Shown piece by piece: positions 1 to 64,000 of a stretch of 64,000 nucleotides of DNA. The position numbers and the translations under genes were made by a program. Numbering within the stretch: position 1 is the first letter of the stretch; every line of letters begins with the position of its first letter. Where the stretch lies: positions 4,216,001 to 4,280,000 of the forward strand of contig NZ_CP013926.1 of the NCBI RefSeq assembly GCF_001562115.1, written 5' to 3'. Source of the DNA: Alteromonas stellipolaris (GTDB lineage Bacteria; Pseudomonadota; Gammaproteobacteria; Enterobacterales; Alteromonadaceae). A model generated the notes under the pieces. It was not told where the DNA came from. It saw nothing but the letters and a program-made list of their open reading frames with translations, and made no database searches.

Positions 1-1
1 C

Positions 2-2170
2 ACCGGTCAAGAGCAAACCATGATAGGTACAGCACGGGCTGTTGCAACCGCCTTACATGAGCGTCCTGCGTTATTCGACAGCGAATCGGCTTATTTAAAA
101 GACGTTCGTCCAGGCACTGATTTATACGCGCCACCTATTCCCTATCCTATTCAACTTGATGGTGAACTAAATGATTGGCAACAAGTTGACGACTTGCTTA
201 CCCACTATGGCGCTAACGAAATTGTTGAACGCTTTACTAGCGTGCAAACTAACGACGGAACCAAAAGCGCCGCTAGCGAAAATAAGGACGCCGCTAGCGA
301 GGGCAAACAAACAAGCCTTTCATTCGAACATATGGTGGGCCGATATGATCAGTTCCTGTATGCCATGTTCAACGTTACCGACGATACCTTGTTGTGGCGA
401 CAGGAAAATAGTTTAAGTGTTGAACGAGGCGACCATTTACTCATTGGTATGCAAACCCCAGCAGGTGATTTAGCACGATATGTGGTTGCCCCCTATGAGA
501 GTGGCTGGGTAAATGCGTTTAAATTAGCAGAGTCTGGCGCGACTAATCGTGCGGTGGAAAATGCGTTAAGTATTCAAGGGCGCTGGCAAGAAACCGCTGC
601 TGGCTACAACATTGAACTTCGCTTTCCCCTCTCCATGACCTCGGGTGCACTCGCCTTTGCCATTGTTGACGTAGACGACCCGGTAACAAGGCAGAAGCGC
701 TATGCTATTGGTACCGCCAACACGAATAACATTGATGAACTAGGCACGGTAGTAACACCGTCACCAGAAATTGAGCGCATATTAGCAGGACTAAAATATG
801 CCGACTCCCGCGTATGGGTAATAGACAATCATAAGCGGGTATTGGCGCGAGCAGGTGATATACAAACGGCTTCAGGGCTAAATACTGCCAAGCGAGAAGC
901 AAGCGAAAACCTGATATGGCGCTGGGTAGAAACCCATTGGTTACTGCCCTTGTATTACCATATTCTCACTAAGCCACCCGCTGATTTTGTAGATGAACTA
1001 GAGGATGCCTATGCATTGGCGGGCCGAGACATTGGTTTAGCCCTTAACGGTCAACCAGATTCATTATGGCGCTTAACGCCAGATAACAAAGCCGTGGTTG
1101 TGTCTGCCGCTTACCCTATTTTTATTGAGGGTGCGGTAATGGGTGCAGTGGTTGTAGAGCAAACCACTAACGGTATACGCACATTAAGAAACCGCGCTTT
1201 AGAGCAGCTTTTTCATGTTATTTTGGCGGTAATGATACTAGGTACCCTAGGCTTATTGCTTTTCGCCAGCAGAATATCCAACCGTATCAGGCGACTTCGA
1301 GATAACACCGAAGCCATTATTGATGCCAATGGGAAGATTGTCGGTAAATTACCTGTTGCCAAAGAGGGTGATGAAATTGGCGATTTGTCGCGGGCGTTTT
1401 CCGATGTTTTATTGCGATTGCAGCAATACAACTCCTATTTAGAAAACATGGCTTCTCGGCTTTCTCATGAACTTAGAACCCCTATCGCCGTGGTAAAGTC
1501 ATCACTTGACGCCTTGTCTCAAGTGAGTGCTCAAGCCCATACCAGCGCTAGTCTAGAAGAGCAAGCAAACACGGTGGCGCAAAACAGTGCTCAGCAAGAA
1601 GTTTTCGTTCAACGTGCCCAGTCTGGTATCAGCCGTCTAAGTTCCATTTTAAATGCCATGAGTGAAGCCACCCGCTTAGAGCAAGCCATTGCGCAGGAAG
1701 ATGTGACCACCTTCAACATGATTGACGTGATTAAAGGCTGTGTGGGTGGGTATCAGCATGCTTATACCGACAGACAGTTTGCACTATCTTATTCACCAGA
1801 CGTAGCGATGCTAAAGGGCGCCCCCGATCTTATTGCGCAAATGTTCGATAAAATCATTTCTAACGCAGTAGATTTTAGTCAACCCGACAACATCATAGAT
1901 GTAGCCGTTTATGCCAAAGATAAAAGAATCATTCTCACCGTAAGCAACCCCGGCCCCCTATTGCCCGAAGGAATGAAACAACAACTCGTACAATCGATGG
2001 TATCAGTTCGCCCTGAGTCTGAGACGGCGCAATCAGCAGGCTCACCTCATCTAGGTTTGGGACTTTATATCGCTGACATCATTGTCGCCTTTCATCAAGG
2101 TACGCTCACCTTGGCCAATCGAGATGACAAATCCGGAGTGATTGTTTCCGTTAACCTGCCAAAAATCTGA
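2..2170 (+). CDS. Membrane sensor histidine kinase, 5' end cut by the window
   Basis: The reading frame is open from base 2, so the true start lies upstream; at least 722 residues are visible. The N-terminal half looks extracytoplasmic and contains a DGELNDW segment like those of family 9 carbohydrate-binding modules. A membrane helix near residue 400 (VILAVMILGTLGLLLF) leads to a HAMP-like region, then the H-box SRLSHELRTP (His near 483), an N-box (IISNAVDFS) and a glycine box (LGLGLYIADI). It should sense an envelope signal and phosphorylate a response regulator encoded outside the window. The architecture resembles kinases of the proteobacterial dedicated sortase system (PdsS-like), but that is inferred from layout and cannot be tested without the missing neighbours. 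The kinase assignment is secure. Confidence 0.9.
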   Translation, partial: TGQEQTMIGTARAVATALHERPALFDSESAYLKDVRPGTDLYAPPIPYPIQLDGELNDWQQVDDLLTHYGANEIVERFTSVQTNDGTKSAASENKDAASEGKQTSLSFEHMVGRYDQFLYAMFNVTDDTLLWRQENSLSVERGDHLLIGMQTPAGDLARYVVAPYESGWVNAFKLAESGATNRAVENALSIQGRWQETAAGYNIELRFPLSMTSGALAFAIVDVDDPVTRQKRYAIGTANTNNIDELGTVVTPSPEIERILAGLKYADSRVWVIDNHKRVLARAGDIQTASGLNTAKREASENLIWRWVETHWLLPLYYHILTKPPADFVDELEDAYALAGRDIGLALNGQPDSLWRLTPDNKAVVVSAAYPIFIEGAVMGAVVVEQTTNGIRTLRNRALEQLFHVILAVMILGTLGLLLFASRISNRIRRLRDNTEAIIDANGKIVGKLPVAKEGDEIGDLSRAFSDVLLRLQQYNSYLENMASRLSHELRTPIAVVKSSLDALSQVSAQAHTSASLEEQANTVAQNSAQQEVFVQRAQSGISRLSSILNAMSEATRLEQAIAQEDVTTFNMIDVIKGCVGGYQHAYTDRQFALSYSPDVAMLKGAPDLIAQMFDKIISNAVDFSQPDNIIDVAVYAKDKRIILTVSNPGPLLPEGMKQQLVQSMVSVRPESETAQSAGSPHLGLGLYIADIIVAFHQGTLTLANRDDKSGVIVSVNLPKI

Positions 2171-2274
2171 TGTGCTAAGTTTTTTGAGGTGGCTTACAAA
2201 CCGCCTTCTCCTTGCATTGATACCCCTCTAACGCAGACCTTTAAGTTTTCCTAAAAAATCCCTACAAAATTCGT

Positions 2275-2297
2275 GCATGAGAATTATTCTCATTAGT
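2275..2297 (+). promoter_or_regulatory. Fur box upstream of the TonB receptor
   Basis: Positions 2277-2293 form a perfect palindrome with 8-nt arms around one base (ATGAGAAT-T-ATTCTCAT). It closely matches the known Fur operator core (GATAATGATAATCATTATC type). It lies about 70 bases before the receptor start at 2361, so iron-dependent repression of the receptor and the hydroxylase behind it is inferred. The ATG inside the box is operator sequence, not the gene start. Confidence 0.8.
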
Positions 2298-2360
2298 ATT
2301 TACATTCATTTGCTGTTTCAATACACTTCGTCGCTTACACACACAGGAAAAACACACACT

Positions 2361-4655
2361 ATGAAAAATAAAACGTTAACAATAGGCGCACAAACTATTG
2401 CTGCGGCATTAGCTTTCGGACACGGCGGCGCACTTGCACAAACCCAAGAAACTGAAATCTGCAAGGATAAAACAGAAGCTGAATGTAAAGCGCAACAAGA
2501 CGAAATTGAACTGATCCGTATCCACGGTGTTCAACAGTCTATCTATCGCTATGACAAATCTGGCGATCCTCGTCGTTTAGCTGACCTTGTTGATACACCA
2601 CAAACCATTAGTGTTCTTACACAAGACCAAATTCAAGAAAGTGGTAAAACTGACCTTAAAGATATTCTTGCTGCTCAAGCCGGTGTAACTCTTGGTACAG
2701 GTGAGAATGGTAATGCTTTTGGTGACCGCTATGTAATACGTGGCCACGAAGCACGCAGCGACGTGTTTGTTGATGGTTTGCGTGACCCAGGTATGACTAC
2801 CCGTGAAAGTTTTGCCACTGAGCGCGTTGAAATTACTAAAGGCCCTAGTTCAACATTTGCAGGCCGTGGTTCTTCAGGTGGTGCGGTAAACAGCATTACG
2901 AAAAAAGCCTCTACTAGCTATAACTTTGGTCGTGTTGATGCTGCCATTGGTACCGACGAGCACACCCGCTTAACTGTAGATTTGAATAAAACGCTAACGG
3001 AAAACAGTGCAATTCGTGTTAACGCACTAACGTCTCAAGAAGACAAGCCGGGTCGTGAAGGCATTGAACGTGGCCGTGATGGTGTTCAACTTTCTTACGT
3101 ACTAAACCCAAACGACAGACTGTCTTTCATTGGTGATGTTTATTACCTTAATGCAGAAGATAAGCCTGATTTAGGTAGCTACTACGACCGTGATGCGGGT
3201 TATCCGTTAGAAGATATTCCTGTTTATGCACAAGATGATGACTTCCAAAACTCAGAAGTCACTACCTTTACCTTCCGTACCGAATACGAAATTAGCGACA
3301 ATGTTCGTTTCTACAACGCGACTCGTGCAGGTAACACTGAAAACGAATACGTAACAACCGGTATGAGTGCGACAACCCGTGATGATTCTGATGAAACAGC
3401 ACCAGGTGCAGATACGCTTCGACTTAGCACGCACCAAGGCTGGCAAGAAGTAGATTACTTCACGACTCAATTTAACCTTTTCTGGGACACTTCATTTGCA
3501 GGCTTAGATCACCGTTTAGTATTTGGTTTTGAGTACAGCGATGAGTCGGTTGATAACGGTGTTTTCAATATTGAAAACCTAAATACCAACTGTGCAATTG
3601 GTGGTCGTCGTGGCGTATCACAAAGCTACTGTATTGTTGATGGTGATGGAAACCTTATCGATAACATCGGTTCACTGATGGACAGAACCATTGAACGTGG
3701 TGATGAAGATGCCCTTTTCGATATTGAAACCTATGCAATTTACGCCATGGATACCTTTGCGTTAACTGATAAGTTAGACGTGTTCTTCGGCCTACGTATG
3801 GACAGCTACGATTACAGCAACCAAACAAGTAACGACCTTTATGAGTTCTCTGATGAGTTGTTTAACGGTCATTTAGGTTTAGTATATGACATTACTGAAC
3901 ACGGTAATGTATACGCGTCTTACAGCACAGCTACGAACATCAATGGCGGCGAGTCTGACCTTGGTGCAAACTGTGGTTACGGTGGCCTATGTGGCACACC
4001 TGAACAAGCTGCACAAGCCGATCCAGAGCATGTTGAAAACATCGAAATTGGTACAAAATGGATGCTATTTGATGAGAATTTGATGGCAAATGCGTCAATT
4101 TTCCGTATTACGAAAAGCGATGTTCATGAAAGTATCGGTGAAGATGACTACTCAACTATTGGTACATTGAACACGGGTGAAAACCGTGTTGAAGGTGTTG
4201 AATTTGGTGTTAGCGGTGATATTACTGAGAAGTTCAGTGTTCAAGCATCTGCCGCCTTCATGGACTCAGAAGTACTAGACTCTTTCACCGAATCTAACAT
4301 TGGCCTTGCGTTAAGTAACTTTGCAGACGAAAGCTTCTACCTACAACTGCGTTATCAACCAAATGAGAAGTTCGCTTTCGGTGGTGACTACACGTATAAG
4401 TCTGAAATGTTTGGTGGTCAGCCTGACACAGCAGCGGGTTACGATGCTGATACTGGCGAATACTCAATAGTTGTTCCTGATTATCAAGTATTCAACTTGT
4501 TTGCTAACTACTATGCATCTGAAAAACTAACGTTCCGTGTTAACATCGGTAACTTGTTTGATGAAGAATACTGGACTGCAGCTTATCGCTCTGGTGCCTT
4601 CATGTACATCGGTGACGGCCGTAATGTGACCGGTACGGTAAACTACGAGTTCTAA
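2361..4655 (+). CDS. TonB-dependent siderophore receptor (Fiu/PiuA-like)
   Basis: This 764-residue outer-membrane receptor should import ferric siderophores, probably catecholates, using TonB energy. The start at 2361 is preferred over an in-frame ATG at 2277 because the latter lies inside the Fur box; 2361 has AGGAAA upstream and opens a signal peptide (MKNKTLTIGAQTIAAALAFG, cleavage near ALAQ). A plug domain follows (DTPQTISVLTQDQIQESG, VFVDGLRD, VEITKGPSS, GRGSSGGAVN), then a long beta-barrel ending NVTGTVNYEF with the terminal Phe usual for outer-membrane proteins. The PiuC/YbiX-type hydroxylase 26 bases downstream mirrors the fiu-ybiX and piuA-piuC pairs of other gammaproteobacteria, which supports the substrate inference. 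The exact siderophore is unknown. Confidence 0.92.
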   Translation: MKNKTLTIGAQTIAAALAFGHGGALAQTQETEICKDKTEAECKAQQDEIELIRIHGVQQSIYRYDKSGDPRRLADLVDTPQTISVLTQDQIQESGKTDLKDILAAQAGVTLGTGENGNAFGDRYVIRGHEARSDVFVDGLRDPGMTTRESFATERVEITKGPSSTFAGRGSSGGAVNSITKKASTSYNFGRVDAAIGTDEHTRLTVDLNKTLTENSAIRVNALTSQEDKPGREGIERGRDGVQLSYVLNPNDRLSFIGDVYYLNAEDKPDLGSYYDRDAGYPLEDIPVYAQDDDFQNSEVTTFTFRTEYEISDNVRFYNATRAGNTENEYVTTGMSATTRDDSDETAPGADTLRLSTHQGWQEVDYFTTQFNLFWDTSFAGLDHRLVFGFEYSDESVDNGVFNIENLNTNCAIGGRRGVSQSYCIVDGDGNLIDNIGSLMDRTIERGDEDALFDIETYAIYAMDTFALTDKLDVFFGLRMDSYDYSNQTSNDLYEFSDELFNGHLGLVYDITEHGNVYASYSTATNINGGESDLGANCGYGGLCGTPEQAAQADPEHVENIEIGTKWMLFDENLMANASIFRITKSDVHESIGEDDYSTIGTLNTGENRVEGVEFGVSGDITEKFSVQASAAFMDSEVLDSFTESNIGLALSNFADESFYLQLRYQPNEKFAFGGDYTYKSEMFGGQPDTAAGYDADTGEYSIVVPDYQVFNLFANYYASEKLTFRVNIGNLFDEEYWTAAYRSGAFMYIGDGRNVTGTVNYEF

Positions 4656-4681
4656 GTTAGTTTTAAGAGAAACGCTAAAAA

Positions 4682-5362
4682 ATGATCATTATTGATAACC
4701 TACTAGACGCCGACCAAGTGAAGCAATATCGGGCTGCATTAGCCGATGTACCATTTAACGATGGAAAAGCGACCGCAATGGGCATGGCAGCAGGGGTTAA
4801 AAATAATGGTCAAGCTGATGCGCAGCACGCTACGGTTCAAGCGCTTGCCAACAACTTGTTGGCAAGCCTAGGTAACCATCCACAAGTAGTTTCTGCTGCG
4901 CTACCTCAGCGTATTTTCCCCCCTTGCTTCAACCGTTACAGTGAATCGCAGACATACGGCTATCATGTAGATGCCGCCATTATGCGTATTCCGAATACCC
5001 CTGATGTTTTGCGTAGTGATATGTCGATGACGGTGTTTCTGTCTAGTCCAAGCGATTATGAAGGCGGAGAGCTAGTTATTCAGACTGGTTTCGGCGAGCA
5101 AAAAGTCAAAGGTAACTTAGGTAGCGCGGTACTCTACCCTTCTTCAAGTTTACATAAGGTTACACCGGTAACTCGCGGCGAAAGAGTTGCGGCTATTACA
5201 TGGATGCAGAGCATGATTAGCGATCAAGCTATTCGTGAAAGCTTGTATGAGCTAGACCAAAGTATTCAGTCTTTGGCACAAGGCGGCAAAGCCGACCGGG
5301 ACGAGTTAGATAAACTTCATCACGTATACCACAACCTTATTAGAAAATTCTCCATCGTTTAA
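4682..5362 (+). CDS. piuC: PKHD-type Fe(II)/2-oxoglutarate hydroxylase, PiuC/YbiX family
   Basis: The protein has 226 residues, the usual length for this family. The iron-binding triad is visible: H95 and D97 in YGYHVDAA and H158 in SSLHKVTP, with R168 (TRGERVAA) placed to bind 2-oxoglutarate. It follows the TonB receptor by 26 bases and is probably co-transcribed under the same Fur box. Family members sit beside catecholate receptors and are proposed to modify siderophores or related compounds; the substrate here is unknown. Confidence 0.9.
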   Translation: MIIIDNLLDADQVKQYRAALADVPFNDGKATAMGMAAGVKNNGQADAQHATVQALANNLLASLGNHPQVVSAALPQRIFPPCFNRYSESQTYGYHVDAAIMRIPNTPDVLRSDMSMTVFLSSPSDYEGGELVIQTGFGEQKVKGNLGSAVLYPSSSLHKVTPVTRGERVAAITWMQSMISDQAIRESLYELDQSIQSLAQGGKADRDELDKLHHVYHNLIRKFSIV

Positions 5363-5646
5363 ACTGGACAAAACCTTACCTGTCACGCAAGGTTATTCTG
5401 GTAGGTATGTTTTGGCTGTGTTGCTTTTACCCACTATATCTTGTTAGTCGCTTTCGTAATTTTGTTGTGGGTGACGATTGAGGGTTAGTCTGACATCGCC
5501 TTTTTGAGCTCGGCAGTTTAAAGGAAGGTCTTGATTCAATGCTTTTGTATAAACGCTTTAATAAAAAGTGAAATATACCTGCATTACCAACGGTCTCTAT
5601 ATAACTGAAAAAAAAGCTTTTAGAGAAAGAATAAGGTTTCTGTTAG

Positions 5647-6399
5647 ATGAACAAACTGATGTGTGGATCATACTTTTTTATACCTAGCATTTGCTGGTTT
5701 AACCGCGTAACGCAAAACGCCAATAAGCTTGCTGTGCTAGTCGTTCTAGCCTCTCTAGGTTTCGTTGCAATGCTGGCTCCAATTAATGCCCGTGCTGATA
5801 CTGTTACCGCCTCCATCACGTTACTAGATGCCGAACAATCTCCGGTTAAAGACGGCGTGGTTATCTTCACTCCCTTGTTTGATTTATCAAGCACAGAATC
5901 CAAAAATTCAGAAGCAGAATCAACACCTAAAACTGCGATTATGAATCAAATCAATAAGCAGTTTGCGCCCCATGTACTGGTGGTACAAAAGAACACAGAA
6001 GTCACCTTCCCTAATGCAGATAACGTGTTCCATCATGTTTATTCATTTTCACCCACCAAGCAGTTTGAGCTAAAGCTCTATAAAGAATTTACTGCAGAGC
6101 CACTGTTCTTTGAGCAAGCTGGCATTGTGGATATTGGCTGTAATATTCACGATTGGATGCTAGGTTACATCGTTATTGCCGATAGCCCTTATTTTGTAAA
6201 AACCGCAGATGACGGTAATGCTGGCATCTCACTACCCGCGGGTAAATATAGTGTTGAGTTTTGGCATCCGAACGCGCCAAACGAACAACCTTTTATAGAA
6301 ACTGAAGTTGAATTAACCCGCGATAAAAACTTCACGCTAACCTTATCGAAAGTGATAGCAAGCGATGATGATTTTGATGACGGTTTTGGTGATTATTAA
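5647..6399 (+). CDS. Secreted cupredoxin-like protein (methylamine-utilization-protein-like)
   Basis: The 250-residue protein has an N-terminal hydrophobic segment (KLAVLVVLASLGFVAMLAP) ending in ARA-D, so export to the periplasm is likely. The middle holds a plastocyanin-like fold with candidate copper ligands: His in NVFHHVYSF, then Cys, His and Met in GCNIHDWMLGY. A carboxypeptidase-regulatory-like segment (LPAGKYSVEFWHPN) follows. The C-terminus is acidic (SDDDFDDGFGDY). The stop overlaps the start of the next gene as TAATG, so the two are translationally coupled. Proteins of this type are often labelled methylamine utilization protein without evidence for that role; a copper or electron-transfer function is inferred from the ligands only. 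Confidence 0.75.
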   Translation: MNKLMCGSYFFIPSICWFNRVTQNANKLAVLVVLASLGFVAMLAPINARADTVTASITLLDAEQSPVKDGVVIFTPLFDLSSTESKNSEAESTPKTAIMNQINKQFAPHVLVVQKNTEVTFPNADNVFHHVYSFSPTKQFELKLYKEFTAEPLFFEQAGIVDIGCNIHDWMLGYIVIADSPYFVKTADDGNAGISLPAGKYSVEFWHPNAPNEQPFIETEVELTRDKNFTLTLSKVIASDDDFDDGFGDY

Positions 6400-7622
6400 T
6401 GCTGAGCCGTTGTATTTTCATTGTCTCTTTTTGCTGCATCAGTTTTCACGCTTTTTCAGATACAAGGTTGTTGCTTAGAGGTAGTGTTATTTCTGCAGAT
6501 AACGCTGACACATTTCAAACGAATGGCGTTTCCCACCAGCGCTTTGAAAATAATGCAGTTGCCTTATCTCAAGCGGTACTAGCGTACGATAAAGTACTCA
6601 GCGATGATTGGCAGTTTCATGTTGTCGCCAACGGGTATAGTGATGGAGAACAAAAGCTCGGGGTCAGCCAACTCTATACTCAATACCGCCCCCTTACTGC
6701 ATCCACCATTAAACCAGAAATTAAACTTGGCTTTTTTTACCCAGCAATTTCTGCCGAAAACACCGACATGGGCTGGCTGTCACCTCACTTTTTATCTAAC
6801 TCAGCCATTAACAGTTGGATTGGGGAAGAGCTTCGAACCTTTGGTGTAGAGGCAAGCTTAAGACAAAACGGTAGGCAAGTTAGACGTGACTGGTCATGGA
6901 AAGTGGTAGGAAGTTTATTTAAGGGGAACGACACCACTGGCACCTTGCTATCTTGGCGTGGTTTTGCACTACATGACAGGCAATCGCTGAATGATGATAG
7001 AGTGAAATTCACTCCCATTCCTGGCGTGGTTTCTGAAGAAGGAATAGGCGCCCCAGCATATTCCGAGCCCTTTCGTGAAATTGATACGAAAACAGGTTAT
7101 TACGGGGGGCTTCATTTAGCTCATAAGCGCCGTTCAGAGCTACGTTACTATTATTACGACAACCGTGCCAACCCACTCATTTTCGACCCTGACAGAATAT
7201 ACGCATGGCGCACGCGATTTCACGCGTTAACCCTTCGCCATATGCGTAACCGCAATGTAACCCTGTTCGGGCAAGCGCTGATAGGTGATACATTGATGGG
7301 GGAAAATATTGTAAATAACGACTTTTACGCGGCCTATATTGCTGCATCGTATACTCATGAAGCACATCAATTCTCGACCCGTTTAGACTGGTATCAAGTG
7401 ATAGATAACGACAACACCACAGACGATCCGAATAACAGCAGAGGGGAAGCCATTACCGTTAATTACACCTATGCAATGAGCTCGCAAATAGCATTATCTG
7501 CAGAATGGCAAGTGAATCGAGGCCGCCAAGAAAATCTACGATTTTTAAATGCGTCATCGGTATCTAGTGAAAATTTTCACGAAAACTTATTTCAGCTAGC
7601 GATTACCTATCGAATCGACTGA
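6399..7622 (+). CDS. Putative outer-membrane beta-barrel protein
   Basis: The 407-residue protein begins with a signal peptide (CIFIVSFCCISFHAFS) and continues with alternating aromatic and polar strands typical of a porin-like barrel, for example LRYYYYDNRANP and QIALSAEWQVNRG, ending FQLAITYRID. It starts on the last base of the cupredoxin stop (TAATG), so the pair is probably one unit: a periplasmic copper protein and an outer-membrane partner. I do not recognise a named family. The next gene is convergent and begins only 6 bases beyond the stop. Confidence 0.65.
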   Translation: MLSRCIFIVSFCCISFHAFSDTRLLLRGSVISADNADTFQTNGVSHQRFENNAVALSQAVLAYDKVLSDDWQFHVVANGYSDGEQKLGVSQLYTQYRPLTASTIKPEIKLGFFYPAISAENTDMGWLSPHFLSNSAINSWIGEELRTFGVEASLRQNGRQVRRDWSWKVVGSLFKGNDTTGTLLSWRGFALHDRQSLNDDRVKFTPIPGVVSEEGIGAPAYSEPFREIDTKTGYYGGLHLAHKRRSELRYYYYDNRANPLIFDPDRIYAWRTRFHALTLRHMRNRNVTLFGQALIGDTLMGENIVNNDFYAAYIAASYTHEAHQFSTRLDWYQVIDNDNTTDDPNNSRGEAITVNYTYAMSSQIALSAEWQVNRGRQENLRFLNASSVSSENFHENLFQLAITYRID

Positions 7623-7628
7623 ACAAAA

Positions 7629-8720
7629 CTAATCAGCTTTACCATTAGATTTAGACTTATCGAGTGACACATCAGGTACATTTTTGACCATCATTCTCTC
7701 TTTGCGGCGCGTCATCATTTTTGCCAACCTACGCATACTTACCGTTGTGTCTTTCTCATCAATAATATCTACGCCTAGCAAGCGCTCCAGCAAATCTTCA
7801 AGGGTAATTACCCCTTCCAATCCGCCATACTCATCTACCACTAAAAGCATATGAACATGTTTATCGATAAAATGATCGAAGGTTATCGACAGTGGCATAG
7901 AGCCTAGTATGGTCACCATATTTTTTGCATACTCAGATAGCGGTTTATCGGTATTCCCACGAGCTTGTGCTACCAATAAATCTGAACGCATGACATAACC
8001 GGTGATGTTTTCAGAGTCTTTGTCTTCATAAACAGGAATTCGGGAATACTCAATATGCGCGTGCTTATGGAAAAACACTTCTACGGTCATCGATTCTGCC
8101 ACTGAAAACAACACCGTTCGGTGGGTTATGGCATCTTTTACCTTCAATTCGTGCAAGCTCAGCAAGCTTTGTAAGAATACTGCTTCGTGGTTAGCTAGCT
8201 GCCCTTCTTGCCCTGATAGTTCGGCCATGGCGTGCAGCTCACCGCGACTTAAACCACGAAGTGGGCTGTCATCTTTAAACCCTCGCGTGAGTAATTCAGA
8301 CATCACCACAAAGGGTTTAAGAATAGTAATCAGATACTTAAGGAAATAGGCTGTCACTGGCGCCAATCCACGCCAATAGGTTGCACCTACGGTTTTAGGA
8401 ATAATTTCAGAAAAAACCAAGATAAGAAGCGTTAATACCGCTGAAATCACGCCCAAGTATGCTTCGCCAAATACACTAGCAGCCTGCGCACCCGCACCTG
8501 CAGCTCCCATTGTGTGAGCAATAGTATTTAATGTTAAAATTGCCGATAGCGGCGTGTTGATATTATCGGTCTGCTTTCTTAACAAGATACCGCTAGGCCG
8601 GTTCTCTTTTTCTAAAACAGAAATGTAGGCTGAGGACACACTTAATATGACTGCCTCAGCAATTGAGCATAAAAAAGAGAAGCCCAAGGCAATCAATACA
8701 TAAACGATGAGTAAAAACAT
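7629..8720 (-). CDS. CNNM/CorC-family membrane protein with CBS pair
   Basis: The 363-residue protein opens with a DUF21/CNNM membrane domain: three or four helices, including IVYVLIALGFSFLCSIAEAV and a long segment around residues 55-125. A tandem CBS domain pair follows at about residues 185-315 (MTVEVFFHKHAHIEYSRIPVY; LLVVDEYGGLEGVITLEDLLERLLG). This is the layout of magnesium or cobalt transport and hemolysin-like proteins such as YfjD. It lacks the CorC_HlyC C-terminal domain that longer members carry. The role in metal homeostasis is known for the family, not shown here. Confidence 0.88.
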   Translation of the reverse strand: MFLLIVYVLIALGFSFLCSIAEAVILSVSSAYISVLEKENRPSGILLRKQTDNINTPLSAILTLNTIAHTMGAAGAGAQAASVFGEAYLGVISAVLTLLILVFSEIIPKTVGATYWRGLAPVTAYFLKYLITILKPFVVMSELLTRGFKDDSPLRGLSRGELHAMAELSGQEGQLANHEAVFLQSLLSLHELKVKDAITHRTVLFSVAESMTVEVFFHKHAHIEYSRIPVYEDKDSENITGYVMRSDLLVAQARGNTDKPLSEYAKNMVTILGSMPLSITFDHFIDKHVHMLLVVDEYGGLEGVITLEDLLERLLGVDIIDEKDTTVSMRRLAKMMTRRKERMMVKNVPDVSLDKSKSNGKAD

Positions 8721-8832
8721 GAGTCCTTTCCGATAATCGGAGTATGAAGCAAACGACCATTATGCAAGCCTTAACCGGACTTACAAGAGCGCAGATGAAT
8801 TAAATACGAATACCGCGTAATTTACTCATAAA

Positions 8833-8861
8833 AATAGGAATACATATACTGTATTCCTATT
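8833..8861 (-). terminator. AT-rich hairpin terminator after the metal permease
   Basis: A perfect 12-bp stem (8833-8844 with 8850-8861) encloses the loop TATAC. Read on the minus strand it follows the permease stop at 8878 and runs into a T-rich tract. The stem is AT-rich, so efficiency is uncertain. Confidence 0.6.
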
Positions 8862-8877
8862 AATTTTTACCTTTGTG

Positions 8878-10119
8878 TTAACCACAACAGTCTTGGTGGT
8901 TTTCTTCACGCTGTGCCAACCTAGCATTGACTTTTTTAACGCCCAATCGAGCCATTAGTGCAGCAAGAAGAATAGCGCACGCTGCATAGAGCGCTTGAAT
9001 GTTAGCACCATGACTGTGTAGTTGGCTTTCCATATGAATTAAGCCTTCTAATGATAATGCTGACACCGCGTAATTAAGCAAATAGCCAAACCCAATACTG
9101 GCCGTAATTACACTAAACAAATACAAACACAGGGTTCTAAAACCCATTTCTTGTTTGATCATGCCCATGGTAGAGACATTAGTAGCCGGCCCTGCCATGA
9201 GAAATACCAGCACCGCGCCAGGTGATAACCCAGCAGCTAAAAAACCCACTGCAAGCGGCGTAGATGCCGTGGCGCAAATATACATAGGAATGCCAATGAT
9301 GGCCATGACCAACATAGCGATAACCCCATCACCCCATTGAGTGAGAAAGTCTGTTGGTACCCAAGTTTTGATGGCTGCGGCTAAGGCTAGACCAATAAGT
9401 AGCCATACCACAATATCTTCCAGCAACTTACCTGAGGCATAACGAAACACTTGGGTCAATTTGTTACTTTGTTTTGCCAGCTCCGCCGAAGTAGCTGGCG
9501 TGTCGTCGCAACAACTTGTGGTTGGCTGCTTGCTGGCGCAACAACTGGTTTGCTCTTGATTCAGCGAGGTAGCTTCCACTTGCTTTGAAGCTGCAGAGGC
9601 CTCACTTGAACAGCAAGATGCTTTGTCAGAGTGATTGTCAGAGTGCTTATGAGCATTAGCATGTGAATGGTTATTAGCGTGCTCGTGTTCTGCTTTGTGA
9701 GGCTTGTCACCATCAAACCATCTCACCATTAGACCGGCATAAATTGCGCTAACGATAGCGGCGATTGGTCTTACAATGGCGTACAGAGGGCCCAATAATG
9801 CGTAGGAAACAGAGACACTGTCTACGCCTGTTTCAGGAGTAGAAACTAAAAATGAAATCGTCGATGGTTTAGATGCACCGCTTCTACGCAGCCCTATGGC
9901 CGCTGGAATAACCCCGCAAGAACATAAAGGCAATGGAGCGCCTATTACCGCCGCCTTTGTGATAGAGGCTATTGAGCTGCTTCCCATATGGCGCTCTAAA
10001 AAGCTAACCGGCACCAGCTCGTGCATGATACCCGCCACCAGCAGGCCCAGTAACAGCCACGGAGCAGACTCCATAAATAGGCTGATAAAATTTTGCACTA
10101 AGAGCATTAGGTCAGTCAT
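8878..10119 (-). CDS. SO_0444-family Cu/Zn efflux permease
   Basis: The 413-residue protein is a permease of the DUF318/ArsP type. Two membrane halves (LLGLLVAGIMHELVPVSFLE and PLCSCGVIPAAIGLRRSG first; IGIPMYICATASTPLAVG and MAGPATNVSTMG second) flank a cytoplasm-like linker at about residues 140-215. The linker is dense in His (HEHANNHSHANAHKHSDNH) and has three Cys pairs (KASCCSS, QTSCCAS, TTSCCDD). The C-terminus also ends in a Cys pair, QDCCG. The conserved CSCG motif and metal-ligand-rich linker point to copper or zinc export, as proposed for the Shewanella homologue. No MerR or ArsR regulator is adjacent. Confidence 0.88.
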   Translation of the reverse strand: MTDLMLLVQNFISLFMESAPWLLLGLLVAGIMHELVPVSFLERHMGSSSIASITKAAVIGAPLPLCSCGVIPAAIGLRRSGASKPSTISFLVSTPETGVDSVSVSYALLGPLYAIVRPIAAIVSAIYAGLMVRWFDGDKPHKAEHEHANNHSHANAHKHSDNHSDKASCCSSEASAASKQVEATSLNQEQTSCCASKQPTTSCCDDTPATSAELAKQSNKLTQVFRYASGKLLEDIVVWLLIGLALAAAIKTWVPTDFLTQWGDGVIAMLVMAIIGIPMYICATASTPLAVGFLAAGLSPGAVLVFLMAGPATNVSTMGMIKQEMGFRTLCLYLFSVITASIGFGYLLNYAVSALSLEGLIHMESQLHSHGANIQALYAACAILLAALMARLGVKKVNARLAQREENHQDCCG

Positions 10120-10305
10120 ACCACTCCAAACGAACCGCGTTGAATACTTTATTTTTTACTTACTGATTTACTGCGCCAACTTACTAAGATTGTTTAATGT
10201 ACAGCAAACCTACCAAATTCGGTGAAAACGTATAATAGCAAATTTACGCTCCTACCGTGAATGAACTAGAAGTAATCCACCTCATCGAATAACCCGATTG
10301 CCTAC

Positions 10306-10345
10306 AAAAAAGCCGACGCCTAGAATAACTCTCTGCGTCGGCTTT
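10306..10345 (-). terminator. Rho-independent terminator after cstA-type gene
   Basis: An 11-bp stem (10309-10319 with 10335-10345) is followed on the minus strand by six T. It lies about 60 bases beyond the stop of the CstA-family gene at 10404. Confidence 0.85.
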
Positions 10346-10368
10346 GTATAAAACTAGCGCTCACCCAA

Positions 10369-10395
10369 CTAAAGATAGCGGCTCGCTATCTTTAG
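10369..10395. repeat. 12-bp perfect inverted repeat next to the CstA-family stop codon
   Basis: CTAAAGATAGCG at 10369-10380 pairs perfectly with 10384-10395 across a 3-base loop. It has no T-run, so it is not a classical terminator, and it sits between the stop codon and the T-run terminator at 10306. It may protect the mRNA 3' end. Confidence 0.6.
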
Positions 10396-10403
10396 TGCTG
10401 TGG

Positions 10404-12092
10404 CTATTCCTTCTCGCCCACTTCGTCTTGATGTCCGCTGCGAAGTTTAGCCACAACAGACCAAGCTTCAAGCATCACTAACACAGACACCACCAGCACC
10501 ACAGCATCTAAGAAAACTAATAAGTAGTTTTCAGCAAGATAGTACTCTTTAAGCTTTATTAGCCCAGCAAAGAAAGCCATTACCAAAACGAATACCATGG
10601 GTATTAATGTGTAACGGGCTGGTCGTCCCATCTTGATTAGCATGACGGAAATAACTAACAAGGTAAGACTCGCCAGTATTTGGTTGGTAGAACCAAACAA
10701 CGGCCAAATGATCATACCGCCACCGCCTGAAGAACCACCTGCACCAAAGGCTAGTAGTAAGCAACAAGCAACCGCTAAGAAGGTCGCAACTACCCCATTT
10801 TTAAGTGCTGACAATTTATAAATATCGCCCCACTCTTGAATAATGTACCGCTGAAGACGAACACCGGAGTCCATGGTTGTGCCTGCGAACAGCACTACCA
10901 TTACCGCTAATATCGTCGATGAGAAAGCTTCGGGTAGCCCCCACCCTTGGTGAATAAGCGCCGCTCCGCCGCTAATAAACGCACCCACGCTACCTGCACC
11001 TAAGTGACTGTAGACTTCATGCCACTCTTCTGGAGAGGCCGCAAACGCCACACCACTAACCGCAACAATAGTAATCAGCGCTAAGGAACCTTCACCAATC
11101 GCCCCTAAATAACCCACAAAGCGTACATCAGTTTCCTTATCTAACTGTTTAGAGCTGGTGCCTGAGGCCACAATACCGTGGAAACCAGACACTGCACCGC
11201 AAGCAATAGTCACGAACAACAATGGAATTAAGCTAGGAGAGTCCATGGCCGTCTGTGTATTGAAGGCTGGCGCGGTAATATCTGGCATAGCAAAGAAGAC
11301 CGCACCATACAGTAGGAATAGGCCAACCAATAACTGCATACCGTTAATAAAATCGCGGGGCTGAAGTAACATCCACACCGGCAACAACGAAGCAATAGCA
11401 GCGTAAATAAATAAGATAATAATCCAGTTCGCTTTGTCAGCTAAACCAAACATGGTTTCAGGCAAACTAATAGGAATGTAGCTACCTGCATAAACCGAAG
11501 CATAAAGCACAACAATACCAACAAGACAAAGAGGGATTAAACCAAAGTTACGTTTTAATAACTGTCCAATAACCAATGCAACGGCAATGGCTGTCCAAGC
11601 AGGGAATACCGCATTTGGCTGAGAGACAAAGGAGTTTGCTATCACCACACCAAAAACGGCATTAACCATTAACAGTACTAGAAAGATAACAATCATAAAC
11701 AATGAACGAGAACGCTTGCCTATTACGCTTTCAGACAATGCCCCCATAGATTTACCTTTGTGACGTGCACTGGCCCACAAGGCGCCCATGTCGTGCACAC
11801 CAGCAAACAATATGGTACCGAAAATCACCCAAAGTACGGCAGGCACCCAGCCCCAGTATACGGCGATCGCAGGCCCTACAATTGGCGCCGCCCCCGCTAC
11901 TGAAGTAAAGTGATGCCCCCAGAGCACGACTTTATTGGTAGGTACAAAGTCTTTACCGTCCTGCAGCTCGTGAGCTGGCGTGGTGAAGTTGTCGTCTAAT
12001 TTAAATATTCTCGTGGCAATAAATTTCGAATAAACGAACCACCCGAGGAGCATGCCCACGATCCCGAGTAATACTATGGCTATTGACTGCAT
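10404..12092 (-). CDS. cstA: CstA-family carbon starvation / peptide or pyruvate transporter
   Basis: The 562-residue inner-membrane protein carries the CstA core from the N-terminus: VPTNKVVLWGHHFTSVAGAAPIVGPA, split over its first membrane segments, then FAGVHDMGALWASARHKGKSMG. About 14-16 hydrophobic segments are visible. Family members import peptides or pyruvate under carbon limitation (CstA and BtsT in enterobacteria). It is shorter than the roughly 700-residue E. coli CstA, matching the shorter CstA branch. No two-component regulator is adjacent, and the true substrate is not determinable. Confidence 0.9.
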   Translation of the reverse strand: MQSIAIVLLGIVGMLLGWFVYSKFIATRIFKLDDNFTTPAHELQDGKDFVPTNKVVLWGHHFTSVAGAAPIVGPAIAVYWGWVPAVLWVIFGTILFAGVHDMGALWASARHKGKSMGALSESVIGKRSRSLFMIVIFLVLLMVNAVFGVVIANSFVSQPNAVFPAWTAIAVALVIGQLLKRNFGLIPLCLVGIVVLYASVYAGSYIPISLPETMFGLADKANWIIILFIYAAIASLLPVWMLLQPRDFINGMQLLVGLFLLYGAVFFAMPDITAPAFNTQTAMDSPSLIPLLFVTIACGAVSGFHGIVASGTSSKQLDKETDVRFVGYLGAIGEGSLALITIVAVSGVAFAASPEEWHEVYSHLGAGSVGAFISGGAALIHQGWGLPEAFSSTILAVMVVLFAGTTMDSGVRLQRYIIQEWGDIYKLSALKNGVVATFLAVACCLLLAFGAGGSSGGGGMIIWPLFGSTNQILASLTLLVISVMLIKMGRPARYTLIPMVFVLVMAFFAGLIKLKEYYLAENYLLVFLDAVVLVVSVLVMLEAWSVVAKLRSGHQDEVGEKE

Positions 12093-12429
12093 ATTATTGT
12101 CCTGTGTCGATGTTGCACCGCATCATTCAATTTTGTTCTTGAACACATATACAACGCTTTTCTGTCGTTAAAAAACGCTTATTTAAGCATTAAAACATTA
12201 TTTACTTTTTCACGTCGCCATATTAGACCAAAGTCTATTGTGGTAGCAGCTTTTTTACACTGCTCGTACCATGCGAGCTTCATAATTTTTACCCATCATT
12301 TACAACAAAAATAGCAGGCAAAACGAAAATAGCAGGTAAATATAGTTTTAATCTTACCTTCACCCTTCAAATACCCCTCAGTCTCGTTTATAAAGGCTCA
12401 TCTATAAATAAATCTATTAGTAAGTAGTT
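12093..12429. other. Divergent intergenic region between the CstA-family and PepSY genes
   Basis: This AT-rich 337-base stretch must contain the divergent promoters. AAAATAGCAGG occurs twice 18 bases apart (around 12309 and 12327). I see no gene and no RNA in it. Confidence 0.5.
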
Positions 12430-12948
12430 ATGGCATCACCAAAATTTCACATGGCCGTCCGTAAATATCACCGATGGTTAGGCTTTTTCTTAGCAGGCAT
12501 AATGGCAATTTATGCTGTCAGTGGCGTGTTACTCATTTTTCGCCCCACCGATTTCCTGAAATTCGATCAAACTGAGGTCCGTCAGTTGTCTCAAGACTTG
12601 AACGGCAAACAGGTAGCATCGAAAATTAAGGTGAAAGGTTTGAAGGTGGTTGAAGAGAATGACAACCAAGTTGTGTTAAATATGGGAACATATGACAAGG
12701 CAGATGGTGTCGCCACCATTACCCGTAAAGACTACCCTCTTGTTCTGGCAAAAATGGTGAAGCTTCACAAAGCGACTAATAACAGCCCCTTATTTTGGTT
12801 GAACATTAGCTTTGGCGTTGCCCTTTTGTTTTTTGTCATATCTGCATTTTTGATGTTTATGCCGAAACTGCCTATGTATAAAAATGGGCTTAAAATAGCG
12901 GGATTAGGTGCCGTAGTGGCTGTACTTGTTGTGATGTTCGGATCATAA
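12430..12948 (+). CDS. Small PepSY-type membrane protein
   Basis: The 172-residue protein starts with the PepSY-associated helix pattern: RKYHRWLGFFLAG then MAIYAVSGVLLIF, with the typical W and SG positions. A periplasmic segment of about 75 residues follows, and two more helices close it (FWLNISFGVALLFFVISAF; IAGLGAVVAVLVVMFG). Such proteins resemble truncated ferric reductases, but a redox role here is only an inference. It precedes the symporter by 268 bases on the same strand. Confidence 0.75.
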   Translation: MASPKFHMAVRKYHRWLGFFLAGIMAIYAVSGVLLIFRPTDFLKFDQTEVRQLSQDLNGKQVASKIKVKGLKVVEENDNQVVLNMGTYDKADGVATITRKDYPLVLAKMVKLHKATNNSPLFWLNISFGVALLFFVISAFLMFMPKLPMYKNGLKIAGLGAVVAVLVVMFGS

Positions 12949-13216
12949 TTTCACATGTTCGAATCACCTTGGTGTGGTTCGAACACTTTTTAGCACATGC
13001 TTGAACCCTGTGGTAACGTATCTGAATAGTAACGAATTCGTACGCTCACTATCAGGGAAGATTCATGCCGCGCCACTACAGACCGCACCATTTATTCACT
13101 ATAAGCACGCTCGCTATAAGCCTTCGCGCCAACCACACGTTGGTTTTAAACACGCTTACGACACTCACACTTAATACCCCCTTAAACGCAGCAACACATA
13201 TGCACAGTGAGCGACT

Positions 13217-14794
13217 ATGAATTTTGTCGATTTCACGGTAGTGGCTATATACCTTGTGGGTTTGTTAGTCATGGGTTTTGTGTTTCGAAAACAAGTGAGT
13301 AAGAAAGATTACTTTCTTGCTAATCGACAGCTGGGCTGGAAGCCACTTTCCCTCTCCATTATGGCCACGCAGTTATCTGCAGTAAGCTTTATCTCGGCTC
13401 CTGCTTTTGTTGGGCTAAGAGAAGGTGGTGGCCTTATTTGGTTATCATACGAGCTCGCCCTCCCTCTTGCCATGCTGGCCTTGCTCTATTTTATTTTACC
13501 CACCTTGTACCGCTCTGGCGTCGTCAGTGTTTATGACTTTTTAGAGCAACGTTTTGGCCGCTCATCACGAGTATTGATTAGCGTGGTGTTTCAAATAAGC
13601 CGTTCTTTTGCCACCGCCATTATGATTTACGCCATTTCTATTATATTGCAAAGCACGATGGGCTTAGCGTTCTGGCAAAGCGTGTTGTTGATTGGTGTTA
13701 TTACCCTTATTTACTCTTTGCAAGGTGGCATGAAAGCCGTTGTGTATGGTGATGCTGTGCAAATGATATTGATAGTTGCAGGCGCCTTGGTGTGTTTAGG
13801 TTTCGGGCTATATCATATAGGCGGGTGGACAAGCTTTCTTGAGCAAGTACAGCCTGAACGACTCTCTACACTAAACACATCATCTTATGGATTTGATGGC
13901 GAAGGTTTCGGCCTGCTGCCCATGGTTTTTGGTGGCATCGTGCTATACGCTTCATATTATGGCTGCGACCAATCCGAAGCCCAGCGTTCGCTGTCGGCAA
14001 GGAGCCTAGGCGATTTAAAGAAAATCATTATGACTGCCAGCTTCTTACGTTTCCCTATAACCCTTATTTACTGCTTCGCAGGGTTAATCATCGGGACATT
14101 AGCACTGACCACCCCAGAATTCCTTGCTCAAATTCCTGACGATCAACCCGATTGGCTGATGCCTATCTTTATAGTCAACTACCTTCCGAACGGTATTTTA
14201 GGTTTGTTATTAGTGGCCATTTTAGCCGCGGCCATGTCATCTTTAAGTTCTGCGATTAATAGCTTGGCTGCGGTATCAGTTGAAGATTATTGTCGGGTAG
14301 TGGGTAAAACACTGTCGCCAGAAAGTACCCTTCAAGTGGCTAAGTACACTGGCATGTTCTGGGGCTTGCTCACATTGGGTTTGTCATTTGTGGTAGATGA
14401 TATTGCGCCCACCATTATTGAGGCCATTAACAAGATTGGCTCGGTTTGCTTTGGTCCTATTTTGGCTACATTTTTCTTAGGCGTGTGCACAAAACACCTT
14501 TCGGCAAAGCAGGTTAATACTGGGCTTATCGCTGGTGTATTGGTCAATATATATTTGTGGCTAAACCAGCCGGATGTATTTTGGTTTTGGTGGAACGTGA
14601 CTGGCTTTTTAACCGCACTTAGTGTTTCACTCGGAGTGTATTGGCTAAGCCCAGGCCTGAATCAACAAAAGGTTAAACAGCCCTTTATCAACATCCGCCA
14701 AGATGTACTCACTAAAGCCAATATGGCGGCCCTAATTACTTGGTGTGTTGTGCTTATAGGTATTTGTATCGCCTTACCTATGATGCTTATTTAA
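13217..14794 (+). CDS. Sodium/solute symporter (SSS family)
   Basis: The 525-residue inner-membrane protein shows the SSS core: DFTVVAIYLVGLLVMG, then DYFLANRQLGW and MATQLSAVSFISAPAFVG in the first helices, the sodium-site region AAMSSLSSAINSLAAVSVEDYCR near residues 335-360, and about 13 hydrophobic segments. It couples sodium entry to uptake of a sugar-, vitamin- or acid-like solute. The subfamily looks SGLT-like, but no catabolic neighbour reveals the substrate. Confidence 0.88.
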   Translation: MNFVDFTVVAIYLVGLLVMGFVFRKQVSKKDYFLANRQLGWKPLSLSIMATQLSAVSFISAPAFVGLREGGGLIWLSYELALPLAMLALLYFILPTLYRSGVVSVYDFLEQRFGRSSRVLISVVFQISRSFATAIMIYAISIILQSTMGLAFWQSVLLIGVITLIYSLQGGMKAVVYGDAVQMILIVAGALVCLGFGLYHIGGWTSFLEQVQPERLSTLNTSSYGFDGEGFGLLPMVFGGIVLYASYYGCDQSEAQRSLSARSLGDLKKIIMTASFLRFPITLIYCFAGLIIGTLALTTPEFLAQIPDDQPDWLMPIFIVNYLPNGILGLLLVAILAAAMSSLSSAINSLAAVSVEDYCRVVGKTLSPESTLQVAKYTGMFWGLLTLGLSFVVDDIAPTIIEAINKIGSVCFGPILATFFLGVCTKHLSAKQVNTGLIAGVLVNIYLWLNQPDVFWFWWNVTGFLTALSVSLGVYWLSPGLNQQKVKQPFINIRQDVLTKANMAALITWCVVLIGICIALPMMLI

Positions 14795-14822
14795 TAACCG
14801 GCTATGTCGTACATTTGGGATG

Positions 14823-14846
14823 CTAACCGTCATTATCGACGGTTAG
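14823..14846. terminator. Hairpin between convergent symporter and esterase genes
   Basis: A 9-bp stem (14823-14831 with 14838-14846, sequence CTAACCGTC) lies between the convergent stops and overlaps the last bases of the esterase gene at 14843. There is no strong T-run on either side, so it is only a possible bidirectional terminator. Confidence 0.4.
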
Positions 14847-15964
14847 TCGAAACTATTAGTACTAACACTTAGCAGAAACTGCTTGAGCTCTTGGTATACA
14901 GAAAGAGACTCTGGGGTTTCATAAGCTACAACGTAGTCGGCATGGGATAACCCTTCGAAAACTTCTAATTGCGTACGCACGTTCGCATTACGCAACTTAC
15001 GATTCACTCGTACCGTATCACTTAAAAACATATCCCGCGTGCCCGATACGAGCAACGTAGGCGGAAAGCCATCAAAATTGCCATAAAGAGAGGAAATAGA
15101 CGGGTGGGTTAAGCTCTCACTCCCTGCATACAACTTAGCTGAAGCGGCTAGAAAACCTTGGTATGTCAACAATATGCGATCAATACCTTCATTGGTATAA
15201 AGGGTATCGCCGGTTTTCGTCAAATCAGCCCAAGGGGTGCCAGCATACACCGCCAACGGCAACGATTGTTTTGTTTCAATAAGCGTTTGCACGGCAGAAA
15301 GTACCAATCCTGCTCCTGCAGATGTGCCACCTATAAAAAGGTTATGTGCGCCATGCTCTGCAGCCAAGCTGCTATAAACCGACACTACATCGTTAAGCGC
15401 AGCGGGAAATGGCGCATGAGGTGGCATTCTATAGTCGATACTAATCACTGTAATACCGACTCTATGGGCGATTAATAAGCTTTCTTCTATACTGGGAAGC
15501 CCAGCAAAAAACACGTAGGCTCCCCCGTGTACATCAATAAACACCTTGTTTTTAAATTCAGGTGCAATTGTCTTAGGCGTAAGTCGCCTGACCGTTACGC
15601 CATTAATTTTTTCCAAAGACACATCAACATCAAACTGCTTTCGCATTTTTTTGATTTTCTTTTTCTGATCGCCGTTTCTTTTTTGAATCAATTCACGCCA
15701 CTGCTCTACAGATTGAGGCGTGTTGTTAATGACTTCATCAACTGACGGCATGGGGTATTCAGAGATAGCGCTTTTAAGTTCATCGCTCGCAGCGCGAGGT
15801 AGCGGTACCATTTTAGTCGGCACTGTTAACAAAGATTCAGTAGTCGATTTGGCTGTATCAGTGTTGTGGGCAGAAGCTTCAGATGTAGAAGACGAAAATG
15901 TCATTGATACCACCAAAATGAAAAAGGAGAAGATGAAGGACAAGGTAAGTAGATTCATGCGCAA
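14843..15964 (-). CDS. Secreted alpha/beta hydrolase, hormone-sensitive-lipase family esterase
   Basis: The 373-residue protein starts with a signal peptide or membrane anchor (LLTLSFIFSFFILVVSMTF). The oxyanion-hole motif HGGAYVFF precedes the nucleophile elbow GGTSAGAG; the acid in SGTRDMFLSD and the His in GLSHADYV complete the triad. This is the HSL (family IV) esterase pattern. A short-chain ester substrate is expected from the family. The export signal suggests action on external or envelope substrates. Confidence 0.87.
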   Translation of the reverse strand: MRMNLLTLSFIFSFFILVVSMTFSSSTSEASAHNTDTAKSTTESLLTVPTKMVPLPRAASDELKSAISEYPMPSVDEVINNTPQSVEQWRELIQKRNGDQKKKIKKMRKQFDVDVSLEKINGVTVRRLTPKTIAPEFKNKVFIDVHGGAYVFFAGLPSIEESLLIAHRVGITVISIDYRMPPHAPFPAALNDVVSVYSSLAAEHGAHNLFIGGTSAGAGLVLSAVQTLIETKQSLPLAVYAGTPWADLTKTGDTLYTNEGIDRILLTYQGFLAASAKLYAGSESLTHPSISSLYGNFDGFPPTLLVSGTRDMFLSDTVRVNRKLRNANVRTQLEVFEGLSHADYVVAYETPESLSVYQELKQFLLSVSTNSFD

Positions 15965-16076
15965 AACGCTTTTATATTTTTGAGGTTGTTATAACCCATA
16001 GACTCACCCGTATCCTGTTACTTTTCAACAGTAATCGCCATTCAATTCAGCTGCGCTCATTACTTTCATATAAAAC

Positions 16077-17276
16077 TTAGGGGCGATTACGACCAAACTG
16101 GTCATGACTCGAAACCCATTCATCTGCCACCACTGCCGCGCCCAAAGATAACTCGCCGCACAACACGGTTGCAGCAATAATTTCGGCTAACTTATTCACG
16201 CCGCCTTTACCATAACACCCTAGCGTTTCTAAACACTCTCGCTGGGTTGCTAACCCAGTACCACCACCATAGGATGCCACTACAAGTGAAGGAATAGTAA
16301 TAGAGAAATAGTAATCGCCATTCGGAGTGATTTCGCTGTAGGTATACCCTGCTGATGATTCGGCTACATTCGCAACATCTTGGCCGCAAGCGATAAATAA
16401 AGCGGTAATACCATTGGCAAAGTGGGCTCCATTGCTGACGCTACCCGCAATGAATGCCCCCATGTTAGACAACTGGCGTTGCTTGAATAATGCTTCCGGC
16501 GAGCAATGCATTAATGACTTCATTAAATCTGCAGGAATAGTAGCTTCGGCCACCACCCGCTTGCCTCTGGTGTGCAGCGAATTTAAAAAAGAGTGTTTTT
16601 TGTCGGTATCTAAATTACCCGATAGGGCAAAGTGTTCAAGCCCAGCTATATGCTGCGACTGCATCCATTGACAAGCATGCCGGGTGGCCTTGCTAACCAT
16701 GTTCTGCCCTGCCGCATCGCCGCAGGTAAAGTTAAAGCGTAACCACCGCATTTTAGATACGGCATACTGCTCAATATCACGCAACTTGCCAACCGAAGTC
16801 GTTTCTTCTGCTTTAGCTTTAATTAATTCGAAGTTGTCAGTTACCCACTTCCCGAATGCTAGTGCCGCGCGAGCGTCTTCAAACACAAATACTGGTGCCC
16901 GCTGCATAGCATCATCAATAACGGTAGTTTTAACCCCTCCCGACTCTGCGGTTAAGCGCATGCCGCGGTTATAGCTTGCAACTAACGTCCCTTCCGTGGT
17001 TGCCATTGGTACATAGAATTCGCCTTTTGCGGCTACTCCGTCTATAACAAGCGGCCCGGCCAATCCGATAGGTACTTGAGCAACACCGGTAAAGTGCTCA
17101 ATGTTACCTGGCAAGGTATCTGGCTCAATTGAAAACGTACCGACATGTTTCATTTCAGCGCCGGTTTTATTCTTCACAAACTGACGCCGTGTTTCCGCCA
17201 TTTCTGCGCTGTAGTCGTTGGAGGCACTATCTTTTGAGCTTTTGCCATTGGAGCTGCCGCGTGGGATCTTAGCCAT
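16077..17276 (-). CDS. Class I 3-hydroxy-3-methylglutaryl-CoA reductase
   Basis: The 399-residue enzyme reduces HMG-CoA to mevalonate with NADPH. Class I signatures appear in order: VPIGLAGPLVIDG, PMATTEGTLVASYNRG (catalytic Glu), CGDAAGQNMVSKAT (catalytic Asp region), GKRVVAEATIPADL, GAHFANGITALFIACGQD, SYGGGTGLATQ and the terminal SSHDQFGRNR with catalytic His. There is no membrane domain. The rest of the mevalonate pathway is not in this window, so this looks like an orphan. Orphan HMG-CoA reductases in marine gammaproteobacteria are generally attributed to horizontal transfer; that origin is inferred here. Confidence 0.92.
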   Translation of the reverse strand: MAKIPRGSSNGKSSKDSASNDYSAEMAETRRQFVKNKTGAEMKHVGTFSIEPDTLPGNIEHFTGVAQVPIGLAGPLVIDGVAAKGEFYVPMATTEGTLVASYNRGMRLTAESGGVKTTVIDDAMQRAPVFVFEDARAALAFGKWVTDNFELIKAKAEETTSVGKLRDIEQYAVSKMRWLRFNFTCGDAAGQNMVSKATRHACQWMQSQHIAGLEHFALSGNLDTDKKHSFLNSLHTRGKRVVAEATIPADLMKSLMHCSPEALFKQRQLSNMGAFIAGSVSNGAHFANGITALFIACGQDVANVAESSAGYTYSEITPNGDYYFSITIPSLVVASYGGGTGLATQRECLETLGCYGKGGVNKLAEIIAATVLCGELSLGAAVVADEWVSSHDQFGRNRP

Positions 17277-17359
17277 AACACTTACTTGTTAATTTAATGT
17301 TAACCCATTATGTTATGCCTAGTGCTCCTGCGCAAATCAACCCTATGTATTACTAGTCA

Positions 17360-17450
17360 TAGTTAGCTGCAATAGTTCGTAGCGCTAGTTCGTGGCAATA
17401 GCTCGTAGCACTAGCTCTTAGCGCGAGTTCTTAACCTTAGTCTGTAACAC
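17360..17450. repeat. Seven imperfect 13-bp tandem repeats upstream of HMG-CoA reductase
   Basis: Seven consecutive 13-mers fit a consensus near TAGTTCGTAGCNC (for example 17373-17385, 17386-17398, 17399-17411). They sit 84 bases upstream of the reductase start and about 118 bases beyond the flavoprotein stop, in an otherwise geneless 291-base interval. The function is unknown; a regulator-binding array or simple slippage expansion are both possible. Confidence 0.7.
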
Positions 17451-17567
17451 ATAGGCACGGGGACTGATATGGGTATTATTGATAGATCACTTTAGTTGCG
17501 GGCGCTTATGAAAAGGCAGGCGTATAAATAGTGGTGAAGAGTAAAAGGTGTAAATAGCATTAAGCGT

Positions 17568-19022
17568 TTAATAGAGATCTCTATGATACCGACGTTTTTC
17601 GATAAGCGTGGAGTACTGCTCTTCACCCAACACATCTCGTAGGGCAGCATCGACGCCTTTACCCATTCCTTCAAAATTACCACAAACATAAATCTGCCCA
17701 TCACGGTCAGTGTATGGACTAGCATCGCTGCTAATGCATTTACCGGAGTTAGAGGCTTTACCAGAACTAGCACCTAGGAACGCTTTTAAAGCGTCGGCCT
17801 GTTCTACTATCATATGCTGAACATACTTTTTAGACGCAGTGGTAGAATCTAAAGAAGACTTCGAAAAAATAATAGAGGTTTTATGAATGCACCGTGCATT
17901 GTGAAAGGGTGATAGCGCCTTACTTAAAACGTTATCAAGTTCTGAGTCTCGTTCACCATAAAAAATCCATACTGGACCACTTTCTTTAAGTATGGCTCGT
18001 TTAGCAAGTTGAGCCCTAACACCAGCAATTCCACTTCCAGCAGCTATAAGCACTAAGGGGCATTGGGTATCGGTGATCACCGCATTAGTATTTTTGCGTA
18101 TTTGTGCATAGGCAGCTTGGTTCTGAAGTAATTTGTGCGTTAAAAAGCCCGAACCATAGCCAAGTTCTCCTTTCGCATTTCTTACCTCTCTCACTACCAG
18201 TTTTAAGTCATCTTCTTGGGGTGCTGAGGCTATGGTATATGAACGTCCGACTAGCTTTCTTAAGGGCTTTGTCAAGGACTCGCTTGAGGGGCGCTTCTTA
18301 TGCGCTATATCAGGGTAGATATCTATAATATCTCCCGCTTCCCAAGTTGTTGGTGCTGTGCCCGTCTCATCCGCTGATGGAGGCGGCTTTAAGGTGATTG
18401 CATACAAGCCACGGGTATTGTCTTGGTTCAGCTGTTTGCGGTGTTCTAATACCCAAGGTTGAATTTGTTCAGATGAATCATTCGCTAAGGAATTAAGATG
18501 TACTAGATGTTCACCCTTTCCACTATCTAATGTAGTAAGCGAGTTTAATGGCGTGGCACCTAGTAAGCTCATGTTCTCATAAAGAGAGACTGCAAAGCGG
18601 CAAAACTGTTTGTATTCCCGACTTCCCAACCCGATAACTTCGAATGACAAGTTTGATAAAGGTGTAGCTCCACTCTTTTTTGCTCGCTGTAAAGTGTGAT
18701 AAAAGCGAGTGCCTGCATCTGGTGGCTCTCCCTCACCGTAAGTGCTAACGACAAACAATGCCTTTGATACATTGCCAAGCATTGCAAGATTTAAAGAAGC
18801 CATGGAAACCAAGGAAATCGCTTCGTTTTCGGCCAATTCTGCTGCTTTAGCCCGTGCAATTTTTTCGGCGGTGCCGGTTTGGCTAGCATAAACAATCAAG
18901 GTTTGATTTTTACTATCACTACTATCAACGTTAGTCTTACTTTTAAAAAAAATCACCGCTACCCACAACACATAAAGCGTGACGCTAGATAGTGCAATGA
19001 GTAAACGGTGAGTTTCAGTCAT
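17568..19022 (-). CDS. Membrane-anchored flavodoxin/FAD/NADPH reductase (sulfite-reductase-flavoprotein-like)
   Basis: The 484-residue protein has one N-terminal helix (residues 7-26), a flavodoxin domain binding FMN (IVYASQTGTAEKIA; STYGEGEPPDAG; GLGSREYKQFC), then a ferredoxin-reductase-type FAD domain (GRSYTIASAP) and an NADPH domain (LIAAGSGIAGVRAQL; IFYGERD; YVCGNFEGMGKGVD), ending in RRYHRDLY. It should pass electrons from NADPH through FAD and FMN to a membrane partner. As the last gene of a Fur-box-led operon with PepSY, DUF2271 and DUF4198 proteins, it is a good candidate for the electron donor of a ferric-siderophore reductase; this role is inferred. Confidence 0.88.
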   Translation of the reverse strand: MTETHRLLIALSSVTLYVLWVAVIFFKSKTNVDSSDSKNQTLIVYASQTGTAEKIARAKAAELAENEAISLVSMASLNLAMLGNVSKALFVVSTYGEGEPPDAGTRFYHTLQRAKKSGATPLSNLSFEVIGLGSREYKQFCRFAVSLYENMSLLGATPLNSLTTLDSGKGEHLVHLNSLANDSSEQIQPWVLEHRKQLNQDNTRGLYAITLKPPPSADETGTAPTTWEAGDIIDIYPDIAHKKRPSSESLTKPLRKLVGRSYTIASAPQEDDLKLVVREVRNAKGELGYGSGFLTHKLLQNQAAYAQIRKNTNAVITDTQCPLVLIAAGSGIAGVRAQLAKRAILKESGPVWIFYGERDSELDNVLSKALSPFHNARCIHKTSIIFSKSSLDSTTASKKYVQHMIVEQADALKAFLGASSGKASNSGKCISSDASPYTDRDGQIYVCGNFEGMGKGVDAALRDVLGEEQYSTLIEKRRYHRDLY

Positions 19023-19061
19023 GGTACTTTTAAAATATCTTAGTAAATGCTTAAGTTGAGC

Positions 19062-19895
19062 TTACAGTGGTAGCACTTCAAAGGTACCTGAGTAACTTCC
19101 GGTTCTTACCGTTGCTGGCAGTTCAGCTTTATCATCTTTGTAACTAATTTCGACAAAGTACATACCTGCTTGTGGCCAGGTAATGTTAATTTGTCCTTCG
19201 TTATTTGATGTTACCGAAATCATTTCTTGGGTGTTTCTATAACGCATACCGCCACGCACCACTTCAACTTCTGCACCTACTGCTGGCTTACCATCAATAA
19301 GTAAAGTAAAGGTAGCGGTTTCGGTAGCAAACAAATCATTAGGGTGGGTTACTGGAATAAGTTCTAAGCCCTCGTTGCTTGGGGTAAATACTTTTTCTGA
19401 AGGCGCACCAAGAGTAACAAAGGTTTCAACACGGCGTGAACCTTGAGTCACACTTAAATCGGTCGCTTTTTTAGGTACTGATGTAGCAAACTCTTCTGCT
19501 ACATAAGGCTTACCGCGACCAGGCCACATTTTACGGTTACCCTCTTCATCTTTCCAAAAAGCGCGTATACCAGAGCTGAAAGACGTGATCTTAAACGTCC
19601 CTTCCTCTTCCAATTTTACATCGAAAGTAGTGCGATACTTTCCACGTGCGCTATTTTCAGTTTCTATTGTTTCACCACTAGGCGCAGTCACCACTAAATC
19701 ATCAGTATTCATTGCAAAATGATCAGGGTGAAAAATAGTGTTTGAGATAGCGGCATCAAACGTTACGTAAGCTTCTTCACCCGACAGAACTGTTGAGCTT
19801 GGCAATAGCCATGCTCTGTGAGCGCTGGCAGAAAATGAGACTGCTAATGTTGCGGCTAACGCGACCAGTGATGTAGTTACCGATAATTTTTTCAT
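19062..19895 (-). CDS. DUF4198-family periplasmic protein
   Basis: The start at 19895 is chosen because AGAGGA lies just upstream and the product opens with a clean signal peptide (LVALAATLAVSFSASA-HRAW); an upstream in-frame extension overlaps the previous gene. The 277-residue mature part has the AHRAWLLPS start of DUF4198 (NikM-like) proteins and beta-rich Ig-like segments (EAYVTFDAA; TATFTLLIDGKPAVGAEVEVV). Members sit in metal uptake operons. It is the third gene of the Fur-box-led operon, 19 bases after DUF2271. Its exact role is unknown. Confidence 0.85.
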   Translation of the reverse strand: MKKLSVTTSLVALAATLAVSFSASAHRAWLLPSSTVLSGEEAYVTFDAAISNTIFHPDHFAMNTDDLVVTAPSGETIETENSARGKYRTTFDVKLEEEGTFKITSFSSGIRAFWKDEEGNRKMWPGRGKPYVAEEFATSVPKKATDLSVTQGSRRVETFVTLGAPSEKVFTPSNEGLELIPVTHPNDLFATETATFTLLIDGKPAVGAEVEVVRGGMRYRNTQEMISVTSNNEGQINITWPQAGMYFVEISYKDDKAELPATVRTGSYSGTFEVLPL

Positions 19896-19914
19896 AATGT
19901 CCTCTGAGAGTTTA

Positions 19915-20445
19915 TTAATCTTCCAGACGCAATGAAACGCGTCCAATTTCTGATTTACCTTCCAAAGTAACTGGAAGTGATTCTGCCGAGATTGGGAGAC
20001 TAAATGGAATTGATAGTACTTCTCTGCCCCCTACTTCACGAGACGCTTCTACACGAAGGGTATAATCGCCGTCACTTAACTTCGAAAGCGCGCTATTAAG
20101 TTGAGTATCGATAACGTGCGCCCCCGGGCCTTTCGTTGCACTGGTTAAACCGTCGTAAGGTAAATCTAAACTTCTACCACCACGACGCCACCACTGCCTA
20201 AGATCCTTAAGCCATTCTTTACCTTCGTGTTCACGCATATCAACGTCATACCACACCGCGACCTGAGTAGATTTACGCTTGCTGTTTTCTATCCACACAG
20301 CCACATACGGTTTGTGATACTCAGCAACATCTAGCTGAGGCAAAGCTATATCAAGCGTTACTGACTGCGCAGCCATAGAGACTGATGAGGCTAACATAAG
20401 CCCTAGCGCTCCAGACGCTATCGCAAGTCTATTTCGCACTTTCAT
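19915..20445 (-). CDS. DUF2271-family periplasmic protein
   Basis: The start at 20445 has AAGGAG 8 bases upstream and begins a signal peptide (LAIASGALGLMLASSVSMAA). The 176-residue protein carries the DUF2271 pattern: YHKPYVAVWIENS, QVAVWYDVD and WLKDLRQWWRRGG, then LPYDGLTSATKGPG. The family consistently co-occurs with PepSY helices and flavoprotein reductases, as here. It lies 36 bases after the PepSY gene. Function is uncharacterised. Confidence 0.88.
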   Translation of the reverse strand: MKVRNRLAIASGALGLMLASSVSMAAQSVTLDIALPQLDVAEYHKPYVAVWIENSKRKSTQVAVWYDVDMREHEGKEWLKDLRQWWRRGGRSLDLPYDGLTSATKGPGAHVIDTQLNSALSKLSDGDYTLRVEASREVGGREVLSIPFSLPISAESLPVTLEGKSEIGRVSLRLED

Positions 20446-20481
20446 TGTTTCACTCCTTTTCAAGTTCACATCCCCAAACCG

Positions 20482-21081
20482 CTAATGCACAAATAACAGC
20501 AAAATGACAAATGGGATTAATACGCCCAGAACAGTTACAGGCCAGGTGGATGCTCTACTTGGTGCATGACGCATAAGTAACTGCAAACCTGTGACACTAA
20601 AAATAATGCAGGCAACAGCAAACACATCAATAAACCACGGCCACACTGTTCCGGTATTTCTACCTTTGTGGAGATCGTTGAAATACGAAATCCATCCTCT
20701 ATCCACGCTTTCATAGGTAACCATTTCAAGTTCGCTATCCACAGCAACCCAACTGTCAGTACCCGGCCCAGGCCAGGCAGCATAAAATTCAATACCGTCC
20801 CATTCCCCCACCACCGAAGCGGGGATAGCAACATCATATTTATCAGATACGAAATCCACCAAGACATCAGGAATAACAGCTTCCCCTTCTGGCAAAGCCA
20901 CAAATTCATCTATTACTGATGCAGGCAACGAGGCATCTATTTCAGTTATTTTTTTGTTGGCAGGAATATCAGCAGCGTGATTAAGCGTTATACCCGTTAG
21001 GGAAAACAGTAAGATGCCAACAAGACACCACGCCCCGCTTATCCAATGCCATTGCCTAATGCTGCCTAATGAGAAGCGCAT
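20482..21081 (-). CDS. PepSY-associated membrane protein, first gene of the Fur-box-led operon
   Basis: The 199-residue protein starts with the PepSY-helix signature IRQWHWISGAWCLVGILLFSL and TLNHAAD. A periplasmic PepSY-like region follows, with WVAVDSELEMVTYESVDRGWISYFNDLHKGRNTG split across it; the conserved FNDLHKGR may help place haem. Two helices near the C-terminus (FIDVFAVACIIFSVTGLQLLM; VTVLGVLIPFVILLLF) complete it. Related PepSY proteins are periplasmic ferric-siderophore reductases. With the NADPH flavoprotein in the same operon, a ferric reductase assembly is the favoured inference. Confidence 0.85.
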   Translation of the reverse strand: MRFSLGSIRQWHWISGAWCLVGILLFSLTGITLNHAADIPANKKITEIDASLPASVIDEFVALPEGEAVIPDVLVDFVSDKYDVAIPASVVGEWDGIEFYAAWPGPGTDSWVAVDSELEMVTYESVDRGWISYFNDLHKGRNTGTVWPWFIDVFAVACIIFSVTGLQLLMRHAPSRASTWPVTVLGVLIPFVILLLFVH

Positions 21082-21163
21082 AGATATTTTGCTATTCCTT
21101 ATTCAAGGCTATTTCATCGTTCGAGGTGATAGATAATACAGATTTTGTGCCTCGACTCAATGC

Positions 21164-21186
21164 AAATGAGATTTATTCTCGCATTT
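21164..21186 (-). promoter_or_regulatory. Fur box upstream of the PepSY-DUF2271-DUF4198-flavoprotein operon
   Basis: AATGAGA and TCTCGCATT flank TTTAT at 21165-21185, a near-palindrome matching the box at 2275. It lies about 85 bases upstream of the PepSY start. Iron repression of the four-gene operon is inferred. Confidence 0.7.
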
Positions 21187-21234
21187 ATAGTTACTTCGCG
21201 ATTATAGTCATTTAACAAAGGTATAAAGGTATAG

Positions 21235-21748
21235 ATGCTGTAGCAAAGGCCCCATGGATGGGTTTACGCCCCACTACCTCAATGTACTGGTCTGCGTTTA
21301 TATGTGAGGGAGTCGCGCCCATCAGAAACCTTCCACAGCATGGATGCTGTGGCAGAGGCCCCATGGATGGATTCACACCGTGTTTATATCGGTGACTATC
21401 TTGAGCTTCATCAGCGACCTTCTGAAGTTACAAGAGAGGTAGTAGTGCCCCATCAGGAACCTTCCACAGCATGGATGCTGTGGCAGAGGCCCCATGGATG
21501 GGTTCACGCCGTTCCTTCTACTCTACCGATAAACAGTCTGGGTTGTTGAAAGAGGCGGTAGTAGAAGCCCATGTGAGACCCTCAGCAGCATGGATGCTGT
21601 GGCAGAGGCCCCATGGATGGATTCACGCCGCTCCTTCTACTCTACCGATAAACAGTCTGGGTAGTTGAAAGAGGCGGCAGTAGAAGCCCATGTGAAACCC
21701 TCAGCAGCATGGATGCTGCTGCGGAGGCTCCATGGATGGATTCACGCC
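21235..21748. repeat. Five-copy repeat with three units in a 119-bp tandem array
   Basis: A 36-bp core containing GAGGCCCCATGGATGG occurs at 21235-21270, 21344-21379, 21475-21510, 21594-21629 and 21713-21748. The last three are exactly 119 bp apart, including flanks, so they form a tandem array; earlier spacings are 109 and 131. In copies 2-5 the core begins with the second arm of a small palindrome, CAGCATGGATGCTG. Frames read through it give only repetitive Trp/His-rich peptides with no ribosome site, so it is not treated as coding. It lies between the PepSY operon and the broken tuf. Confidence 0.9.
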
Positions 21749-21774
21749 GCGTTTCACATGGGCTTCTACTGCCG
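21675..21774. repeat. 24-bp perfect inverted repeat around the last repeat unit
   Basis: Bases 21675-21698 and 21751-21774 are perfect reverse complements, separated by 52 bases. The spacer has its own 9-bp stem, CAGCAGCAT with ATGCTGCTG across GG. The whole could extrude a branched cruciform or form a strong RNA structure. It ends 18 bases before the tuf terminator. Confidence 0.9.
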
Positions 21775-21792
21775 ACTAAACCTACAGACACA

Positions 21793-21820
21793 AAAAAGGC
21801 GCTCCAATGAGCGCCTTTTT
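21793..21820 (-). terminator. Rho-independent terminator of the str operon
   Basis: A stem of seven GC-rich pairs flanked by A/T tracts (21793-21804 with 21809-21820) around CAAT. It follows the tuf remnant on the minus strand with a long T-run; A-runs on the other side make it potentially bidirectional. Confidence 0.9.
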
Positions 21821-21843
21821 CTTAATGCTTTGGTTTGCTTAGA

Positions 21844-22262
21844 TTAAAGAATCTTAGCTACAACACCAGCACCTACAGTACGGCCACCTTCACGGATAGC
21901 GAAGCGTAAACCTTCGTCCAAGGCATAGGGCCATCAGTCGCAGCTACTACTAGGATCGCGCCGTCCATCTGAGCAGCACCGGTGATCATGTTTTTAACGT
22001 AATCAGCGTGTCCTGGGCAATCTACGTGAGCGTAGTGACGAGTAGGAGTGTCATACTCTACGTGTGAAGTAGAGATGGTGATACCACGAGCTTTTTCTTC
22101 AGGCGCGTTATCGATTTGATCGAAAGCCTGAGCTGAACCACCGTATGTCTTTGAAAGAACAGTAGTGATAGCTGCAGTAAGGGTAGTTTTTCCGTGGTCA
22201 ACGTGGCCGATTGTACCCACGTTTACATGGGGTTTCGTACGTTCAAACTTTTCTTTTGCCAT
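21844..22262 (-). pseudogene. tuf: EF-Tu gene with a large out-of-frame internal deletion
   Basis: The first 111 codons are a normal EF-Tu start ([37 protein letters not shown]). The sequence then jumps, at CCTATGCC (21922-21929), to the last 25 codons of EF-Tu ([16 protein letters not shown] to VVAKIL) in a different frame. The product would be a 129-residue stub ending in unrelated residues at 21873. Compared with a usual 394-residue EF-Tu, about 766 bases are missing, which is not a multiple of three. GTP-binding motifs NKCD and SAL and domains 2 and most of 3 are absent, so it cannot function. It is the fusA-linked copy; an intact tuf must exist elsewhere unless this is an assembly fault. 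Confidence 0.93.
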
Positions 22263-22325
22263 TTTTCTCGTTTCCTAAGTTAAAAGTCCGACCCAATACG
22301 GGACCGGACCGAACCTTCATTTAGA

Positions 22326-24431
22326 TTAAATTCTAGATTCAATAATAGCCTGCGCCACATTTTTCGGCGCCTCAGAATAATTGAAGAACTCCATAGAGTA
22401 TGATGCGCGACCCTGCGTTTGTGAACGCAAGTCAGTAGCATACCCGAACATTTCTGAAAGCGGCACCTTAGCACGTACTATTTTAATACCTGCTACGCCT
22501 TCTTCCATACCTTCGATCATGCCGCGACGACGATTTAGGTCACCAACCACATCACCCATCCAGTCTTCTGGAGTAGTTACTTCAACTTTCATCATGGGTT
22601 CAAGCAACACCGGATTTGCTTCTGCGGCGCCTTTTTTGAAACCCATAGAGCCGGCGATCTTAAACGCCATTTCAGAAGAGTCAACATCGTGGTACGAACC
22701 GTCGAACAAAGTTACCTTTACATCTAGTACCGGATACCCTGCTACAACACCACTTTGCAACTGCTCCTGAATTCCTTTATCAACCGCTGGTATGAACTCT
22801 TTTGGTACCACACCACCGGTGATGTCATTAACAAATTCGTAGCCTGCGCCTTCTTCAGCTTGTGGCTCAATACGAAGCCATACATGACCAAATTGGCCAC
22901 GGCCGCCAGACTGACGTACGAATTTACCTTCAACTTCTACTTTCTTACGAATAGTTTCACGATAAGCAACCTGAGGTTTACCTACGTTACATTCAACCTT
23001 AAATTCGCGTTTCATACGATCAACAATGATATCAAGGTGAAGCTCACCCATACCAGAGATAATCGTCTGGCCAGACTCTTCATCAGTCTTAACCTTAAAT
23101 GACGGGTCTTCAGCGGCTAGCTTACCTAACGCGAGTCCCATCTTTTCTTGGTCAGCTTGAGAGCGAGGCTCAACAGCGATAGAAATTACCGGATCAGGAA
23201 ATTCCATACGCTCTAGCGTAATGACATTATTCGGATCGCAAAGCGTATCACCTGTGGTCACATCTTTAAGACCAATGGCTGCGGCGATATCGCCTGCACG
23301 AACTTCTTTAATTTCTTCACGGTCTTTAGCGTGCATTTGAACTATACGCCCAAAACGCTCGCGTTTACCTTTCACTGGGTTGTATACCGTATCACCAGTA
23401 TTAACAACGCCAGAGTAACAACGGAAGAAAGTCAGCGTTCCTACGAATGGGTCAGTAGCGATTTTAAATGCAAGGGCCGAGAATGGCTCGCTGTCGTCTG
23501 CATGACGCTCAGCTTCAGTTTCATCTTTATCGTCTAAAACACCCGTAATAGCTTTCACTTCACTTGGTGATGGTAAGTATTCTACTACCGCGTCTAGTAC
23601 TGCCTGAACACCTTTGTTTTTGAAGGCACTGCCACAGGTGGCAAGAACAATTTCGTTGTTCAGTGTACGGGTACGTAAACCAAGTCGGATTTCAGCTTCA
23701 GTTAGCTCTTCGCCTTCTAAATACTTATCCATTAGTTCGTCAGAGGCTTCAGCTGCTGCTTCAATCATCTCTGTGCGATACTTTTGTGCGTTGTCTAAAT
23801 ATTGCGCTGGAATATCTTCATAGGTAAAAGTCATACCCATGTCTTCGGCATTCCAGTTTATGGCTTTCATCTTAATAAGATCGATAACGCCATGGAATTC
23901 TTCTTCAGCGCCCATGTTCAATTGAATCGGAACACAGTTTGCGCCTAAGCGTTTACGGATTTGACCCACAACACGCTCAAAATCGGCGCCAGCTCGGTCC
24001 ATCTTATTGATGAACACGAGACGTGGCACCTCATATTTGTCAGCCTGTCGCCAGACTGTCTCTGATTGAGGTTCAACCCCAGAAGACCCGCAAAAAACCA
24101 CTACAGCCCCATCCAGAACTCGTAATGAACGTTCTACCTCAATGGTAAAGTCCACGTGTCCTGGCGTGTCTATAATGTTTATACGATGCTGATCGAACTG
24201 CTTTTCCATGCCTGACCAGAAACAAGTCGTTGCAGCAGACGTGATAGTGATACCACGCTCCTGCTCTTGTTCCATCCAGTCCATGGTTGCAGCACCATCA
24301 TGCACTTCACCGATTTTATGAGACAACCCTGTATAAAACAGGACTCTCTCTGTGGTCGTGGTTTTACCCGCGTCCACATGAGCCACAATACCAATATTGC
24401 GGTAACGCTCAATCGAGGTCTTACGAGGCAT
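22326..24431 (-). CDS. fusA: Elongation factor G
   Basis: The 701-residue GTPase drives ribosome translocation. G motifs are visible: [21 protein letters not shown] and NKMDRAGA. Domains 2-5 follow, including [15 protein letters not shown] and the C-terminal [14 protein letters not shown]. Length and start ([15 protein letters not shown]) are normal. It lies 27 bases after rpsG and 63 bases before the tuf remnant in the str operon order rpsL-rpsG-fusA-tuf. Confidence 0.98.
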
Positions 24432-24458
24432 ACATCTCTCTCAGTTATATTACGTTTA

Positions 24459-24929
24459 TTACCAACGGTAATGAGCAAACGCTTTGTTTGCTTCGGCCAT
24501 ACGGTGAACGTCTTCACGTTTCTTAACCGCAGAACCTTTGTTTTCTGATGCATCAATCATTTCAGCAGCTAGGCGTTGAGCCATAGACTTTTCGCCACGT
24601 TTACGAGCAGCATCTACCAACCAACGCATACCTAGGGCATTACGACGAACTGGACGAACTTCTACTGGTACTTGATAAGTTGAACCACCTACACGACGAG
24701 ATTTAACCTCTACAGTAGGACGGATGTTATCAAGTGCTTCTTCGAATACATCTAGGTGAGCTTTGCTGGTTTTTTCAGCAACAATATCGAGCGCACCGTA
24801 AACGATTTTTTCAGCGACTGACTTCTTGCCGTCAAGCATTACGACATTCATGAATTTTGCAAGCAGTTGTGAGCTAAATTTTGGCTCTGGTAGGATTTTA
24901 CGTTGACCTACGACTCTTCTTCTTGGCAT
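24459..24929 (-). CDS. rpsG: 30S ribosomal protein S7
   Basis: The 156-residue protein begins [18 protein letters not shown] and contains the S7 core [15 protein letters not shown] and [15 protein letters not shown]7 binds 16S rRNA and nucleates the 30S head; in enteric bacteria it also represses the str operon. It lies 74 bases after rpsL. Confidence 0.98.
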
Positions 24930-25003
24930 TTCTATTCTCCGTATGAATTCAGGAATTACCCAAAACTCTTAAACTTCAGTTTGGCCTTACTAACGGAGAA
25001 CCG

Positions 25004-25378
25004 TTAAGACTTAGGCTTCTTCGCACCGTACTTAGAACGGGCTTGCTTACGATCGTTTACACCTGCGCAGTCTAATGTACCGCGAACTGTGTGATAACGA
25101 ACACCTGGTAGATCTTTAACACGACCACCACGGATAAGTACTACACTGTGCTCTTGTAGGTTGTGACCTTCACCACCGATGTATGAAGAAACTTCAAAAC
25201 CGTTAGTTAGACGTACACGACATACTTTACGTAGTGCAGAGTTTGGTTTCTTAGGCGTAGTAGTATATACACGAGTACATACACCGCGTCTTTGAGGACA
25301 AGCTTGCAATGCAGCTACGTTGCTTTTTTCAACGGGCTTTTTGCGCGGCTTGCGGACTAACTGGTTAACTGTTGCCAT
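25004..25378 (-). CDS. rpsL: 30S ribosomal protein S12
   Basis: The 124-residue protein starts [14 protein letters not shown] and carries [14 protein letters not shown] and the decoding-centre loop [15 protein letters not shown]. Residues associated with streptomycin resistance (the Lys in TPKKPNS and the Lys of RVKDLP) are wild type. It is the first gene of the str operon and has its own promoter and a hairpin in its leader. Confidence 0.98.
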
Positions 25379-25403
25379 TAACTAGCTCCTGATTAAAAAC
25401 TAC

Positions 25404-25428
25404 AAAAACCCAATCACTCTGATTGGGT
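25404..25428 (-). terminator. Terminator-like hairpin in the rpsL leader
   Basis: On the minus strand an 8-bp stem (ACCCAATC / GATTGGGT) with a 5-base loop is followed by five T and ends about 26 bases before the rpsL start. It lies downstream of the predicted str promoter, so it would act as an attenuator of the operon rather than an end-of-operon terminator. Confidence 0.65.
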
Positions 25429-25562
25429 CCATTAAAGCGACTTTTCTAGCGTCGCTCATTCAATGTTAATACTGTGCTTGTCAGCATTAACTGAGCTCTG
25501 ATACAAAAAACCGCGCCCATTTTCTTCTGCCTTTTAGAGGTCATCCAAAATCGGGTCGCGGA

Positions 25563-25591
25563 ATATTAATGATCATAGCTCGGCGTGTCAA
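25563..25591 (-). promoter_or_regulatory. Sigma-70 promoter of the str operon
   Basis: On the minus strand TTGACA (25586-25591) and TAATAT (25563-25568) are separated by exactly 17 bases. The transcript would have a leader of about 180 bases before rpsL, containing the hairpin at 25404-25428. Confidence 0.75.
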
Positions 25592-25651
25592 GCTGTACAA
25601 AGGTTAAGCAGCCATTTAACTGCAATCTGTCAGCTTAACATGCCAATTTGT

Positions 25652-25675
25652 TAGGAGTACGTTAACGTACTCCTA
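25652..25675 (-). terminator. Hairpin after rpoC
   Basis: A 10-bp perfect stem TAGGAGTACG with a TTAA loop begins 11 bases past the rpoC stop codon. There is no T-run, so it may be an mRNA-end stabiliser or a weak or Rho-assisted terminator. Confidence 0.5.
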
Positions 25676-25685
25676 CGATCATGCC

Positions 25686-28600
25686 TTATTCGGCTGAGTC
25701 GTCACCGGCGTTAAGCGCTTCGGTTAGTGCCTGTTCTGCATCAGCAGCAGAAACTGACATTTCTTCGATTTCTTCTTTACGACGTTGTGCACGACGTTCA
25801 TGGTAAGCGAAACCTGTACCCGCTGGAATCAATCGACCCACGATTACGTTTTCTTTCAGACCGCGAAGGTCATCTTCTTTACCTTGAACTGCAGCTTCGG
25901 TAAGAACACGTGTTGTTTCTTGGAACGATGCAGCTGAGATGAATGACTCAGTAGATAGCGACGCCTTAGTGATACCAAGCAGTTGTGTTTCATACTGCGC
26001 TGGGATCTTACCGTGTTTTTCAACTTCACGGTTGGTCACTTTCACGTTAGACACTTCAACTTGTTCGCCTTCAAGGAACTGAGTATCACCTGAATGGGTA
26101 ATAACGCACTTACGCAACATCTGACGAATAACAACTTCGATGTGCTTATCGTTAATTTTTACACCCTGTAGACGGTAAACTTCCTGAACTTCGTTCACGA
26201 TGTAGTTTGCTACAGCAGAAATACCACGTAGACGCAAGATGTCATGCGGTGACTCAGGGCCATCTGCAATAACTTCACCACGTTCTACTTTCTCACCTTC
26301 AAACACGTTAAGTTGACGCCATTTTGGAATCATCTCTTCGTATGCATCACCCTCTGGCGGCGTGATAACCAAACGTTTCTTACCTTTGGTTTCTTTACCG
26401 AAACCAATAGTACCTGAAACTTCAGCAAGGATAGCTGGCTCTTTAGGCTTACGTGCTTCAAACAAGTCGGCTACGCGAGGTAGACCACCCGTGATATCAC
26501 GTGTCTTCGAGCTTTCTTGAGGTATACGTGCTAACACGTCACCTTCATTAGCAACCTTACCTTCTTTCGCTTCGATAGTAGTAAAGCTTGGTAAGCGAAT
26601 CTCTTGAAGACCGAACTCATCACTTTCTAGGATAAGTTTAGGTTCTTTAGAGTTACTCTTCGCAAGATCTTTAACTACGATACGCGTAAGACCAGTTAGT
26701 TCGTCTTGTTGCATCTCAGTGTTAGAGTCGTCGATGTCGGCGAAGCTAATCTTAGCTGCACGTTCAGTAACGATTGGGTGACTATGCGGATCCCAGTTAG
26801 CAACAACGTCGCCTGCTGCAATAGTTGCACCGTCATCCACGCTAAGTACAGCACCGTAAGGTACTTTATAGCGCTCTTTCTCACGACCTTGTTCATCGAT
26901 AACAGTAAGTTCTGTTGAACGAGAAACAATAACCACTTTGCCGTCTGAGTTACGTACTGATTTTTCATTGTGTAGCTTAAGGCTACCCGCAGTTTTAACC
27001 TGAACGCTGTTCTCAGCAGAAGCTCGTGATGCCGCACCACCGATGTGGAACGTACGCATGGTAAGCTGTGTACCTGGTTCACCGATTGACTGTGCGGCAA
27101 TAACACCCACAGACTCACCGCTTCCAACCATATGTCCGCGAGCAAGGTCACGACCATAACAGTTTGCACACACACCGAAGTCGTTATCACAAGTGATAAC
27201 TGAGCGCACTTGAATTTGGTCAACAGAGTTAGTTTCAAGCATGTCTACTAGCGCTTCGTCTAGTAACACATTACGCTCAACCAATACTTCTGTAGTACCT
27301 GGTTTAACTACATCTTCTGCAACTACACGACCTAGTACACGCTCGCGAAGTGGTTCTACAACGTCACCACCTTCAATTAGCGGTGTCATCGTAACACCAC
27401 CGAAGGTGCCACAGTCGTCGTTAGTAATAACCAAATCTTGTGCAACATCTACTAGACGACGAGTTAGGTAACCCGAGTTCGCTGTCTTAAGTGCTGTATC
27501 GGCTAGACCTTTACGCGCACCGTGAGTAGAGATGAAGTACTGAAGTACGTTAAGACCTTCACGGAAGTTAGCGGTAATTGGCGTTTCGATGATTGAGCCA
27601 TCTGGCTTAGCCATCAGACCACGCATACCAGCTAGCTGACGAATCTGAGCGGCACTACCACGAGCACCAGAGTCGGCCATCATATAAACAGAGTTAAATG
27701 AGGTTTGCTCTTCTTCTTCGCCATCGCGGTTAATTACGATGTCAGTCTTAAGGTTATCCATCATGGCCTTAGCAACTTTTTCGTTGGCATTTGACCAGAT
27801 ATCGATAACTTTGTTGTAGCGCTCACCGGCTGTTACAAGACCGTTTTGGAACTGTTCCTGGATCTCGATAACTTCCGCTTCTGCAGCGTCGATAATATCT
27901 TTCTTCGCAGCTGGGATTACCATGTCATCAATACCAACAGATGCACCCGCAATCATTGCGTAGTGGAAACCGGTATACATGATTTGGTCAGCAGCGATTA
28001 CTGTGTCTTTAAGACCCAGTGTACGATAACAAGCGTTTAGCAAACGTGAAATCTGCTTTTTGCCCATTGCCTGGTTGATAATTTCAAACGGCAAACCTTT
28101 AGGAAGCATCAATGAGAAAATTGCACGACCAACAGTAGTATCTGTTAGCGTTACTTTCTCAGTCTTCACGCCATCTTCGTCAATATCGTATTCAGTGATA
28201 CGTACTTTAACGCGAGAGTGAAGTTCTGCATTACCTGTACGGTATGCTTTTTCTGCTTCATTCGGGCTGGTAAATACCATTGCCTCGCCTAAGCCGTTCA
28301 CTTTGTCACGGGTTAGGTAATAAAGACCCAATACAACGTCCTGTGAAGGAACGATGATAGGCTCACCATTTGCAGGTGACAGAATGTTGTTGGTCGACAT
28401 CATCAACGCACGTGCTTCAAGCTGAGCTTCGATAGTCAGCGGCACGTGTACAGCCATTTGGTCACCATCGAAATCGGCGTTGTACGCCGCACATACTAGT
28501 GGGTGAAGCTGAATCGCTTTACCTTCGATAAGGGTTGGTTCAAATGCCTGGATACCCAAACGGTGAAGTGTTGGTGCACGGTTAAGCATAACAGGGTGTT

Positions 28601-29852
28601 CACGGATAACGTCGTCTAATACGTCCCATACCTCTGGTGCTTCACGTTCAACAAGCTTCTTCGCTGCTTTGATAGTTGTCGCTAAACCACGGCCTTCAAG
28701 TTTTCCATAGATAAACGGCTTGAATAACTCAAGTGCCATTTTCTTAGGAAGACCACATTGGTGAAGACGTAATGTAGGACCAACGGTAATTACAGAACGA
28801 CCAGAGTAGTCAACACGCTTACCAAGTAAGTTCTGACGGAAACGACCTTGCTTACCTTTAATCATATCGGCAAGTGATTTAAGAGGACGTTTGTTAGAAC
28901 CTGTGATAGCGCGGCCACGACGACCGTTATCTAGTAGTGCATCTACCGCTTCCTGAAGCATACGTTTTTCGTTACGTACAATAATGTCAGGCGCCGCAAG
29001 GTCTAAAAGACGCTTAAGACGGTTGTTACGGTTGATAACACGACGGTATAAATCGTTCAGGTCAGACGTTGCAAATCGACCACCGTCCAGTGGTACCAAC
29101 GGACGAAGATCCGGCGGAAGTACTGGAAGTACAGTCAAGATCATCCACTCTGGCTTGTTGCCAGACTGTTGGAATGATTCAAGCAACTTAAGACGCTTGG
29201 TGATTTTCTTACGCTTAGTTTCAGAGTTGATTGAAGGCAACTCTTCACGCATAGCAGCTACATCAGCATCTACATCTAACACTTTTAAAAGGTCAAATAC
29301 GGCTTCAGCACCCATTTTAGCGTCAAATTCGTCACCGTGCTCTTCAAGTGCATCCAAGTAATCTTCTTCGTTAAGAAGTTGGCTACGCTCAAGGGTAGTC
29401 ATACCCGGCTCGGTTACTACGTAAGATTCAAAATATAGTACACGTTCAATATCACGAAGTGTCATATCAAGCATTAAGCCGATACGAGACGGAAGTGATT
29501 TAAGGAACCAAATGTGTGCAACTGGGCTTGCCAGTTCAATGTGACCCATACGCTCACGACGTACTTTAGTTAGGGTTACTTCAACACCACATTTTTCACA
29601 GATAACACCACGGTGCTTCAGACGCTTATACTTACCACAAAGACATTCGTAGTCTTTAACTGGTCCGAAAATACGCGCACAAAACAAGCCGTCACGTTCT
29701 GGTTTGAACGTACGGTAGTTAATTGTTTCTGGCTTCTTAACTTCACCAAAAGACCATGAACGAATCATGTCAGGTGAAGCAAGACCGATTCGAATATTAT
29801 CGAATTCTTCGGTCTTGTTTTGTTGCTTTAGAAACTTTAATAAGTCTTTCAC
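25686..29852 (-). CDS. rpoC: RNA polymerase beta' subunit
   Basis: The 1388-residue catalytic subunit contains the zinc ribbon [20 protein letters not shown] near residue 70, the magnesium-binding loop [12 protein letters not shown], the trigger-loop region and the second zinc site ([15 protein letters not shown]). Length is close to the usual 1400 residues of gammaproteobacteria. It follows rpoB by 81 bases. Confidence 0.98.
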
Positions 29853-29883
29853 ATTACTCTCCCAGCGGAGTCAGTCTCTAGAA

Positions 29884-29901
29884 CCCGGCGCAAGCGCCGG
29901 G
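29884..29901. repeat. GC-rich intercistronic hairpin between rpoB and rpoC
   Basis: CCCGGCGC and GCGCCGGG form an 8-bp palindrome with a 2-base centre in the 81-base rpoB-rpoC gap. No T-run follows. Possible mRNA processing or stability element. Confidence 0.5.
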
Positions 29902-29933
29902 CCATCTCTTGTCATAACGTGGCGATTGCCGTG

Positions 29934-32900
29934 TTACTTCTCTTCCAACTCGATGTTAATACCCAACGAGCGGATTTCTTTAAGTAATACGTTGAATGAT
30001 TCTGGCATGCCAGGTTCCATTCTGTGGTCACCATCGACGATGTTCTTGTACATCTTAGTACGGCCGTTAACATCATCCGACTTAACAGTAAGCATTTCCT
30101 GAAGGGTATATGCTGCACCGTAAGCTTCAAGGGCCCACACTTCCATCTCTCCGAAGCGCTGACCACCGAACTGAGCTTTACCACCCAGCGGTTGTTGTGT
30201 AACAAGGCTGTACGAACCAGTTGAACGAGCGTGCATTTTGTCGTCAACCAAGTGGTTCAGTTTCAGCATGTACATGTAACCAACCGTTACCGGACGCTCA
30301 AACTCGCGACCAGTACGACCGTCGAACAACGAAATCTGACCGCTTTCAGGAATGTCAGCTAACTTCAACATTTCCTTAATTTCAGATTCACGTGCACCGT
30401 CGAATACAGGTGTTGCAATTGGAACACCCTTACGTAGGTTGTTTGCAAGACGTGTAATTTCGTGGTCGGTGAAGTTATCGATGTCCACTTCTTGGTGATT
30501 TTCGCCAAGCTCATAAATTTCTTTTAAGAAGTTACGAAGCTTCTGCATCTCTTCATGCTCTTTAAGCATGCGATCGATTTTCACACCAAGACCGTGAGCA
30601 GCCATACCCATATGTGTTTCTAGGATCTGACCGATGTTCATCCGCGATGGTACACCTAGTGGGTTCAATACGATGTCTACCGGCGTACCGTTAGCATCAT
30701 ATGGCATATCTTCCACAGGCTGAATCGTTGAAATTACACCTTTGTTACCGTGACGACCGGCCATCTTATCACCAGGCTGGATATGACGTTTAACAGCTAG
30801 GTAAACCTTAACAATTTTAAGGACACCTGGTGCTAGGTCATCGCCTTGTGTGATCTTGCGACGCTTAGTTTCAAACTTCTTATCGAAGTCTTCTTTGATT
30901 TCTGCGTGCTGATCAGCAATTTGGTCGATCTCAAGCTGTACGTCTTCGTCGTTTAATGCAATTTCAAACCACTTCTCACGCGGCAGGCTGTCAAGCTTAG
31001 CTTGTTCAACACCAGAGCGTAGTAATGCGTTTTGTGCACGAGCAAAGATGCCGTCTGCAAGAATTTCAAATTCGTCAGTAAGGTCTTTCTTAACCTGACG
31101 AAGTTGCATGTCTTCAATTTCAAGCGCACGTTTGTCTTTCTCTACGCCGTCACGGGTAAAGACTTGAACGTCGATAACCGTACCGTGAACAGAGTTAGGC
31201 ACACGTAGTGACGTATCTTTTACGTCAGACGCTTTTTCACCGAAGATTGCTCTTAATAGTTTTTCTTCTGGCGTAAGCTGAGTTTCACCTTTAGGTGTTA
31301 CTTTACCTACCAGAATGTCGCCGCCTTTCACTTCCGCACCAATGTAAACAACACCTGATTCATCAAGTTTGCTTAGTGCAGATTCGCCAACATTCGGAAT
31401 ATCAGAAGAAATTTCTTCTGGCCCAAGCTTAGTATCACGAGCAATACAGCTTAGTTCTTGAATGTGGATAGTGGTGAAACGGTCTTCCTGAGCTACACGC
31501 TCAGAGATAAGGATTGAATCCTCGAAGTTATAACCGTTCCAAGGCATGAACGCGATACGCATGTTCTGACCAAGAGCAAGGTCGCCCAAGTCAGTAGATG
31601 GACCGTCAGCCAATACATCGCCAGCAACAATCGGGTCGCCTACACTACAAGTAGGACGCTGATTGATACAGGTGTTCTGGTTAGAACGTGTGTATTTAGT
31701 CAGGTTGTAGATGTCGATACCTGCTTCACCAGGAAGCATTTCATCTTCTTCTACTTTAATAACGATACGGCTAGCGTCAACATAGTCAACTCTACCACCA
31801 CGCTTAGCAACTACAGTAACACCTGAGTCAACAGCAATGGTTCTTTCCATACCGGTACCAACAAGCGGCTTATCAGCACGTAATGTAGGTACAGCCTGAC
31901 GTTGCATGTTCGCACCCATCAATGCGCGGTTAGCATCATCGTGTTCTAGGAACGGAATGATACTCGCAGCGATTGAAACGATTTGCTGTGGAGAAACGTC
32001 CATGTACTTGATGTCTTCTTTCGGCATCAAGGTGGTTTCACCACGGTGACGACATGGAATAAGGTCGTCTACTAGCTCACCGTTTGCGGTTAAAACAATG
32101 TTTGCCTGTGCAATTGCGAATTGACCTTCTTCAATTGCAGACAAGTAATCGATTTCTTCACTTACCACGCCATCAACAATGCGACGGAACGGCGTTTCAA
32201 GGAAACCAAAATCATTGGTGCGTGCGAAACTCGCCAATGAGTTGATCAAACCGATGTTTGGACCTTCAGGAGTCTCGATAGGACACAGACGACCGTAGTG
32301 CGTAGGGTGTACGTCACGCACTTCGAAGCCTGCACGCTCACGCGTAAGACCACCCGGGCCTAATGCAGAAATACGACGCTTATGCGTTACTTCTGATAAC
32401 GGGTTGTTTTGGTCCATGAACTGAGAAAGCTGTGATGAACCGAAGAACTCTTTAACCGCAGCCGAGATAGGCTTAGCGTTAATTAGGTCTTGCGGCATAA
32501 TGCTATCAAGGTCGCCTAAGCTTAGACGTTCTTTAACAGCACGCTCAACACGTACTAAACCAACACGGAATTGGTTTTCAGCCATTTCACCCACAGAACG
32601 AATACGGCGGTTACCCAAGTGGTCGATATCGTCCACTTCGTCTTTGCCGTCACGAATCTCGATAAGTTGCTTCATTACTGAAACAATATCGTCTTTATCT
32701 AGGGTGCCTGAACCAATCAATTCTTCACGGCCTAAACGGCGGTTGAACTTCATACGACCTACAGAAGATAGATCATAACGCTCATCAGAGAAGAAAAGGT
32801 TTTGGAATAAGGTTTCTGCTGCGTCTTTTGTTGGTGGCTCACCAGGACGCATCATGCGGTAAATTTCAACAAGCGCTTCTAGGCGGTTTGTTGAAGAGTC

Positions 32901-33962
32901 GATACGCAATGTGTCAGAAATGTATGAACCGTGGTCCAATTCATTAATGTACAGCGTTTCGAACTCTTTAATACCAGCTTGGCTAAGTGCCGCTAAGTTC
33001 TCAAGCGTTAACTCTTCGTTAGCGCTAACGATAACTTCGCCAGTATCTTCATTTACGTACGTTGCCGCGAATACGCGACCGATTAGGTAATCTGCTGGAA
33101 CTTCAAGTTCAGTTAAACCCGCTTTTTCAAGCGCACGGGTATGACGTGCAGATACACGACGACCGGTTTCAACAACAACATTACCTTCACCGTCAATGAT
33201 ATCAAATGCCGCTGTTTCGCCACGAAGACGATCTGGCACCACTTCCATCATTAACTTGTCTTTATCGATACGTACACTGACTTTCTCGAAGAACGTATCC
33301 AAGATTTCTTCTGATGTCATTTCAAGCGCGCGTAAGATGATTGTTGCTGGCAACTTACGACGACGGTCAATACGAACAAACAGGTTATCTTTTGGATCGA
33401 ACTCGAAATCAAGCCAAGAACCACGGTAAGGAATTACACGTGCATTATAAAGCACTTTTCCTGACGAGTGAGTTTTGCCTTTATCGTGATCGAAGAACAC
33501 ACCAGGTGAACGGTGTAGTTGTGACACGATAACACGCTCTGTACCATTGATAACGAACGTACCGTTCTGAGTCATCAATGGGATTTCGCCCATGTACACT
33601 TCTTGTTCTTTAATGTCTTTTACGGTACCTGGCGCAGCGTCTTTATCAAACAATACTAACCGTAGTTTTACTCTTAATGGAGCAGAGAATGTGACGCCAC
33701 GAATTTGACATTCTTTAACGTCGAATACTGGCTCTCCCAAACGGTAGCTAACATATTGAAGCTCCGAGTTACCTGAGTAGCTTTTTATCGGAAAAACGGA
33801 ACGAAATGCTGCTTCCAAGCCGTATTGAGCATCGGCGTCGATCTCAATAAACTTTTTGAAAGAATCAAGCTGAATTGAAAGAAGGTATGGAATTTCCAAT
33901 ACCTGTGGGCGTTTGCCAAAATCCTTACGGATACGTTTCTTTTCGCTATAAGAGTAAACCAT
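29934..33962 (-). CDS. rpoB: RNA polymerase beta subunit
   Basis: The start at 33962 is set by GAGGAA just upstream and by the family N-terminus [16 protein letters not shown]; it gives 1342 residues, identical to the E. coli length, whereas an in-frame extension to 34010 is not part of the family. The rifampicin-pocket segment [17 protein letters not shown] and [12 protein letters not shown] looks wild type. The conserved [15 protein letters not shown] lies near the C-terminal third. Confidence 0.98.
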
Positions 33963-34221
33963 GGGTTCCTCAGCCTGCTGATTTATGACCCAACCTGCTG
34001 CATTATGCATCGCTACGAGTGCTTCAAGCTATGAGCTTCGTGTTGAATTGCGCATAAGCAACAAACTTCCACAACCCTTTTTCGGGGCAATTCCACAGCA
34101 TACAACAAAATTTAACCAATTATTAGTTAACTTGTTGGTTTTATGCTTTTATGTGAAATTTCCGAAGTGCGCATTTAGTAGTGTAGTCAAGGGTTAGAAT
34201 CTACACACTGTACAGCGCAAA

Positions 34222-34252
34222 AAGGCTGGTGGTTTAAAAAACCACCAGCCTT
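34222..34252 (-). terminator. Attenuator/terminator between rplL and rpoB
   Basis: A 14-bp stem (34222-34235 with 34239-34252) followed by a T tract on the minus strand lies between rplL (stop 34285) and rpoB. The position matches the known partial terminator that lowers rpoBC transcription relative to ribosomal protein genes. rpoB must be reached by read-through or by another promoter. Confidence 0.85.
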
Positions 34253-34284
34253 GCCGTCTCAGGCAAATAATCTAAACAAATAGA

Positions 34285-34659
34285 TTACTTAACTTCAACT
34301 TCAGCACCAGCTTCAGTTAGCTGTGCTTTAAGTTCTTCAGCTTCTTCTTTGCTTACGCCTTCTTTGATAGCTTTAGGAGCAGATTCAACTACTTCTTTAG
34401 CTTCTTTAAGACCTAGGCCAGTCGCTGCGCGAACTGCTTTGATTACTGCAACTTTGTTTGCGCCGAATGAAGTCATTACAACGTCAAACTCAGTCTTTTC
34501 TTCAACTGCTGCTGCTTCGCCCGCTGCTGGACCAGCTACAGCTACTGCTGCAGATGCGTCAACACCGAATTTTTCTTCAGCTGCTTCGATTAGCTCAACC
34601 AATTCCATAACTGGCATTTCAGCAATCGCGTTTAAGATATCTTCTTTAGTTAGAGCCAT
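34285..34659 (-). CDS. rplL: 50S ribosomal protein L7/L12
   Basis: The 124-residue stalk protein has the N-terminal dimerisation helix ([21 protein letters not shown]), an Ala-rich hinge ([18 protein letters not shown]) and the C-terminal factor-binding domain ([20 protein letters not shown], then [13 protein letters not shown]). It follows rplJ by 59 bases. Confidence 0.98.
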
Positions 34660-34718
34660 GTGGTCTAAACTCCTGGGTTTTTAAAATGTTAAAAAAATCA
34701 ATATGCCAAAAACGGGAA

Positions 34719-35237
34719 TTACTTCTCGTCTTTGATCGCCGCCAATACGCGCACAAACTTGGTAGGTACTTCGTTGATAGTACGAACGAATTTCCCAACC
34801 GGTGCTTTGAAGGTTGCAAGAAGTTTTGCAAGCGCTTCGTCGCGAGTAGGAAGTGAAGCAACTGCGTCCAATTTATCTGGACCAAGAAGACCACTACCAA
34901 TAGATAGAGCTGTTACGTTCAACTTATCGTTTTGCTTCGCAAAGTCTTTAAAAAGACGTGCTGCACCACCAGGTGCCTCAACTGAGAAGCCGTAGATAAG
35001 AGGACCAGTAAGGGCGCTATCTAAGTCTGCAAATTTACTGTCTGCCAATGCACGCTTAGCTAGAGTGTTACGTATAACCTTAAGGTATACGCCTTGCTCA
35101 CGAGCTTTTACGCGAAGGTCAGTCAGTTCTGCAACTTCCATCCCACGGTATTCAGCGACGGCAACGGATAGAGCGCGAGACGCAACTTCAGAAACTTCTG
35201 CTACGATCTCTTTTTTTGCTGCTAAACCTAGTGCCAC
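34719..35237 (-). CDS. rplJ: 50S ribosomal protein L10
   Basis: The start is a GTG at 35237, preceded by GAGGTGAAC, giving 172 residues that begin [18 protein letters not shown] as in other L10 proteins; the ATG-like extension to 35276 would lie in the leader and is rejected. L10 anchors the L7/L12 stalk. The rplJL leader precedes it. Confidence 0.95.
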
Positions 35238-35539
35238 TGAGTTCACCTCTTTGTATCTGACTTTGTATACAGTCACCTGTTTACGCCATCAGGGTTCACA
35301 GATTGATATCAACATAATTGATGATACCGCTCTACGGTGTTTGTTACCCCAGAGAGTCTGAGTCAAACCACCGTCTGCGCAGGTTGTTGTATTAAGCGAT
35401 ATGTTTAATGTGATAGTTCTCTTACCTCTATCACCACATCGCACCTGCGGTCTTGGACGGGAGTTGCCAATCAGCACTGCTGTTTTGACGACTCCAACCC
35501 ATTACCTTTACAGAGAAACCGAGTTGCCCCGGCAGGCTA
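35238..35539 (-). promoter_or_regulatory. rplJ leader (probable L10 autoregulatory leader)
   Basis: A 302-base untranslated stretch separates rplA from rplJ. In gammaproteobacteria this interval folds into the L10(L7/L12)4 binding leader that blocks rplJ translation. The length and position fit; I did not derive the fold. No gene is seen in it. Confidence 0.6.
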
Positions 35540-36235
35540 TTAAAGACCTACTGAAGCTTTATCTAGAGATACGCCAGCGCCCATAGTGGTGCTTAGGCTG
35601 ATCTTCTGGATATAAGTACCTTTAGCAGAAGAAGGCTTAGCTTTCTTCAATGCTTCTAGTAATGCTTCAAGGTTCTCTTGAATTTGGTTTGTTTCGAACG
35701 CAATCTTACCAATGCTAGCATGGATGATACCGTTCTTATCGTTACGGTAGCGAACCTGACCAGCTTTAGCGTTCTTAACAGCAGTAGCAACGTCTGGCGT
35801 TACTGTACCCGTTTTAGGGTTAGGCATTAGGCCACGTGGACCTAAGATTTGACCTAGTTGACCAACAACACGCATAGCGTCTGGGCTGGCAACAACAACG
35901 TCAAAGTTCATTTCGCCTTTCTTCACTTGCTCAGCAAGGTCTTCCATACCAACGATGTCAGCACCAGCTTCTTTAGCTGCTTCAGCGTTAGCACCTTGAG
36001 TAAATACTGCAACGCGAACGTCTTTACCAGTACCGTTAGGTAGTACAGTTGCACCACGAACGTTTTGGTCAGATTTCTTAGCGTCAATACCAAGGTTTAC
36101 TGCAACATCAACGCTTTCAGCGAATTTAGCTGTCGCTAATTCTTTAAGCAAAGCAACTGCTTCGTTGATTTCGTATTCTTTAGTCGCGTCTGTTTTTTCG
36201 CGGATAATGCGAGCGCGTTTAGATAATTTAGCCAT
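35540..36235 (-). CDS. rplA: 50S ribosomal protein L1
   Basis: The 231-residue protein starts [14 protein letters not shown] and contains the L1 signature [18 protein letters not shown] and [12 protein letters not shown]1 forms the E-site stalk and represses its own rplKA mRNA in enteric bacteria. Only 4 bases separate it from rplK. Confidence 0.98.
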
Positions 36236-36239
36236 TCGA

Positions 36240-36668
36240 TTAGTCCTCTACGTTCAAGCCCATTGAGCGAGCAGAACCCGCGATAGTGCGAACCGCTGCA
36301 TCTAGGTCAGCTGCAGTTAAGTCTGGTTCTTTAGTTTTGGCAATTTCTTCCAACTGAGCGCGAGTAACAGTACCCACTTTTTCAGTGTTAGGACGGCCAG
36401 AACCGCTCTTGATGCCCGCTGCTTTCTTAAGCAGGTAAGACGCAGGAGGAGTCTTAGTTTCGAATGTGAAAGAACGATCTTCATAAACCGTAATTTCTAC
36501 AGGTACCGGAGCACCTTTCTCAAGGCTATCTGTTTTTGCGTTGAACGCTTTACAGAATTCCATGATGTTCACACCGTGTTGACCTAGTGCAGGACCAACT
36601 GGTGGACTTGGGTTAGCAGCGCCTGCTGCAACCTGAAGCTTAATAATACCGCTTACTTTTTTAGCCAT
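36240..36668 (-). CDS. rplK: 50S ribosomal protein L11
   Basis: The 142-residue protein starts [18 protein letters not shown] and carries [18 protein letters not shown] and, near the C-terminus, [13 protein letters not shown]11 forms the GTPase-associated centre and activates RelA. It is the first gene of its transcript because nusG has its own terminator and a promoter lies just upstream at 36759-36787. Confidence 0.98.
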
Positions 36669-36758
36669 TTTAAATGCTCTCTTGTTTGGGTATAGCGCCT
36701 TGCAAGTACAGAGATTACCTGCTCAATCGGCTTCCCGTTTCCGTTTAAAAGGGCGCGC

Positions 36759-36787
36759 ATTATATAAGGTGTGCAAATGGTATGCAA
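36759..36787 (-). promoter_or_regulatory. Strong sigma-70 promoter of rplK operon
   Basis: On the minus strand TTGCAT (36782-36787) and a perfect TATAAT (36759-36764) are separated by 17 bases, about 90 bases upstream of rplK. A GC-rich GCGCGCCC follows the -10 box, resembling the discriminator of stringently controlled promoters. Confidence 0.8.
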
Positions 36788-36901
36788 GTATAAATGTGAC
36801 TAAAAAACGATCTCATGGCCAGTATTTTTTCTTTTTCGAATAGCGGAATATTTTTAACGCGCTGTTGCGTAATTTTAAATTAACTATTTGGAGAACGTTA
36901 T

Positions 36902-37040
36902 ATGGAGTTACTTACACAAGAAGACATCAACTGCGTATCAGGTGGGGATGGATGGGATGTCGCCTCAGGCGCACTTACAGGGGGGAGGTATAGGAGCTGC
37001 TGATGCAATATCAGACTATGACGATACAATGGATGAATAA
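36902..37040 (+). pseudogene. Double-glycine-leader bacteriocin-like peptide, frameshifted at a G run
   Basis: As written the frame gives 33 residues: MELLTQEDINCVSGG followed by DGWDVASGALTGGRYRSC and a stop at 37003. The first part is a typical double-glycine leader (LTxEDI..VSGG) of class II bacteriocins and microcins. The frame breaks at six G (36980-36985). Removing one G gives a 45-residue peptide whose mature part is Gly/Ala-rich then acidic (GGGIGAADAISDYDD) and stops at 37040, directly before the next GTG. GGAG lies 8 bases before the ATG. It is either a real phase-variable or decayed gene or a base-calling error in the homopolymer. No exporter gene is adjacent. Confidence 0.7.
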
Positions 37041-37202
37041 GTGAATTTATCACCTATTCTAAGGCTTTATTTGGCTTGTACCATATTGAGCCTCTTCTCA
37101 TTGAGTGCGTTTATTGCAAATAATAGTTTTATACTACTATTTAATCATTTGGGCGTAGCTGTAATTCTGTGGGTTCGATTAATTCGCCTCAATTGCCTAT
37201 GA
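37041..37202 (+). CDS. Small two-helix membrane protein, first of a coupled pair
   Basis: A GTG directly after the restored stop of the peptide gene opens 53 codons ending at 37202. Two hydrophobic stretches are visible (LYLACTILSLFSLSAFIA; FILLFNHLGVAVILWV) with basic residues at the end (RLIRLNCL). The stop overlaps the next start as ATGA. I know no family for it. Small membrane proteins beside bacteriocin precursors are often immunity proteins, which is the inferred role. The non-ATG start and weak ribosome site leave doubt. Confidence 0.5.
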   Translation: MNLSPILRLYLACTILSLFSLSAFIANNSFILLFNHLGVAVILWVRLIRLNCL

Positions 37203-37378
37203 GCAAACTCGAATATTTTAACGTTGGCCGCATACTCGTACCAACGAGCTTATTTATCACAACGCTATCTTTTGGGTTATTGTTTCTCTATGAATATAAA
37301 TGGTGTCTGATAGCGGCCGCAACGGGTACGTTTATTATAAACTACCGATTCCCTTTTTATCTAAAAACCAAACGGTAA
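37199..37378 (+). CDS. Small two-helix membrane protein, second of a coupled pair
   Basis: The start at 37199 overlaps the preceding stop by ATGA, a sign of translational coupling, and is preferred to a GTG at 37169. The 59-residue product has two hydrophobic segments (VPTSLFITTLSFGLLFLY; WCLIAAATGTFII) separated by EYK and a basic tail (YLKTKR). Both sit in the inner membrane by prediction. No family is recognised; an immunity or accessory role with the peptide upstream is inferred. Confidence 0.55.
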   Translation: MSKLEYFNVGRILVPTSLFITTLSFGLLFLYEYKWCLIAAATGTFIINYRFPFYLKTKR

Positions 37379-37380
37379 GA

Positions 37381-37556
37381 ATGTTCATTACAGACCTTAC
37401 GATTCCAAAGTATGAATTGAACATCTAGATTGAAATTTAAAGCTCAAATTTTGGCAAGCCATTCGTGATGCGGCAAACATTAAGCCTTGGGTAGCAGATC
37501 TTATACTGTTTATTTTCATATTCCTGGCAACCTTCTCAGGCCATTTCATCTTATAG
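37381..37556 (+). pseudogene. Possible decayed third membrane gene of the small cluster
   Basis: Two bases after the preceding stop codon, an ATG opens only 15 codons (MFITDLTIPKYELNI, stop at 37428). A different frame, open from 37434 to 37556 without a start codon, encodes a soluble segment (FWQAIRDAANIKPWV) and one hydrophobic helix (ADLILFIFIFLATFSG). More than one lesion would be needed to join them. It may be a remnant or chance. Confidence 0.3.
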
Positions 37557-37639
37557 CCTCAAAATGCCTATGCCTACATCTTCATCCACTGTTGAAACAA
37601 GGGCCCGAGCGAGTCTTTCACTCTTGAATTTCAGACATA

Positions 37640-37665
37640 AAAAAAGACGGTAACCCGTCTTTTTT
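37640..37665. terminator. Bidirectional Rho-independent terminator between nusG and the small cluster
   Basis: GACGG and CCGTC with flanking A6 and T6 tracts form an 11-bp stem around TAAC. It starts 20 bases past the nusG stop on the minus strand and also closes the plus-strand cluster. It makes secE-nusG a unit separate from rplK. Confidence 0.9.
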
Positions 37666-37684
37666 CTATGGTAAGTAGCTAGGA

Positions 37685-38230
37685 TTAACCCTTTTCTACC
37701 TGACCAAATTCTAAATCTACCGGTGTAGAACGACCGAAGATAAGTACCGACACTTTTACGCGGCTCTTTTCGTAGTCTACTTCTTCTACCACACCGTTGA
37801 AGTCGGCAAATGGACCGTCTGTAACGCGAACCACTTCGCCTGGCTCGAACAATGTCTTCGGCTTAGGCTTATCAACTGACTCTTCAAGACGGTTAAGAAT
37901 TGCGTCTGCTTCTTTTTGGGTAATTGGCATTGGGCGATCAGAAGTACCACCGATGAAACCAAGTACACGAGGAACGCTTTTCACTAAGTGCCAAGATTCT
38001 TCGTTCATTGCCATTTCTACCAAAACGTAACCTGGGTAAAACTTACGCTCAGATTTGCGCTTTTGGCCAGCGCGCATTTCTACAACTTCTTCAGTCGGAA
38101 CTAGAATCTGACCAAAGTGCTCTTCCATGCCATGCATCTTAATATATTCAAGTAGCGTTTTTTGAACGCGACCTTCGTACTGAGAATATGCTTGTACTAC
38201 GTACCATCTTTTTTTAATTTCTTCAGACAT
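37685..38230 (-). CDS. nusG: Transcription elongation/termination factor NusG
   Basis: The 181-residue protein has the NGN domain ([32 protein letters not shown]) and a C-terminal KOW domain ([19 protein letters not shown]). It binds RNA polymerase, Rho and S10. It lies 3 bases after secE. Unusually, rplK does not follow directly: about 1.0 kb with plus-strand small ORFs intervenes. Confidence 0.97.
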
Positions 38231-38233
38231 ACG

Positions 38234-38611
38234 TTATGCTCCTATTCCAGTAATGTATCCAACAACACGAACGATAATGCCGTCTAATCCCCAAAGGATT
38301 AATGCCATTACCAACGTTGCCGCAAGTACGATGATAGTAGTTTGGTTTGCTTCTTGACGGGTCGGCCATACTACTTTGCGAACTTCAGTGCGCGACTCTT
38401 TAGCAAAGCTAAGGAAAGTGCTGCCTTTAACCGTTGATGCTGCAATAAAACCAGCAATAACCACTACCACTACTGCGGTAACTGCACGGTATAATACTGA
38501 AATTTCACCGAACACTGTGTTGGCCGTAACCAATCCAGCAAGTAGGGCAAATACCACTACCCATTTAAACATGTCCAATGCATTGGACTGATTTTCCGTC
38601 TTTTCGCTCAT
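38234..38611 (-). CDS. secE: Protein translocase subunit SecE
   Basis: The 125-residue protein has three membrane helices (about 15-33, 39-60 and 92-114), the gammaproteobacterial form. The conserved cytoplasmic segment ESRTEVRKVVWPTRQEA precedes the last helix. It supports SecY in the translocon. Confidence 0.97.
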   Translation of the reverse strand: MSEKTENQSNALDMFKWVVVFALLAGLVTANTVFGEISVLYRAVTAVVVVVIAGFIAASTVKGSTFLSFAKESRTEVRKVVWPTRQEANQTTIIVLAATLVMALILWGLDGIIVRVVGYITGIGA

Positions 38612-38669
38612 GTCACGATCCTAGCACTACAGCGTCGTTTTGCTCGCGCTAACACGCGAACTTGTAATT

Positions 38670-38746
38670 TGGCAGGGGTGGAGGGACTCGAACCCCCAAC
38701 CATCGGTTTTGGAGACCGCTGTTCTACCAATTCGAACTACACCCCT
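38670..38746 (-). tRNA. trpT: tRNA-Trp (CCA anticodon)
   Basis: The minus strand reads AGGGGTGTAGTTCG at the 5' end, the anticodon loop CTCCAAA (anticodon CCA), a T-arm GGTTCGAGTCC, a paired acceptor stem and an encoded 3' CCA. The 77-base gene lies 58 bases upstream of secE, where tRNA-Trp often lies in gammaproteobacteria. The tuf gene usually found just upstream is absent. Confidence 0.97.
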
Positions 38747-38838
38747 GTGGTGTTTAACTCACAAATTTTACTTACACTACCCTTGGGAATTCAGCGTCAT
38801 TTCAATGGAAAGTGCGGTATCGCAAGGGAGGGACGCGT

Positions 38839-38866
38839 ATTATACTCAAGATAACAAGCGGCACAA
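38839..38866 (-). promoter_or_regulatory. Promoter of trpT-secE-nusG
   Basis: On the minus strand TTGTGC (38861-38866) and a perfect TATAAT (38839-38844) are 16 bases apart, with GCGTCCCTCCC downstream. It lies about 95 bases before the tRNA. Confidence 0.65.
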
Positions 38867-38955
38867 GGTTTTTGTTAACCATGTTAGTGGTAATACCCCA
38901 GTGCAAGTTGTCCTGCAACTTACTGTGCCGTTTAACTCGTTATCTCAATGAAAGG

Positions 38956-40797
38956 CTATTCCACGCCAATAAAGCCGCCTGTTTGATGCGTCCATAACTT
39001 GGCGTAAATACCATTGCGTGCAATTAATTCGGCATGTGTCCCCTGCTCTACTATCTGTCCTTTTTCTAACACTAATAATCGGTCCATTTGCGCAATCGTT
39101 GAGAGCCTGTGTGCAATAGCTAATACGGTTTTTCCTTCCATAACTTTATCTAGGCTTGCTTGAATAGCAGCTTCAGCTTCTGAGTCTAACGCAGAAGTGG
39201 CTTCATCTAAGATTAATACAGGTGCGTCTTTCAATAGCACGCGGGCGATGGCAATACGTTGACGTTGACCGCCGGATAGCTTCACACCACGTTCGCCCAC
39301 ATGGGCGTCGTAGCCTGTTCTTCCTTGGCTATCTGTAAGGGTAAGAATAAACTCATGAGCTTCTGCTAACGTGGCTGCGTTTATCATTTCTTCTTCACTG
39401 GCGTTGGTACGCCCATAAAGAATGTTGTCACGCACCGATCTATGCATTAGCGAGGTATCTTGGGTAACCATGCTAATTTTAGCCCGTAAGGTTTCTTGGC
39501 CAACTTGCGTTATATCTTGCCCATCAATAACAATACGCCCCGATTGGGTATCGTAAAATCGCATCAGCAAATTAACCAATGTCGATTTACCCGAACCTGA
39601 ACGCCCTACCAAGCCCACTTTTTCACCAGGATGAATGGCGAGCTCTAAATTAGAAAATACATCAATGGGTTGGTTATCGGCACCTGCGTAGGCAAAGTCT
39701 ACGTTATCAAACTTAATGCCACCGCCCTGCACGCTAAGCGCTGTCGCTTTAGGCTTATCTTTCACTGCGATAGGTTGGGCTAAGGTATTCATGCCGTCTT
39801 GCACCGTTCCTAGATTTTCAAACAGTCCGGATACTTCCCACATGATCCAATGCGACATACCGTTTAGACGAAGAGACAAACTAATCGCAATGGCAATATC
39901 GCCAGGTGTGGCTAAGTTTTCCATCCATAAATACACAGACAGTGCGCCAATCGTAAAGACCAATATGGCATTCGACATTTCTACACAAAATTCTAATATC
40001 GTCACTAAACGCATTTGTGGGTATACGGTTTTTAAAAAGCCATCCATGCTTTCTCTGGCGTAGTCAGCTTCGCGGCGACTATGGGAAAATAATTTGACGG
40101 TTGTGATGTTGGTGTAGCTGTCGACTATTCGCCCCGTCATCATAGAGCGGGCATCGGCTTGCTTTTGAGACACTTCTTTAAGCTTGGGTACCAGCATGCG
40201 CAAGATGAACATATACACAAAGAACCACACTACAAGTGGAACCGCTAAGCGCCAATCGGTACTGAACACCAGTACCACCATAGAGATAAAGTAAACGCTG
40301 ATGTACACCAGTAAATCGAGCACTTTTGTTACAGTTTCACGCACCGATAGCGCTGTTTGCATTACTTTAGTGGCTACGCGCCCTGCAAACTCATCGTGAA
40401 AAAAGGTTAAGCTTTGGCCTAATAAATAACGGTGGGCTTGCCAGCGAATACGCATAGGGAAATTCCCCATCAGCGATTGGCGTGAAAATAACGAACGCAA
40501 CAATATAAAGCCTGGAATAAGCACCAGCACAGTGACTGCCATGCCGATTAAGGTCCATTTTTGCTCGGCGAGAAAGGTTTCTCGATTCTGTTCTGAAAAC
40601 CAATCTACCAATTGGCCCAAAAAACCGAACAGCGCGACTTCAAGCACTGCAACAATAGCACTTAAGATAGAGACGGTCGCGATAACGCCCCACATACCTT
40701 GCGTGTAGTACTTACAAAAGGCAACAATACCTGTTGGAGGTTGCCCTGGCTGGGCTTTAGGGAAAGGCTGTGTTAATCGTTCAAAAAATGAAAACAT
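38956..40797 (-). CDS. ABC-type exporter, fused permease and ATPase
   Basis: The 613-residue half-transporter has six helices in the first 330 residues (for example VIATVSILSAIVAVLEVALFG; VYISVYFISMVVLVFS) and a nucleotide-binding domain with Walker A GLVGRSGSGKST, signature LSGGQRQRIAIAR, Walker B VLILDEATSALD and the switch His in AIAHRLSTI. It should dimerise and export lipid- or drug-like substrates. No partner gene is adjacent. It occupies the place where tuf is often found. Confidence 0.92.
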   Translation of the reverse strand: MFSFFERLTQPFPKAQPGQPPTGIVAFCKYYTQGMWGVIATVSILSAIVAVLEVALFGFLGQLVDWFSEQNRETFLAEQKWTLIGMAVTVLVLIPGFILLRSLFSRQSLMGNFPMRIRWQAHRYLLGQSLTFFHDEFAGRVATKVMQTALSVRETVTKVLDLLVYISVYFISMVVLVFSTDWRLAVPLVVWFFVYMFILRMLVPKLKEVSQKQADARSMMTGRIVDSYTNITTVKLFSHSRREADYARESMDGFLKTVYPQMRLVTILEFCVEMSNAILVFTIGALSVYLWMENLATPGDIAIAISLSLRLNGMSHWIMWEVSGLFENLGTVQDGMNTLAQPIAVKDKPKATALSVQGGGIKFDNVDFAYAGADNQPIDVFSNLELAIHPGEKVGLVGRSGSGKSTLVNLLMRFYDTQSGRIVIDGQDITQVGQETLRAKISMVTQDTSLMHRSVRDNILYGRTNASEEEMINAATLAEAHEFILTLTDSQGRTGYDAHVGERGVKLSGGQRQRIAIARVLLKDAPVLILDEATSALDSEAEAAIQASLDKVMEGKTVLAIAHRLSTIAQMDRLLVLEKGQIVEQGTHAELIARNGIYAKLWTHQTGGFIGVE

Positions 40798-40885
40798 GCA
40801 ACAAAACTCGTGTCGTTCTACATCAACTGCGTTTAATTACGTCATTCTACACGATATGTTCAATACTCGGGTTTAAAACATCGGC

Positions 40886-41500
40886 TTACTCATCTCTGTA
40901 GCCTAAGTTTGTCAAAATGCGCTCTACCTTTTCGCTATGCTGCGCTTGCCACTGCTGAAGATTCATCGCTGCATCTTTCTCGCCTCGGGCAAGGGCTATA
41001 TCGAAGGCTTCTTGGGCCTGCGCTTGCGGTATTACCGCAATACCTTCTTCGTCAGCCACAATAATGTCACCCGCATTCACCGTCACCCCGCCACATTGAA
41101 TGGGCTGATTAAGGGGCGATATACACTTTTTAGCGCCTGGCTTAGGCACTACCCCACGGGCAAAGACCGGAAACTGATTTTCTCTCGTTTCTGCCAAGTC
41201 TCTAATGACACCGTCGATAACAAACCCTTTGATACCTCTAGACTGTGCAATTGCACACACGTTACCACCGGCCACTGCGAATTTATCATCGGCCTCAACC
41301 ACGATGATATCGCCCGCTTTTGCGCGATAAATAGCTGCGTGAAGCATAAGGTGATCGCCCGCCTCGCATTTCACTGTAAAGGCTGGCCCAGCAATACGTG
41401 GAACAGGTTGCCACAACGGCTTAATGGTATAATCCATAAACTGCTCACGTGGCAATGCGTCGGCGTACTCGCAAGGTGACACAGTATCGAATTGAATCAT
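40886..41500 (-). CDS. RraA-family protein (aldolase/decarboxylase-like)
   Basis: The start at 41500 has AAGGAA upstream and gives 204 residues beginning MIQFDTVSPCEYADALP; an in-frame extension to 41578 is unlikely. RraA-fold motifs include GPAFTVKCEAGD, GDIIVVEADD, GGNVCAIAQSRGIKGFVIDG, split in two blocks, and the metal site GVIRDLAE. The fold is shared by the RNase E inhibitor RraA and by 4-carboxy-4-hydroxy-2-oxoadipate aldolases with oxaloacetate decarboxylase activity. The extended C-terminus favours the enzyme branch, but this is not certain. Confidence 0.85.
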   Translation of the reverse strand: MIQFDTVSPCEYADALPREQFMDYTIKPLWQPVPRIAGPAFTVKCEAGDHLMLHAAIYRAKAGDIIVVEADDKFAVAGGNVCAIAQSRGIKGFVIDGVIRDLAETRENQFPVFARGVVPKPGAKKCISPLNQPIQCGGVTVNAGDIIVADEEGIAVIPQAQAQEAFDIALARGEKDAAMNLQQWQAQHSEKVERILTNLGYRDE

Positions 41501-41852
41501 GTTAATTCCTTCAGCGTTAAATGAAGTGCAAAGGTGATTTTGTCTGCCCAATGTGGTCAATATATCGAAATTACACACAGAAGTTGTTACAAGCTATGTA
41601 TTTTCACTATAAGTGCTTTTTCTAATGGAAGGGGCGTGATAAATATTACGGTAAGAGAATACTGTCTTTCTTGCCTTATTTTTTTAAAGGCTTTGTTTTA
41701 GAGAGCATACACTCGCCTGCGCGAGCTAGTGCATCACCAAAAGGCGATAGAGGCAACAAGTCAGTATTCGGCCAACGAGATATGAACTTAACGACATAAA
41801 TTAATAACGACTTGGTTCACAAACAAGCTTATAAAAATAGGAATAATAATCC
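41501..41852. other. Divergent intergenic region between the RraA-family and M13 peptidase genes
   Basis: This 352-base stretch must hold the divergent promoters. I see no gene, RNA or clear operator in it. Confidence 0.4.
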
Positions 41853-43913
41853 ATGTTGAAAAGCGTAGCTAGCTTAAGCGTTGCATTAGCACTTAGTGCA
41901 TGTAGTCCGCAAAATACACAACCAGAAAACCAAGCGCCAACCGCTGTATCGCAACAGCAAGAGTTAAAGTCGGGCGTGAATAAAGAAAACATGGATTTGA
42001 CTGTCGATCCAGGTAACGACTTTTTTCAATATGTAAATGGTACATGGGTTGATAACCTTGAGATCCCAGCCGACAAATCAAGTTACGGCGCTTTCACGAT
42101 TTTGCGTGACGAATCTCAAGACCATGTAATGAAAATTATCAAAAGCTCTGCCGAAGGCGACTTTGCAGATGGTACCGATGAGCAAAAAGTGGGCGACTTC
42201 TACCGTGCTTACATGGATACCGACAAGCTTAATGAATTGGGTATAAGCCCCATTAATGCCGACATTGAAAAAATTCAAGCTATCACTAATTACGATGAAT
42301 TAGCTGCATACTTTGCCTATGCCATCCGTTACGGCTATGCGAGTCCCTTCAATGTTGGTCAAAATGCAGATTTTAAATCGCCTGAATCTTATATGATTTA
42401 TACATGGCAGTCTGGCCTTGGTCTGCCCGAGCGCGACTACTATTTTAAAGACGACACCAAATCACAAGAAATTCGCGATGCTTATGTTAAACATATTGAA
42501 ACCATGTTTACGCTCGCGGAATTTGACGCGCCGTCAGATAACGCTCAACTGTTGTTTGATATGGAAAGCCGTATTGCAGAACTTCATATGAAGAAAGAAG
42601 AAGTGCGCAATTGGGCGGCTAACTATAACAAAGTGCCGGTATCAGAACTAAGCACTCATATGCCTAACTTCCCGTGGGAATTATTCCTTAAAGAAATGGA
42701 ATTAGACGATTTAGATAGCATTGTATTCCTGCAAACTGATTTCATGAAGCAAATGGATACGTTCATTACTGAAACCTCTCTAGAAGATTGGAAGGTATTT
42801 TTAAAATGGGGCTTACTTAATGCCTCAGCCAGTCGTTTAAGTGAAGATTTCGACACCGCTAATTTCAACTTTTACAGCAAAACATTGCGTGGTGTTGAAG
42901 AGCCTGAGCCGCGCTGGCGTAGAGCTGTTAGCCTTTCTAATGCTCATGTAGGCGAAGTTATCGGTAAAGTATACGTGAAACAATACTTCCCACCTGAAGC
43001 GAAAGAGCGCATGACCGAAATGGTGAGCAATCTTTTATTAGCCTACAAAGACAGTATTGAAAAGCTTGATTGGATGACAGATGAAACACGTGAGCAGGCG
43101 TTAGATAAGCTCTCTAAATTTACTGTTAAAATTGGCTACCCCGATACTTGGAAAGACTATTCTCAGCTGGTAGTGAAAGGCAGCGATTTATTTGGCAACT
43201 TAAAGCGTTCGTCCGATGTTGCCTACGAAGAAATGCTTAAGAAACAAGGCGGCCCAGTATGGAAGCATGAGTGGGGTATGACGCCTCAAACCGTTAATGC
43301 CTACTACAACCCAACGGCGAACGAAATTGTTTTCCCCGCAGCTATTCTACAGCCCCCATTTTTCGATATGAATGCGGAAGACGCGGTTAACTATGGTGGT
43401 ATTGGTGCGGTTATAGGGCATGAAATTGGTCACGGATTTGATGATGCAGGTTCAACGTTTGATGGCGATGGCGCCTTACGAAACTGGTGGACTGATACAG
43501 ACCGTCAGGAATTTGAAGCGAGAACGGCGAAGCTTGTCGAGCAATTCAACGAATTTGAAGCCCTGCCAGAGCTATTCGTTAACGGTGAATACACCCTTGG
43601 GGAAAACATCGGCGACTTGGGCGGCATTAGTATTGCGCTTAAAGCCTATCACTTAACCTTAGAGGGTGAAGAAGCCCCTGTTATTGATGGTTACACTGGC
43701 GATCAGCGCGTATTTATTGGTTACGGCCAAGTATGGGCAAGCAAGTACCGTGATGAAGCCCTACGCAGCCAAATTCAAACCGACACTCACTCACCAACAA
43801 AATTCCGTACTAACGGCGCATTGCGCAACGTGCCTGAATTTTACGAGGCGTTTGATGTGACCGAGGAAAATGATTTGTATTTACCGCCAGAAGAGCGCGT
43901 AAAAATTTGGTAA
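41853..43913 (+). CDS. M13-family zinc metallopeptidase lipoprotein (PepO-like)
   Basis: The 686-residue protein starts with a lipoprotein signal (SLSVALALSAC, lipobox LSAC), so it is anchored in the envelope. A long N-terminal M13 domain (DPGNDFFQYVNGTW at the start) precedes the catalytic part with GHEIGHGFDDAGS (zinc-binding HExxH with Glu), the third ligand in ENIGDLGG and NPTANEIVFPAAILQPP. Such peptidases cleave short peptides. It is a single-gene unit with its own terminator. Confidence 0.95.
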   Translation: MLKSVASLSVALALSACSPQNTQPENQAPTAVSQQQELKSGVNKENMDLTVDPGNDFFQYVNGTWVDNLEIPADKSSYGAFTILRDESQDHVMKIIKSSAEGDFADGTDEQKVGDFYRAYMDTDKLNELGISPINADIEKIQAITNYDELAAYFAYAIRYGYASPFNVGQNADFKSPESYMIYTWQSGLGLPERDYYFKDDTKSQEIRDAYVKHIETMFTLAEFDAPSDNAQLLFDMESRIAELHMKKEEVRNWAANYNKVPVSELSTHMPNFPWELFLKEMELDDLDSIVFLQTDFMKQMDTFITETSLEDWKVFLKWGLLNASASRLSEDFDTANFNFYSKTLRGVEEPEPRWRRAVSLSNAHVGEVIGKVYVKQYFPPEAKERMTEMVSNLLLAYKDSIEKLDWMTDETREQALDKLSKFTVKIGYPDTWKDYSQLVVKGSDLFGNLKRSSDVAYEEMLKKQGGPVWKHEWGMTPQTVNAYYNPTANEIVFPAAILQPPFFDMNAEDAVNYGGIGAVIGHEIGHGFDDAGSTFDGDGALRNWWTDTDRQEFEARTAKLVEQFNEFEALPELFVNGEYTLGENIGDLGGISIALKAYHLTLEGEEAPVIDGYTGDQRVFIGYGQVWASKYRDEALRSQIQTDTHSPTKFRTNGALRNVPEFYEAFDVTEENDLYLPPEERVKIW

Positions 43914-43938
43914 TAGGCATTAATTAATATCATTAACG

Positions 43939-43966
43939 AGGCGGCAATTCATTGTCGCCTTTTTTT
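43939..43966 (+). terminator. Terminator after the M13 peptidase
   Basis: AGGCGGCAA (43939-43947) pairs with TTGTCGCCT (43952-43960), one G-T pair, followed by seven T. Confidence 0.85.
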
Positions 43967-44073
43967 ATATCTGCACTAAAAGTGTGAATTGTGGCTAAAT
44001 TGTACGAAATCTATAGCCTTAATTCGCTAGCCACGTAACCCTGATATGTTCCCTAGGAGCAATGCGCGAGGCC

Positions 44074-44112
44074 TATGGCTTATGGCTTATGGCTTATGGC
44101 TTATGGCTTATG
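44074..44112. repeat. Five-copy heptamer microsatellite at the end of the ACT-domain gene
   Basis: TATGGCT is repeated five times in tandem from 44074 to 44108 and partly once more. The stop of the minus-strand ACT-domain gene is formed at the edge (44108-44110), so copy-number change would fall just after the coding region. Confidence 0.9.
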
Positions 44113-44509
44113 AAGGGTTGGCCAATTCAAGCAATACTGCAATGGCTTCGTCTGCTCGGCTAGCAGGAACGAAAATGTGGTCATGATAAAAGCCCGCTAC
44201 CACATTAGCGCTAATGTTAGCCCGAGTAAGCCCAGCCGACATCGCAGCGGTCATACCCACCGCATCTAAACTTGAATGGACATTACACGTTATGCGCTTA
44301 TAGGTACTATCTACTGCAAAGCCTTCATTACGTGCAAAGGATGATTCAAGAATAAGGGTTATCCCTTCATCTTCTTTATACACCATTAACGCATTAGCCA
44401 AATGAGTTGGCGAAACAGCATAGGGAACACTTACAAATACAAACGATTCAGGGCTTAGAGCCGGCTGAAGTGTTTTTAGCAATGTATTTAAATCTGTTTC
44501 GCCTGACAT
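44108..44509 (-). CDS. ACT-domain protein
   Basis: The start at 44509 (MSGETDLNTLLKTLQP) is preferred because AAGGCGG lies just upstream and matches the usual N-terminus of these small ACT proteins; an extension to 44572 is possible. The 133-residue product has two ACT-like halves: VFVSVPYAVSP with a segment ending GITLILE, and ITCNVHSSLDAVGMTAAMSAGL with NVVAGFYHDHIFVP. ACT domains bind amino acids or other small ligands. The ligand is unknown. Confidence 0.8.
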   Translation of the reverse strand: MSGETDLNTLLKTLQPALSPESFVFVSVPYAVSPTHLANALMVYKEDEGITLILESSFARNEGFAVDSTYKRITCNVHSSLDAVGMTAAMSAGLTRANISANVVAGFYHDHIFVPASRADEAIAVLLELANPS

Positions 44510-44600
44510 AAAACCGCCTTTGCTCTGCGTATCCAACACGTTAAATATATTTGCCCAAGCCGTGTGTTCCATACACTTGTGATGTTCGATGCTAAATCAC

Positions 44601-45983
44601 CTACAGCTTACGCGCTCTTATGCGCTTGCCTTTAATCTTACCTTCGCGGAAATGATTCATAGCGCGCTTTACGCTTCGCAATTTAACCGCAATAAAGCTT
44701 TGGCTATTTTGCACCGCAATTTTGCCTACATCATCGCCTGGTATGCCTGCATCTTTAGTAAGCGCACCCACTAAGTCACCAGGACGAAGCTTTTGCTTTT
44801 TACCGGCACTTAACGAAATGCAGCTAAACTCAGGTTGTATGATACGGTTTTTATGAAAACGTAAGCCTTGTGCGCCTTTTAGCGGAATATCGGTGCCTTG
44901 CAACACTTCAATTTTACGCAAGAAATGCTCTTCTTCATCGCTCACTAGTGTTATTGCTGTACCCTCAGCACCCGCACGAGCGGTACGTCCAATACGGTGA
45001 ATATGTGTTTCCGGCTCTTCACTCACGGTGTAGTTAATGACACAAGGAATATCATCAATATCGAGCCCACGTGCCGCCACATCAGTAGCAACCAGCACTT
45101 GTAGTGCGTCGCTAGCGAATTGGTTGAGTACTGCAGTACGCTCGTACTGCTCCATTTCGCCTTGCAAACCTGCTGCGCTAAAGCCATCTTCAAGTAATGA
45201 TGCGACCACTTCGGTTACTTGTACTCTGCGGTTACAAAACACGATAGCAGTTTTAGGCTGAGAATCGGTCAGAATGGCTTTGAGCGTTTGTATTCGAGTG
45301 TGTGGAAGTACGTTGTAGCCAATTTGAGTAATCGACGGCTTGCTCGACTCATCACTTTCAACCTTACAAATTACTGGCTCGGTTAAATACTGATCGGCAA
45401 TACGCTCAATTTCTTCCGTATAAGTCGCAGAAAACAGTAAAGTTTGCACACCTTTCTTCATTGGCGAAAAAATGACTTTTAAGTCATCTTCAAAGCCCAT
45501 ATCTAGCATGCGGTCGGCTTCATCAAGCACGCGTAAACGCACATTTTTTAGCATAAGCCTGCGTTTCTCTACATGTTCCATCACACGTCCGGGTGTACCC
45601 ACTACAACATGAGCGCCGTGTTTGAGCGATTGAATTTGAGGGCCCATAGGTTGGCCGCCACAGATGGTCATGACTTTAATATTGCCAATTTGCTTTGCGG
45701 CATTTCTATACTGCACGGCAACTTGATCTGCCAACTCTCGCGTTGGGCACAGAACCAATACTTGAGTAGCAAATAATGTCGGGTCAATCTTTTCAAGCGC
45801 CGGTATTACAAAGCAAAGTGTTTTACCACTGCCTGTTTGCGCTTGTCCAATAATGTCGCTACCTGCTAATGCATGAGGTAAAGACTGTGCTTGAATGGGC
45901 GATAAGGCAAAAATACCCTGTGCATCTAACGCTTTTGTGATAGCTGGATTTATTTCCAACTGCTTTACAGTTTCAATTGTCAT
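44601..45983 (-). CDS. dbpA: ATP-dependent RNA helicase DbpA
   Basis: The 460-residue DEAD-box helicase has motifs AQTGSGKT, PTRELADQ, TPGRV, DEAD, SAT, VATDVAARGLDI and HRIGRTARAG, and a C-terminal RNA-binding domain with RPGDLVGALTKDAGI typical of DbpA, which acts in 50S assembly at 23S helix 92. The start at 45983 (MTIETVKQL) is preferred over a TTG at 45998. Confidence 0.93.
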   Translation of the reverse strand: MTIETVKQLEINPAITKALDAQGIFALSPIQAQSLPHALAGSDIIGQAQTGSGKTLCFVIPALEKIDPTLFATQVLVLCPTRELADQVAVQYRNAAKQIGNIKVMTICGGQPMGPQIQSLKHGAHVVVGTPGRVMEHVEKRRLMLKNVRLRVLDEADRMLDMGFEDDLKVIFSPMKKGVQTLLFSATYTEEIERIADQYLTEPVICKVESDESSKPSITQIGYNVLPHTRIQTLKAILTDSQPKTAIVFCNRRVQVTEVVASLLEDGFSAAGLQGEMEQYERTAVLNQFASDALQVLVATDVAARGLDIDDIPCVINYTVSEEPETHIHRIGRTARAGAEGTAITLVSDEEEHFLRKIEVLQGTDIPLKGAQGLRFHKNRIIQPEFSCISLSAGKKQKLRPGDLVGALTKDAGIPGDDVGKIAVQNSQSFIAVKLRSVKRAMNHFREGKIKGKRIRARKL

Positions 45984-46016
45984 TTCTGTTTTTTCCAAAG
46001 ATGCATATACGTAGCG

Positions 46017-47075
46017 TTAGTCTGCCGAGCGTGTTTGGAAAGTATCTTGAAGTTTCCATTGAAGCGTCTGCCCTGCATAGAAAGGGACCATATCGGTACC
46101 ATCAGCTAACGTAACCTGTTCAGGTACTGTCCACGCTTCTTTCACTAACGTCATTGTTGTGTTGTTTTTAGGTAATCCGTAGAAGTCGGCACCATAGTTA
46201 CTGGCGAACCCTTCTAGCTTATCTAATGCGCCCAACTGCTCGAACACTTCAGCATAAAGCTCAATCGCAGACCATGCGCTGTAGCAACCTGCACAACCAC
46301 ACGCATTTTCTTTTTTATGTTTTGCATGAGGCGCTGAATCGGTACCTAAGAAGAATTTGCTATTACCGCTAGCTACCACATCTTGCAGTGCTTTTTGATG
46401 TGTATTTCGCTTTAAAACGGGCAAGCAGTAGTTGTGTGGGCGCACTCCACCAACCAACAAGTCATTACGATTTAACAATAAATGCTGCGGTGTGATTGTC
46501 GCGCCCACGTTGGCGCTAGCATCAACCACAAAGGCTGCAGCGTCTGCGGTAGTAATATGCTCAAACACTACTTTTAAGTTCGGAAAAGCCGCCACAATTG
46601 GTGCTAAATGCGTATCGATGAATACTTTTTCACGGTCGAAAATATCTATGTGTGCTTCGGTGACTTCACCATGGATAAGTAGCAATAACCCGTGAGCCTC
46701 CATAGCTTCAAACACTGGGTATAAAGCTTCAATGCCTTTTACCGCAGCATCTGAATTGGTGGTGGCGCCAGCGGGGTATAATTTACACGCTGTTACGCCA
46801 GCTGCCTTCGCATCAGCAATATCTTGTACTGATGTGGTGTTTGTCAAAAAGAGAGTCATTAGTGGTTCAAAGTTGCTGCCTGTAGGGCGAGCCGCTTCGA
46901 TACGCTGCTTGTAAGCAACCGCCATACTTGCATTTACCACAGGTGGAACCAAGTTAGGCATAACAATGGCACGCTGGAAACAACGGGCTGTAGCTGGGAC
47001 AGTTTCTGCCAACATGTCGTTGTCACGAAAATGTAAGTGCCAATCATCGGGGGTTCTAATCGTTAGCGTTTGCAT
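46017..47075 (-). CDS. pyrC: Dihydroorotase
   Basis: The 352-residue enzyme closes carbamoyl-aspartate to dihydroorotate in pyrimidine synthesis. Metal-binding HLHFRD near residue 15, the carbamylated-Lys region [13 protein letters not shown], the His pairs of LLIHGEVTE and FEHITTADA, and LGTDSAPH are visible. This is the short PyrC type of enteric bacteria. It lies 28 bases after the PhnA-type gene. Confidence 0.96.
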
Positions 47076-47103
47076 AACCGAAAGCTCTCTTCTTTAAGAC
47101 CAA

Positions 47104-47661
47104 TTAAGATTTTTTTGTATAAGCCGCAATAATGACAATGCGGGTACCATTCACTTTACCTTCAATATGCAAAGGATTATCGCTTAGGCTGATGCCTCTT
47201 ACCGGCGTACCGCGTTTAGCCGTAAAGTTAGCTCCCTTAACGGTAAGGTCTTTAACAAGGTGTACATTATCGCCAGCTTGCAGAGCAGTACCGTTACAAT
47301 CAAGCGTCGCTTCTCGCTCGATAAGCCCCGCTTCAGCCCATTGTTTTACATCGTCTTCTAAATAAGCCATGTCTAACAAATCTTGTGCCCAGCTTTCGCC
47401 GCTTATTTTGTTAAGCATACGGTAAGCAACCACTTGAACTGCGGGTGTAGGTGACCACATGGCGTCATTAAGACAACGCCAGTGGTTGGTGTCTATATCG
47501 GCTTCACTGTTAAGTTGCATGCGGCAGGTTTGGCAGGTAAGTACCGCGCAGCCAGCAGTTTCATCTGGCGACTCGGGTACCATATAAACGTCTAAATTTT
47601 CGGTGTTCTTACACAACTCGCAAGCGTTATCCGCTCGATTGAAAACAGCTTCTTGAAGCAC
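47104..47661 (-). CDS. PhnA/YjdM-family zinc-ribbon protein
   Basis: I place the start at GTG 47661 (LQEAVFNRADNACELC), with GGGA upstream; the frame is open to a TTG at 47703, so the start is uncertain. Near the N-terminus CELC and a second pair CQTC form the zinc ribbon. The C-terminal PhnA domain (DCNGTALQAGDNVHLVKDL; KRGTPVRGISL) ends IIAAYTKKS. Despite the name, the family is not shown to cleave phosphonates. The middle region is longer than in E. coli YjdM (about 110 residues). Confidence 0.85.
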   Translation of the reverse strand: MLQEAVFNRADNACELCKNTENLDVYMVPESPDETAGCAVLTCQTCRMQLNSEADIDTNHWRCLNDAMWSPTPAVQVVAYRMLNKISGESWAQDLLDMAYLEDDVKQWAEAGLIEREATLDCNGTALQAGDNVHLVKDLTVKGANFTAKRGTPVRGISLSDNPLHIEGKVNGTRIVIIAAYTKKS

Positions 47662-47744
47662 AGCAAATGTCCCTACAATATTTTGCCGCAAAGTATACCA
47701 CAATTCGGCTCAATAGGGGCTGGCAAAACGCCTGCTAATCACTG

Positions 47745-48323
47745 TCAAGGCGTGTCGTGAGAGACCCAAATCAATTTACTGGTATCGTAGCCGCTCTGTG
47801 TCGCTTGGGCTAAAAGGGCGTCAATAGTGTCTTGAGGTAACGTTTTTTCTCTGGCTAGAATCCACAGGTACTCTCTATCAGGCCCTGTTATCATGGCATA
47901 TTGATAATCTTCTTTATCTAATGCCATCACGACATAACTGGCATAAAAAGGGCCAAAAAATGATACTTTTAAGTGCGCGGTATCGTCACTCGATACAAAA
48001 TAGGCTTTCCCTTCGGCTTCATCCCACTTTGCCTCTTCTTGAGAATAACCTCGGTTGATAACCTTTACGCCCCCATCGTCGCGCATAGAGTAAGTGGCCG
48101 TAACATTAGATAACCCCTCTTCAAAACTGTGATCGTAGCGCGCTACTTCGTACCACTGACCTAAATAGCGGTCTAGCTCAAACCCTTCCACCGGCGTAAC
48201 GCCATCTGGCACTGATGTACATCCAACTAAGGTAAATAACATGGTTGCACAAAACCATTTTTTACTATGCTGGCTAAACAATCGGTGGAAAATACCTTCA
48301 TACGTATTCAATGTGTTAAACAT
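47745..48323 (-). CDS. blc: Lipocalin-family lipoprotein (Blc-like)
   Basis: The 192-residue protein has a lipobox LVGC near residue 35 and the lipocalin signature LDRYLGQWYEVARYD with GxW. Beta-strands follow (GKAYFVSSDD; VSFFGPFYASYVVMALD) and the conserved YLWILARE. Bacterial lipocalins bind fatty acids or lysophospholipids at the outer membrane. AGGGGA 9 bases upstream supports the start; a later Met at residue 28 is an alternative. Confidence 0.9.
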   Translation of the reverse strand: MFNTLNTYEGIFHRLFSQHSKKWFCATMLFTLVGCTSVPDGVTPVEGFELDRYLGQWYEVARYDHSFEEGLSNVTATYSMRDDGGVKVINRGYSQEEAKWDEAEGKAYFVSSDDTAHLKVSFFGPFYASYVVMALDKEDYQYAMITGPDREYLWILAREKTLPQDTIDALLAQATQSGYDTSKLIWVSHDTP

Positions 48324-48421
48324 CGACTAATCCCCTAGCTTCATCTATATATGGCTTACTTTAACAAAATAGCACGTTATTGTGGCTGCCAACGCAGTTG
48401 CATATTTATTTGGAGTATAAG

Positions 48422-49372
48422 ATGCAAAACTATTTCCCAGACGCAAGCAGACTTGTTTATGGCTGCATGGGCCTTGGTGGTGGCTGGAACAACGAACCAG
48501 CAGCAAAAGAACATGTGTTACAAGCACACCAGTTAATAGAACAAGCATTGGCTCTTGATATTAATGTGTTCGATCATGCAGACATCTATACCTTTGGCAA
48601 AGCTGAAACCGTATTTGGCAAGGTTTTAAAAGAAAACCCTTCTTTAAAAGAACGTATGATTCTGCAGTCTAAATGTGCGATACGGTTCGAAGATGATTTA
48701 GGACCAAAGCGCTACGATTTCTCAGCAAAATGGATTGAATCTTCGGTAGAAGGGATCTTGCAGCGTTTGAACATAGAGCAACTTGATATTTTACTGCTTC
48801 ATCGCCCCGATCCATTAATGGAACTGGATGAAGTTGCTACCACGCTCTCTTCCTTACAACAACAAGGGAAGATAAAGCACGTTGGCGTATCAAACATGCA
48901 TGGGCATCAAATGGCGTACCTACAATCGGCGCTTTCAAGCCCAATTGTAGCGAACCAATTGGAAATGAGCTTAGCGTTTCGAGACTGGCTAGAAGACGGC
49001 GTTACCACTAATAGCCCAGCAAACCGTAACTCTGGCTATGCACCAGGCACCCTTGAATATTGCATGATGAACAAGGTGCAACTGCAGGCTTGGGCTAGCT
49101 TGGCACAAGGTAAATATACTGGCGCCAGTACCCACAACGAAGCGGATGCCGCCACTGCGGCGCTAGTGAATTCTCTGGCCGCTGAATACGAGACTAGCCC
49201 TGAAGCTATCGTATTAGCGTGGTTAATGCGCCATCCTGCCAATATTCAGCCGGTACTAGGTACAACCAATATCGAGCGTATAAAAGCTTGCCATAAATCG
49301 ATGGATGTCCAACTGACTCGCGAACATTGGTACTTATTATTAGAAACTGCTCGTGGCCAGGAAATGCCATAA
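48422..49372 (+). CDS. Aldo/keto reductase (YdhF-like)
   Basis: The start at 48422 follows GGAG by 7 bases and yields 316 residues. The (beta/alpha)8 motifs are VFDHADIYTFGKAE (Asp and Tyr of the tetrad), QSKCAIR (Lys) and ILLLHRPDPL (His). The C-terminal region QPVLGTTNIERI binds NADP phosphate. Physiological substrate unknown. Confidence 0.92.
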   Translation: MQNYFPDASRLVYGCMGLGGGWNNEPAAKEHVLQAHQLIEQALALDINVFDHADIYTFGKAETVFGKVLKENPSLKERMILQSKCAIRFEDDLGPKRYDFSAKWIESSVEGILQRLNIEQLDILLLHRPDPLMELDEVATTLSSLQQQGKIKHVGVSNMHGHQMAYLQSALSSPIVANQLEMSLAFRDWLEDGVTTNSPANRNSGYAPGTLEYCMMNKVQLQAWASLAQGKYTGASTHNEADAATAALVNSLAAEYETSPEAIVLAWLMRHPANIQPVLGTTNIERIKACHKSMDVQLTREHWYLLLETARGQEMP

Positions 49373-49421
49373 GGCAGGGTGTGTGTCACACTCTGGTTTC
49401 ATGTTTTAACGGAGCTTATTT

Positions 49422-49805
49422 ATGCTAAAAGGAATTCATCACGTTGCATTAATTTGTAGCGACTACCCTGTTTCTAAACGCTTTTATACTGAGATTCTTG
49501 GCCTTAGCGTTATTGCAGAAAATTACCGCGAAGCAAGAGAGTCATACAAGTGTGATTTAGCATTACCTGATGGCGGACAACTCGAACTATTTTCGTTTCC
49601 GGGTGCGCCAGCTAGGCCTTCAAGGCCAGAGGCTCAAGGCTTGCGCCACTTGGCGTTTAGAGTAGATGATATTAATGAGGTGATTGCACATTTAACCATA
49701 AATAAAGTGGAGTGCGAGCCCATTCGTGTAGATGAATACACGGGCAAACGGTTTACCTTTTTCGCCGACCCTGACGGGTTGCCGCTTGAACTCTATGAAA
49801 TGTAA
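49422..49805 (+). CDS. gloA2: VOC-family protein, GloA2/YaeR
   Basis: The 127-residue protein starts MLKGIHHVALICSDYPVS and contains YREARESYKCDLALPDG, PEAQGLRHLAFRVDDI and RFTFFADPDGLPLELYEM, matching E. coli YaeR almost throughout. It is a vicinal-oxygen-chelate metalloprotein of uncertain activity. A strong terminator follows. Confidence 0.93.
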   Translation: MLKGIHHVALICSDYPVSKRFYTEILGLSVIAENYREARESYKCDLALPDGGQLELFSFPGAPARPSRPEAQGLRHLAFRVDDINEVIAHLTINKVECEPIRVDEYTGKRFTFFADPDGLPLELYEM

Positions 49806-49869
49806 CCTTGAATAAACCGCTTGTATGAGCAGTCTTGATAAAAAGTACTTGTTGACTCTTCTGATAAAC

Positions 49870-49893
49870 AAGCAGGCTTGGCCTGCTTTTTTT
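49870..49893 (+). terminator. Rho-independent terminator after gloA2
   Basis: AAGCAGGC / GCCTGCTT with a TTG loop, then seven T in total. Confidence 0.92.
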
Positions 49894-50000
49894 CCAACTA
49901 TATGCAGCTAATATCTAAGGGGTTTCAGTGCGCCCCAAACCATAAACGCAGAACGACTAAATAGATAAGTAGATTCCTTAACAAACCTAAACTACAATAC

Positions 50001-50018
50001 AACTTAATCGATTAAGTT
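50001..50018. promoter_or_regulatory. Perfect 18-bp palindrome upstream of amylosucrase
   Basis: AACTTAATCGATTAAGTT is its own reverse complement, with a central CG like LacI-family operators. It lies 89 bases before the start at 50107, near the likely promoter. A similar half, AGATTAATCGATTT, occurs at about 52199. The regulator is not in the window. The rest of 49894-50106 shows nothing further. Confidence 0.65.
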
Positions 50019-50106
50019 TGCCGTGATAAATTTCGCTTAAGCCACCGAAAACCATATTGAGTTTACGTTGCCACGCTTTTTTTTCAGGTAGTTTAAAGGT
50101 AATAAA

Positions 50107-52068
50107 ATGGAACAAGCTATGAACTATGCCGCTGATAGTAACGTTTGCCTAGACCGAATTATGGCAAACACTGATTTATCCATGCTAACTAAAAAAGATG
50201 CCGCCCTATTTACTCGCCGAGTTAACGCGCATTTTGGCGACTTATTCGATAAATACACCACTATTTATGGCCACCAGTTCGACTGTTACTTTCATCTTCA
50301 ACAGCTTATCAATGTGCTGCGCGATGGCGTTAAAAACCGTAAACCTGCGCTGAAAAAATTAGATAATCTTCGACTTAAATCTCCTAACTGGTACAAAGAT
50401 GAAAACCAAGTAGGTATGGCGCTGTACGTAGACCTCGCTGGCCCAACCCTCAAAGATTTGCACACGCGTATTCCTTATTACAAAGCGCTGGGGATAACTT
50501 ATCTACACCTAATGCCACTTTATGATTCACCTAAAGGAGACAGCGACGGCGGTTATGCTGTATCTGATTATCGCAAAGTAAACCCCAGCTTAGGCACCAT
50601 GTCAGAGCTTGAATCGTTAGCGACCGCACTACAAAAAGAGGGCATAAACCTCGTTCTCGATTTTGTGTTTAACCATACATCAGACGAGCATCACTGGGCG
50701 AAAGAAGCATTAGCGGGAAACAAACAATTTCAAAACTACTATTACTTGTTCAACGATCGCACGGTGCCAGATCAGTTCGAGCATACGCTTCGAGAAATAT
50801 TTCCTCAGGTAAGGCGCGGAAGCTTTACTTTTAATGAACACATGCAGAAGTGGGTATGGACAACATTCAATAGCTTTCAGTGGGATTTAAATTACAGCAA
50901 CCCCGAGGTATTCAATGCCATTACCGGTGAAATGCTGTTTCTCGCCAATATTGGTTGTGCAGCACTGCGACTGGATGCCCTAGCCTTCATCTGGAAAGAA
51001 ATGGGAACCGACTGTGAGAACCAAGAGAAAGCCCATCTACTTATTCAAGCCTTTAATACCTGCTTACAGATTGTTGCGCCAGCGGTGGTTTTTAAGTCTG
51101 AGGCGATTGTTCACCCTGACGAGGTGATTAAGTACATTGGTAAAAACGAATGCCAGCTTTCCTATAACCCGCTATTAATGGCCTTATTGTGGAACAGCTT
51201 GGCTACCCGTAAAACACGTCTGTTAACGCGCTCAATGCAAAAAAGTTTTTCGATTAGCGATGAGTGCACTTGGGTTAACTATGTGCGTTGTCATGATGAT
51301 ATTGGATGGACGTTTGACGATAATATTGCCAACGAGCTTGGGATTAATCCCCAAGATCACCGTTTTTTCTTAAATCAATTTTTTACGGGCAGATTTGAAG
51401 GCAGCTTTGCTAATGGTGTGCCATTCGCTGAAAACCCATCGAACGGCGATTGCCGTGTATGTGGCTCACTGGCTTCACTTTGCGGCTTAGAAGGTGCGCT
51501 TGATACCAATGACCAGCAAGGCATTGAAGATGCTATTAACCGCATGCTGCTTATGTACGGTATTACCTTTAGTATCGGCGGCATTCCTTTGCTGTATTCA
51601 AGTGATGAACTCGCTAAATTAAATGACTATGATTATTTGAATGACCCATCGAAGCGCCACGATGACAGATGGGTTAATAGGATTGCTGTTACCCAAGAAG
51701 ATACTGAACTTGCGCTTTCTGAGCCAAGCAGTCAGCTAACGGCTGAACAAGATGCTAGCTTGCAAGTATTTCGAGGCTTGCAAAACATGTTAGCGATAAG
51801 ACGCAATAACCCTATATTTGGGGCATCACGTACCACCATTTTAGACACCGACAATCAACATTGCTTCGCTTATGTAAGAGAAAACGATTCGGGTGAAAAG
51901 CTGTTGGCGATTTGTAATTTCAGCGAAGAAACCCAGCAAATTAACGGTAACTTACTCGGCGCGCTTGGACACACCCCCTCTATCGACTTACTTACCGGTA
52001 ACACACTGAACGACAACAACACAGCAATCTTGCTTGCTCCCTTTCAGCAGTATTGGCTGAAGCAATAA
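50107..52068 (+). CDS. Amylosucrase-like GH13 glucosyltransferase
   Basis: The 653-residue protein has an all-helical N-terminal domain (about 1-110) before the GH13 barrel, as in amylosucrases. Motifs are DFVFNHTSDEHHW, ALRLDALAFIWK (nucleophile Asp), FKSEAIVHPDEV (acid/base Glu) and VRCHDDIGWTF (third Asp). LSSDELAKLNDY-like residues near 1500 bases in and a C-terminal beta domain (SIDLLTGNTL) complete it. It would build glucan from sucrose or phosphorolyse it. No sucrose transporter or kinase is adjacent; hydrolase versus transferase activity is unresolved. Confidence 0.88.
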   Translation: MEQAMNYAADSNVCLDRIMANTDLSMLTKKDAALFTRRVNAHFGDLFDKYTTIYGHQFDCYFHLQQLINVLRDGVKNRKPALKKLDNLRLKSPNWYKDENQVGMALYVDLAGPTLKDLHTRIPYYKALGITYLHLMPLYDSPKGDSDGGYAVSDYRKVNPSLGTMSELESLATALQKEGINLVLDFVFNHTSDEHHWAKEALAGNKQFQNYYYLFNDRTVPDQFEHTLREIFPQVRRGSFTFNEHMQKWVWTTFNSFQWDLNYSNPEVFNAITGEMLFLANIGCAALRLDALAFIWKEMGTDCENQEKAHLLIQAFNTCLQIVAPAVVFKSEAIVHPDEVIKYIGKNECQLSYNPLLMALLWNSLATRKTRLLTRSMQKSFSISDECTWVNYVRCHDDIGWTFDDNIANELGINPQDHRFFLNQFFTGRFEGSFANGVPFAENPSNGDCRVCGSLASLCGLEGALDTNDQQGIEDAINRMLLMYGITFSIGGIPLLYSSDELAKLNDYDYLNDPSKRHDDRWVNRIAVTQEDTELALSEPSSQLTAEQDASLQVFRGLQNMLAIRRNNPIFGASRTTILDTDNQHCFAYVRENDSGEKLLAICNFSEETQQINGNLLGALGHTPSIDLLTGNTLNDNNTAILLAPFQQYWLKQ

Positions 52069-52318
52069 CATTGCTTTTATCCCCTATTCTTTTCGGCGGT
52101 AAGTTATAGGGCGATTATTTTTTGTTACTCCGCCGCAACTTAGCGGGATTTTAGCGTATTCCACAGGTAATCCATCAATTTGCGACTATACTTCAGTCAG
52201 ATTAATCGATTTGCCAAAACTCATCGTATTAATTCGTGATGAGACTCAGTCTTTCACCACCGAAGCTTAAAATACGCAGTCACCATATGGATATGGGTGA
52301 AGCTTAAAAGGACAATAC

Positions 52319-52528
52319 ATGAAGACCGAAACAACCTTAGAATACATGTGCCCATACTGCGGCGCTTTCAACGAATTTTCTGAACACACCATTCGCGATA
52401 TGTATCAAGAGCAGGTTGAAACTTGCGGATGTTGCAAAAAGAATTTAAGCCTTACCGCAGCTAATGGTGTCGAAGGTCGTATCAACCTCATCATCAGCGA
52501 ATTAGAAACCGAATTCCATTCAAAATAA
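52319..52528 (+). CDS. Small CPXCG-type cysteine-rich zinc-ribbon protein
   Basis: The 69-residue protein has two Cys pairs, CPYC at residues 11-14 and CGCC near 36-39, which should bind zinc, followed by a helix (GRINLIISELETEF). AAAGGACA lies just upstream. The family is widespread in gammaproteobacteria and has no known function. A terminator overlaps the end of the gene. Confidence 0.88.
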   Translation: MKTETTLEYMCPYCGAFNEFSEHTIRDMYQEQVETCGCCKKNLSLTAANGVEGRINLIISELETEFHSK

Positions 52529-52529
52529 A

Positions 52530-52553
52530 AAAACCGCTTCAAAAGCGGTTTTT
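52530..52553 (+). terminator. Terminator after the CPXCG gene
   Basis: AAAACCGCTT / AAGCGGTTTT with loop CAA, then one more T. A-runs upstream allow use from the folE side too. Confidence 0.9.
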
Positions 52554-52589
52554 AGTGTTTGCCACAGTCGTTAGCATTTTTAGACACAA

Positions 52590-53273
52590 CTAACTAAAAA
52601 ATGCTCTTCGTAATTCTACATCGGACAAAAATTTGCCCCCTAAGGCAGACGTTTTGGTGTACGAGTTGGTATCCCGTATTCCCCTGGCTTTCACACAATA
52701 ATGGGTAGCATTAATGCTTACTGCAACGTCATCAGTAGAGGCTAGTGTCTGGATGGCGACAAGCACTTGCTGCGTTAATCGCTCTTGTACTTGAGGGCGC
52801 TGTGCAAAGAAACTAACCAATCGATTTAATTTCGATAAACCGATAATAGTATCTTTGGGAATGTAAGACACGGTAGCGAGTCCGTCGATAGTCACAAAGT
52901 GATGCTCGCATGTGCTCGTTAAACTAATATCGGACACTTGAACAGGCTGATCAAGACGCATCTTATTTTCAATTTGGGTTATTTTGGGGAAGTTTCGGTA
53001 ATCTAAACCACCAAACACTTCGTTCACGTACATCTTTGCAATACGGGTAGGCGTGTCGTGCAAACTATCATCGGTAAGATCGAGCCCAAGCGTATTCATC
53101 ACATCACGCATTGCGATTTCAATCTTCTGACGCTTTTGTTCATCAGACAAACCATTCGCCACCATCGGTGTCTCCAGCCCTTTTTCTTCAAGCGCTGCTC
53201 TAACACGTTGTGCCGATTCAGAAATTGATGGCTCTAGTGCATCACGCACAATTACCGCTTCTTTTGCTAACAT
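52590..53273 (-). CDS. folE: GTP cyclohydrolase I
   Basis: The start at 53273 ([15 protein letters not shown]) follows AGGG and gives 227 residues, near the E. coli length. Zinc ligands are in [12 protein letters not shown] and HYCVKARGI; the GTP site includes [17 protein letters not shown]. It makes dihydroneopterin triphosphate, the first step to folate. The frame is open to 53312 but that extension lacks family similarity. Confidence 0.96.
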
Positions 53274-53693
53274 TAACCCTATCCGTAAATACTTCTTTAC
53301 CCTTAAACGCAATCAACACGACTAAGGCTAACTTGATACCAAGATGCAAATGACAATACCGCCTGAAAGCCAACGCAAGACTATTGAATAGCATGATTAC
53401 GGCCAAGGCATACAACCACGCTTTGGCAAAGGTTTGGCGACGTCTAACGGTCACATTTTAGCATTCTAGCGGCTATTGATCGAGCAAATGCTGAGATTAG
53501 CCTAATCTGAAAATGCTATTAAAGGCGTGTTTTATTGTTATTGAGATAAAACGGCGTTTAAACGGGAATGAGATCAAAAAACAAACGACTAAAATTAGCC
53601 ACTAGCAATGGTAGCGCAGCTCAAGTCACTCAAATAGCGCTTCGCTTAGTAAAAACAAAGCGCTATGAAAAGCAAATTACGTATTAGTAAATA
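53274..53693. other. Intergenic region between folE and the DUF799 lipoprotein gene
   Basis: A 420-base stretch. On the minus strand a GTG-started 70-codon frame (53242-53454) has some hydrophobic residues but no ribosome site and overlaps folE; I do not call it. A 9-bp stem ATAGCGCTT / AAGCGCTAT (about 53634-53664) follows the DUF799 stop without a T-run and could be a weak terminator. Confidence 0.45.
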
Positions 53694-54371
53694 TTAGTTG
53701 GCGCTTTCACTTGGGGTAGGTTGCCCATACTTCGGCGAGCGAGGACCGTACAATAACCCGTTATGACTTTCTGCCGACAACAAGCGGTTTGATGTTAAAG
53801 CTGCGATATCAAAACCTCTATCCGTTACTGTTTCGAATATTTGACTAACCGCGGCTTGCACTAACATCCCAACTAGCCCTCCAGCATTGCTGTTCTGGGT
53901 TTCTGCCGATGAAGCAGTTGCCATACCTTCCCACAGCACAGTATTGCCTTTCAAATCCACTAACGACGCAGAGACTGTCACTCTTGTTTCGCTCGAAATA
54001 ACAACATAGCTAGTACCATAGTCTGTGATCGTGACATAAAGTGCGGTATCAGCACCAAATATTTCATGCAATTTAGTGGTAGGAACTGCGTGAATATCCT
54101 CTGCTACCGTAAGCCCATTATTTTTAAATGTCTGATCTACTACAGCCACAGGGAAAACATAAAAGCCAGACTCTGCGATTGGTCGACCGAGTTGAGACAT
54201 TACGCTGTAAGGTGCAATAATTTCTGGTGTATTGTTAATGGGAGGTAATACCACCACTGACGCTGGGGACGCATTCTTAAATGCCGTGTAATCGTATGCG
54301 GGTGGGGCGCTGACACAGGCTGATAATAAACCTATCGCCATCAATGAAGCCGCTAATTTAAATATATTCAT
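53694..54371 (-). CDS. DUF799 (GNA1162-family) lipoprotein
   Basis: The start at 54371 follows AAGGAG and gives 225 residues with signal and lipobox (LMAIGLLSAC). Core segments are VVVLPPINNTPEI, YSVMSQLGRPIAESGFYVFPV and ADTALYVTITDYGT, the GNA1162 pattern. It is the last gene of a three-lipoprotein operon, 4 bases after DUF4810. The conserved trio is proposed to form an outer-membrane-associated complex; function not known. Confidence 0.9.
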   Translation of the reverse strand: MNIFKLAASLMAIGLLSACVSAPPAYDYTAFKNASPASVVVLPPINNTPEIIAPYSVMSQLGRPIAESGFYVFPVAVVDQTFKNNGLTVAEDIHAVPTTKLHEIFGADTALYVTITDYGTSYVVISSETRVTVSASLVDLKGNTVLWEGMATASSAETQNSNAGGLVGMLVQAAVSQIFETVTDRGFDIAALTSNRLLSAESHNGLLYGPRSPKYGQPTPSESAN

Positions 54372-54375
54372 CTTA

Positions 54376-54726
54376 CTAGGCTCCTTTAGCGTTAGCGGCA
54401 TTTAACAAAAAGTCGATATATTGCGCCGACTCTGGAAATAACGCCTTTTCTTGTTCAAAATGCAGTGTTCCTCTATCCCCATTACCGCTTTCAAAATACA
54501 ACATCCCCAAATGTGCATGAATACCTGGAGCAATGGCTTTATCTTGCGCAGCCGCCTGCTCAATAGCTTGTTGTAGCACCGTAATCTGCGCTTCTAACGA
54601 AACATCTTCAGATTTAAAGTAACTATAAACTGCGCTGTTATATTCGCCATAATAATAAAGCGGTTCGGTGGTTTTACAGCCGACTATCCCTAGAACAAGT
54701 AAGGTTGTTAGTATTATTTTTTTCAT
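54376..54726 (-). CDS. DUF4810 lipoprotein
   Basis: The 116-residue protein has a short signal and lipobox (LLVLGIVGC) and the DUF4810 start LYYYGEYNSAVYSYFK, then helical repeats (PGIHAHLGMLYFESGNGDRG). It lies between CsgG-like and DUF799 genes in a conserved operon, 28 bases after the first. Confidence 0.9.
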   Translation of the reverse strand: MKKIILTTLLVLGIVGCKTTEPLYYYGEYNSAVYSYFKSEDVSLEAQITVLQQAIEQAAAQDKAIAPGIHAHLGMLYFESGNGDRGTLHFEQEKALFPESAQYIDFLLNAANAKGA

Positions 54727-54754
54727 TATTTTTACTCACGACTTTTCGATTGTT

Positions 54755-55435
54755 TTAAATTGCCCAAGCACCAGACTCTAAGCCTTCAACTAAATTGTTC
54801 ACTACTTCACGAATGGCTAAATCAAGCACCTTTCCATTAAGTGTTGCATCGTAGCTAGCGGTACTACCAAACCCAATAACTTCACGCTCAGACAAGCTAT
54901 ATTCGCCAGCTCCTGCTACTGAATAAACCACTTCAGATGTAGTGACATCTACTACATTAAGAGTGACTTTTGCATAAGCAATTTGAGATTTCCCTTTACC
55001 TAGAAGACCAAATAATTGCTTATCACCGATGGCTTTACGTCCAAATTCGGTAACATCACCTGTTACGACGAATCGTGCGCCAGCTATCGATTGCGTAGTA
55101 CCTGAGCGAGATGCTTCTGTCGCGAGCAAATCCATATTGTCGCGATCGAGTACACTAAACCGATTTGTTTGCTGCAAATGGCCCATTAGGGTGGTTTTTG
55201 CTTGATTACCTAGGCGATCTTGACCGTTTGAAAAAATGCCATTCTGAAAGCTAGAGCGGTTTACAAATTGCCCCACAACCAGCTTACTTTTTGTGCCCGT
55301 ATACTGAGAGTTGAAGCTTTCCACTTTTGGGGTTTCAACCACTTTTGAAGAAGTACTAGCGCAACCAGAAACTGCGGTAATAGCGACAACGGCTAAGGTA
55401 AGAGACTTAATACTCATTAATTTTTGAAATTGCAT
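54755..55435 (-). CDS. CsgG/HfaB-family lipoprotein
   Basis: The start at 55435 (MQFQKLMSIK) follows AAAGGATG and leads to a lipobox (AITAVSGC), giving 226 residues. CsgG-type segments are SKLVVGQFVNRSSFQNG, FSVLDRDNMDLLATE, GARFVVTGDVTEFG and AYAKVTLNVVDVTT. CsgG forms the curli secretion pore, but no curlin genes are present; with DUF4810 and DUF799 partners this is the non-curli class. Confidence 0.9.
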   Translation of the reverse strand: MQFQKLMSIKSLTLAVVAITAVSGCASTSSKVVETPKVESFNSQYTGTKSKLVVGQFVNRSSFQNGIFSNGQDRLGNQAKTTLMGHLQQTNRFSVLDRDNMDLLATEASRSGTTQSIAGARFVVTGDVTEFGRKAIGDKQLFGLLGKGKSQIAYAKVTLNVVDVTTSEVVYSVAGAGEYSLSEREVIGFGSTASYDATLNGKVLDLAIREVVNNLVEGLESGAWAI

Positions 55436-55760
55436 ATCACATCCTTTTTTATTAATTTCACATTGGTGGAATTCACATTTCCTGAAAGCCAAACACACCC
55501 AACGCGTTATCGCGCATTTATAGCAGCCTCTGATAAAAGTGCCAATTAAAATAGGAGGCCTAATTCGTCACCGATTAAAGTCACAAACCTAATTGTCGAA
55601 TTAGAGGCTAGAGTTACTAGGAAGCTCGCCTTTTAAAGTGAGCAAATCTAGGCTTCCAATAGGCAGCAAAAGAATTGTCACAAAATGTGTCCGTAGAACA
55701 AGTCGCTCTTCTAATTGTGACACTGGTCGTGACAAGAAAAGAATTTCATCAAGTTTGCTA

Positions 55761-55789
55761 TTGGTAGGCATGAGTAGGATAGTTATAAT
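55761..55789 (+). promoter_or_regulatory. Promoter of the agmatine-to-putrescine operon
   Basis: TTGGTA (55761-55766) and a perfect TATAAT (55784-55789) with 17-base spacing lie 32 bases before the aguA start. The rest of 55436-55760 shows no gene that I can support. Confidence 0.75.
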
Positions 55790-55821
55790 CGTCGCTTTAT
55801 TTATTTCTATCGAGAATATAC

Positions 55822-56886
55822 ATGCAAGGTAGTCGTAAGCTGGTTCCTGAATGGGAAACCGTTGATGCTGTGATGCTGGCGTGGCCGCATGCAGAAACCG
55901 ACTGGTCGCCATGGCTAGAAGAAGCCCGTGAAACGTACTTGAACGTCATTGCTGCGGTCAACCGTTATCACGCGGGTGTGATATTGCTGTGCGCCCCTGA
56001 CGATGTTGATGATGTGATATCACGCTTAGGCGATCACGCACGTGTGCTTATCATGCCTGCGTCATATAACGACACTTGGGTGCGTGACTACGGGTTTTTA
56101 ACCTGTCGAGATACCGAAGGCTCTGGCGCGCCAGTAGAGTTTCGTTTCAATGGTTGGGGCGAAAAGTTTGACGCCAGTGAAGACAATATGGCTAACCAAC
56201 GCTACCTTGCCTCGTTATGTAAATTACCCCTTCGAAGTAGCCCAGTCGTTGCTGAAGGCGGCGCGTTAGAAATTGACGACTTTGGCCACTTGCTTAGCAC
56301 CTCTCAATGTTTGTTAAACCCTAAGCGCAACGGTGATATGACCATCGAAGATTACGCTGAAACCTTTAATGACATGTTAGGCTGTAATACGTTTACGGTG
56401 TTAGAACATGGTCATCTTGAAGGTGACGACACTGACGGACATATTGATACGCTTGTGCGTTTCACGCCCAATAAAGGCCTAGTCATTCAAGCGGCTGATA
56501 ATCGAAAAGACGACAGTCATTATGCAGGGCTAAGTGCGCTGTGTGAAGAGTGCGCCACGGCAATGCCTGAGCATGAACAATATCGATTGCCACTGCCACA
56601 CATTGTTAACAACGAGGGCGAGTGTTTACCCGCATCTTATGCCAATTTTTTGATCTGTAACCGTGCGGTGCTCTTACCTATTTATGGGCAACCTGAAGAT
56701 GAAGCGGCAATTACCCAAATGCAGCAAGCTTACCCCGACCATATTATCGAACCTATTGATTGCTCGGTGTTGGTAAAGCAATTTGGCAGTTTGCATTGTA
56801 TTTCAATGCAGGTACCCACAAATACGTTGAAAGAATCTGTTATTTCCACCTTTTCAAAAGGAGTGTCTGTACATGCAACGAACTAA
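55822..56886 (+). CDS. aguA: Agmatine deiminase
   Basis: The 354-residue enzyme converts agmatine to N-carbamoylputrescine. Guanidino-group motifs are NDTWVRDYGFL, VVAEGGALEID, EHGHLEGDDTDGHIDT and the catalytic Cys of SLHCISMQVP. It overlaps aguB by 14 bases, so both are co-translated for putrescine synthesis from arginine. Confidence 0.95.
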   Translation: MQGSRKLVPEWETVDAVMLAWPHAETDWSPWLEEARETYLNVIAAVNRYHAGVILLCAPDDVDDVISRLGDHARVLIMPASYNDTWVRDYGFLTCRDTEGSGAPVEFRFNGWGEKFDASEDNMANQRYLASLCKLPLRSSPVVAEGGALEIDDFGHLLSTSQCLLNPKRNGDMTIEDYAETFNDMLGCNTFTVLEHGHLEGDDTDGHIDTLVRFTPNKGLVIQAADNRKDDSHYAGLSALCEECATAMPEHEQYRLPLPHIVNNEGECLPASYANFLICNRAVLLPIYGQPEDEAAITQMQQAYPDHIIEPIDCSVLVKQFGSLHCISMQVPTNTLKESVISTFSKGVSVHATN

Positions 56887-57766
56887 GCTAAAGATAGGCT
56901 TGGTACAACAGTCTGTTGCTGATAACGACAAAGCGACTAACTGGAACAAAAGTGCTGAGCAAGTTGCAAAACTCGCAGCAGAAGGCTGTGAGTGTATTTT
57001 GCTACAAGAACTTCATAGCACCCTCTACTTTTGCCAGCAGGAAGATACCGACGCCTTTGATTTAGCAGAACCTATTCCAGGTGCTGCAACAGATTTCTTT
57101 GGTGCACTTGCTGAAAAACACAATATTGTATTAGTGACATCCTTATTTGAAAAGCGCGGTTCAGGCCTTTATCACAATACCGCTGTGGTATTTGATAGAA
57201 GCAAAGAGATTGCCGGCAAATACCGTAAAATGCATATTCCTGACGACCCAGGATTTTACGAGAAGTTTTACTTCACGCCGGGTGACATGGGCTTTACGCC
57301 AATTGAAACCAGCGTGGGTAAATTGGGTGTACTGGTATGTTGGGATCAATGGTATCCAGAAGCCGCACGCTTAATGGCAATGGCTGGCGCTGATTTATTG
57401 TTTTACCCAACGGCAATTGGCTGGGATACTACCGATACCGAAGAAGAGCAGAGCCGCCAGCATGGCGCATGGGAAACCATTCAGCGTTCACATGCAGTGG
57501 CAAACTCTGTGCCGGTTATCGTAGCAAACCGCACAGGGTTTGAAGCATCGCCAGTGGCGGGCGACCCAGGTATTCAGTTTTGGGGGCAAAGCTTTATAAC
57601 AGGCCCGCAGGGTGAAATTTTAGCGAAAGCAGAAGCGGATGGCGAAACCACACTATCGGTAGAGCTAGATTTAACCCGCACGGAAAAAGTAAAACGCATT
57701 TGGCCTTATTTCCGTGACCGTCGCATAGATGCTTACGAAGACCTAACTAAGCGCTGGCGCGATTAG
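56873..57766 (+). CDS. aguB: N-carbamoylputrescine amidase
   Basis: The 297-residue nitrilase-family enzyme releases ammonia and CO2 to give putrescine. The Glu-Lys-Cys triad is visible: LLQELHS, YRKMHIPDD and LVCWDQWYPE. Motif GAWETIQRSHAVANSVPV is typical of AguB. Confidence 0.95.
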   Translation: MQRTKLKIGLVQQSVADNDKATNWNKSAEQVAKLAAEGCECILLQELHSTLYFCQQEDTDAFDLAEPIPGAATDFFGALAEKHNIVLVTSLFEKRGSGLYHNTAVVFDRSKEIAGKYRKMHIPDDPGFYEKFYFTPGDMGFTPIETSVGKLGVLVCWDQWYPEAARLMAMAGADLLFYPTAIGWDTTDTEEEQSRQHGAWETIQRSHAVANSVPVIVANRTGFEASPVAGDPGIQFWGQSFITGPQGEILAKAEADGETTLSVELDLTRTEKVKRIWPYFRDRRIDAYEDLTKRWRD

Positions 57767-57788
57767 GCTAGTTTGATAGTAGATTCAT

Positions 57789-57819
57789 AAAAAACGGGCA
57801 ACTTTGTTGCCCGTTTTTT
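57789..57819. terminator. Terminator between aguB and pdeM (bidirectional)
   Basis: A 14-bp stem ACGGGCAAC-containing arms with A6 and T6 tracts around a TTT loop. It serves the convergent aguB (plus) and pdeM (minus). Confidence 0.92.
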
Positions 57820-57849
57820 ATTGCGCTCAGCATTATGATAATTTGACGA

Positions 57850-58641
57850 TTAAGCTTTAAAAATCGTACCGTCATACAACATATAACACGCGCGTTTATT
57901 TTTAGATGCTAACGCTAGCATAACCTTTTCATCCACATCTAAGCCCCCCGTAAATTGCCCGAAAGCTGGCATGATAAACAAGTCTTCAGTCACCACGAAG
58001 CACTTACCGGAAAATCGTCGACGGGAAATGGTTTTGCGTATTTTAGGATGGTAGTGACCAATAACTTGATGCTTAGCTTGGGGTTTAGTTTTACCTACAC
58101 CCTTCGTACTTGGCTCTTGTTCATGTGACTCTTTTTCATGCGGCTCTGGTTCACGTGATTCTGGCTCACAGATTTCTGGCTCATGGCGAAATACCACATT
58201 ACTATGCACTATTTCATGGCAAGGGTTGCCAGGAATACCCTTAGGTAAGTCGGGGTCATGATTTCCTTCTACCCAATCCCAATTGGGAACGCTATTTATG
58301 ATATCGCATAAGAGGCTTCTGTCTTCAGCAGTCATACGAGACATACTGTGTTTATCGTGGAAACTGTCACCTAAGCTAATCACCCGAGCAGGGTTGTAAT
58401 CGCGAATAATCTGCTGCAAACGTTTAAGCGTGGCAACGGAATCTACACTTGGCAGCGGATTACCATAACTACGTAAATAACTGCCTTTTTCAAGGTGTAA
58501 ATCGGATACCACCAGCCAATCAAGCGCAGGCAAATACGCCACACCTCTGGCATCTAACAACCAAAGCATCTCTGCAAATTTCACAATACTAATACTACGC
58601 AACGCCACCTGTACCGATAGCCACTGCTCACTGATTGCCAC
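57850..58641 (-). CDS. pdeM: Ligase-associated DNA damage response metallophosphoesterase PdeM
   Basis: The start is a GTG at 58641 with AGAGGTC upstream, giving 263 residues. Metallophosphoesterase motifs are LVVSDLHLEKGS (residues 43-54), ISLGDSFHD, VEGNHDPDL and the C-terminal VIGHYHPK. In many proteobacteria PdeM is encoded beside a DEXH helicase, an exonuclease and an ATP-dependent ligase, the ligase-associated system. Here the helicase lies 3.3 kb upstream behind an insert. Residues 154-178 are an acidic, repetitive insertion between the third and fourth motif, not expected in the catalytic core. Confidence 0.88.
   Translation of the reverse strand: MAISEQWLSVQVALRSISIVKFAEMLWLLDARGVAYLPALDWLVVSDLHLEKGSYLRSYGNPLPSVDSVATLKRLQQIIRDYNPARVISLGDSFHDKHSMSRMTAEDRSLLCDIINSVPNWDWVEGNHDPDLPKGIPGNPCHEIVHSNVVFRHEPEICEPESREPEPHEKESHEQEPSTKGVGKTKPQAKHQVIGHYHPKIRKTISRRRFSGKCFVVTEDLFIMPAFGQFTGGLDVDEKVMLALASKNKRACYMLYDGTIFKA
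58108..58182 (-). repeat. Five 15-bp tandem repeats inside pdeM
   Basis: They encode five pentapeptides: EPEIC, EPESR, EPEPH, EKESH, EQEPS. The repeat lies between the GNHD and GHYHP motifs and is in frame, so length changes keep the gene intact. Confidence 0.85.
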
Positions 58642-59011
58642 TTACTGACCTCTTTGAAAATGCTTTACTCAGTGCATTATACGCATTCCCACCCGATTAT
58701 CCTTAAGCGGGTGAGTGGGGTTAATTCTTAAACATTGTGCAACCATGAATTGCAGTTGCTGACATGTGGCCTGCTATTTTACGTCGCTGGATTTCGACCT
58801 ACTGGGGAAACTGTTATAGACCTTGAGTTTAAAGGGTGATAGTTAAAGAATATGAAATATTAAGTCAAAGCCTCTATGTTGGACTTGGTTTAATATGGTG
58901 AAAGACTATTTTAAAATAATGGACTCTAACAGTTAGAGTCCATTTATTAAACTTTGTGCGCAGTACATTTTTACAACATCTAATAGCAATAACGTAGAGC
59001 GTTAATCCATT
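58642..59011. other. AT-rich intergenic region at the pdeM side of the insert
   Basis: No gene is visible. A 10-bp stem TGGACTCTAA / TTAGAGTCCA (58920-58942) with T-rich flanks on both strands could terminate the crystallin gene. Confidence 0.5.
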
Positions 59012-59719
59012 TTAAAATTGATTAAGCATATTGCCACCTGAACCACCTGAACCACCTGAACCACCTGAACTACTATCTGAGGGGGCTGTAGGATCGCAAA
59101 GTCCCGCACTAGTAACCATAAATGTAGATGCTTCATCATTGAAGTCATAATCACTAAGCGTGCTCACATCATCATCAAATTCTACTTTAGTTCCACCAAA
59201 GTTTGCATGTTTTGTTAAAACCGCACACAAGCCAGAAGGTACTTTTATACTTGTTATTTCGTCGTTTAAACGATGAATCCCATCAGAAGTATCTGCTGGA
59301 GCAGCTAAATGACTACCTCCGAAATTACTATCTCTATAAAAATAAACTAAATCTGAAGAGTTGCAGGAGTTTGTTCTAGATAGTCCCTGAATCGGGTATA
59401 CCCATAGTGATGAAATTGTATCATTGAAATTGTAGGCTCCAAGGCTCGAATACTCACCTTCGGAAAAAAATATATGATCACCTCTGTAGTCTGAATCTTT
59501 AAATACTACTAAACATGTCCCTGTGCTTACAATAACAGATGAAAATGAATCATTATCCACACCGACAACTCTGTACGAGTTATCGTATGACGACGCAAAC
59601 AACGAACCGGCATTAATATTAAAGTTAGTGTCTTTATATAAGATGGCATAATTTGCCCAAGAAGTTGCGGAAGCTATCATTAATACAAATATAGCAACAA
59701 ATTTAAAATACTTTTTCAT
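59012..59719 (-). CDS. Secreted beta/gamma-crystallin protein with Gly/Ser tail
   Basis: The 235-residue protein has a signal peptide (FVAIFVLMIASATSWA). Four Greek-key motifs each hold a (N/D)-(N/D)-x-x-(S/T)-S calcium site: NDSFSS, NDTISS, NDEITS and NDEAST, so two crystallin domains are expected. Aromatic corners such as FKDSDYRGD and YRDSNFGGS support this. The tail is a low-complexity run of GGS units followed by NMLNQF, encoded by repeated TTCAGGTGG units. Its role is unknown; calcium-stabilised envelope or matrix protein is inferred. Confidence 0.85.
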   Translation of the reverse strand: MKKYFKFVAIFVLMIASATSWANYAILYKDTNFNINAGSLFASSYDNSYRVVGVDNDSFSSVIVSTGTCLVVFKDSDYRGDHIFFSEGEYSSLGAYNFNDTISSLWVYPIQGLSRTNSCNSSDLVYFYRDSNFGGSHLAAPADTSDGIHRLNDEITSIKVPSGLCAVLTKHANFGGTKVEFDDDVSTLSDYDFNDEASTFMVTSAGLCDPTAPSDSSSGGSGGSGGSGGNMLNQF

Positions 59720-60143
59720 ATTAGTTCCTTTAACTATGTTAGTAGATATTTAACGGCATGCCAAAATAAATTAGGCATACAAAAAATAAACTAATTTCAT
59801 TATGGATTTATGTAAAATAATTTACAGTTTTAGGGACTTATTATTACACTATTTTTTAATAAAGAGCTCTGTAGCAAGGGTCTAATAAATAACACCATTT
59901 AGAAAACAGACCTAAGAAAATCAACAGACGAGCAGATTTCTCAAGCGCAACTTTCTCTGAAATTAAGAACAAGGAAGTGCATTGATTACAAATAACCTGA
60001 AGTCGTCTATAGTGAATACGCGGAGCGGCCTAATTTAGTGAGTAGCGCTGTTCATTTCGGACTTTAATTCGCGACAATGTATTAATAACTGATTAATTTT
60101 TGAGGAATAATAACATGGGTTAGATATAGCCTATCTATTATTT
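59720..60143. other. AT-rich intergenic region in the insert
   Basis: A 424-base stretch without a supportable gene, RNA or clear repeat. The crystallin promoter should lie near 59720-59800. Confidence 0.4.
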
Positions 60144-60863
60144 TTAGCTTCTTGTAATTTCATTTATTAAAAGGTGAAACTTAAATTTCAGTAGATTTAA
60201 AAACTTTATAAGAGGATTTCCACGAACAGCACCTCTCTTACCAAGCCGGTCAATTTCGCTTTGTACCTTTCTTGTTTTAAACGGGTAAGGCTTTATACCA
60301 AAAGCCTTTATTTTATCTACTGACAACCATTGAAGTTCAACATCAACAGGTCTAGAAAAAGACTCTGTATATTTTAGTAATTTTACTGCACCGTTATAGG
60401 AGACTAATTGTGCAGAAGCGCCAATAGGTAATTTTTTATATTTTACTACCTCCCCCCCCTTAGCCGTGAACATAGTTTTCGTGGCCCGCTTCTCATGCAC
60501 CTCATTAAGCTTAATATAATCCCAAGACTCGTTAAATTTATCTATCACTTCACCTAAATGGCGAAAGCTAGCCTCAAACATCACATCGTCTTCTAACACA
60601 ATGGCGAATGGTAATCTCTGCTCGACAATAATAGACCAGGCTTTTCTGTGACTAAGAAAGCAGCCAATCTCCCCCTTAGTTAATTTTTTGTAGTAATCGA
60701 ACTTGTTAGCGCGCTCTGAATACTCTTGACACATTGCTCTATCGGACAAGCTAATATTGATTCCGGTTGTTATCGAATAATCAGCTGAATAGCGCTTAGC
60801 ACTTTCCGAAAAAAGTTTGAGTCTATCGACAGATTCAGGCAAATTAATTAGCAGAATTTTCAT
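60144..60863 (-). CDS. Glycosyltransferase family 25 (LPS-type)
   Basis: The 239-residue cytoplasmic enzyme starts MKILLINLPESVDRL, the family start. It has GEIGCFLSHRKAW and the metal site FAIVLEDDVMF, followed by KLNEVHEKRA, then a basic C-terminus. Members add sugars, often galactose, to lipopolysaccharide or adhesins. The gene is AT-rich compared with the core genes and stands alone, consistent with transfer. Confidence 0.9.
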   Translation of the reverse strand: MKILLINLPESVDRLKLFSESAKRYSADYSITTGINISLSDRAMCQEYSERANKFDYYKKLTKGEIGCFLSHRKAWSIIVEQRLPFAIVLEDDVMFEASFRHLGEVIDKFNESWDYIKLNEVHEKRATKTMFTAKGGEVVKYKKLPIGASAQLVSYNGAVKLLKYTESFSRPVDVELQWLSVDKIKAFGIKPYPFKTRKVQSEIDRLGKRGAVRGNPLIKFLNLLKFKFHLLINEITRS

Positions 60864-61558
60864 GCACTTACTACATTAAATTAATTTTCATTTATCTTAC
60901 TAGTCCTCTATTACAAAAATATTTCAGCTTAGATTTTTAAGTACACATGTATTCATCATTACAGACACGTATTACTAACCTATTGGGTATGTTGATGCCT
61001 AGATACATAAAAACACAATGATTGCAATAATATTTCACTGAGGTCAAAGTTTAAAGAGGAATGGAGCTAGGGACGATATCGACAGGTAAATCAGCGTGCT
61101 GTTTTTACTATTTCTAAAAATGACACTGAGTTATGGACTAGCTAACAATTTCACGCATGATAATTACACTCATCATGCGTGAAAACATAATTTTCTTGAA
61201 AAATATTATTAATTAGAATTTGATATTAATTTATAATGTAGAATTTTACCTTTTAATTACTAGGCTTGTATTAAATATTGCAAACAGTATTAGTTACGTT
61301 AATAGTCAGCTAGAGACAAGGTATAGTCACTCGCATCCTATAAACGATAATTTAGGTTTTAGGATATGTGCTCGGTTCATACGCATCTCAGACAACAACA
61401 TTTGATGTTTAGCGCTTTTGTTTCGATGTTTTGAGTACGCTTACTCTAAAACGAACACTCAGGGATTGCTTCTAGAATAGCCGCTATATTTTCTTCGAAA
61501 GACTGAACTGACATATCCAACACGATAACTATTGGGAGAGTAACTATTTCTAGAACAA
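60864..61558. other. AT-rich intergenic region before the IS110 remnant
   Basis: A 695-base stretch with no supportable gene. A 13-bp perfect inverted repeat lies at 61149-61184. The rest shows short open frames without ribosome sites. Confidence 0.45.
61149..61184. repeat. 13-bp perfect inverted repeat in the insert
   Basis: TTTCACGCATGAT (61149-61161) is matched by 61172-61184 across a 10-base loop. No T-run follows. It could be an element end, recombination site or an RNA hairpin. Confidence 0.6.
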
Positions 61559-61922
61559 ATGATTTTAGCGTTCTTATTAGATTGGGCTTCATCCAAGCAT
61601 GATGTCTGCATCCATTATGCTGATGGTACAAGGGAGTTAGCCGTTGTAAAACTTTCAGCTGAAGCTATCGAACAGTGGATTACAAAGCTACATCAACTGC
61701 ACCCAGGGCAAATTGCTATTGCGCTTGAGCTGTCAAAAGGGCCAATCGTCTATGCCTTGCAAAAGTATCCTTTTGTCACCTTATTCCCAATTAAACCGAC
61801 GATGCTGTGCCTATATCGTAGAGCGTTATCACCGAGTGGGGCCAAAGATGATCCAACCGACGCGTCAATCGCACTTGAGCTATTAGTTCGCTATCCAGAT
61901 AAAATCACGCCGCTTTTAGCTT
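61559..61922 (+). pseudogene. IS110-family transposase N-terminal fragment
   Basis: About 120 residues match the DEDD (RuvC-like) domain of IS110 transposases: D8 in LLDWASSKHDVCI, E57 in ALELSKG and the D pair in KDDPTDA (98 and 101). The match ends at DKITPL; the frame then runs into antisense of the helicase gene. The C-terminal half with the Ser domain is missing. The breakpoint is at the helicase stop codon. Confidence 0.85.
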
Positions 61923-64000
61923 TTAGGACAACAAAGCTCGTACTTCGTCTAGCATATTTTCTGCTTCGGCATATAAATCGGCTTGCTCGATGATCGCCTG
62001 AGCACCTGCCCCTTTTATTTGCTCACTGCGCATATTCAGCACAATCGGTATGGCCATGGGCGATACTTTTTCTAAGTTTACTAACGTGGTTTTATCTACA
62101 AAGCGAATAAGCAAATTCGCTAAGCGCTGTAAATCTAACAACTCCCGTTCAGCATCGGCCCGCGCGACCGCTAAAAGAATGTGATCAGGGTCGTGCTCAC
62201 GCAGCGTGTCGTAAATTAAGTCAGTTGAAAACGTTACCTGCTTCATGGTTTTCTGGCTGGCATGATAACGCTGTTCGGTTAAGCCGCTTACTACTGCCAC
62301 CTGCCTAAAAGAGCGTTTTAACATGGGCGCCTGTAACATCCAGTCTTCTAGCTCATCGCCTAATATATCTGGCTGAAACAGTTGCTGTAGTTGAGTGTCG
62401 GTAATCTGCTTCACTGCACTTATCGACAACCCATAATCAGTCACACTAAAGCTAAGCGGCTTAATCTCCATTTTTTCCATTCTACGGGTAACCAGCATGC
62501 CCAAGGTTTGGTTCGCTTTCCTACCTTCGAATGTGTAATACAGCGTATGGTTCACGTTGCGAAAAGGAAACTGCTCCACCAACACCTTTTCAGGTTCAGG
62601 AAGCTGTGAAAACTGCTGTTGTAACTTTAACCACTCTTGCACTTGTGCAGGTAAATTGCGCCAACTTTTTGGGTTAGCGAGTATGGCTCTAACCCCATCA
62701 GCCAAGTATGTCGACAGTGGCATTTGGCCACCGGAATAACTGGGGATTTTAGGCTCTTTGGCTTTAGCAGGGCGTGCATGTAATTGCATATCCCGAATGG
62801 CTTCGTACTTAAGCACTTCACCAGCAAAGTAAAACGTATCGCCTGGGGTAAGTTGCTGGGCAAAGTACTCTTCTACCTCACCAATAATTTTGCCCTGATT
62901 ACCACGGCGAATCCGTTTTACTTTTAATCTACCCGCCTCAACAATTGTGCCTATGTTCTGACGATGACGTTGAATCACCCGCCTATTGGCCGGTGAAAAA
63001 GTGCCATCCTCGTTTTGCATTAGGCGCTGATATCGCTCGTATGCGTTAAGCGCACTCCCGCCATCTAACGCAAACTGCCATAATTTTTCAAAATCTTGTT
63101 TATCTAGCCCTTGATAGGGCGAGGCCATGAGTATTTGCTCGTAAAGGGTGCCTGGGCTGTCAGCATTGCTGCATAGGCAATTCACAATAAACTGGGGGAT
63201 GATATCCAATGCCCCCGGCTGCGGGGCATCGCCATCTAGCTCGCCCTTATTAATTGCATCAATAGCCGCTTGGCATTCCAGCGCTTCAAATCGGTTAGCT
63301 GGTACAAGCAACGCTTCACTGGGTTCATCTAACCGATGGTTTGCTCGGCCAATACGTTGCAGCAACCGGCTAACACCTTTGGGCGCACCTACCTGAATGA
63401 CCTTATCTACATCGCCCCAATCAATACCTAGCTCAAGCGCCGAAGTACATACTACTGCCCGTAACAAGCCGCTAGACATCATGGCTTCTGTTTTGCGCCG
63501 CTGCTCTTTACTCAAGCTTCCGTGGTATAAGGCTATAGGTAAGGCAGCGGTATTGTGTTCCCACAGCATTTGAAAAATCAGTTCAGATTGCGCCCGAGTA
63601 TTAACGAACACCAAGGTCGTTTTTGCGTCTTCAATGGCCTTGTAGATATCGGTGATGGCATAACGCGCCATAAAACCACCGAAGGGCATGCGGTTTTCAG
63701 ATTGCAGCATCTCTACTTTGGGTTTTTCACCCGCTTTCACGCTGATGATATTAGCAACGCCTTCTGTGCCAGCAAGCCATGCACCTAGCGTTTCTGGGTA
63801 AGCTACCGTGGCCGACAAGCCTACCCGTTTCATTTTAGGTGACAATACTGAAAGCCGCGCTAGCGCTAAAGACAGGAAGTCTCCCCGTTTGTTTGCCACC
63901 AAGCTATGGGTTTCATCAATAATGACTCGCTTAAGTTTGCCAAATAGTTTGTCAGCATCGGCATAGCTCAGCATCAACATTAAAGATTCTGGGGTGGTAA
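61923..64000 (-). CDS. Ligase-associated DNA damage response DEXH-box helicase (Lhr-like), cut by the window
   Basis: The frame stays open to the right edge (a TTPESL motif is encoded at about 63984-64000), so the gene starts outside. Visible motifs are DETHSLV (motif II), GLSATV (III), HGSLSKEQRR, CTSALELGIDWG (V) and LQRIGRANHR (VI), followed by the Lhr-type winged-helix and C-terminal domains. At least 692 residues are visible of a usual 800-850. It normally acts with PdeM, an exonuclease and an ATP-dependent ligase; only pdeM is seen, 3.3 kb further. Confidence 0.9.
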   Translation of the reverse strand, partial: TTPESLMLMLSYADADKLFGKLKRVIIDETHSLVANKRGDFLSLALARLSVLSPKMKRVGLSATVAYPETLGAWLAGTEGVANIISVKAGEKPKVEMLQSENRMPFGGFMARYAITDIYKAIEDAKTTLVFVNTRAQSELIFQMLWEHNTAALPIALYHGSLSKEQRRKTEAMMSSGLLRAVVCTSALELGIDWGDVDKVIQVGAPKGVSRLLQRIGRANHRLDEPSEALLVPANRFEALECQAAIDAINKGELDGDAPQPGALDIIPQFIVNCLCSNADSPGTLYEQILMASPYQGLDKQDFEKLWQFALDGGSALNAYERYQRLMQNEDGTFSPANRRVIQRHRQNIGTIVEAGRLKVKRIRRGNQGKIIGEVEEYFAQQLTPGDTFYFAGEVLKYEAIRDMQLHARPAKAKEPKIPSYSGGQMPLSTYLADGVRAILANPKSWRNLPAQVQEWLKLQQQFSQLPEPEKVLVEQFPFRNVNHTLYYTFEGRKANQTLGMLVTRRMEKMEIKPLSFSVTDYGLSISAVKQITDTQLQQLFQPDILGDELEDWMLQAPMLKRSFRQVAVVSGLTEQRYHASQKTMKQVTFSTDLIYDTLREHDPDHILLAVARADAERELLDLQRLANLLIRFVDKTTLVNLEKVSPMAIPIVLNMRSEQIKGAGAQAIIEQADLYAEAENMLDEVRALLS

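Follow-up and report, generated by a model that had tools for sequence, protein, structure and literature searches.

A probable remnant of a two-peptide double-glycine bacteriocin operon between nusG and rplK in Alteromonas stellipolaris

The small open reading frames (ORFs) between rplK and nusG in Alteromonas stellipolaris very probably constitute the dead remnant of a bacteriocin operon encoding two peptides with double-glycine (GG) leaders, similar to class II microcins and resembling class IIb bacteriocins. The locus was analyzed within a 64,000-nucleotide stretch of contig NZ_CP013926.1 (the window). This reading was supported by the intact operon found in related species, the lesions revealed by alignment, and the confinement of the membrane protein families to the same gap. 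The original prediction had proposed a GG peptide toxin accompanied by small membrane immunity proteins. The kind of system was borne out by intact homologous clusters and an exporter, but its anatomy and intact state were not, as two peptides, membrane proteins of 112 and 61–66 aa, and four damaged genes were found.

In the window, the ATG at 36902 (plus strand) opens MELLTQEDINCVSGG..., a GG leader, and the frame breaks after a run of six G at 36980–36985. A GTG at 37041 lies immediately behind the TAA of another frame and starts a 53-aa ORF (37041–37202), which is overlapped through ATGA by a 59-aa ORF beginning at the ATG at 37199. All small ORFs of the cluster are located on the strand opposite to rplK and nusG. 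The GG-leader ORF, the GTG behind the stop, the ATGA overlap, and the opposite strand had been described in the original prediction, and all were confirmed on the sequence.

Intact operons were located in the same gap of four relatives, namely, Alteromonas sp. MMG017 (G077), IB21 (G030), ALT199 (G017), and KUL42 (G035). The gene order was P1 (71 aa), P2 (approximately 81 aa), a 112-aa protein (110–114 aa), and a 61–66-aa protein (63 aa in G077), with P1 and P2 adjacent and both carrying GG leaders. The leader of P1 was 15 residues long and that of P2 was approximately 19, depending on the start, while the GA-type peptide of G078 had a leader of 18 residues. In G077, P1 and P2 contained 4 and 10 GxxxG motifs, respectively, with overlaps counted, and the net charges of the precursors were −9 and −10. 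The GxxxG motif is a trait of class IIb bacteriocins. Searches of the protein database returned 11 matches for P1, six for P2, and 20 for the 112-aa protein, and the metagenomes contained the intact P0004 (71 aa, with the CVSGG of the window) and P0018 (112 aa). G061 and G082 harbored, at a second and unlinked locus, a P1-like sequence (E values of 6e-19 and 4.8e-19), a weaker P2-like sequence, and a 134-aa ORF directly downstream. As the P1-like and P2-like sequences stood together at this second locus, the peptide pair appears to recur as a unit. No match was found in 72,556 plasmid records, whether the gap served as a DNA query or P0004 and the 112-aa protein served as protein queries.

Four lesions were placed by aligning the window with G077, and four of the four cluster genes were damaged in this genome. 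A 313-base deletion took out the remainder of P1 along with the larger part of P2, so that ...GGAGC of P1 now abuts TGCTGATGC of P2. The junction at 36997/36998 (compared with L048) shows a two-base GC microhomology and is in register, the P1 and P2 genes being in different frames. The P1 head, comprising the leader and the start of the mature peptide, thus spans 36902–36997, and the P2 tail, ending in ...SDYDDTMDE and a stop, was aligned to 36998–37040 (both plus strand). The second lesion is the gain of one G in a run of five G, which breaks the frame of the P1 head at 36980–36985. With the deletion fusion and this frameshift, no intact precursor gene is left; of the two leaders, only that of P1 is retained. 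The 45-residue peptide obtained by restoring the frame, which had been taken for a product of the cluster, is a chimera of the P1 head and the P2 tail. The third lesion lies in the gene for the 112-aa membrane protein, a candidate immunity protein with four predicted helices (37041–37378, plus strand), which is split by one missing base at 37185/37186. The supposed 53- and 59-residue proteins are therefore halves of one gene that is a single frame in relatives; the ATGA overlap between them exists, but it is a by-product of the frameshift and does not join separate genes. The fourth lesion, a deletion of approximately 235 bases relative to G077, took away the beginning of the 63-aa membrane protein gene, the candidate second immunity gene, including its start and the first helix. 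Some of these 235 bases belong to a spacer, which in G030, G017, and G035 is shorter than in G077, but all four relatives possess the start of the gene. What remains of this fourth gene is its 3′ portion (37437–37556, plus strand), which matched the family profile at positions 25–63 only, as a 39-residue stub (E 4.2e-10).

The two membrane proteins adjoin the peptides in the relatives, and both are broken in the window. The 53-aa piece matched 9 of 60 genomes at E values up to 0.1; five matches reached 2.5e-6 or better (the window genome, G013, G017, G030, and G035) and four were weak. In G013, G017, G030, and G035, the match sits in a single open frame of 110–114 residues. The 59-aa piece matched four of the 60 genomes, the window genome and three others. 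A profile of the 112-aa protein found 6 of 59 genomes, every one at the nusG–rplK gap, and only the window genome gave two partial matches, covering positions 2–52 and 49–112 of 112. Likewise, 11 of 59 genomes contained the 63-aa family, which was not detected outside this gap. The original prediction recognized no described family for the membrane proteins, and none of Pfam or NCBIfam was matched at E 0.1 by the 112- and 63-aa proteins of G077. The predicted structure of the 112-aa protein comprises four helices (pLDDT 83.7). A comparison of this model with the PDB gave no match within the E limit of 0.001, the best value being 0.34; therefore, the fold was uninformative on the mechanism of the protein.

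Substitutions were then counted by codon position, pairwise and unpolarized. Between G030 and G017, they were distributed as 8/2/21 in P1 (third-position excess, p 9.4e-5) and 4/1/27 in P2 (p 3.8e-9), with 8 nonsynonymous and 18 synonymous codons in P1 and 5 and 25 in P2. P1 and P2 are under purifying selection between these two relatives and behave as real genes. The 112-aa gene showed 3/2/9 between G013 and G017 (p 0.017), and nusG showed 3/1/8 between the window and G077 (p 0.019). Between the window and G077, the 112-aa gene showed 6/5/5 (p 0.66), with 10 nonsynonymous and 3 synonymous codons, although these are only 16 substitutions; the window copy looks free to drift. The original prediction had expected homologues with conserved reading frames and substitutions respecting codon position. 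The former were found, whereas the latter did not hold for the 112-aa gene of the window. As a separate observation, the 112-aa candidate immunity protein diverges far faster than its companion peptides, with 58 nonsynonymous and 19 synonymous codons between G030 and G017 (positions 50/27/52). A simple matched co-evolution with the peptides would not predict this, and the observation counts against the bacteriocin–immunity reading.

These data also bear on two readings in which the locus would still function. In one of them, a working mini-cluster would encode one short GG peptide, of 33 residues or of 45 residues by slippage on the G run, with two small membrane immunity proteins. The leader, the start codon, and a ribosome-binding-like GGAG are intact by eye, the P1–P2 deletion is in register, and the G run could slip. 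However, the 53- and 59-aa ORFs are one gene in five relatives, the codon bias of the 112-aa gene is lost, and the 63-aa gene has no start, making this reading highly improbable. A working three-gene cluster was rejected because every gene is damaged. In the other, the frameshifts would be sequencing errors within a functional fused-peptide cluster. Single-base changes of this type are errors that assemblies can make, and both single-base changes of the window are of the error-prone type; they may be sequencing errors, but the two deletions cannot be explained in this way. Sequencing error was accordingly rejected as the cause of the whole locus. Moreover, the lost start of the 63-aa gene and the absent codon bias of the 112-aa gene are independent of those two bases, and a functional fused-peptide cluster is thus scarcely credible.

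For the decayed bacteriocin operon, an export system was sought outside the cluster. The original prediction had pointed to C39-peptidase exporters elsewhere in the genome, and a C39 ABC exporter of 739 aa (L113) was found at approximately 4.174 Mb, unlinked to the cluster and approximately 79 kb from it. Its C39 domain exceeded the Pfam cut-off (E 3e-34), and the N-terminal domain contains, by eye, a QTEAAECG cysteine motif, HFVV, and HDP, which form a catalytic-looking Cys/His/Asp triad. A 416-aa HlyD-like ORF is its neighbor. Both remained under the cut-offs of their best NCBIfam families, scoring 461.8 against 853.3 and 115.2 against 208.65, respectively. Two further C39 matches of this genome were not retained as exporters, namely, L114, an LssB-type secretion ABC protein, and L115, a PA2778-type peptidase. 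A simple motif search for GG-leader ORFs of at least 35 aa beside L113 listed two, neither of which was convincing.

In the intact relatives, cleavage behind the GG would mature P1 and P2, and a C39 ABC exporter with its HlyD partner, comparable to the L113 pair, would carry them out of the cell. The inner membrane of related bacteria would be the joint target of the two peptides, attacked by way of their GxxxG helices, and the producer would be protected by the 112- and 63-aa membrane proteins. In the window, the toxin pair collapsed through the deletion, P1 head to P2 tail, and the base gain in the G run, the base loss in the 112-aa gene, and the deletion of the 63-aa start ended coding, perhaps in this order.

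Judged by the definition in PMC10233263, the systems of the intact relatives resemble class II microcins. Similar to the MccV system (CvaC, Cvi, CvaB, and CvaA), they have anionic peptides with GG or GA leaders of approximately 15–18 residues, adjacent small membrane immunity candidates, and, in the genome, a C39 ABC exporter with an HlyD-type partner (PMC10233263). Unlike those systems, two tandem peptides and two membrane proteins are present, the exporter is approximately 79 kb away, no named family was matched above its cut-off, and the window copy is broken. The class IIb bacteriocins offer a second comparison: in the variable bacteriocin-immunity region of pneumococci, BlpIJ with blpU4/5 likewise has two neighboring GG-leader peptides with two immunity-type genes behind them (PMC6422914). 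In contrast to class IIb of Gram-positive bacteria, the host here is Gram-negative, no pheromone or transporter genes lie within the gap, and no sequence family is shared above cut-off. P2 and the NGA peptide of G029 scored 20.8 and 20.0 bits with PF10439 (Bacteriocin_IIc), not reaching the gathering cut-off of 27.1; the G029 peptide also stayed below the cut-off of TIGR03949 (class IIb lactobin A/cerein 7B family; 15.3 versus 21.5). P1 matched no family of Pfam or NCBIfam.

A marine Gram-negative GG-leader bacteriocin locus with an exporter is described for a plasmid of Aliivibrio wodanis (PMC4462113). In the text available from an Enterobacterales class II microcin survey, the words "alteromonad" and "two-peptide" are both absent (PMC9746304). 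For Alteromonas sp. V450, the available text mentions predicted antiSMASH clusters "such as bacteriocin" without detail (PMC5289672). In the open-licence literature, no account of the Alteromonas nusG–rplK locus and no description of a GG bacteriocin in Alteromonas were found, an earlier one elsewhere being possible, and among the matches listed for Alteromonas microcins, no title pointed to such a system. The intact relatives are candidates for a Gram-negative two-peptide GG bacteriocin family that is undescribed in the literature searched, and the window copy is interpreted as a pseudogene of that family.

The setting of the cluster beside essential genes was also evaluated. The gap is bordered on the left by rplK (L11; 36240–36668, minus strand), an ORF used as an anchor, and on the right by a terminator-like hairpin of nusG (37632–37672, minus strand; −16.5 kcal/mol, z −5.5), followed by the nusG ORF (37685–38230, minus strand). 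In the window, the gap measures approximately 1,019 bases, with the last sense codon of nusG taken as its limit. A promoter-like element, TTGCAT-17-TATAAT followed by GCGCGCCC (36759–36787, minus strand), lies 96 bases upstream of the rplK ATG. An exact TATAAT at 95–96 bases before rplK was present in 44 of 56 genomes, in small and large gaps alike, and absent in 12. Seen from rplK, the inserted material of the window lies beyond this element. A simple scan listed 4 promoter-like sites against 3.2 expected, which is the chance level, and 3 terminator-like sites against 1.1; neither the rplK TATAAT element nor the nusG hairpin was among them. In E. coli, rplK has a promoter of its own. The cluster had been placed inside the gap of an essential operon. 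Judging from the nusG hairpin on one side and the conserved promoter-like element on the other, insertions would instead fall between two transcription units, with a putative promoter serving rplK. Such a position suggests a possible reason for the tolerance of insertions beside essential genes. Near this region, a match to the Rfam sRNA P26 was observed at 34223–34279 (42.5 bits versus a gathering score of 36), just downstream of the ORF at 34285–34659, which we take to be rplL.

The gap was compared across Alteromonas using one genome per species. nusG was found in 57 of 59 genomes (not in G034 and G079), and the gap was measurable in 56; G014 was left out because no rplK occurred within the approximately 16.6 kb examined. 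Gap lengths ranged from 207 to 10,283 bases, with 19 genomes below 300 bases, 2 at 300–600 bases, and 35 at 600 bases or more. In Alteromonas, the presumed adjacency of nusG and rplK thus held for only 19 of 56 measured species, those with gaps below 300 bases.

The system was present in the gap of 11 of the 59 genomes, in states ranging from intact through swapped and peptide-deleted to immunity-only and dead. Besides the four genomes with the intact two-peptide cluster and the window genome with the dead one, G078, G013, and G029 carry a different single-peptide cluster whose leader ends in SGA or NGA, and G013 additionally retains a 112-aa gene without P1 and P2. In G010, the single-peptide cluster has an internal in-frame deletion leaving 46 aa, and in G033, it has lost the leader and the end of its 63-aa gene is shifted. 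In G019, a 63-aa gene was present with no GG peptide seen. The search for C39 exporters gave matches at 9.6e-32 or better in 57 genomes, a best E of 4.9e-6 in G019, and none in G006. G019, a single case, therefore combines no strong exporter match and no peptide with a retained immunity-type gene. In the tree of the flanks, G000, G077, G078, G010, and G033 are tight neighbors with different gap contents; in G081, the next neighbor, the gap is empty and measures 217 bases. Five very close species thus differ in what this one gap holds: the two-peptide cluster is intact in one and dead in another, the single-peptide cluster is intact in a third, and it carries different deletions in the remaining two. 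Such clusters come, go, and replace one another at the nusG–rplK gap, and the mini-cluster of the window may be viewed as one step of an arms race. The genus is marine and easy to grow, and the gap is a ready place to seek more such clusters.

The same operon could have decayed from one whose intact peptides were signals or biofilm factors, as with the GG-motif EbfG proteins of Synechococcus; GG proteins required for biofilm development are known (PMC4997328), and the peptides are better conserved here than the membrane proteins. The peptide-deleted and immunity-only states (G010, G033, G013, and G019) and the differing cassettes of sister species, however, resemble bacteriocin–immunity dynamics, and the two-peptide layout is rich in GxxxG. 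A role in signaling or biofilm formation was accordingly considered unlikely, and a bacteriocin remains the preferred reading of the decayed operon.

Fusions of P1 and P2 were seen three times with different breakpoints, in the window, P0010 (54 aa), and P0035 (51 aa), although P0010 and P0035 each derive from one short contig (900 and 905 bases), where a fault of metagenome assembly is possible. P0010 and P0035 were among the protein database matches. All three fusions retain the P1 leader and the P2 tail; as out-of-frame fusions are invisible in a protein database, the in-frame state may reflect ascertainment. It is conceivable, yet quite improbable, that P1–P2 fusion goes beyond mere decay and repeatedly generates new short peptides in this Alteromonas bacteriocin hotspot, with the chimera perhaps retained for some time as an exported decoy, signal, or new single-peptide bacteriocin.

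Further GG-leader genes and other gap contents were also observed. In the distant clade of G011 (L076), gap bases 210–861 hold another GG-leader pair (VNGG and VQGG) with a small membrane ORF; by eye, these peptides are unlike the others, and G062 (L102), a relative of G011, retains a 65-aa membrane ORF that appears similar. Peptides akin to those of the single-peptide cluster occur elsewhere in the genomes of G017, G030, and G028 (L134, L135, and L136; E 1e-17 to 2e-18). Other gap cargo (L053–L069, L079, L063/L104, and others), judged by eye from translations, includes diguanylate cyclase and H-NOX-like genes, an iron-type ABC operon in 7 genomes, and MscS-like, beta-lactamase-like, and TonB/halogenase-like genes. 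Two large lipoprotein-like proteins of 708 and 902 aa, related to each other, lie in the gap of two species on opposite strands (L048, bases 1603–3729; L087 of G019, bases 574–3282).
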